Assembly: GCA_002763895.1 (NCBI GenBank)
Contig: NSLH01000027.1
Span: 1 to 32,935 of the forward strand
From: [Chlorobium] sp. 445
GTDB lineage: Bacteria; Bacteroidota; Chlorobiia; Chlorobiales; Thermochlorobacteraceae
Length of the DNA: 32,935 nucleotides
Reading direction: 5' to 3'
Each line of letters starts with the position of its first letter. The first letter of the stretch is position 1. The position numbers and the translations under genes were made by a program. Below, piece after piece: positions 1 to 32,935 of this stretch. Below the pieces are notes generated by a model. The model ran no database searches and was not told the DNA's origin. It worked only from the letters and a program-made list of their open reading frames with translations.

Positions 1-293
1 GTTCATCTTTTTGCCCATTTCAGCGATGACTTTGATTTGTCCTGCAAGGCTATGCAGGAACGTGTGCATTTGCTTGAACTCTTGATAAATAGGTTCTTTG
101 CTATAGAGTGCATCGCCGACGTTTTCATCCATTGTCCAATCATGCTTTTTTCGGGTTCATCAGGATAAACCTCGTCCCATTTGCTCAGTCCGTTTGCGGC
201 AGAGCGGACTTTCATTTTCCATGTGAGAAAATTAGTTCGAACGACCGCCATGTCGATAGGTGCGGTGCGAAGAATTTTGGATTTATCTTCCAT
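1..293 (-). pseudogene. Partial, frameshifted gene with CZB-like (zinc-binding four-helix) features
   Basis: The gene runs off the left edge. From the ATG at 293 it reads MEDKSKILRT, a helical stretch with a W-K pair (FLTWKMKVRSAANG), then SMIGQWM. After that the frame degenerates. Shifted by one base, the same strand reads DENVGDALYSKEPIYQEF followed by QMHTFLHSLAGQI and is open to the edge. IGQWM followed by a late H-x3-H pair resembles chemoreceptor zinc-binding (CZB) domains, which have C-x-LGxW and HxxxH. The usual Cys appears as Ser and the first His is not seen, so metal binding is doubtful. The break could be one lost A in the A6 run at 146-151 (minus strand) or a small deletion near 130. 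Sequencing error is likely. There is no clear ribosome site, and a longer start at 356 is less convincing. Family assignment is tentative. Confidence 0.45.
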
Positions 294-416
294 TGGTGTT
301 CCAAACAGACTTTTTAAGTTACAAAAGGGCGTAAAGATAGAAAAAGAAGACGACATTAAAAAGTTCTTATGAAAAAGGATTTTTTACAGCCGTATCAAAA
401 GCATATATTTTCTCTA

Positions 417-430
417 TAACTAAATAGTTA
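417..430. promoter_or_regulatory. Perfect inverted repeat immediately before arsR, candidate auto-operator
   Basis: TAACTA-AA-TAGTTA is a perfect 6-bp-arm palindrome ending 5 bp before the ATG at 436. ArsR-family repressors normally bind AT-rich inverted repeats that overlap their own promoter, so this is a plausible autoregulatory site. Binding is inferred. The short arms and AT richness mean chance cannot be excluded. Confidence 0.4.
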
Positions 431-435
431 AAAAA

Positions 436-798
436 ATGTCTGCAAAGGCATCGAAGTTTGCCAGACATGCGGCTGAAATGACTGATGAAAAAATGGAGCA
501 TGTTGCGGCACGGCTTAAACTTTTGGGTGAGCCGACACGGCTTAAGATCTTGAAAGCAATCTGTGAAAGAGAAAAAAGCGTTCAAGAGATAGTGCAAGAG
601 GTAGGGGCAGGTCAAGCCAATGTCTCTAAGCATCTTTCATTGATGCTCGAGAATGGCATTGTGGCACGGCGCAAAGAAGGGTTAAACTGTTACTACAAGT
701 TGGATGACGAGAGTGTCTTTGAAATTTGTCAGATTGCTTTGAGAGGTATTGAGAAAACTCTGACCGATAGACTCCAGCGGATTCAGTTCAAGGCATGA
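436..798 (+). CDS. ArsR/SmtB-family transcriptional regulator
   Basis: A 120-residue winged-helix repressor-type protein. Helices with the family signature LLGEPTRLKILKAI lie at about residues 29-42. The recognition helix GQANVSKHLSLMLENG is at about 59-74, and the wing RRKEGLNCYYKLDDE follows. The ELCVC metal-binding motif of ArsR/CadC is absent. Only C43, C85 and C98 are present, so the signal may be redox or another ligand rather than arsenite. It stands alone on the plus strand and is convergent with hemD. The divergently oriented neighbour to the left is the broken CZB-like gene, a possible target. There is no good Shine-Dalgarno sequence; the start is chosen because coding similarity begins soon after it and a palindrome sits directly upstream. 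The target genes are unknown. Confidence 0.85.
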   Translation: MSAKASKFARHAAEMTDEKMEHVAARLKLLGEPTRLKILKAICEREKSVQEIVQEVGAGQANVSKHLSLMLENGIVARRKEGLNCYYKLDDESVFEICQIALRGIEKTLTDRLQRIQFKA

Positions 799-840
799 AA
801 GAAAGTGCAGGTGGTAAGGCATCAGGCGCTACGCGAAGTG

Positions 841-1599
841 TCAGGCAGTGTGGAATGCTTCGGCAATAGCAAGCGCAAAGTTTTCACTGGTGGATTGAGT
901 CGGTACAATATCGATGCGTCCATAGAGGGTGCGTACAGCCTGCGCGGTTGTATTGCCAATTGCCGCTAACTTGATGGTTTCAGCTAGCGGATAGCCGTCA
1001 AGCAGTGTGAAAAAGTTTTTCACGGTGGAAGGACTTGTAAAAGCAATGGCGTCTATTTTTCCCCTTTCCAAGAGTGTTTTGACACGTTCAACATCAGCGC
1101 TTTCAGGTAAGCAAGTATCATAGACTTCATACTCATCGCAGGAGCCGCCAAGGGCGCGAATATGCTCTGGTAGAAGACGCTGCGAGAGTTTGCCGCGCAC
1201 AAAAAGGAACTTTCGATCTGCAATCGATTTCGCAGGCAGAAGTGCAGCAAGCTCAGCGGCGCTGAACTTATCGGGCATAGTGGCAACGGCAAATCCGGCT
1301 TCCAGAAGGCGTGCTCTGGTTTTTTCACCGACAGCATAGATAGGCAAGCGGCGAATGTGCGCTAAAAAATCTGGTGCGACTCTGCGAAGCGGTTCAACAA
1401 AATGCTCAACGCCATTTGCACTGGTAAAAAAGACGGCGCTGTAATCAGGCAAAGAGGGTAAGGCAGAAAGCCAATCTGTGAGGGGCACAATTTCAATGGT
1501 TGGAAAAATGATGCACTGAAAGCCACAGGCCTCGAGTGCGACGGCAAGGTCTTGGGCTTGAGCTTTGGGGCGCGTAATTAAAACGGTTTTCCGCATCAT
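841..1599 (-). CDS. hemD: Uroporphyrinogen-III synthase
   Basis: Converts hydroxymethylbilane to uroporphyrinogen III, the cyclising and D-ring-inverting step of tetrapyrrole synthesis in the cytosol. From the ATG at 1599 it has 252 residues, normal for HemD. It begins RKTVLITRPKAQAQDLA (family pattern VLxTRP), contains FTSANGVEHF near residue 65 and YAVGEKTRARL near 95. The second half has DAIAFTSPSTVKNFF and AAIGNTTAQAVR, typical of the two-lobed fold. It follows hemC directly and is probably co-transcribed with it. A GTG start at 1623 would add nine residues, but similarity begins only after the MMRK pair. HemD is poorly conserved as a family, so position beside hemC strengthens the call. 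Confidence 0.9.
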   Translation of the reverse strand: MMRKTVLITRPKAQAQDLAVALEACGFQCIIFPTIEIVPLTDWLSALPSLPDYSAVFFTSANGVEHFVEPLRRVAPDFLAHIRRLPIYAVGEKTRARLLEAGFAVATMPDKFSAAELAALLPAKSIADRKFLFVRGKLSQRLLPEHIRALGGSCDEYEVYDTCLPESADVERVKTLLERGKIDAIAFTSPSTVKNFFTLLDGYPLAETIKLAAIGNTTAQAVRTLYGRIDIVPTQSTSENFALAIAEAFHTA

Positions 1600-1641
1600 A
1601 ATAAGCGAAAAAAAGTTGCCCACGCAAATCCGTTTGCAGCA

Positions 1642-2622
1642 TTAAGACGCACGCAGACTTGAGAGAATTTCTTGACCGCCTTGTTCAAGTAAAACTTCGG
1701 CAAGTTGAATTCCAAGTGCTTCGGCATGTTCAAGAGAAGCAGGCAAATCTGGTGAAGTGAGCAATGTAGAGAGGCTATGGCGTGCATAGCGTGTGCCATC
1801 GAGCGTGCCAATGAAAGCCGTAAGTGAGAGCCGCAAGCCTGCTAGTGAAGCATGTGCAGCAATTGGAATCTGACAACCGCCCTCTAAGCGTCGCAGCAAA
1901 CTGCGTTCGGCTCGTGTGCAAAGTTCAGTTGCTGGATCGTTGAGTGAGCATGCAAGTGAAAGGACGGCTTTGTCATCAGCACGGGTTTCGATAGCAAGGG
2001 CACCTTGTCCAACCGCTGGCAAAATCTCCTCGTGAGAGAGCATCTGTGAAATTCGTGCATCTAATCCAAGACGATGGACACCTGCAAAAGCAAGGATCAT
2101 GGCGTCTAAATGCTCGGGATGTTTGCGTGGCAGCATGTACCGTTCATCAAATTTTTTGAAGCGCGTGTTGAGATTGCCACGCATGTCAAGAATTTTTAAG
2201 TCAGGGCGCAGGGCGAGAAGTTGAGCGCGTCGGCGTAGACTGCCTGTAGCAACATGTGCGCCAAGCGGGAGCGATGCTACCGAGTAGCCATCGTTAGAAA
2301 TCAGAACATCGCGTGTATCCTCACGTGCTATAACTGCTGCGATAGTAAGACCATCAGGAAGAGAGGTAGGTAGATCTTTCAAGCTATGGACAGCTAGGTC
2401 AATTTCTCCACGAAGTAAGGCTTGTTCAATTTCGCGTGTGAAAAGCCCTTTGTCGCCAATTTTGGAAAGCGGTGAATCCAGAATTTTGTCACCTGTGGTT
2501 TTGATGGTGCGAATTGCAATATGCAAGTGTGGGTGTAGAGCAAGCAGAGAAGTTTTGACGAACTCTGTCTGCCAAAGTGCAAGTGCACTCGAGCGTGTAC
2601 CGATGACAATGGACAACTTCAC
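1642..2622 (-). CDS. hemC: Porphobilinogen deaminase (hydroxymethylbilane synthase)
   Basis: Polymerises four porphobilinogen units into hydroxymethylbilane, the substrate of the downstream hemD product. From the GTG at 2622 the protein has 326 residues and begins with the family motif IGTRSSALALWQ. It contains FTREIEQALLRGEIDLAVHS-LKDLP and GSLRRRAQLLALRPDL. The dipyrromethane cofactor cysteine is seen in EGGCQIPIAAH (about residue 250). The open frame extends upstream to 2736, but that part overlaps the fur coding region and has no HemC similarity. The GTG lies 7 bp after the fur stop with no obvious ribosome site, which suggests translational coupling. In many Chlorobiota and other bacteria hemA precedes hemC; here hemA is absent and a Fur-type gene takes its place. 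Confidence 0.95.
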   Translation of the reverse strand: MKLSIVIGTRSSALALWQTEFVKTSLLALHPHLHIAIRTIKTTGDKILDSPLSKIGDKGLFTREIEQALLRGEIDLAVHSLKDLPTSLPDGLTIAAVIAREDTRDVLISNDGYSVASLPLGAHVATGSLRRRAQLLALRPDLKILDMRGNLNTRFKKFDERYMLPRKHPEHLDAMILAFAGVHRLGLDARISQMLSHEEILPAVGQGALAIETRADDKAVLSLACSLNDPATELCTRAERSLLRRLEGGCQIPIAAHASLAGLRLSLTAFIGTLDGTRYARHSLSTLLTSPDLPASLEHAEALGIQLAEVLLEQGGQEILSSLRAS

Positions 2623-2629
2623 GGAAAAG

Positions 2630-3073
2630 TCAACTTCGGTCGTTGTGATGAGCTGAACACGATTCGCAGTAGCCACGAAAGATAACTTGATGCTCAATGT
2701 GTGTAAAACCCGTAGAGCGAGAAATATCGCTAGCAATTGAATCTAAATTGCATAAGTCAATTTCTTTGATCTTGCCACAATCTATACAGATGATGTGATG
2801 ATGATGTGCGAAAGGACGGGCAAATTCAAAACGCATGAATTCATCGCCAAACTGGATGCGAGAGACGATGCCAGCATCAGCAAGTTTATTGAGGGAGCGA
2901 TAAACAGTTGCAAGATCAACACCATAGCGAGAAAGTTGTGCGTGCACTTCAGCGGCAGTGAGGGGTTTTTTGTTGCGGTCAAGAATTTCCAAAATGCGTA
3001 TGCGCTGGTGTGTGACCTTGAAATCGTTTTGGCGCAGGAGCGTAGCGTATTTTGCTGATGCAGTTGCAGTCAT
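2630..3073 (-). CDS. Fur-family metal- or peroxide-responsive repressor (Fur/Zur/PerR)
   Basis: A 147-residue Fur-type regulator. The N-terminal winged helix includes KVTHQRIRILEIL (about 19-31) and VDLATVYRSLNKLADAGIV (52-70). The dimerisation domain carries the histidine cluster HHHH (90-93) and two CxxC pairs (C96/C99 and C136/C139) that form the structural zinc site. These features do not separate Fur, Zur and PerR. It lies between pyrC (20 bp upstream) and hemC (7 bp downstream), so heme synthesis and this regulator probably share a transcript. Control of tetrapyrrole synthesis by iron or peroxide is an attractive inference. GGAG followed by 7 bases precedes the ATG at 3073, one of the few clear ribosome sites in the window, and supports this start. 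Confidence 0.9.
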   Translation of the reverse strand: MTATASAKYATLLRQNDFKVTHQRIRILEILDRNKKPLTAAEVHAQLSRYGVDLATVYRSLNKLADAGIVSRIQFGDEFMRFEFARPFAHHHHIICIDCGKIKEIDLCNLDSIASDISRSTGFTHIEHQVIFRGYCESCSAHHNDRS

Positions 3074-3093
3074 CGGTAATCTCCATCAAAGCA

Positions 3094-4437
3094 CTAAAGC
3101 ATTGGTTGAGGTAAAATTACTTTGCCTTTATGAATAATTCCAACTGATTTGCCACGCAAAGTGTAGTTGTGAAAAGGTGAATTGCGTGACTTTGAAGCCA
3201 GATGTGAAGTATCAACAGTCCATTCTAAGTCTGGAGCAATCAATGTAGCGTTAAGCGGTTTGCCAACTTCAAAACGTATGGGTGGAAGGTTCATCACGCG
3301 ACGCGGGTTCGTGGAAAGCATTTCAATAGCGCGATAGGCAGAGATGCGGTTTGTGTGAACGAGTGTCGTAAAAGTCAGACCAACGGAAGTTTCAAGTCCC
3401 ACGATGCCAAAAGCGGCTTGCGAAATACCGCAGTCTTTTTCGTGGCAGGCATGTGGGGCGTGATCAGTTGCAATCACATCAATTGTGCCATCGGCAATAG
3501 CAGCAAGGACAGCTTCACGATCGCGCTCACTACGCAACGGCGGATTCATGCGCATATTGCCATCGTAGCCCGACTCAAAGACATCCTTATCGGTCAGTGT
3601 GAAGTGATGCGGTGTAACTTCAGCAGTTACAGGTAAGCCTTCTTGTTTTGCAGCGCGAACTAAATCAACTGCTTCTTTGACACTAATATGCGCGACATGA
3701 TAACGCGGCAAATAAGGCATTGCGCCTTGCTTATTTTCTAGAAGGTAACGCAGAAGGCTTAAATCGCGTGAGAGCACGATGGATTCTGAAATTGAGGGAA
3801 TACCGCGCAGTCCTAGTAATGAGGCGTAGAGGCTTTCGTTCATTACGCCGCCAAAGGAAAGTGCAGTATCTTCGCAGTGCTGAATCAGCAGCAAGTTGAA
3901 TTGAGAGGCATATTCAAATGCAAGACGCATCACGCGGGAATTCATAACAGCTGCGCCGTCATCAGAGAGCGCTTTCACACCAGCTGCAGCAAGTTCGCCA
4001 TATGGGGCAATGCGTTCACCTTTGCGTCCAACCGTAATTGCGCCAATGACTTCAATGTCTATCGGTAATGATGCAGCACGCTCGCGTATGAAAGCCACTA
4101 CAGCAGCATTGTCAATCGGCGGCTCGGTGTTCGGCATCAGAGCAACACCTGTAAAGCCACCAGCCAGAGCTGAGCGTGCACCTGTCTCAATCGTTTCTTT
4201 ATACTCAAAGCCGGGCTCACGAAAATGACAGTGCATGTCAAACAAGCCTGAAGCAACAATGCCGTCTGAAAAATCTATTACCTCATGATCTGAAAGCATC
4301 ACGTCGGATGGTAAATCAGCGCTGTCAGCAAACCAAAGATGCTCGAGAATGCCATCATCGGAAATCTGAAGCGAACCCTTTTTATCGAGAAATTCGGCAG
4401 GGTTGATAATGCGCGCATTGCAAATGACGATGCTCAT
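3094..4437 (-). CDS. pyrC: Dihydroorotase
   Basis: Cyclises carbamoyl-aspartate to dihydroorotate in de novo pyrimidine synthesis. From the ATG at 4437 (MSIVICNARIINP) it has 447 residues, the size of the multifunctional-complex (type I) class. The metal-binding motif DMHCHFREPG is at about residues 67-76, with GGFTGVALMPNTEPPID following. KALSDDGA, the HISVKEAVDLV segment after HVA and the C-terminal IATDHAPH motif, with the catalytic Asp, are all present, so the enzyme should be active. A start at 4479 would add 14 residues without family similarity. It is third in the minus-strand run after radA and the small ORF, and 20 bp precede the Fur-family gene. Confidence 0.95.
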   Translation of the reverse strand: MSIVICNARIINPAEFLDKKGSLQISDDGILEHLWFADSADLPSDVMLSDHEVIDFSDGIVASGLFDMHCHFREPGFEYKETIETGARSALAGGFTGVALMPNTEPPIDNAAVVAFIRERAASLPIDIEVIGAITVGRKGERIAPYGELAAAGVKALSDDGAAVMNSRVMRLAFEYASQFNLLLIQHCEDTALSFGGVMNESLYASLLGLRGIPSISESIVLSRDLSLLRYLLENKQGAMPYLPRYHVAHISVKEAVDLVRAAKQEGLPVTAEVTPHHFTLTDKDVFESGYDGNMRMNPPLRSERDREAVLAAIADGTIDVIATDHAPHACHEKDCGISQAAFGIVGLETSVGLTFTTLVHTNRISAYRAIEMLSTNPRRVMNLPPIRFEVGKPLNATLIAPDLEWTVDTSHLASKSRNSPFHNYTLRGKSVGIIHKGKVILPQPML

Positions 4438-4532
4438 AGCCAATATTTTTGCTAATATACGCAACCGCAAGCAGCGCACATCAAATCAAGAGCTTAATTA
4501 GCAGAGCGTAGAGAGCCTTGAGCAGAAGAGAA

Positions 4533-4748
4533 TTATGCTGAAGATGTACTCGAGCGCAAAATCTCTGCTTTTTGATGCTGGAGGGAGAGTAAAAGTCGGT
4601 ATAAATAATCTTCATCAAAACAATGCTCCACGAGAAAAAGCATGTGATACTTTTGCGGCTGTAATGCAGGGTGGGCATCATAGCCTTTGAGAGACCAAAG
4701 TTCATGGATGAGAGAAGCGACTGCGGAGCGGAGAGCATCTGGATTCAT
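4533..4748 (-). CDS. Hypothetical small protein, 71 residues
   Basis: I do not recognise this protein. From the ATG at 4748 it reads MNPDALRSAVASLIHELWS, then a Y/H/P-rich middle, then FLVEHCFDEDYLYRLLLSL and a short polar tail. It looks like a small helical soluble protein with no signal peptide or membrane segment. AGAGGTG lies about 4 bases before the ATG, a good ribosome site that supports this start over the longer open frame to 4829, which has no such site and overlaps the original radA frame. It lies between radA and pyrC on the same strand and may be carried on their transcript. Confidence 0.55.
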   Translation of the reverse strand: MNPDALRSAVASLIHELWSLKGYDAHPALQPQKYHMLFLVEHCFDEDYLYRLLLSLQHQKAEILRSSTSSA

Positions 4749-4853
4749 ACTACACCTCTTGCAAGGAAGGATTGAGAAAAAACAGACGCAGAAAAAATAA
4801 GGCATTCTTAGAATTAGGGGAGTGCTCAAAAGAAGTGCTTGTGAGTGAGAGCA

Positions 4854-6235
4854 TTAGGTGAGAAATGCATCAAGGGCAGCGTGGAGTGTAGCGCAGGGAC
4901 GGATGTCGAGACCAAAATTTTTCTCGAGAGATTTGTCGTTCTCAGGAGAAAGTTTGGGCACAACAGCGCGTTCAAAGCCGAGTTTTTGGATTCCATAAGG
5001 CGTCGCTCTAAGTGTGGTACAGGGCGCAATTCACCAGAGAGACCAATTTCACCAATAGCGACTGTTGAAGAGTCGGCTGGGATATCGCGCAGACTGGAGA
5101 CAATTGAGACGGCAACAGCAAGATCAACTGCAGGCTCTGTGAGGCGTAAGCCGCCGGCGACATTAAGAAAGACATCATGAGACCACATTGGTAAGCCCAA
5201 TCGTTTTTCTAGGACCGCAAGCAGCAGCGAGAGCCGCCGAATATCAAAACCACTCGAGACGCGCTGCGGGGCGGCGTAGTTTGTCTTAGAGACAAGCGCT
5301 TGCACTTCTACTAAAATCGGGCGTGTGCCTTCGATCGAGGCGGTAACACAAGAGCCAGAGACCCCAAAGCTACGCTCTCGCAAAAAAAGCTCAGAGGGGT
5401 TCTGAACTTCTTGTAGACCTTCTTCGGTCATTTCAAATACGGCAATCTCGTTGGTAGAACCAAATCGATTTTTAAGGGCGCGCAAAATGCGGTAGCGGTA
5501 ATTGCTATCGCCTTCAAATTGAAGCACAGTGTCGACAATGTGCTCTAAGACTTTCGGACCAGCAATGACACCTTCTTTTGTGATATGTCCGATGACAAAT
5601 GCGGTGATACCGAGGCGTTTGCAGGCTTGCATAATGCGCGAGGTGCACTCTCGTACTTGGCTGACACTACCGGGAGAACTTTCAAACAAACTTGAGAAAA
5701 TCGTTTGAATGGAATCGATGATAACAATGTCCGGCTTCATTGTGGAGAGCGTGTCGAGAATCGTCTCCAATTGTGTTTCAGAGAGCAGGAGAAGGTTATC
5801 GGTAGTGATACCCATTCGTTCGGCGCGGCTCTTGATTTGGTGTGCGGATTCTTCGGCAGAGACATAAAGAATTTGGCGCTCAGGCAGATGCGGAGCAAGT
5901 TGCAGCATCAAAGTGGATTTGCCTATACCCGGCTCGCCACCAATGAGCACGATCGAGGCAGGCATCAAGCCGCCGCCTAAGACACGATTAAATTCTTCAA
6001 TGCCAGTCGAAAGACGCGCTTCAGGCAGGGCTTCAAGTTCGCTTAGGCGCTTTGGGGCAGACTGTGGTGAGAGTGTGTTTGAGAGGGGGCGTGCTCGTGC
6101 AGAAGATTTTTCAGGTTCAGTGAGAACTTCTTCTACCATCGTGCCCCAACTGCCACACTCAAAGCACTTACCTTGATAGCGTAGTGAAATGGCGCCACAG
6201 TTCGAGCAGCGATAGCGCGTTTTGACTTTTGACAT
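4854..6235 (-). CDS. radA: DNA repair protein RadA, with a probable C-terminal frameshift
   Basis: RecA-like ATPase with an N-terminal zinc finger and a Lon-like C-terminal domain that promotes branch migration in recombination. The zinc cysteines are C10, C13, C24 and C27. Walker A GEPGIGKST is at about 100-108, the RadA-specific KNRFG at 255-259, and the Lon-like part includes VALAVS-like segments near 372-380 and GEIGLSGELRPV near 395-406. After LMESK (residue 417) the literal frame turns into unrelated sequence ending at 4826. Adding one A to the A5 run at 4983-4987 restores KKLGFERAVVPK, continues in family-like sequence and stops at 4854, giving 460 residues. That matches RadA length. 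The indel is probably a sequencing error. It heads the minus-strand run toward hemD. Confidence 0.93.
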
Positions 6236-6346
6236 CTTTTTGAGAAAAACATCTTACAGACAAATCTACTAAGTCAGCGATGAACACTTCTAGCAGACAT
6301 ACGCCAAAGCGCGCCATCGTGCCAAAGTGCCACACGAAACAGCAGG

Positions 6347-6730
6347 CTACTTTGCATCTTCAATTGAGAGCACGGCAAAGACATCGCCTTGCATCTCACC
6401 TTTAACCTTGACCCTCAAGTTATTTTCTCGCTTTGTAGCTTGCAGGTAGGCTTTGGCTTTTTCGCAGCCAGTTGCATCAAATTTGATGAGTTTCTTCTTT
6501 GTGTAAAGTCCGAATCCAGAAGCGGCACAAGCCGGCATCAGGCAGCACTCTTTAGTATGGATTGCAGCGACTTTGTCGCTGTCAAAACTTTCACCGCATT
6601 GCACGTCGGTCAAAATGCCAACAAGTGTTTGCAGCTTAGCTGGCTTTGTGGTTTTGGCTGGCTCTTGCGCACTTGCAATTGTGCTTGAAAAGAAAAGCAA
6701 AACGAGAAAAAGCAAAAGAGATTTCAACAT
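6347..6730 (-). CDS. Secreted small cysteine-containing protein, unknown function
   Basis: A 127-residue protein with a clear signal peptide (MLKSLLLFLVLLFFSSTIASA, cleavage near AQ at 21-23). The mature part has GILTDVQCGESF, then HTKECCLMPACAASGFGLY, KFDATGCEKAKAYL and RVKVKGEMQGDVFAVLSIE. The pattern of a D-x2-CG segment, a Cys-rich CCLMPAC-ASGFGLY block and a small terminal beta domain recurs in many secreted hypothetical proteins of Acidobacteria and Bacteroidota-like genomes, as I recall. No function is established. The paired cysteines suggest metal or disulfide chemistry. It lies 111 bp upstream of radA and is divergent from rlmD. Confidence 0.8.
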   Translation of the reverse strand: MLKSLLLFLVLLFFSSTIASAQEPAKTTKPAKLQTLVGILTDVQCGESFDSDKVAAIHTKECCLMPACAASGFGLYTKKKLIKFDATGCEKAKAYLQATKRENNLRVKVKGEMQGDVFAVLSIEDAK

Positions 6731-6850
6731 CGGAGTGAAGTTGCAATATGTTTTTGGAAGTTACCTTGCCTAACACAAAGAAAGAAAATATCGTTTCTTG
6801 CAAATCTTTACTACGATGTATTTTTGAAGTGGAAAGCATTTCAAAAAAAG

Positions 6851-8272
6851 ATGTATCAAAAAGGACAACTGATTGAGGCAACCATTTCAGACCGTGCGGA
6901 AGACGAGCGCTGTTTTGCGCGCTTAGAGAACGGTATTGGGGTCTTTGTGCAAGGGTATTTGGCTATTGGCGATAGGGTTGAGGCGGAGATTTTCAAGGTC
7001 AAAAAAAACTATCTGGAAGCCAAAGCTAAGCGGTTACTTGCGCCGTCGCCGCAGCGCGTAGAGGCACGCTGTACGCATTTTGGCGTATGTGGGGGATGCA
7101 AATGGCAACACTTGGACTATGCTGCACAACTTGAACAAAAAGCAAAACAGGTGCGCGATGCACTCACACACATTGGCATGTTTTCAGCGGTGGAAGTGCT
7201 TCCGACCATTGGTGCAGAAGAGATTTTTCACTACCGCAATAAAATCGAGTTTTCATTTTCAGACCAACGCTTTGTGCTTGAGCACGAACGAGAGCTGCTA
7301 GAAAAACCAATAGACTTTGCGCTGGGCTTTCATGCCCCACGTCGCTTTGATAAAGTTGTCGATATTGACCGTTGCTACATTGCGTCGCCTGAGATGAATG
7401 TTGCCTTGAATGTGGTCAAAGCCTTTGCACATCGGTCGGGGTTAGAGCCGTACTCTATGCGTACAAATCAAGGCTTTTGGCGGCATCTGTGTGTGCGCAA
7501 AGCCTTTCGTACCAATGAAGTGATGATAAATCTTGTAACCTCTTGGCACGAAGCAGATCTAATGCAAGACTTGCTGGCGGAATTGCAGCATGCCTTGCCT
7601 CAATCGCTCACCACGCTGGTCAATAATATCACGACAAGCAAAAGCGGTACGTCAGTAGGCGAAGAAGAAAAAGTCATATTTGGCAAAGGATTTATTACCG
7701 AAAAATTAAGAGACTTGAGTTTTAAGATTTCGGCAAATTCTTTTTTTCAGACCAATACAGCACAAGCAGAGAAACTTTACGAAGCGGTGCTGAAGATGGC
7801 AGAACTTTCGCCTAACGATGTAGTTTATGATCTCTATTGCGGCACAGGTTCAATTGCCCTATTCATAGCTCACCAATGCAAGAAAGTTTTGGGCATAGAG
7901 CTTGTAGCAAGTGCAATTCAAGATGCCAGAGATAACGCAGTGCTGAATGGTTTAGAGAATTGCATGTTTCACCAACTCGATCTAAAAGAGTTTCGTAAAC
8001 TTGCGCCTGAACTTAGTGCATTCGGATTGCCCGATGTTGTGATTACTGATCCACCGCGTGCAGGAATGCATCCTGATGCTGTGAGTTTCTTGCTCAAACT
8101 CTCCCCAAAGCGTATCGTTTATGTAAGCTGCAATCCAGCAAGTTTGGCACGCGATGCAAAGCTGCTCTGTGTGCATGGTAACTATGGCTTGCGTCTTGTA
8201 CAACCGATAGATATGTTTCCACATACAAATCACATTGAGAGTATTGCTGTACTAGAAAAAATATCTTCATAA
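6851..8272 (+). CDS. rlmD: 23S rRNA (uracil-C5)-methyltransferase, RlmD/RumA family
   Basis: SAM-dependent enzyme that makes 5-methyluridine in 23S rRNA. From the ATG at 6851 it has 473 residues. An N-terminal TRAM-type RNA-binding domain (about 1-62) is followed by iron-sulfur ligands C74, C80 and C83 in CTHFGVCGGCKWQH, with a fourth Cys probably in DIDRCYIA. The methyltransferase domain shows VYDLYCGTGSIALF (SAM binding), ITDPPRAGMH and the catalytic-cysteine motif VSCNPASLARD. RlmD versus RlmCD or a tRNA relative such as TrmA-like enzymes cannot be settled by eye. A TTG start at 6824 would add nine residues without similarity. It is followed after 17 bp by the coiled-coil gene. Confidence 0.9.
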   Translation: MYQKGQLIEATISDRAEDERCFARLENGIGVFVQGYLAIGDRVEAEIFKVKKNYLEAKAKRLLAPSPQRVEARCTHFGVCGGCKWQHLDYAAQLEQKAKQVRDALTHIGMFSAVEVLPTIGAEEIFHYRNKIEFSFSDQRFVLEHERELLEKPIDFALGFHAPRRFDKVVDIDRCYIASPEMNVALNVVKAFAHRSGLEPYSMRTNQGFWRHLCVRKAFRTNEVMINLVTSWHEADLMQDLLAELQHALPQSLTTLVNNITTSKSGTSVGEEEKVIFGKGFITEKLRDLSFKISANSFFQTNTAQAEKLYEAVLKMAELSPNDVVYDLYCGTGSIALFIAHQCKKVLGIELVASAIQDARDNAVLNGLENCMFHQLDLKEFRKLAPELSAFGLPDVVITDPPRAGMHPDAVSFLLKLSPKRIVYVSCNPASLARDAKLLCVHGNYGLRLVQPIDMFPHTNHIESIAVLEKISS

Positions 8273-8289
8273 GCTTAGCAACTTCAACT

Positions 8290-8742
8290 ATGAGAGGTTT
8301 TATTGGATTTTTATTTCTCGTCTTTGTTGGGCTGTTCGTCTATTTTGCTTTCATTAAAAAAGACGAACCAATTTCAACGGAGCAGATTAAAGAAAAAGCC
8401 ACAGAAGTAAAGCGCAAAGCTGAAGAAGTGGCAAAAAGCGTTGGAAAGCTCGAAGAAGAAAAAGAACAATTGCTGAAAAAAGCCACAGATGAACTCTCAA
8501 ATGCGACGCGCGATCTGGATTCGCTCAAGCGGGCGTTAGAGAAGGTAACAAGCGACAAGAAAGAGGCAATCACAAAACAAATTGAGGAACTTGAAGAGAC
8601 AAAGAAAGGCTTAGAGACGAACTTAGAGACGCTAAAAGGTGCAAGTGAAGAAGCTTGGCAAGGGGTGCGGCAAGGCTTCGAGACAGCGCTTGAGGCACTG
8701 AAGCGAGCAAAGGAAAAAGTAGAAAGAAAAACGCAGGAATAA
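8290..8742 (+). CDS. Membrane-anchored coiled-coil protein, unknown function
   Basis: A 150-residue protein with one N-terminal membrane segment (about residues 3-21, GFIGFLFLVFVGLFVYFAF) and then a Lys/Glu-rich helix of about 120 residues. Heptad-like spacing of Leu/Val between charged residues and the lack of proline argue for a long coiled coil. It probably sits in the envelope with the coil in the cytosol or periplasm; topology is not decided. It begins 17 bp after rlmD on the same strand, suggesting co-transcription. No family is recognised. Confidence 0.65.
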   Translation: MRGFIGFLFLVFVGLFVYFAFIKKDEPISTEQIKEKATEVKRKAEEVAKSVGKLEEEKEQLLKKATDELSNATRDLDSLKRALEKVTSDKKEAITKQIEELEETKKGLETNLETLKGASEEAWQGVRQGFETALEALKRAKEKVERKTQE

Positions 8743-8753
8743 AGTCCTACTGC

Positions 8754-8785
8754 TTACAAGCCCTGCTACTTACAAGCCCTGCTAC
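8754..8785. repeat. Two perfect 16-bp tandem copies at the end of the amylase gene
   Basis: The unit TTACAAGCCCTGCTAC occurs twice in direct succession in the short gap between the coiled-coil gene and the convergent amylase gene, and its second copy contains the amylase stop codon. It may be a simple replication-slippage duplication. No hairpin with a T-run is evident. Confidence 0.7.
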
Positions 8786-11700
8786 TTCCTAAGCAGCATT
8801 TTCTTTGTCTCCATAAACTTACCAGCGGTCAGGCGGTAGAAGTAAAGACCGCTAGCTAAGCCATAGTTTGCTGCATTAAACTTGATGACGTATCGCCCGG
8901 CTTCCTGCTTGCCTTCAACCAATGTGGCGACTTTCCGACCCAGCACATCATACACCTCGAGCTTGACATCGCCACTTTCAGCCAAAGCATAGCGCACAGT
9001 GGTTTCAGGATTGAAGGGATTGGGATAGTTCTGCATCAGGGCGTAAGTCTCAGGCACATCAAGCGTAACTTCGACACTGAAAGCATAGTCATGAATGGCG
9101 CCATCGTGGTCTACACTGCGAAGTTGGTAACGATGCGTTTGGTTAGGTGCAGCACTCTCATCGATGAATTTGTACTCTTTGCCGACAGGCGAGGTACCTA
9201 AGCCACGCAGTGACGCATGTTCACGATAGTCGGCAATAGGCTCACCATTACGCAAGATGATAAAGCCCGCATTGTGTAATTCACTTTCTGTGCGCCAATT
9301 GAGTTCGACGCGTCGACCAAGCGGTTTGGCTACAAACTGTGCGAGCGCAACGGGCAGTGGGTTATCGAGTGAGTTTTCTGTGCCCAGAGATACAAAGAAA
9401 TTTTCGCTCGATGTGAGCAAGGTGCTAAACGTGTTTGAGTTAAAGCCAGTCAGTACAGGTAGGGGGTCGGTATCCACGGAAGCAGGACCTTGCGCTTGCC
9501 AGTTGCCTGAAGTGCGCGTGGCAATTTTGAGCGTCGTGTTGTTATTGCTTGCGAGAACTGCATCATCGGAATTGATTGCCATATCGACAACTTGTGAGAG
9601 CGTAAGACTGTTGATGCCAGTGTTTTGAAACTCGTAGTAACGCAAGTCTGAGACTTTCACGAGTGGAAGGTCCGACAGCGCAAGAGCATTCGCTGAAGCT
9701 GTGATGAGTGTGCCACGCAGTGTGGTGCCGCTTGCAGATTGTCCAATCAGGGAGATCGGACGATACACGCTGGCATCACCTAAGGGATAGAGGCGTGAGA
9801 CCAGACTAGTATTATCAAAGGCACGTGCAAGGCGATTGTTGATGTAGCCAGCGGTGCGTTGCACGGCAGAAGGTGCAGGATTTGTAACCGACGCAAGAAA
9901 AACGCCGGTATTGAGGATACCGCTATTGAGCTCTAAGGTGTTCAGAACTGTAGGGCTACCTGTGAGCGAGGCGCCATCGGCGTCGTTAAGGTCAAAGTTG
10001 GTGAATGTCGCGCCACTTACTTGCACTGTAGCAGGTGCATTTTGCACAAGAATTTTACCCGTTGAGGCTAAAGCTGAACCAGTGCCTGTGATATTGCCAC
10101 GTACTTCAACATTGAGCGCGCCAATATCGAGAGTTGTGCCTGAACCAAGTGAGAGCGCAGGCTGCGAGACACTTGCTGTAAGGGTCATCGCTGTCGCGTC
10201 CAGCGCCTTCGTGCCTGTGCCAGCAGTCGCAAGGCGATTGGCGGTTGTGATTGCAGGTAAGCTGCCTTGGGCTAGAAAGCCTGTAATCTGGGCGCCGATG
10301 CGATTGAAGACATAGCTTGCACCAGTGTTGTAAGTTACCGTGCCGTTTGCGCGTATCGAGCCATTGAATGAACTGGGATTGTCGCCATTGACCCCTTTTT
10401 CATTGGCAGTGATGAGTGTAGCGCCTGAATTGAGCGAAAAGTTTGCTGTACCTGTATAATTAGTAAGGAAGCGCGTCTCACCAAATTCAATAGTACCGTT
10501 GACGGTAATTGTGCCAGTATTGCCAGTACGCAAATTAGCGTTGATGACACGCAGCGTTCCGCCTGAACTCACCGTAAGGTTCCACACATCAACATGACCA
10601 GTTGAGCCAGAGAGTGTGGTTGTGCCATCAATGACAAAGTTCATGGTGTTGCCAAAACTGGGGTTTGCATTCATGAAGCCATTGTTGACGATTGAGCCAT
10701 CGCTGCCTGTCATCGTAATGGTTCTGTCGCCTGATACAGTCAGTTGACAACTGCCTTCAGTGCGCAAACTGTGTTGAATGGTAAGGTTGTTAGTAATAGT
10801 TGTGGTTTGACCGTCAGCCGTTGTGGCATCAAAGAAAGTTGTGCCGTAGTCAGCGATGTTGTCGCTTGCACGTTGATTGATATAGCAAAAGCGCGAGAAA
10901 GCGGGTGTACTGCTGCCATCATCGGTATTCTCAATATCAAAATACAAGCGTGCAGTCAGATCGAGTTTGTCGGAAAAATCGTTATCCAGTGTAAAGCGTG
11001 AAAGTCCGCCGTAAGGATCAGTGCCATTGAGATAGAAAAAGACACGAAACGATTGCGGTCTGCCGCCCATAAGTGACCATGCGATAGCAATTTCCTGAAC
11101 ATTGCCCGATGTAGTTTTTTGGATGCTGGGACTGTTGTCGACGTTGGCATTCCATCCGCCAGCGCTATTGTGTGTGCGGTGTTGGTGATAGCCATTTCGA
11201 ATGAAGGCGGCAAAATTAGCTCGGAAAGGAAGCCTGCCGTAATTGTTGCCATCAAAGTTGCCGATGCCGCCGAGTGCACCATTTGCATTGCTGCCGCCAT
11301 TAGCAGGTGTTTGTGGGTCCGTGTCAATGTAAATAGCTAATTCATCCGTATTTGCATTGCCGTTAGCATCAACTGCGATATAGAGGTTGTTGTCGTCCCA
11401 CGCCATATACCAGTCGCGAGCGCCATCGTTGTAGCGGTTTGCGCCATTTGTGTGATCGCCATATTCGCCAGGAGCAATGATGCCATTGAGATTCGGTGGT
11501 GTAGAGAGAAACGAGAAGGTTGAAAAATCACCGCCGATAGCAAATTCCGAAAAAGAAGTTAGTCCAGAGACACGCAGGATATTGTTGCGTGGATAGGAAA
11601 TTGTAATGCTTGTAGCATTTGCAGCGCTCGTCCAAGGCTCAGAACTGTTGTTGCGTTTGAGCACAACGAGTCGGCGTGGGTCGGAAATGCCAGCAAGTCC

Positions 11701-14531
11701 GCTGATATCCAGCTCAATATCGTATTGATAGCCATTGAGACCGGACGGGGTAATTTGCCAGTATCGTGGAGCAATGTTGGTTACGGTAACAGTGCCTTTG
11801 GGAGAGAAGCCGGTTAAAGGCAAGCCGTTGGTTGGATTGAGTGGCAAGCCATTTTGCATATTGAAAAGCAGGCTACCAGCATCGTTGGAGGGTTGCGTGA
11901 AAATCACGCGGGCTTGTCGGTCGTTAGAAGCTGCAGCAATGAAAGTGCCGGTTGTATTAGCGGGAATAGGCACAGTTGCGCTGCCTGCAGCAGGCACAAG
12001 CTGAATGGCAACCGTAGCGCTATCGAGCGAAAATTGACTTGTGGTTTTGCCCCAAGCTGAAATGTAGTTCAATGAGAGCGGTGCGACATTTGCAGTGTTG
12101 GGCAAGTTTGGCGAAAGGTTATCGAAAATCGTGCCATCGCTTGGAGAGGTCGGTGCTGAATTTTGCTTGACAACGGCACGATTGAGCGTAGAAGCGCCTT
12201 CCACGATGAACTCAAACTGGCTATCGCTGAGGCGTTTTACAGCCACATTGCCCGGTGAATAAGGCATCGGGTGATTGAGCGTATTGACCACTTGCGGCGC
12301 GCGATAGGTAGCACGCACATAGACACGCTGACCAGTAGCATTAACCGATGTATTGCGAATGCGAATCGTATGCCAATCTGTTGTGCTTGGTGTATAGTTG
12401 ACGTTGAGATTGCTTGCGCCATTTGCACTGAAGACAAGCGTCTGATTTTGGAAGAGTGCAATGGTAACATCTTGCAGGGTCGAGCTGGTTTGGAAGACAC
12501 GCAAATTGATGGACTGACCTGCTTCGGGATAGATGTTGCCGACCGTACGCCAAGCTGTGGAGTGTGTAGGCAAACTTCCACCTTGCAGCAACGAACGCGG
12601 GTGGCTATCGCCAAGGTCATCAGCCATTTCCCACTCTTGCGTGATGGGTTTGGCGCAGGTGAGAAAGGTGCATCGAAATTGGCTTGTTCAGAGGTAGGTG
12701 CCCAGACGGCGTATCCACGTCGGCGTGTCGGTCCTGCTGGCGTCGTAATAGGTGCGCTCAAATCGCAAGGTGGAATATGAATCAGCACACGATTGCCAGA
12801 GCTACCAAAGGGCGGTTGGACGGTGACGGTAAAGTCATAAGTGCCACCGTAGTCTTTGAGCTCCGTGCCGACAGGGAAGGTCGTGGTAACCCAAACACGC
12901 TGCTCAGTGTTCCAACTGTCCGTAACGCCAATTAAAGCGCGATTGCCTCGCTCAAAGACGAGTCCGTCTTGCAGGTTGCCTTGCAAAAAGAAAGGTGCAT
13001 CTGGACCCGTTTCAGCCGTGCGCACATAGTAAGCACCACTTTTGAATTGCAATTTCTGGTGGCAACGAATGAGGTTGGCAATATCGCTGCGCACGGGTAG
13101 TAAAGAAGGATTATCAGGAAAATGCGTGTAGCGAATGCCACCCGAGCCAATGTCGAAGAGGTCTTCAAAAAACACTTGCGGTGAGCCATCGACAGAAAAA
13201 ATAATAGCGTATGCTGGTGCAAGGCGCGGCTCACGTGGGTCGATGTTGCGACCAAGTTCGCTGCTGCTCGTCCATGTTGAGCTCGGATAATCACCGTTGG
13301 ACTGCAAGGGTGGGCGGAACGTATCATGATTATTAACAAACGGCACTGTGCGCCCGCGATTGTCTTGCTGCAAGCTCGGAATGGTACTCATATCGAAAGC
13401 GCCCAGACCATAGACCATACCAACTAACCCATCCAGGCTAAAGCCACGCAAACCGAAGTCAAAAGTGCCCGCGCGATTATCGACGCCACCTAAGTTGCGG
13501 CTAGTGCCGGAAAGTCCACCTTCTAGCACACTTTCAGGTGCAGGTGGTGCGCCTGCCCATTCATCGAGTTCAGTTTTACCGCCAACCCATTCACCAATCG
13601 AGAGAATATCCCAGCCTAAAGCAGAACTTCCGTTTACGCCTTGAGTGATGTCGCCTGTGGAACTTGCAACATGCCAGACAAAATCATGCACAATGTGCGG
13701 CTCGAAGTGCTTGACCGCATCGAAACGATAGCCATCAATGCCGATTTGTTTAGTGTGCCAGATAAACCAGCGGCGAAGTTCATTGCGCATGTAGTTGTTG
13801 GACTGCGGCGGATTGAACACAAGAGGATTGCCCGTCGGGAGCGACGATTGCCCGTAGGCGCGTGGGTCGTAGCAGATGTCAGGACCAAAAAAAGCGGAAG
13901 TGACATCGTTGAGCGAGCTGCCGGGATTGCCACCAAAACCGCGCCACGTGTTCGGGTGAAAATTTACCCAGTTTTTGGGAAAACGACCACGGCGACCGAT
14001 GTAGTCAACCGAATCACCAACAAACTGTGGTGTAAGAAACGAAGTGTAGCGGAAAATTTTATACTGATCGTCTTGTGCTTGTGGATCGCGTACCTGTGAG
14101 CCGATGATGTGGTTAAAGACAATATCTTGTACCACTTCCATGCCGTTGGCATGCAAAACGGCAGCCATACGCAGCAGTTCATCTTTCGTGCCCATGCGCG
14201 TGCGCACATTACCCTTCTGAAATTTGTCGCCAAGATCGTAGTGGTCAAAAGGTGCGTAGCCAACAGCAGTCGGACCGCCTTCGTTTTTAATCGTTGGAGG
14301 AATCCAAACCGCATCAATTCCAAGTTCACGCAAACGCGGCGCAAGATCAGCAAGATAATTCGACCACGCAAACGGATAATTGTTGTTCCAATAATCCCAC
14401 CAGAAGCCTTGCAGAACAACGCGTTTAGTAGTCTGCGACCAGAGCGAAAGCGGAAAGGCAAAAAAGACGACAAAAAAGAAAGTAAAGAACGTACTAATGC
14501 TGTGTTGCTTTGCTGTAGACTTCATTATCAT
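8782..14531 (-). CDS. Giant secreted alpha-amylase (GH13) with T9SS sorting domain, broken by one frameshift
   Basis: Signal peptide at about 1-33 (LSLWSQ end), then a GH13 catalytic domain: VVQDIVFNHI (region I), GYRFDAVKH with nucleophile D271, SIGEWVGG with acid/base E314, and VNNHDT with D403. All four regions are intact. After the catalytic and beta-sandwich part the literal frame degenerates near APFS. One extra C at 12667-12668 gives APFLTCAKPITQEWEMADDLG and joins a second long frame. The join predicts about 1,916 residues. Later parts include a DOMON/CBM9-like segment (NGIIAPGEYGD, ... WDDNNLYIAVDANG), Asn/Thr/Gly-rich beta-repeat sequence, an FnIII-like region (RRVELNWRTESELHNAGF) and a T9SS type A tail (QNYPNPFNPETTVRY ... 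FMETKKMLLRK). The downstream frame alone has no signal peptide, which a T9SS substrate needs. The likely role is extracellular starch or glycogen breakdown, on the cell surface or released. Confidence 0.9.
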
Positions 14532-14696
14532 AGAGCAGTGTTTTGCGCGTATGCCTTATACAAAGATTTTTTGCTTGCAGCAGTGAAAAGTTCGCAGAAA
14601 TGTGAAGTAGATAGAAAAAACTTCGCAAGTGTAACATTTTCTGTTAAAAAATGCAAGATGGCAGGTTGGGAGCTATGCGATATGAAGATGCCTTTG

Positions 14697-15128
14697 CTAT
14701 GTGCAATCAGTTGAGGTGGGTACAGCTGTTCTCTGCACAAGTTCAACTAACACGCCGTGCAAGTCTTTCGGGTGCAAGAAACTCACAAGCGAATGCGCCA
14801 CACCACAAGTTGGTGCAAAAAGCGGTTGAAAGTGTCTCTGCGCTGCTGCATCAAGATCGCTATGAATCGCGCTGCTCTCAAAGGCAAGATGGTGCAGACC
14901 CTCGCCGTATTTGTCCAAGAATTTTGCAACGGGACTTTCAGCAGAAAGGGGCTCTAAAAATTCGAGACGCGTTTCACCCAAAGTCAGAAACGCAATGCGT
15001 ACATGATGTGCAGGCAATTCCTCAATTGTAATGTGCATCGTGCTGCCAGAGAGCAACTTCGAAAATGTCTCGAGTGCAGCATCAAGACTATGAACCGCAA
15101 TGGCAATATGATCAATTTTGATGAGCAT
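14697..15128 (-). CDS. mce: Methylmalonyl-CoA epimerase
   Basis: Interconverts (R)- and (S)-methylmalonyl-CoA, linking propionyl-CoA carboxylation to succinyl-CoA. The 143-residue protein is a single glyoxalase-fold (VOC) domain. It begins KIDHIAIAVHSLDAAL (metal His near residue 7), continues HHVRIAFLTLGETRLEFLEPL, then KYGEGLHHLAFE, and ends FLHPKDLHGVLVELVQ with the conserved Glu. Length and motifs are complete. The mutase is not in the window; an acyl-CoA carboxylase subunit lies 8 kb away. It lies 165 bp upstream of the amylase on the same strand, but the functions do not suggest one operon. Confidence 0.92.
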   Translation of the reverse strand: MLIKIDHIAIAVHSLDAALETFSKLLSGSTMHITIEELPAHHVRIAFLTLGETRLEFLEPLSAESPVAKFLDKYGEGLHHLAFESSAIHSDLDAAAQRHFQPLFAPTCGVAHSLVSFLHPKDLHGVLVELVQRTAVPTSTDCT

Positions 15129-15181
15129 GGCGCTAGATAATCATGGTCTGGTTGTATGAACTCTATGTCTTACAGCGTGCA

Positions 15182-15547
15182 TTACTTGAGTTTGTCGGCT
15201 TGTTGAAGTGCCCAACGGTAGCCAAGCTCAAACATAAAAATCGTCCATAGAAGAAACACAATGGTGCCAATAATCCACTTTACTGTTGCTTGCAAGTCAA
15301 AAAAGAGCGGGGCAAGGCGAAACCCAAACAGATATCCCCAAACTGCGCCAAAAGGATAACAAAAACTAAGCACAATTGCGATAAATAAGCCCCCAAGTTC
15401 AAGTGAAGTAGGAAAGCGTTGCTGAAACAAATGCTCATAGAATTCAGTTAGCAGAGTGCCGGGATAGCCTGCAGTAATAATTTGACCAAAAGCTATGACA
15501 GTACTGATTACAAAGACCGTCAGCAGTTCTTTCAGAAAGTCGCTCAT
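15182..15547 (-). CDS. Small integral membrane protein, unknown function
   Basis: A 121-residue protein that I do not recognise. Three hydrophobic stretches are visible: about residues 8-25 (TVFVISTVIAFGQIITAG), 51-75 (GGLFIAIVLSFCYPFGAVWGYLFG) and 90-110 (WIIGTIVFLLWTIFMFELGYR). No motif points to a function. It lies 53 bp upstream of mce on the same strand and is divergent from the ABC permease operon, with which it shares a 184-bp intergenic region. Confidence 0.65.
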   Translation of the reverse strand: MSDFLKELLTVFVISTVIAFGQIITAGYPGTLLTEFYEHLFQQRFPTSLELGGLFIAIVLSFCYPFGAVWGYLFGFRLAPLFFDLQATVKWIIGTIVFLLWTIFMFELGYRWALQQADKLK

Positions 15548-15676
15548 CCTGATAGGAATTTAGAGTTAGCGTCTAATATAGTTTCAATAGTTCCAAGAGA
15601 TGCGCAAAAAAAAACAGGTCAAAGCATAGGTTTCACACTTGCTTTGCTGTAACTTTTTGCACACGTTGTAGTTATA

Positions 15677-15691
15677 GTCGTAAAAAACGAC
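15677..15691. promoter_or_regulatory. Inverted repeat in the divergent region before the His-rich permease operon
   Basis: GTCGT-AAAAA-ACGAC is a perfect 5-bp-arm inverted repeat, 41 bp before the permease ATG. Just downstream, at about 15694-15700, TCGTAAT resembles a half-site of the TCGTAAT-type 7-1-7 boxes bound by some Fur/Zur/PerR proteins. A metal-responsive operator would fit the histidine-rich permease, but this is inference from a short match. Confidence 0.3.
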
Positions 15692-15731
15692 AATCGTAAT
15701 GACTACCGTCACTAAATGTTTTTAACAAGAA

Positions 15732-17270
15732 ATGAACACGCTTTCGCTTGTTTTCAGAAATATCGCACAGCGCGCGCTATCTGTTACACTTACAGGGATT
15801 TCAATTGCGCTCGGTGTTGCCTTGATTAGTGCTACAGTTGAAATCAGGCGACAAGTCGAGGAAAACTTTAGCCAATCGAGCGTCGGCTACGAAATGATTT
15901 TGGGCGCAAAGGGCAGCGCGCTGCAATTGGTGCTCAACACCGTCTATCAGCTCGGTGACCCCGTCGGAAATATCCCCTACGCAGTCTATCAAAAATACCG
16001 CAATCATCCGATGGTAAGCTACGCTATTCCCTACGGGCTAGGCGATAACTACAAAGGCTTTCGCATCATTGGCACTACAGAAGAGATTTTCACGAAGTTT
16101 AACTACAAACCCAATCAGACCTTTGAACTAGCCGAAGGCAGAACTTTCAAAGATGATGAACTTTATGCTGCGGTTTTAGGTAGCGATGTAGCAAGGCAGC
16201 TGAAATTGAAAATTAGTGATACCTTCATTGCGACACACGGCTTGCAGGAGGTTGCGCCAGAAATGGCTATCAAGCACGAACACGACCCGATGAAGGTAGT
16301 TGGCATCTTAAAGCCAACTTACACGACCTCTGACAAGGCAATTTACATTTCGCTGCCAACTGTTTGGGCAATTCACGAAGAGCAAAAGGAAGAAGAGCTG
16401 GAAGTCAAAAATGACGAACTGGCTCGAATGCGAAAAGATGCGCAAACAGAATCGGCGCTGGCATCCTTGGGCAAAGACGCTGGTGATAAAGTCAAGCAGG
16501 AAGAAAAAAAGAATGGACACAACATGTCTGCACGCCAGAACGATGAAGCAGCGATGATAAAACATGATGAGCATGTGCATAAAGAACATTCACATAAGCA
16601 TGAGCATAAGACGCAAGCCACAACAGAGGGTACAACTGCTCAAGCCAAACATTCTGATGGTTCACCGCATACGGATGGTGACGATCACCCCGATCATCAT
16701 CACGAGCATAAGGTGCCAAAAGAAGGCGATGTGACAGCAGTTATTCTTAAAACCAAAGCCCCAATTTTTGCGTTACAGCTCTACAAAATCATCAACAGCG
16801 AGCCGCTGGCACAAGCAGCAATTCCGACACGAGAAATCAAAAATTTGTTTGATATTGTCGGCAATATCAATTGGGCGTTTCTCTTCATTACGCTGCTGGT
16901 GATTGTGGTGGCGCTCATCGGAGTGATGGTTGCTATTTACAATTCACTTAATGAACGGCGGCGCGATATTGCGATTATGCGTGCCCTCGGAGCACATCGC
17001 TCGCGCATTTTCGGTATGATTACACTCGAAGCTGCACTGATTTCACTCTTTGGCGCTGCATTTGGCATTGTGCTAAGTAAAGTTTTGCTGCTCTCGCTCA
17101 AAGGTGTGGTGCTCGAACGCACAGGCGTAGAACTTTCTGCACCAATTTTTAATTCGGGAGAAATAGCTCTAATTTTGATAGTTACAGCAGTTGGAGCACT
17201 GGTTGGTATTATACCAGCTATTAACGCATACCGTACTGATGTTGCAAAGAACTTGAACCCAATCAGTTAA
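15732..17270 (+). CDS. FtsX/MacB-type ABC transporter permease with histidine-rich insert
   Basis: A 512-residue permease with four likely membrane spans: one near residues 15-35 and three in the C-terminal FtsX domain (about 380-402, 427-455, 478-497). The periplasmic domain is large. The family motif RRRDIAIMRALGAHRSRIFGMI is split around residues 409-430. Between about 220 and 330 lies an extra Glu/Lys- then His-rich segment with 15 histidines in residues 263-326 (for example HVHKEHSHKHEHK and HPDHHHEHK), a likely metal-binding loop outside the membrane. No ATPase gene is adjacent. It is followed after 16 bp by the DUF3299 gene. DUF3299 proteins are known to me beside FtsX-type permeases in zinc-regulated clusters (PA4063-PA4066-like, Vibrio zrg). 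Zinc or other metal involvement is inferred. Confidence 0.85.
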   Translation: MNTLSLVFRNIAQRALSVTLTGISIALGVALISATVEIRRQVEENFSQSSVGYEMILGAKGSALQLVLNTVYQLGDPVGNIPYAVYQKYRNHPMVSYAIPYGLGDNYKGFRIIGTTEEIFTKFNYKPNQTFELAEGRTFKDDELYAAVLGSDVARQLKLKISDTFIATHGLQEVAPEMAIKHEHDPMKVVGILKPTYTTSDKAIYISLPTVWAIHEEQKEEELEVKNDELARMRKDAQTESALASLGKDAGDKVKQEEKKNGHNMSARQNDEAAMIKHDEHVHKEHSHKHEHKTQATTEGTTAQAKHSDGSPHTDGDDHPDHHHEHKVPKEGDVTAVILKTKAPIFALQLYKIINSEPLAQAAIPTREIKNLFDIVGNINWAFLFITLLVIVVALIGVMVAIYNSLNERRRDIAIMRALGAHRSRIFGMITLEAALISLFGAAFGIVLSKVLLLSLKGVVLERTGVELSAPIFNSGEIALILIVTAVGALVGIIPAINAYRTDVAKNLNPIS

Positions 17271-17286
17271 ACTATCTGTAACATTA

Positions 17287-17907
17287 ATGAAAAAGATGAG
17301 AAAACTTCTGCCAAGTCTTGTCGTGATTGTCGGCATTGTGCTCAGCAATGTCATCATTAGCCTCAACACGCAGAAAAAGGTGGCATTTCAAGAAGCACTC
17401 TATAAATTGCGTCAAGAACATCGCTTGAAAGTAGAGACTGTAAGCTATGTACTTGCCGATGCAACCAGTATGCAGCCAGCAGGTACGCGCCTGACCTTCA
17501 ACGATTTGCGAGAGTATCGATATAGCAAGCGCGATCGCTACCCACTGCCCGAAAAACTTAAAGCGCTCAAAGGTCAAGAAGTCAACATTGCTGGCTACAT
17601 GATTCCAATGAGCGAAGCACTCGATGTAACCGAATTTATGCTGGTGCAAATTCCGTTTTTTGGCTGCTGTTACTCTGTGCCGCCTGAACCTAATGAAACC
17701 GTCATGGTCAAAATGGCAAAAGGAAAAAAGACAGAATATGTCTATACCCCGATTCGCGTAACCGGTAAGTTTGATATTCAGGAAACCAAGATAGATGGTT
17801 TTGTCGTTAGCTTGTATCAAATTGAAGCCAGTGCAGTAACTCCTGCACCGAACGACAAAGATGTGTTGCAGCATCAAAGCGGCACGCTATTGCCGGGACG
17901 AAACTAA
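17287..17907 (+). CDS. DUF3299-family envelope protein
   Basis: A 206-residue protein with an N-terminal signal/anchor (about 7-27, LLPSLVVIVGIVLSNVIISL). The DUF3299-like core reads EVNIAGYMIPMSEALDVTEFM, then LVQIPFFGCCYSVPPEPNE, comparable to the family pattern of Cys-x-His-x-PPP-x-PN but with CC and Ser in place of His. The next segment, RVTGKFDIQETKIDGFVVSLYQIEA, is family-like. Molecular function is not established. It lies 16 bp after the permease and 14 bp before the next gene, so the three are almost certainly one transcript. It probably acts in the periplasm with the permease. The 8-mer CTGTAACA precedes its ATG in place of a Shine-Dalgarno sequence. Confidence 0.75.
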   Translation: MKKMRKLLPSLVVIVGIVLSNVIISLNTQKKVAFQEALYKLRQEHRLKVETVSYVLADATSMQPAGTRLTFNDLREYRYSKRDRYPLPEKLKALKGQEVNIAGYMIPMSEALDVTEFMLVQIPFFGCCYSVPPEPNETVMVKMAKGKKTEYVYTPIRVTGKFDIQETKIDGFVVSLYQIEASAVTPAPNDKDVLQHQSGTLLPGRN

Positions 17908-17921
17908 GCTAACTGTAACAA

Positions 17922-18386
17922 ATGCTCATGCGCCGAGTTCTATTGCTTTTGATGCTGATGTGTCTTGCAAGTGCAAGTCTGGCTCAGGCACAGACCGTGC
18001 CTGCAATACAACCTCCTGTGGATAGCGGCACAGGTACATCGCTGCAAAATCTGATGTTTTGTTCTTGCGCAAGACATAGCGGCAACGCAATAGTAACAGA
18101 TCCCATGCAGCAACTTCAAAATGGTCGAAGACTTGGTGTGGCAGGGGTGAAAGTACTTGATGAGATGCCCAAAGGAGGAGTCATTGTCTCAGAGCTCACG
18201 CTGGAAAGCCCAGCGTCTGCCGATAGTTCGGAAAATTACGGCTACAAACGATTTTATGCGCTCTTGCAGCTTAAAGCGCAAGCGGCGCAGCACGGCGCAA
18301 ATGCCATCGTAGACTTCAAGCAAGCGCTTAGTAGTGAAGGTAGCAGAATCATTTTTTCAGCTAAAGCTGCAAAAGTAGAGCCATAG
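17922..18386 (+). CDS. Secreted small protein, weakly YbjQ-like, unknown function
   Basis: 154 residues with a signal peptide ([21 protein letters not shown], cleavage near QAQ). ATG at 17928 is an alternative start. The mature part has FCSCARHSG, with two close cysteines, then [15 protein letters not shown] and [22 protein letters not shown]. The last segment resembles the helix-plus-GANAI pattern of YbjQ-type heavy-metal-binding-domain proteins, but the match is weak. It follows the DUF3299 gene by 14 bp and precedes clpX by 29 bp. It is likely part of the permease operon. Its role is unknown. Confidence 0.6.
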
Positions 18387-18415
18387 CACAAAAATTTTTA
18401 CAGGGACAAAATACT

Positions 18416-19720
18416 ATGCCGCGTGGAAATAGAACATCAAACGACAACAACGATGATTTAACCGTATACTGCTCATTTTGTGGCAGATCAAGCGATGAAG
18501 TAAATAGTTTGGTTGCTGGGCAAGAAGCCTACATTTGCGATCGTTGCATTCAAAGCTCGATGGAAATTATTCGCAATGATATGGCGTCAATTCAAGCGCG
18601 GCGCCGTGCATCACGCAAATCCAAACTGCTGACGCCAGCCTCCATCAAGCAAGAACTCGATAGCTTCGTTGTCGGGCAGCATCATGCAAAAAAAGTGCTG
18701 GCTGTCTCCGTCTACAACCACTACAAGCGCATTGAGAGCGAAGACTGGCTCTTCAACGAAAGCGACGTTGTGCTTGAAAAAAGTAATATCTTGCTGATTG
18801 GACCCACAGGCACTGGCAAGACCCTGCTGGCACAGACACTCGCCAAAATCATTGATGTGCCTTTCACGATTGCTGATGCAACAACACTAACCGAAGCAGG
18901 TTATGTCGGCGATGATGTCGAGAGCATTCTTGCACATCTTTTGCAGGCAGCAGATTTTAACTTGGAACGCGCAGAGCGTGGCATTGTCTATATTGATGAA
19001 ATTGACAAAATCGCGCGCAAGAGTGCAAATGTCTCTATCACGCGCGATGTCTCTGGCGAAGGCGTGCAACAGGCTCTACTGAAAATTTTAGAAGGCTCAA
19101 TTGCAGGTGTGCCACCAAAAGGCGGACGCAAGCATCCAGAGCAACACTTGGTGAATGTCAATACAAAAAATATCCTTTTTATCTGCGGCGGAGCATTCGA
19201 AGGATTGGATAGAATCATCGCACGACGACTCTCAAAGTCAGCGATGGGCTTCAACGCAATGCCCGTAACGAAGTCCGAACGTGAAAGTCCCGAACTGCTC
19301 AGTAAAGTCATTCCCGAAGATCTCTTGGAGTTTGGCTTAATTCCCGAATTTATTGGACGATTGCCCGTCATCACGACCTTAGAGCCACTCGATCGAGCCG
19401 CACTCAAAAGCATTTTGGTGGAGCCAAAGAACGCTATCACGAAGCAGTATCGCAAACTCTTCGAGATGGAAAATGTCGAACTGATCTTCGAGCCCGAAGC
19501 ACTTGACGCCATTGTAGATGAAGCCATAAAGCGTGGCACAGGTGCACGAGCACTGCGCGCCATTCTAGAAAACGTGATGCTGGATATTATGTTTGATTTG
19601 CCCGCAATGCGTGGGCTAAAAACCTGCATCATTACGCGTGAATGCATTACTGATAAAGCCCCGCCAACCTATCTCTACGACGAAGGACGGGAAGGTGGAA
19701 GGAAAAAAATTCCTGCCTAA
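18416..19720 (+). CDS. clpX: ATP-dependent Clp protease ATP-binding subunit ClpX
   Basis: AAA+ unfoldase that feeds substrates to ClpP. The 434-residue protein has the N-terminal zinc-binding domain (C19, C22, C41, C44), Walker A GPTGTGKT (129-136), [18 protein letters not shown] (pore and Walker region), Walker B VYIDEIDK, the sensor region, [12 protein letters not shown] and the C-terminal [13 protein letters not shown]. Length is normal. CAGGGAC lies about 9 bases before the ATG. clpP and tig, common neighbours of clpX, are not adjacent here; instead it follows the DUF3299/permease genes by 29 bp. It is convergent with rfbB. Confidence 0.97.
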
Positions 19721-19770
19721 TCGCTGGGCGAGCGATGAAGAAGACAAATACAGATGACACGTTTTTGTCA
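19721..19770. terminator. Possible bidirectional terminator hairpins between clpX and rfbB
   Basis: In the 55-bp gap between the convergent genes, TCGCT-GGGCG-AGCGA (19721-19735) and TGACA-CGTTTT-TGTCA (about 19755-19770) can form short hairpins. The second has a T-rich loop but neither has a proper T-run after it. This is a weak prediction. Confidence 0.3.
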
Positions 19771-19775
19771 GTCAA

Positions 19776-20801
19776 TCATCGCCCTGCATATTGCAGTTCA
19801 TAATACTTCTGATAGTCGCCCGACAAAATGCGTTCCCACCATGGACGGTTGTTGAGATACCACTGAATCGTTTTGGGCAAAGCTGAGTCAAAGGTCTCGA
19901 CAGGTTTCCAGCCGAGTTCTCGCTGAATTTTGGAAGAGTCAATTGCATAGCGGCGGTCGTGTCCTGGACGATCTGTAACAAAAGTAATCAAGCTTTCAGG
20001 CTTTTGCAGATACGCTAAAATGCGCTTGACAATCTCAAGATTCGGCATTTCGTTGTTGCCGCCGATATTATAGACCTCTCCCACTTTCCCTTTGTGCAGC
20101 ACAGTGTCAATGGCGCTGCAATGATCTTCGACATACAGCCAATCGCGCACATTCATGCCATCGCCATAGACCGGAATGGGTTTATCGGTGAGCGCATTGG
20201 CAATAACAAGCGGAATCAATTTTTCAGGAAATTGATATGGTCCGTAGTTATTGGAGCAGCGCGTGATAATACAGGGCAGTTTGAAAGTTTCTACATAAGC
20301 ACGAACCATAAGGTCGGCGCCGGCTTTGCTAGCAGAGTAGGGCGAGTTCGGTTGAAGCGGTGTGTCTTCGCTAAAGTAGCCTGTCTCGCCGAGTGTGCCA
20401 TAAACTTCGTCCGTGGAAATTTGAATAAATCGCTTGACTGAAAATTCCTTTGCAACTTCCAAAAGGATTTGAGTGCCTAACACATTAGTTTCGACAAATA
20501 CTCGAGCACCAAGAATGCTCCTGTCAACATGTGATTCAGCCGCAAAGTTAATAACAACATTAATCTGATGGGCTTGAAAAGTAGCACGAAGTGTGTCAGC
20601 ATCGCAGATATCACCTTTGACAAATGTGTATCGTGGGTTACGCTCGACCGATTTGAGATTTTCTAAATTCCCTGCATAAGTAAGTTTGTCATAGTTGATA
20701 ATCTTGTAAGTGGGGCGCTTGGCAAGCATAAATCGGACAAAATTCGAGCCGATAAAGCCAGCACCGCCAGTAACCAGAATGTTAAGGGTTGGCGTGGGCA
20801 T
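19776..20801 (-). CDS. rfbB: dTDP-glucose 4,6-dehydratase
   Basis: Makes dTDP-4-keto-6-deoxyglucose from dTDP-glucose, the second step of dTDP-rhamnose and related sugar synthesis for surface glycans. 341 residues of short-chain dehydrogenase fold: NAD-binding TGGAGFIGSN (11-20), DKLTYAGNLENL, AAESHVDRSI, ISTDEVYG (catalytic T130, D131, E132) and YSASK (Y155, K159), then CSNNYGPYQFPEKLIP and NVRDWLYVEDHC. All catalytic residues are present, so it should be active. The other rfb genes are not in the window. It is convergent with clpX. Confidence 0.95.
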   Translation of the reverse strand: MPTPTLNILVTGGAGFIGSNFVRFMLAKRPTYKIINYDKLTYAGNLENLKSVERNPRYTFVKGDICDADTLRATFQAHQINVVINFAAESHVDRSILGARVFVETNVLGTQILLEVAKEFSVKRFIQISTDEVYGTLGETGYFSEDTPLQPNSPYSASKAGADLMVRAYVETFKLPCIITRCSNNYGPYQFPEKLIPLVIANALTDKPIPVYGDGMNVRDWLYVEDHCSAIDTVLHKGKVGEVYNIGGNNEMPNLEIVKRILAYLQKPESLITFVTDRPGHDRRYAIDSSKIQRELGWKPVETFDSALPKTIQWYLNNRPWWERILSGDYQKYYELQYAGR

Positions 20802-20952
20802 AGCGTTGAGATGTTTTTATGGTTTTCTGATTGCAAAACTGTTTTGGTGCGTATGGATGAGCTAAAATGCAAAACTGCAGCGATACTCTCAAAAAAGCAT
20901 CATGTGCTTAAATCCGCAACACTTGCCAAAGACAAAAGCGCCCCAATAGAGA

Positions 20953-21486
20953 TTAGCGTGCTATGAGGGGTGGAGTGCAGAAAAACTCATCAGGTGTGTA
21001 GAGCACTTGCCAGCCAGAGACAAGAGAGGCAAGCGTTAGCCATATCATCAGCGGCACAAGCAGAAGCGCATAATACTTGTTGCTGGCTTGAAACCCGAAA
21101 TAGAGGTTGATTGCATTGACGATAAACATGCCGAGTGTTGTCAAAAAACCCAAAATTGGACTATGCAACCCGAAGTAGAACCAACTGAACATTGAAAAAA
21201 ATGCCCAGAGTAAGGCGTAACTCCAAAAAAGTTTTGGCTGATAGAGTTCGCTGTGCATAGTTTTGACTAGGCGAAAGCCAGCGATAACCATCAAAATCTG
21301 TAGCGTGATCCAAATCGGAGCAAACGCCCAATCAGGTGGCATGAAGGGCGGTCGACCAACCTCATCGAGATACATGCGTGTAGCAAGCCAGCCACCAGAA
21401 ATAAAATTCATGGCGATGTAGAACAAAACGCCGTGATACCAGCGCAAGCGTGACCAAAACTCGGCTTTAAGAAGACCTTGTAACAT
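20953..21486 (-). CDS. TspO/MBR-like membrane protein
   Basis: 177 residues with about five hydrophobic spans. The segment PPDWAFAPIWITLQILMVIAG at 50-70 matches the P-x-W-x-F-x-P-x-W pattern of TspO/MBR (peripheral benzodiazepine receptor) proteins, and KYYALLLVPLMIWLTLASLV fits its last helix. TspO proteins bind tetrapyrroles and are common in phototrophs and their relatives. The N- and C-terminal extensions are longer than in classical TspO (about 150-160 residues). Its ATG overlaps the ruvC stop (TAATG), so the two genes are probably translated together. Confidence 0.7.
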   Translation of the reverse strand: MLQGLLKAEFWSRLRWYHGVLFYIAMNFISGGWLATRMYLDEVGRPPFMPPDWAFAPIWITLQILMVIAGFRLVKTMHSELYQPKLFWSYALLWAFFSMFSWFYFGLHSPILGFLTTLGMFIVNAINLYFGFQASNKYYALLLVPLMIWLTLASLVSGWQVLYTPDEFFCTPPLIAR

Positions 21487-22070
21487 TATGAACGCAGCAA
21501 ATGAGGATTCGCATCAATAAAACTTTTCCAACTGCTGTAGCGGCGCTTTTGAGTTTGCAAACGCACATTGCGCAGTGCATGCATCTCACTCTCAAGCAGA
21601 GCGTGATGTTTGAAGGCATCGCAAAGTGCAAGACCAAGGGCATCGCTGGCATCAAGAAATTCTCCTGTAGTAGAAAGATTAAGCAATTTTCTTACCATAA
21701 AGGCAACTTGCTCCTTTGAAGCATTGCCAGCACCTGTGAGTGATTTTTTGACCTCACGTGGCGAGTATTCAAGCACTTCTAACCCATGGTTCATAGCTAA
21801 GACTTGAATTGCCCCGCGCACTTGCCCTAACTTGAGTGCCGATTGCGCATTCTTGCCGTAAAAGGCGGTTTCAAGCGCAAGGCGCGTAGGACGATGCTGC
21901 TCAATAAGCACAGCAAGTTCATCGTAGAGCTTTTTTAAGCGATGTGGAAATGACGCTTTAGCATTGAGGCGCACCACGCCAAACGCAAGCGTAACGAACG
22001 CATTATTTTGCTGCTCAATTATGCCGTAGCCTGTCGTAATAGAGCCCGGATCAATACCTATCGTACGCAT
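21486..22070 (-). CDS. ruvC: Crossover junction endodeoxyribonuclease RuvC
   Basis: Resolves Holliday junctions with RuvAB. 194 residues of RNase H-like fold begin RTIGIDPGSITTGYG with D7. ALETAFYGKN carries E67, and EFLDASDALGLAL carries D140 and D143; the acidic catalytic set is complete. The C-terminal tail is slightly longer than in short homologs. ruvA and ruvB are not in the window. The TspO-like gene overlaps its stop codon, and an upstream lipoprotein gene lies 57 bp away on the same strand. Confidence 0.95.
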   Translation of the reverse strand: MRTIGIDPGSITTGYGIIEQQNNAFVTLAFGVVRLNAKASFPHRLKKLYDELAVLIEQHRPTRLALETAFYGKNAQSALKLGQVRGAIQVLAMNHGLEVLEYSPREVKKSLTGAGNASKEQVAFMVRKLLNLSTTGEFLDASDALGLALCDAFKHHALLESEMHALRNVRLQTQKRRYSSWKSFIDANPHLLRS

Positions 22071-22127
22071 GAGAGCGAAAATTTGTTAAAGAAAAAGATA
22101 TGCATTTGCTCCGAATGTGCAGTGCAC

Positions 22128-23045
22128 CTACTGCGGTCGCTCAAAGATAAAGAACATTGGACGCTTATCCCCAGCCGAGCGGTTGCGCGTCTCGCCATTG
22201 GTATCATAGACGATGTAAATAGAACTGCTATCCATAGTTAGCCCTTCGGCTAAGCCAAAACGCATGGAGCCGTACTGCAAACTGTCATGAGAGACCGCTT
22301 GCTGAAATGACCAACAGGTTTTTTCAAAAACGCTGTCGCGCTCAATCGAGAGTTCAACGACGGCTTCAGCATTGCGTGCAAGCGCAAAGAGCCGGTCATT
22401 TTCGTAGTAGAGGTCGGCAAAATCAGGCACACGTTTTTCGCGCAGCGGAATTGCTGTGTAATCGCACACATAAAATGTGGTCTGAAACGGCTCAGTCTGA
22501 AGCTCAATCAACCCGCGTGGGGAGTGCTCTGCGGCAACATAGAAATGCGTCGGTGTGCGCAGCGCAAGCCCTTCGGGATAGGCATTGAACTTTTGAAGCA
22601 AGCCAGCAGCTTTGGCTTGTTCTTCAAAACTTGGAGTAAGCCACTTTGTGGTTTTACCATCATGACTGACAAAGAAAATGCGGCACTCCGATTCACTAAT
22701 GATGTAGAAATTGCCAGCACTATCGCACACAATACCTTCAAAATCAGGGCGCAGCGCAGGTTTCTCAAAACGCAAGAAAGGTTCGGCTATGACCTTATCG
22801 GGCTCAATCGTGAGCTTAAAAATCATATCGCCGTGGTCATCGCTGACACTGTAAAGTGTATTTTGGTACAGCGCCAGACCAGAAAGTTCCAGATCGCCAA
22901 CAGACGATTCAACAGGTAACGCGGCTTTGAGTTTAAGCGGTATTTGCTCCACGCGGTGCGGCAGATATTGAACAGGTTTTGAGGGAGAGCAGCCAAAAAG
23001 AGCCAGTGCTAAGAAAGAAATAACAGGAAGAAAAGTCAGTTTCAC
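22128..23045 (-). CDS. Phytase-like esterase lipoprotein (PF13449-like)
   Basis: A 305-residue probable lipoprotein with signal peptide and lipobox LALFGC (C19). The body reads like a beta-propeller of the esterase-like activity of phytase family: ELSGLALYQNTLYSVSDDHGD, RPDFEGIVCDSAGNFYIISE, NAYPEGLALRTPTHFYVAAEH and GLAEGLTMDSSSIYIVYD repeat the E-G-L/I plus aromatic pattern. The substrate is unknown; phosphoesters are one possibility from the family name. It probably sits on an outer-envelope membrane. It lies upstream of ruvC on the same strand and is divergent from the carboxyltransferase gene. Confidence 0.75.
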   Translation of the reverse strand: MKLTFLPVISFLALALFGCSPSKPVQYLPHRVEQIPLKLKAALPVESSVGDLELSGLALYQNTLYSVSDDHGDMIFKLTIEPDKVIAEPFLRFEKPALRPDFEGIVCDSAGNFYIISESECRIFFVSHDGKTTKWLTPSFEEQAKAAGLLQKFNAYPEGLALRTPTHFYVAAEHSPRGLIELQTEPFQTTFYVCDYTAIPLREKRVPDFADLYYENDRLFALARNAEAVVELSIERDSVFEKTCWSFQQAVSHDSLQYGSMRFGLAEGLTMDSSSIYIVYDTNGETRNRSAGDKRPMFFIFERPQ

Positions 23046-23250
23046 GTTGCAAGGTTTGATGGTTGAAGTTGAAGACTAAAGATATAAGTTACAATTTCAG
23101 ATGGTGTCTGTTCTTGAATGCATAGCAAGTTGTGCTTGACGGTCGTATCTGACATGTAGCATGTAGTTTTAAAGTTACGATATTTTCTATTTTGCTAGAG
23201 CGCAAGAGGGCAGTATTTTGGTGCGCATCAAGAAACCATTTGTTTCAAAA

Positions 23251-24908
23251 ATGACAATTGAGACGCAATTTACTTTAGAACATCCCCCCGAATTTTATGT
23301 GCGCGAAGACCTTCTCAAAACCAAGTGGCAGCGCATTGCGGCGATTGCTGATAAAATCAAGCTGGGCGGTGGCAAATCGGCGATAGAAAAGCACCATGCC
23401 AAAGGCAAACTCACGCGCGCGAGCGTATTCAAAGACTTCTCGATAAAGGCTCGCCATTTTTAGAAATTGGACTGTTTGCAGCCTATGAAATGTATCAAGC
23501 TGAAGGTGGCTGTCCAGCGGCAGGGGTTGTCGTCGGCATTGGCAAAGTACATGGACGCAACTGCATGATTGTGGCAAACGATGCGACGGTCAAAGCCGGG
23601 GCATGGTTTCCGATGACCGCAAAGAAAAACATCAGGGCGCAAGAAATTGCGATGGAAAATCACTTGCCGGTCATTTACCTTGTCGACTCTGCCGGCGTGT
23701 ATTTGCCGATGCAAGATGAAGTCTTCCCCGATAAAGAACATTTTGGGAGGCAGTTCAGAAACAATGCGGTGATGAGTTCGATGGGCATCCCACAGATTGC
23801 AGCTGTGATGGGACCGTGTGTTGCAGGTGGGGCATATTTGCCGCTCATGTGTGATGAATCGCTGATTGTCGAAGGTACAGGTAGCGTGTTTCTTGCTGGG
23901 TCACATCTTGTGAAAGCCGCAATTGGTGAAGTCATTGACAACGAAACCTTAGGTGGCGCAACCACACAGACGTTTATTTCGGGCAATATCGACCACAAGA
24001 TGCCAAACGATGAAGCTTGCTTGCAACGCATGCGAGAGCTGGTGTCGCAATTTGCTGACAAGCCAAAAGCAGGATTCAGTCGTATTGAGCCAAAACCGAC
24101 GAAGTATCCGACATCAGAAATTTTAGGTTTCATCCCAGAAGACCGCACAAAGCCCTACGATGTGATGCCGATTATTGAGCGAATCGTAGATGCAGAATCT
24201 TTCATACCGTACAAGGAAAACTATGGCAAGACCATAATCTGTGGTTATGCTCGCCTTGATGGATGGGCAGTGGGGATTGTGGCAAATCAGCGCTTGATGG
24301 TAAAGAATGCAAAAGGTGAAATTCAAGTCGGTGGCGTGATTTATTCAGACAGTGCAGACAAAGCGGCACGCTTCATCATGAATTGCAATCAACGCAAAAT
24401 TCCGCTCATCTTTTTGCAAGATGTAACGGGCTTTATGGTCGGTAGCCGTGCTGAGCATGGCGGCATTATCAAAGATGGAGCAAAGATGGTGAATGCGGTC
24501 TCAAACTCTGTCGTCCCAAAAATCACGGTGATTATGGGCAACAGTTTCGGGGCAGGTAATTACGCAATGTGCGGTAAGGCATACGATCCACGCTTTATTT
24601 TTGCTTGGCATACGGCGCAAATTGCGGTTATGGGCGGCAAACAAGCCTCAGAGACTCTGCTCTCTATCAAGCTCGGTCAGCTCGAAAAAGAAGGGCGTAG
24701 CATCAGCGACGAAGAGAAAGCCAAGTTTCTGAGGGAAATTTCGGAGCGATACGAGGCGCAAATGAATCCGCTTTATGCGGCAGCACGTTTATGGATAGAT
24801 GATATCATCGATCCAAGAGAGACGCGAAACATTTTGGCCTATTGCCTCGAGCTGGTCAATGAAAACCCAAACCTGCCGGTCTTTAATCCGGGCATAATTC
24901 AGACCTAA
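23251..24908 (+). CDS. Acyl-CoA carboxylase carboxyltransferase subunit, with a frameshift
   Basis: Transfers CO2 from biotin to an acyl-CoA. From the ATG at 23251 it runs to KHHAKGKLT, where the literal frame fails and stops near 23463. Inserting one base at about 23414-23415 (in ACGCGCGCG) restores LTARERIQRLLDKGSPFLEIGLFAAYEMY, giving about 552 residues, normal for this subunit. Later motifs fit the methylcrotonyl/propionyl-CoA type: AYEMYQAEGGCPAAGVV, VYLPMQDEVFPDKEHFGR, VMGPCVAGGAYLPLM, EGTGSVFLAGSHLV and GVIYSDSADKAARF. Substrate (propionyl-, methylcrotonyl- or another CoA) is not decided. The biotin-carboxylase/BCCP partner is not in the window. A propionyl-CoA role would fit the epimerase at 14697. 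Confidence 0.92.
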
Positions 24909-24942
24909 GCACATGAGAAGGAGCGTAAGAGAGCAGGGAGAG

Positions 24943-25019
24943 TGGTACACCGGAGAGGACTCGAACCTCCAACCGCCAGAGTCGAAATCTGGTGCTCTAT
25001 CCAATTGAGCTACCGGTGC
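24943..25019 (-). tRNA. tRNA-Arg (anticodon TCG)
   Basis: A 77-nt cloverleaf including an encoded CCA. The acceptor stem GCACCGG pairs with CCGGTGT (one G-U pair). The anticodon arm CCAGA-TTTCGAC-TCTGG has anticodon TCG, and the T-arm has GGTTCGAGTCC. The TCG anticodon reads CGA and possibly other CGN codons. It sits between the carboxyltransferase and prfB on the minus strand. Confidence 0.95.
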
Positions 25020-25111
25020 ATGAGTGAGGCAAACTTACAACAAATTCTTGAGGCACACTAAACTTGTGTGGCTTGTAGTCCTGTGCAGAGTGTCTGCAAG
25101 TTGCATGAGTA

Positions 25112-26207
25112 TCAATCGCCAAACTCCATCAAGTAGCGCTCAATGAAATCATCGATATCGCCATCCATGACATTCTCGACATCGAAGCGTTCATAATTGG
25201 TGCGGTGATCTTTAACACGTCGGTCATCGAAGACATAGCTGCGAATCTGCGAGCCCCACTCGATTTTCTTTTTCTTGCCTTCCAGTTCGCGCCTTTTAGC
25301 TTCTTCTTCTTCACGCTTGATTTGATAGAGGCGTGATTTAAGCATTTTCAAAGCGCGCTCTCGATTCTGCAACTGCGAGCGTTCTTGCTGACAGGCAACC
25401 ACAATGCCTGTTGGCAAATGTGTAATGCGTACAGCTGTTTCAACTTTATTGACGTTCTGACCGCCTTTGCCGCCGCTGCGAAACGTATCAATTTGCAAGT
25501 CTTCACGACGAATTTCAATTGGCGCATCTTCAGGTGCTTCAGGATAAGCAAACACACTGGCAAAAGAAGTATGTCGGCGCGCATTGGCATCAAACGGGGA
25601 GACACGCACAAGACGATGAACGCCGTTCTCCGCTTTAAGATAGCCGTAAGCATAATCGCCGATGATTTCTAGCGTGGCGGTTTTAATGCCAGCGCCTTCG
25701 CCTTCTTGATAGTCGTCGGTATAGACTTTGAACCCGCGTCGTTCTGCCCAACGCATGTACATTCGGTAAAGCATCTCTGCCCAGTCTTGCGCCTCGGTGC
25801 CACCGGCGCCAGCATGGATGGTCAGAATCGCATTGCGTTTGTCGTCAGGTCCAGAGAGCATGTTTTGAAATTCCATCGCGCGCACCTCTGACTCTAACTT
25901 TGCAAGATGCTTTTCGGCTTCGGGAAGGTAGCTGGCTTCTTCGAGTGCTGCGGCTACTTCAAGCGATTCAGCTTCAGCTTTCACTGCAGCATCAAGGCGA
26001 GCAAAAGCTTCCGTCCAAGATTTGTGTTCAGAGATTTCTTTCAGAATTTTCTGTGCAGCAGCAGGGTCATTCCAGAACGTATCGGAGGCAGTTTGTGCTT
26101 CCAGTGCCTTGATTTTTTCAAGGCGAGTGTCAATCTCAAAGAAACCTCCGGAGCGACTGAAGGCGCTCGTTGAGCGCGCGCACGCGCTCGAGTTCCGCTT
26201 CAAACAT
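25112..26207 (-). CDS. prfB: Peptide chain release factor 2 with programmed +1 frameshift
   Basis: Recognises UGA and UAA stop codons and releases the peptide. The true start is the ATG at 26207. Twenty-three codons ([23 protein letters not shown]) end at an in-frame UGA (26138-26136) in the context CGGAGG-TTT-CTT-TGA-G. A +1 slip at CTT gives [14 protein letters not shown] and the rest of the protein, 364 residues in total. Domain markers are SPF (in [15 protein letters not shown]), which fixes RF2 specificity, and GGQ in [16 protein letters not shown]. The Shine-Dalgarno-like CGGAGG just before CTTTGA matches the known autoregulatory frameshift of E. coli prfB. The open frame upstream to 26452 is artefactual. 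Confidence 0.97.
26130..26150 (-). promoter_or_regulatory. prfB recoding site
   Basis: In the minus-strand reading, CGGAGG (Shine-Dalgarno-like), three bases (TTT), then CTT-TGA-G. When RF2 is scarce, the ribosome pauses at UGA and shifts +1 on CTT to make full-length RF2. This is the canonical RF2 arrangement, recognised from established knowledge of prfB. Confidence 0.9.
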
Positions 26208-26456
26208 AGCGTGGCTAGAGTTATCTGGTTAATTTTTTCAGGCAGCAAATGTAGCAAATTTTGAGCCGATATGAAAACATCGTGGCACGGCTTATCTATT
26301 GATAGCCAACAAAAAGTGGTTTTGGTTTCTGAAGTTTGCACCTTTAACTTTGCGCCAAATTTTAACGACATAACATCGAAGACAAAAACCGTATAGCATA
26401 GCTCGGCTGCAGTGCTTGAAGAGTTGTGACAAATTTTCTCTGATGAAGTCATCCTA

Positions 26457-27290
26457 ATGAATCCAACGCTTGAAAAAACTTTCTTTGCGCTTCGCTCACC
26501 GTTTGCCCTGAAACTCTACATTCTGATTGCTGCGCTGATTGCGTTGTTTTTCTTCTTCGACAGAGTGCTGATGCCACTGTATGTGAAAGGTGGAGAGATT
26601 GTAACCGTGCCCGATGTTACTGGCAAAGCGTTTGAAGAAGCCGAACAACGCCTCAAGCAGTTAGGACTAGTGGCAAAGCGGGGCTATGAGGTCTATGACC
26701 CGAAGAAAAAACTGGGCACGGTGCTATCGCAAAATCCCTTGCCGCAGTCCAAAGTCAAAGCAGGACGAAGCATCTATCTGTCTGTCAACACTGCACGACG
26801 TGAGAACGCACCACTGCCTGACTTCAAAGGGCGAACTCTGACAGACGCAAAGTTGACGTTGGAACGTCTGAGCTTGCGCTTGGGCAAAATCGAAGAAGTG
26901 CCTGTAACAAAAAAAGAAGACGATGGCATGATTCTCTCGCAGAGTATTGCACCCGGCACAACTGTCAGCGTAGAGACAGTGATTGGTTTTAAGGTTGGAC
27001 GATTGCCCGCAGAAGGGGGCGTGCAGCAAGGCGTAGTGCCTGATGTCTTGCAGCGGACGCTCAGCGAAGCCGAAGCCCTAATTGTAACTGCAGGCTTCAC
27101 GATTGGAGAGGTGCGCTATCGATACTCCACATCGCTTGTGCCAAATACCGTCATTGCACAGTCTCCAAAACAAGGCGAGCTTGCCCCATTAGGCAAACCC
27201 GTTGAATTGGTGGTCTCGACCAATGACAAACAGAAGGAAAAAGAGAAACCGCTGATAGAGAGCGAAGAGGACACGACCAGTACGCCCTGA
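26457..27290 (+). CDS. Membrane-anchored PASTA-repeat protein without kinase
   Basis: A 277-residue bitopic protein with one membrane segment at about 18-36 ([17 protein letters not shown]). Three extracytoplasmic PASTA domains follow at about 48-112 ([18 protein letters not shown]), 118-181 ([17 protein letters not shown]) and 193-256 ([18 protein letters not shown]). The tail is Lys/Glu-rich. PASTA domains normally bind peptidoglycan or muropeptides in Ser/Thr kinases and penicillin-binding proteins. No catalytic domain is present, so it may be a wall-binding scaffold or a reduced relative of PASTA kinases; such stand-alone PASTA proteins occur in several phyla. It is divergent from prfB across 249 bp and convergent with the SirB1-type gene. 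Confidence 0.85.
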
Positions 27291-27294
27291 TAGC

Positions 27295-28236
27295 TTACAC
27301 ATCGTTTTCTTCGAAATCGTCAGAATCAGAAGAGAAGGGCGAATGCGGTGGAAGGAGTGGCTCACCGCGAAAGTCCAAAATCAGATTCAGGTAGCGCTCA
27401 ATAAGCGCCGTCTTTTGGTAGTGACCGAACTCACGGTAACTGTTGCGCAAGTTGTTGAGCGTCCGCTCCAAGATGTCTAAAGCTGACGCCTTCGCAAAAT
27501 ACTGGTCGACAGCACCATAGCCCTGATTTTGCAAAAACCGAATGCAATCCTGTTTGTCTAAAATTCGTCCTTGATTGAAAGGGTCAATAAAGCGTTCTTC
27601 ACCGCCCGGCGTTTCGTATTTGAGCAGGAAGTGCCCCGGCATATTGACGCCGTAGATGGGAAGATGGAAGCGTTCAGCTAAAATCAAATAAATCGTGCCA
27701 AGTGAGATAGGAATACCAAGTTTGCGATCGATCACACGGTTGAGATAACTATTGTCGGGCTCATAATATGCCGCAGAGTTGCCACGATAGCCTTGCTTTT
27801 CAAAGAGAATGACGCTCATCATGAAAATTTTATCAATCTCGCTCATGCTCGTGGTGAAGTATTCGAGTCGCAGAAGCGATTCAAGCTGCTGAAATTCTTT
27901 ATGGTATTTGTCCAGATCGACATCAGGATAGCCAATTTGCATAACCAGAAACGCGTAGGTTTCGAGCGTGGCATTGTCCATAAAGCCACGTAGAAATTGC
28001 GGTGAGAGTTTCTGAAACTGAATCTCATCGATAAGGTCTTCAATGCGGCTGGAGATACGACCGGACGTAGCGTTTTTCTTTTCAACCATCACGCGCAGAA
28101 TTTGTGAGGCTTCAGGATGGTCGGATTGCAAAGCGCTAAGCAGTTCAGTACGAACACTCTGGAAGACCGTCTCATCTTCATCATCCAGAAGCGAGAGTAC
28201 AGCGTTAAGTTTGGAATCGGAAATCTGGTGACTCAT
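27295..28236 (-). CDS. SirB1-family transglutaminase-like protein (Transglut_core2)
   Basis: From the ATG at 28236 (MSHQISDSKLNAVLSLL) it has 313 residues. An acidic helical N-terminus is followed by a Transglut_core2 segment: NSYLNRVIDRKLGIPISLGTIYLI, AERFHLPIYGVNMPGHFLLKY and ERFIDPFNQGRIL. The usual papain-fold Cys is not obvious, as in many SirB1 proteins, so activity is uncertain. The start at 28287 would add 17 residues of unlikely sequence. The function of the family in bacteria is not settled. Its stop lies only 4 bp from the convergent PASTA gene. Confidence 0.8.
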   Translation of the reverse strand: MSHQISDSKLNAVLSLLDDEDETVFQSVRTELLSALQSDHPEASQILRVMVEKKNATSGRISSRIEDLIDEIQFQKLSPQFLRGFMDNATLETYAFLVMQIGYPDVDLDKYHKEFQQLESLLRLEYFTTSMSEIDKIFMMSVILFEKQGYRGNSAAYYEPDNSYLNRVIDRKLGIPISLGTIYLILAERFHLPIYGVNMPGHFLLKYETPGGEERFIDPFNQGRILDKQDCIRFLQNQGYGAVDQYFAKASALDILERTLNNLRNSYREFGHYQKTALIERYLNLILDFRGEPLLPPHSPFSSDSDDFEENDV

Positions 28237-28308
28237 TGGTGCAAAGAGTTTAGCAATAGTAAATGCAACTAAATTTAGAGCCTGCAAGCCAATACGTCAA
28301 GACTACTT

Positions 28309-28325
28309 AGTGAGGAGCACTCACT
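28309..28325. promoter_or_regulatory. Inverted repeat in the divergent region before the PorV-like gene
   Basis: AGTGAG-GAGCA-CTCACT is a perfect 6-bp-arm inverted repeat with a 5-nt spacer, about 82 bp before the likely ATG at 28407. It is a candidate operator or hairpin; its function is unknown. Confidence 0.3.
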
Positions 28326-28406
28326 GTGTGAAGTGCATAGAGACGCATGCAAGGCTTGTTTGTGAGATTCAAAACATTCAATTTTAATTTAACTCTAGCT
28401 CTTGCC

Positions 28407-29474
28407 ATGAAAGTTTCTTTGCTGTTTGCGCCGTTGTTGCTTGGGCTCATGATAGCTGAAAGCCGGGCACAGATTGGCGGCGCCGCTGCGCCTTTTGCCC
28501 GAATGGGATTTTCAGCGCGTGGGGTTGCGCTCGGTAATGCAGGCGGCGCAGTTATCAGCGCAGGCGAACTGCAGCCCTATTACAATCCTGCGCTCATCAG
28601 TTTTGCAGATTATTATGATGCAACGCTCACCTATACCTTTCTCACACTTGATCGAAGTTTGAACTTTGCTTCATTCTTAGGCAAAGTTGGACCGACAGCA
28701 GGGCTTGGCGTTGCATGGATAAATGCTGGTGTCAGCAACATCGACGCGCGTAACCGTGATGGCGAACCCTTAGGCTCACTGAGCACCTCAGAAAATCTCT
28801 TTATGCTCTCTTTTGCAAACCGATTCACAGATGATTTTTCAGTGGGCTTAACGCTGCGCGGATACCTTGCCTCACTGGCTAGAGACCTGCGAAATTCTTT
28901 TACCGTAGGCTTCGATGTCGGCGCGCTATATCGCCTCACGCTCGATTCGCTCTCGACGCTGACGCTAGCACTGAGTGCTGCTGATATCTTATCGCAATAC
29001 CGTTGGGATACCACACCGATTTACGACCTGCAAGGCACAACCACCACCGACCCGATGCCGCTTGCCTTGCGCGCAAGCCTTGCCTGGCAGCGCAAAGGAC
29101 TCTTAGGGTGGCAGACCGTAGTACTCGCTGCTGAAGTGCAAGTCTTGACCGTGGCTTTGGAAGGGCGCCGCACCGTGTTCGTGACAGAAGGCAGCCTGGT
29201 GCGTCAAACACTCGAGAGTCAAACCCTGCGGCGCTCTGAAGTACATCTACGGCTTGGGGCGATGCTGCAACCTGTACGCGCCCTGAAATTTCGCATCGGT
29301 ATTGACCGCGTGGGACTGCAAGGCGTCACCCTACTTGAAATCGCTACACCAAGCATGGGATTTTCAGTAGAATATCCAATCGAGCGTGTCTTAGCAGCGC
29401 TCGATTATGCCTTTGTCTTAGAACCAAACGCGCCCATCGGCATGAACCTGATTTCTCTGAGCGTGAAATTTTAG
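28407..29474 (+). CDS. PorV/PorQ-family outer-membrane beta-barrel protein
   Basis: From the ATG at 28407 (MKVSLLFAPLLLGLM) it has a signal peptide cleaved near ESRAQ and a mature barrel of about 330 residues. The start of the mature part, PFARMGFSARGVALGNAGGAV, and LQPYYNPALISFAD match the PorV/PorQ family. These proteins assist T9SS cargo export or attachment in Bacteroidota and relatives. Repeated amphipathic strands and a C-terminal MNLISLSVKF with terminal Phe fit an outer-membrane protein. A start at 28347 adds a non-signal-like lead. Presence beside T9SS-tailed proteins supports a T9SS link, but the family also includes unrelated transporters. Confidence 0.8.
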   Translation: MKVSLLFAPLLLGLMIAESRAQIGGAAAPFARMGFSARGVALGNAGGAVISAGELQPYYNPALISFADYYDATLTYTFLTLDRSLNFASFLGKVGPTAGLGVAWINAGVSNIDARNRDGEPLGSLSTSENLFMLSFANRFTDDFSVGLTLRGYLASLARDLRNSFTVGFDVGALYRLTLDSLSTLTLALSAADILSQYRWDTTPIYDLQGTTTTDPMPLALRASLAWQRKGLLGWQTVVLAAEVQVLTVALEGRRTVFVTEGSLVRQTLESQTLRRSEVHLRLGAMLQPVRALKFRIGIDRVGLQGVTLLEIATPSMGFSVEYPIERVLAALDYAFVLEPNAPIGMNLISLSVKF

Positions 29475-29534
29475 AACCAAAGCACGGCGTTTATATCCAA
29501 GCAAACATTGCGCAAAACGTACGAATACGAACGC

Positions 29535-30162
29535 ATGACGCAACGCACAGCTATTTTGCTGCATGGTCTCTTTGATACAGGAAAAGTCTTTTTAGACTTA
29601 TCGGCACGATTGCACAAAAAGGGCTTTCGTACGCTGGCGCCAGACCTTGTACCAAATGATGGAAGTGTCTCGATTGCTACACTTGCAGCGCAACTAAAAG
29701 AAATTATTGAGCGCAAAGTTGAACCCTCAGAGTGGCTGGCTCTCATTGGCTTCAGCATGGGCGGTATTGTGGCGCGCTACTACTTACAAGAACTGAATGG
29801 CTATCAGCGCACACAGCGCCTCATTACGATTTCAAGTCCACACCATGGCTCGTGGCTGGCTTATGCCGCTGAAGGTGAAGGTATAAAAAGACTTGCGACC
29901 AAAGAGCCACTTGCTGCAAAGACTCAATGCCCGTGCCGACATGCTCAAGCCGCTCAAGCCGCTCTCGCTCTGGACCCCGCTGGATTTGATGATTGTGCCT
30001 GCACACAGCTCTGTGTGGCAACAGGCAACAAACATAGCCTTTAATGTCATAGCCCATCCTTTGATGCTGCATTCAGAAGCCGTGCACCGCACACTGGTGC
30101 ACGCACTGCTGGAATCAAAACCTGAAAAGCCGATCCATGAAAAAATTTCAACGCAAAATTAA
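29535..30162 (+). CDS. Alpha/beta-hydrolase (lipase/esterase), with a frameshift
   Basis: From the ATG at 29535 the protein opens TAILLHGLFDTG, with the nucleophile elbow GFSMGGIVAR and later ISSPHHGSW. In the literal frame, KRLATKEPLA follows and soon loses similarity, ending near 30044. Removing one A from the A5 run at 29885-29889 gives GIKDLRPKSHLLQRLN, a typical lipase sequence (L-R-P-x-S-x-x-L-x-x-L-N), and reads on to 30162. The restored protein has about 208 residues. The second half contains DLMIVPAHSSVW and AHPLMLHSEAVHRTLV, holding the likely catalytic His. It lies 60 bp after the PorV-like gene and overlaps the next gene by 26 bp, so the genes are probably an operon. No signal peptide is seen, so it may be cytosolic or exported by another route. 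Confidence 0.85.
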
Positions 30163-30958
30163 GGCTGCGCTTTGGGCACTTCTGCTGGCAAGCGGGAGCG
30201 CAGCATGCAGCGATAACAATACCATGACCGATGTGCAAGAAGAGCCCCCCACAGTGTCCTTTCTTGCCGTAACGCCCGCACAAGTGGATTTAGATACCGT
30301 GCGCTTCGAAGCCAACAATCAAGCCAGTGTGCGCTTCAGAGTGGAGGTAACAATTCAGTTCAAAAATACTGCAATTCGCAATGTGCGCGCTGCATTCGTA
30401 GCGCAGACCGACCCAGAACCGCTGGCAAGCGCTGAACTCTTACCTCGTGCGGGCAGCACAACAAGTGCGCAATATGCTGGCGACTTGAATGTGCGCCTCA
30501 CGCGCACCACAGTCGGACACTTTACAGTGGTCGTAACGCCCTTTGATGTCTTTGGACAAAGCGGCGGCGATGCGCGTCAAACTATCCGTATCACGGACTC
30601 GCGTGCCAGCGCCCCAACTTTGCTCAGCGTCGAATCGCCCGACACCGTGCGCATCCCTGAAAGCGGCACACGTCTGATTCAAATCACCGCACGCGCCACA
30701 CACCCAAATGGCGTAAACTTTATCCGAGAAGTCCGAGCTACACGCACCGATAACCGCGCCATTACCTTTCAATTGCTCGATGATGGCGAGCGTAACGGAC
30801 TCAGCGGCGACCAAACCGCAGGCGATGGCATCTTTACCGCAACACTGCAAGTGCCCTCAACCAACACACCAGCAACTCGCACCTTTGAGTATCAAGCTAT
30901 AGACCGCGCAGAACGGCTGAGTAATATCATCTCAAAAAGTATTATATTCACACGATAA
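30137..30958 (+). CDS. Lipoprotein with choice-of-anchor-X-like domain
   Basis: 273 residues with a signal peptide and lipobox SGSAAC (Cys about 24). Two beta-rich halves follow. The second ends with LLDDGERNGLSGDQTAGDGIFTATLQVPS, which resembles the choice-of-anchor X domain of secreted proteins (DDG-x2-NG-x-SGD-x2-AGDGIFT). The earlier part reads like immunoglobulin-type strands (VRFRVEVTIQF). Its function is unknown; surface adhesion is a guess. It overlaps the lipase gene by 26 bp when that gene is repaired. Confidence 0.75.
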   Translation: MKKFQRKIKAALWALLLASGSAACSDNNTMTDVQEEPPTVSFLAVTPAQVDLDTVRFEANNQASVRFRVEVTIQFKNTAIRNVRAAFVAQTDPEPLASAELLPRAGSTTSAQYAGDLNVRLTRTTVGHFTVVVTPFDVFGQSGGDARQTIRITDSRASAPTLLSVESPDTVRIPESGTRLIQITARATHPNGVNFIREVRATRTDNRAITFQLLDDGERNGLSGDQTAGDGIFTATLQVPSTNTPATRTFEYQAIDRAERLSNIISKSIIFTR

Positions 30959-31086
30959 TCCCTTTTTCACTCTCGATTATTAAAAATTCTGGTAAATGCA
31001 GGCGTTTTGCCAGAGAGCATGAGACCGGTGTGAGGGCTTTTTACAAAACTTGAAATAACAAACGATAAACTGAAATCAGAATCACT

Positions 31087-31677
31087 ATGATGATGAAACT
31101 TGGACTATCCAAACTCTTCATTCTGCTGCTGCTGTCGCTAGGTGTACTCAGTTGTGAATCTGTCCAGCAAGTCTATCTTATCGTCAATGAAGCAGGCACA
31201 ACACCAAGATTGCTCTACAAAGATGTGCAAACCAACATCGGTGTTGCCATCAGCGGTACCTACCGCTTGATTGGACCAAGTTTGCGCAACGACCGCGTCC
31301 GCCTTGAAGCTGTACAATCTCTCATACAAATCGAAATTGAAAATAAAGGCACAAAACCCATTGAATTTGACCCACGCAAACTGCAATTTATCTCTACTAA
31401 CTATCTCTATACAGAACTCAGCGAATTTCTCGAAAAAAATAAAATCAACGCAAAGATTAAACAGAGTCGCTGCGAAATTCAGCCTGGACAAGGTGAAAAA
31501 TGCTATGCCGCCTTCATTGCTGATTTTGGCGACTCTTCTGCCGTCGTTCCGTCAGATTATGTTCCACAAGCGCGATTGCCTAAAACCGAACAAGTGGTGC
31601 TCGTCTGGAACGATGCCATGAAGTATGGCGGGGAAAAACTCAATCTCCCTGTTGTGCGCTTTAAGCCACAAGAATAA
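31087..31677 (+). CDS. Probable lipoprotein, unknown function
   Basis: 196 residues with a signal peptide and a lipobox-like LSLGVLSCES (Cys about 23). The mature part has LIQIEIENKGTKPIEFDPRKLQFIS, a beta-sandwich-like segment, and a pair of cysteines (about 137 and 146: QSRCEIQPGQGEKCYAAF) that could form a disulfide. I do not recognise the family. Three ATGs in a row at the start (MMMK) leave the exact start open. It lies 128 bp after the lipoprotein at 30137 on the same strand. Confidence 0.7.
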   Translation: MMMKLGLSKLFILLLLSLGVLSCESVQQVYLIVNEAGTTPRLLYKDVQTNIGVAISGTYRLIGPSLRNDRVRLEAVQSLIQIEIENKGTKPIEFDPRKLQFISTNYLYTELSEFLEKNKINAKIKQSRCEIQPGQGEKCYAAFIADFGDSSAVVPSDYVPQARLPKTEQVVLVWNDAMKYGGEKLNLPVVRFKPQE

Positions 31678-32024
31678 CAATCAGTAGAGCTGCTGAAAAC
31701 AGCAGAGCGACCCCATAAACCAATCGTGAGGTTGTGATACATATCACACCGTGCTACGCGAATCTATCGTAGCTTGACCAAAATTTTAATACTGCCCCTG
31801 CAATGCCGTGCATGTCCAGGGAACTAAAGAGAACTTAAGAAACAGAGAACTTAAGAGCTTACTTGATGCTGTAAAGGTAAAGGCAAGACGCACCAAGCCC
31901 TGATTCACCCTATGCCCAAAACACTTCACTGTTGAAAAAACACGTGAGGCCAAGAAGAAGAACGTATTGACAATTATCATCTCAAAATCATCTCAAAGAA
32001 CGTAAAGCCACGCATGGAGGGAAA
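31678..32024. other. 347-bp leader region before the last gene
   Basis: No gene is seen. From left to right it holds a short hairpin CTGCTG-AAAA-CAGCAG at 31690-31705 without a T-run, a CRP/FNR-like palindrome at 31733-31748, a hairpin GCTACG...CGTAGC at 31753-31773, a 13-bp direct repeat AGAGAACTTAAGA at 31828 and 31844, a tandem 11-bp repeat ATCATCTCAAA at 31976 and 31987, and a -35-like TTGACA at 31967. A strong ribosome site GGAGGG is 3 bases before the next ATG. Confidence 0.6.
31733..31748. promoter_or_regulatory. CRP/FNR-type palindrome
   Basis: TGTGATACATATCACA matches the TGTGA-N6-TCACA consensus of CRP-type sites, with seven-base arms. It lies 277 bp before the last ATG and 56 bp after the previous stop. 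CRP/FNR-family regulators occur across Bacteroidota and Chlorobiota, but binding here is not shown. Confidence 0.5.
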
Positions 32025-32935
32025 ATGAAAAAGAACTTCGATCTCAAATTTTGCTTGACACTGCTTATGACCTTAAGCCTATATGTGCCACTCGTTGCAC
32101 AAACAACCTATACCAGTTTACAGAGTGGACTTTGGAATACATCAACTTGGTCTCCGTCAGGTGTGCCCGGTACAGTTGAAGGCGATGAGGTGATAATTGA
32201 CGCAGGGCATACAGTAGAATTAAACATCACTCCAGCGCAGACGCTTGCAAAAGTTACAGTCAAGAATGGAGGTACCCTGCGGTTTAATCCAACTGGCGGT
32301 CCAAAAACGCTCAAAACGCGAGATGTGGAGGTGGAAGCAGGCGGCAAAATAGAACTGATGCCCGCATCTTTCATAACTCATCAGTTGTGGATCACTCCGC
32401 TCTCGACTGATCCACCAAATCAACCGACAACATTCCAAAACAATGGATCGGTTGACTTCAATGAGACTCTGACGGACTGCGTCCTGAGATTTACACGTAA
32501 TACGAAGGGACCTCAAAGACTCATAGGGACTGGAGCGACCTTGTTCGATTTAGGACCTGTGGTGATGGAAAACCTTAACACAACCCCACCGACAACTGAT
32601 TTTCAGCCGTTTGCAGAACTTGATGCTACACAAGTTATCGGTGAAGCGGGTGGCAGCTCAATCTCAATGCAATCACTTCTGATTGAAAACAAAGTAGGGC
32701 AAGTGAGAGGAACACGAACCCCTTCTCTTTGGAATTCTAATCCTCCGTATCCTTTTTACCATTTTCATATCGATATCGTGAAGATAATCCTACGGTGGTC
32801 TTGGTCAATTTGACCATAGGGACTCTGATTGTTCAACAGGGAGTTATGATTCTCAACGGCAACAATGGTGCCTCACTAAGCCATACGATAAGCAGCATTC
32901 AGATGGGAAGCACAAATAGCATCGCACTCGAGTAC
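32025..32935 (+). CDS. Secreted cell-surface protein, T9SS-type, partial and frameshifted
   Basis: Signal peptide at about 1-26 (MKKNFDLKFCLTLLMTLSL...VAQ). The mature start has SGLWNTSTWSPSGVPGTVEGDEVIIDAGHTVELN, a pattern common at the start of T9SS-secreted adhesins (GxWxxxxTW...GVPGxxDxVxIxxGHTVxL). TLAKVTVKNGGTLRFN and the Asn/Gly/Thr-rich body suggest parallel beta structure. The literal frame stops at 32813 after YPFYHFHIDIV. Adding one T to the T5 run at 32753-32757 gives YPFLPFSYRYREDNPTVV, then LVNLTIGTLIVQQG, open to the right edge. The C-terminus, with any sorting domain, lies beyond the window. GGAGGG sits before the ATG. The indel is probably a sequencing error. Confidence 0.85.

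Follow-up and report, generated by a model that had tools for sequence, protein, structure and literature searches.

The locus described here raises the question of what task is served by three tightly spaced genes, for an FtsX-type permease whose periplasmic insert is rich in histidine, for a DUF3299 protein and for a small secreted protein, and where the ATPase of such a permease is encoded. The genes lie in the window, i.e., the whole stretch of 32,935 nucleotides of [Chlorobium] sp. 445 DNA that was analysed, in an operon-like arrangement with intergenic gaps of 16 and 14 bp, and clpX starts 29 bp past the third gene (Table 1). ORF coordinates, Pfam matches and residue counts bear out the original prediction with regard to this spacing and to the 15 histidines of the permease insert, and its link to zinc-responsive DUF3299/FtsX clusters was right. 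The permease and the DUF3299 protein can be assigned to the Zrg system. Judged by sequence, the permease is ZrgB-like and the DUF3299 protein ZrgE-like, and the locus is filed as a variant, incomplete ZrgABCDE, i.e., a Zrg system without ZrgA, with a histidine loop in the permease and with an unlinked ATPase.

Table 1 Features of the Zrg-like locus and its surroundings in the window.
Feature	Position	Strand	Evidence or conservation
Fur-family regulator, possible Zur	2630..3073	-	PF01475 1.5e-29
ZrgB-like permease, MacB/FtsX superfamily, 512 aa	15732..17270	+	Pfam FtsX and MacB_PCD, AF2 model, Foldseek
D105 codon, near-invariant, permease periplasmic domain	16044..16046	+	112/113
H169 codon, candidate metal ligand	16236..16238	+	112/113; the remaining one is an alignment gap
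H182 codon, candidate metal ligand	16275..16277	+	112/113
D201 codon, invariant	16332..16334	+	113/113
H215 codon, candidate metal ligand, immediately before insert	16374..16376	+	107/113
His-rich insert, permease residues 216-332, 15 His	16377..16727	+	predicted disordered from about residue 251
ZrgE-like DUF3299 periplasmic protein, 206 aa, N-terminal signal/anchor, sole copy in genome	17287..17907	+	PF11736 6e-19
C127-C128 of DUF3299 (C-x-H in proteobacterial members)	17665..17670	+	alignment
Secreted 154-aa protein, YbjQ/RcsF-like fold	17922..18386	+	Pfam, predicted fold
C-x-C-x-x-H motif (C47, C49, H52) of 154-aa protein	18060..18077	+	family-invariant
clpX, next downstream	18416..19720	+	ORF call, Pfam, gene order in relatives

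The order permease, DUF3299, 154-aa gene, clpX is kept in five of nine Thermochlorobacteriaceae genomes from three genera, and thus goes beyond chance. In a fourth genus the permease gene is relocated, the DUF3299 and 154-aa genes still standing together in three of its four genomes. All nine genomes encode the permease, each together with exactly one DUF3299 gene. We regard clpX as probably co-transcribed with the trio and do not count it as a component of the Zrg-type system.

The statement that the ATPase is missing holds for the neighborhood, where no ABC ATPase was found in the flanks examined, and fails for the genome, since the genome-wide search that had been proposed recovered, on contig C3 (G000:C3:35730-36386), an orthologue of the operonic ATPase of sister families. 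This protein is the best match to the operonic ATPase of genome G094 (58% identity, compared with 43% for the next-best ATPase of the same genome), and the ATPase tree places it with those from the G013 and G094 operons (support 98/95), the other LolD-like ABC ATPases of the family forming a separate group (99/99). It occurs in eight of nine family genomes, the ninth being 81% complete, and in none of these eight does a permease gene lie beside it. The arrangement ATPase, permease, DUF3299 is seen in sister families belonging to the same order and more widely across Bacteroidota. The cognate, ZrgC-like ATPase is present and unlinked, and we infer from orthology that it drives the permease of the window. 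A true loss of the ATPase is thereby ruled out, and borrowing of any LolD-like ATPase by the permease is less likely because a specific orthologue exists.

With Pfam matches to FtsX (9e-16) and MacB_PCD (1e-11), the permease combines an FtsX domain with a MacB-type periplasmic domain, which places it in the MacB (type VII) ABC superfamily, and it is expected to span the membrane four times with the periplasmic domain between TM1 and TM2. Its AlphaFold2 model has a core with pLDDT >90 and a disordered insert; Foldseek returned MacB (5gko, E=2e-16) as best match, and LolE, a MacB-like transporter of S. pneumoniae and the heme exporter HrtBA were the other closest solved structures. The overall permease fold and the FtsX C-terminal domain are thus shared with MacB, LolCDE, HrtBA and YbbAP, from which the permease of the window differs by the absence of a lipoprotein, macrolide or heme context. 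Closer relatives are ZrgABCDE of V. cholerae and V. parahaemolyticus and PA4063-PA4066 of P. aeruginosa, which have a MacB-like permease, a similar stand-alone ATPase and DUF3299 in common with the variant described here, whereas the cluster of the window lacks ZrgA and the ATPase, carries the histidine-rich stretch inside the permease and has in addition the YbjQ-like C-x-C-x-x-H protein and the linkage to clpX. The ZepA system (PMC10957091) was rejected as a match, its published gene context listing no such permease.

The insert contains 15 histidines in 117 residues, compared with a background of 1.9% histidine in 14 other window proteins (binomial P=7e-9), in which no other stretch of 117 residues holds more than 8. 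The original prediction had placed the histidine-rich part in the permease instead of in a separate DUF2796 protein (ZrgA), which stands; its further suggestion of a fused ZrgA domain does not, as the insert is an unstructured, low-complexity loop that is disordered in the model and PF10986 is absent. Nor is the histidine-rich permease a peculiarity of this window: at least five insert histidines are found in 87 of 113 permeases, across many phyla and in unrelated sequences. Within the family, the insert is present in eight of nine members, rather than missing throughout the clade, and genome G002 keeps the genes almost without it.

Length and sequence of the insert vary among relatives, and on the permease tree it has been gained and lost repeatedly (11 changes). 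Together with the near absence in G002, this unconserved sequence is what would be seen if the insert were a neutral low-complexity expansion without a role. We nevertheless consider such an expansion quite improbable, given that most relatives are histidine-rich despite unrelated sequence, that the insert always adjoins H215, and that it alternates with ZrgA. For ZrgA (PF10986), no match was obtained in the six family genomes searched, and none of 47 permease-bearing Bacteroidota genomes exceeded the cut-off. P. aeruginosa and Rhodobacterales records show the order ZrgA, ATPase, permease, DUF3299. Where ZrgA stands beside the ATPase, in P. aeruginosa and in the three Rhodobacterales Phaeobacter, Sulfitobacter and Pseudooceanicola, 0-1 histidines occur in the permease linker (none in the three Rhodobacterales), compared with 15, 9 and 7 in three alphaproteobacterial loci lacking an annotated ZrgA, a comparison based on a small sample of loci that are not fully independent. 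Catenovulum and Deinococcota have neither ZrgA nor a histidine insert. The best reading of this distribution is that ZrgA and the histidine loop may stand in for each other as zinc collectors, with the permease core staying constant.

That core was examined in an alignment of 113 permeases including that of the window, from Bacteroidota, Acidobacteriota, Planctomycetota, Gemmatimonadota, Proteobacteria, Deinococcota and others, with a median identity of 35% to the window permease outside the insert. Two aspartates and three histidines of the periplasmic domain are invariant or nearly so (Table 1), the remaining histidines being conserved to a lesser degree. As 80 of the 113 permeases were gathered by a scan with a motif at residues 56-65, the collection was not selected for these five positions. 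All five are shared by the P. aeruginosa permease, and the sole properly aligned paralogous FtsX permease of the family (L018) lacks H169 and H182. In the permease model, a loop that connects two strands has H169 and H182 on either side, H215 is found near the start of the next helix, and a shared candidate metal site formed by H169, H182 and H215 is plausible on this basis. The near-invariant histidine/aspartate set, as read from the alignment, is the transferable finding of this analysis. It is retained in Deinococcus, Bacteroidota and Pseudomonas alike and, if metal-binding, would mean that the ion is handled by the permease, with no need for ZrgA or a metallophore.

Beyond its Pfam match, the DUF3299 protein matched the PA4066 structure (4hsp, E=6e-16), which has been described as OB-fold like (PMC8561739). 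In the alignment, DUF3299 relatives have a cysteine with a cysteine or histidine partner, and the Thermochlorobacteriaceae members have vicinal cysteines. DUF3299 also occurs in other arrangements: in G286 (L072:5603-6490) a MerC membrane domain is fused to DUF3299 in a gene that immediately precedes those for a Zrg-like ATPase and a histidine-rich permease, and Sulfitobacter and Pseudooceanicola have two tandem DUF3299 genes after the permease (L276:4768-5768 and L277:4820-5763). The weak YbjQ likeness noticed earlier in the 154-aa protein was recovered as such, with YbjQ_1 (PF01906) remaining below threshold (E=0.054, 14.5 bits vs a cut-off of 23) and the predicted fold matching YbjQ/DUF74 and RcsF structures. 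What distinguishes it from these proteins, apart from the Pfam score, is the family-specific C-x-C-x-x-H motif N-terminal to the fold. Within what was searched, the protein is found outside Thermochlorobacteriaceae in a single sister-family genome (G279), where the ATPase (partial, at a contig end), permease, DUF3299 and 154-aa genes are all together.

The genomic surroundings of the relatives point to zinc. Of 98 relative loci, 21 have a COG0523/CobW GTPase gene within a few kb, 15 a Fur-family gene and 15 a MerC gene, compared with none of 25 control loci, with each profile seeded from two to three of the 98 loci and the controls coming mostly from one family. COG0523 proteins have been tied to the zinc-starvation response (PMC2770081), and the Vibrio zrg genes are Zur-repressed and required under zinc limitation (PMC9817125, PMC9820375). 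These neighbors support, rather than prove, a role in zinc scarcity over detoxification. The opposite case, in which the system detoxifies or exports excess zinc or another metal and the histidine loop acts as a sensor, could draw on the fact that histidine-rich segments occur in efflux proteins too. Given the zinc-starvation neighbors and the Zur repression of homologues (PMC9817125), we regard it as very remote. The metal export considered in the original prediction is the less supported direction because zinc starvation is the condition with which both the neighbors and the characterised homologues are associated, though a 2024 P. aeruginosa study argues for metallophore export.

ZnuA was found in none of nine family genomes, which are drafts (six of nine with completeness of 90% or more and contamination of 5% or less), whereas 11 of 14 controls were positive, and no Zip protein exceeded the cut-off in the family genomes. 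Zinc supply is therefore the more likely role in Thermochlorobacteriaceae. At the threshold applied, the permease had no match in Chlorobiaceae-like genomes. The role expected of the system resembles that of ZnuABC, i.e., high-affinity zinc supply with a histidine-rich loop, from which it differs by an unrelated permease type and, in this family, by the lack of a ZnuA-type binding protein.

With respect to regulation, no conserved Zur box or shared palindrome was found upstream in the family in a scan that covered nine permeases and two operonic ATPases, nor did a search for TGCAATNNNATTGCA in five genomes establish Zur control. The Fur-family regulator in the window, one of three Fur paralogues in its genome, is possibly a Zur. 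In G013, a perfect palindrome, TGCAATTAAATTGCA, lies just upstream of the Zrg-like ATPase (L179:1501-1515; G013:C1:2899132-2899146) and may be a Fur-family box; the only other perfect site in this genome is not beside a recognisable zinc gene.

Taken as a mechanism, these observations would be explained, with reasonable though not high confidence, by a ZrgA-less ABC system of Zrg type, belonging to the MacB superfamily and active when zinc is scarce. The histidine-rich insert would gather periplasmic Zn2+, taking over the job of the histidine-rich loops of ZrgA, and hand it to the core site in the same domain (H169, H182 and H215, with D105 and D201 nearby); the unlinked ATPase, by binding and hydrolysing ATP, would then drive a MacB-type conformational change in the permease, and this change would pass on the bound metal, in all likelihood into the cytoplasm, with the DUF3299 and C-x-C-x-x-H YbjQ-like proteins as putative periplasmic accessory metal carriers. 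To our knowledge, every MacB-type permease characterised to date acts by transmitting motion rather than by importing ions, so that the import step would be unprecedented. Counting against this explanation are, within the family, the lack of a conserved upstream Zur box and the persistence of the genes in G002 almost without an insert. The same holds for two reports on homologues, in which deletion of P. aeruginosa PA4065 did not lower cell zinc, its authors arguing for pyochelin-cobalt export (PMC11481552), and the histidine loop of V. cholerae ZrgA proved dispensable (PMC9820375).

Whether Zrg systems import zinc or export metal complexes is disputed. Export of a metal complex or a metallophore by a MacB-type transporter, protecting the cell in zinc starvation, as proposed for PA4064/PA4065 and pyochelin-cobalt, would agree with the MacB-like model, with Foldseek matches that include HrtBA and with the P. 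aeruginosa genetics and ICP-MS (PMC11481552). It would also agree with one relative locus, in Rhodobacteraceae M382 (L279:1369-2583), where an HlyD-like barrel-sandwich protein that would suit an efflux partner is encoded upstream of the Zrg-like ATPase/permease. We still think this unlikely for the window, because phyla across which the periplasmic histidine/aspartate set is near-invariant are unlikely to share a single metallophore, and because no HlyD/MacA-like gene was noticed beside the permease in the listed family loci, whose ORFs were scanned in part. No MacA or TolC partner was noticed at these partly scanned loci.

The MacB superfamily mechanism would also agree with periplasmic metal loading, in which mechanotransmission by ATPase and permease frees zinc held by the permease or by DUF3299 and supplies it to secreted zinc enzymes rather than to the cytoplasm. 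In this vein, alkaline phosphatase genes are linked to a deep branch of relatives in Deinococcus, Thermus, Allomeiothermus, Paracoccus and Shinella, the one gene scanned being of PF00245, a zinc enzyme family. No alkaline phosphatase was noticed beside the system in Thermochlorobacteriaceae, and ZrgA-type relatives support growth under zinc limitation, which fits uptake better, so that loading, too, is improbable. The deep-branch ATPase/permease pairs with alkaline phosphatase come from Deinococcota and some Alphaproteobacteria (L282:571-4676, L157:2734-7227, L158:3057-7164, L280:535-4769 and L281:509-4748), and a small protein lies in between, which is DUF3299-like in Deinococcus and Thermus.

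Returning to zinc uptake as the preferred reading, the system is a zinc-supply candidate for a phototroph family in which neither ZnuA nor a Zip protein over the cut-off was detected. More tentatively, and as a proposal that we would not yet favor, the histidine triad in the MacB-type periplasmic domain might bind metal directly and define a class of MacB-fold metal transporters, with ZrgA as a late, lineage-specific stand-in for the built-in histidine loop and with the Thermochlorobacteriaceae system, its ATPase encoded apart, replacing ZnuABC as the main dedicated zinc importer.

Elsewhere in the window, several ORFs may be affected by frameshifts or start-site differences. An alpha-amylase-like ORF (12237-14531) overlaps, out of frame, a long ORF (8782-12627) that ends in a probable sorting domain, and the two (8782-14531) look like a single gene split by a frameshift. 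The carboxyltransferase ORF at 23490-24908 seems to start late compared with a longer N-terminus in G007, possibly owing to a frameshift or a start-site difference, and the peptide release factor ORF at 25112-26452 has an odd N-terminus ahead of GGFFEID, which fits the known programmed prfB frameshift.
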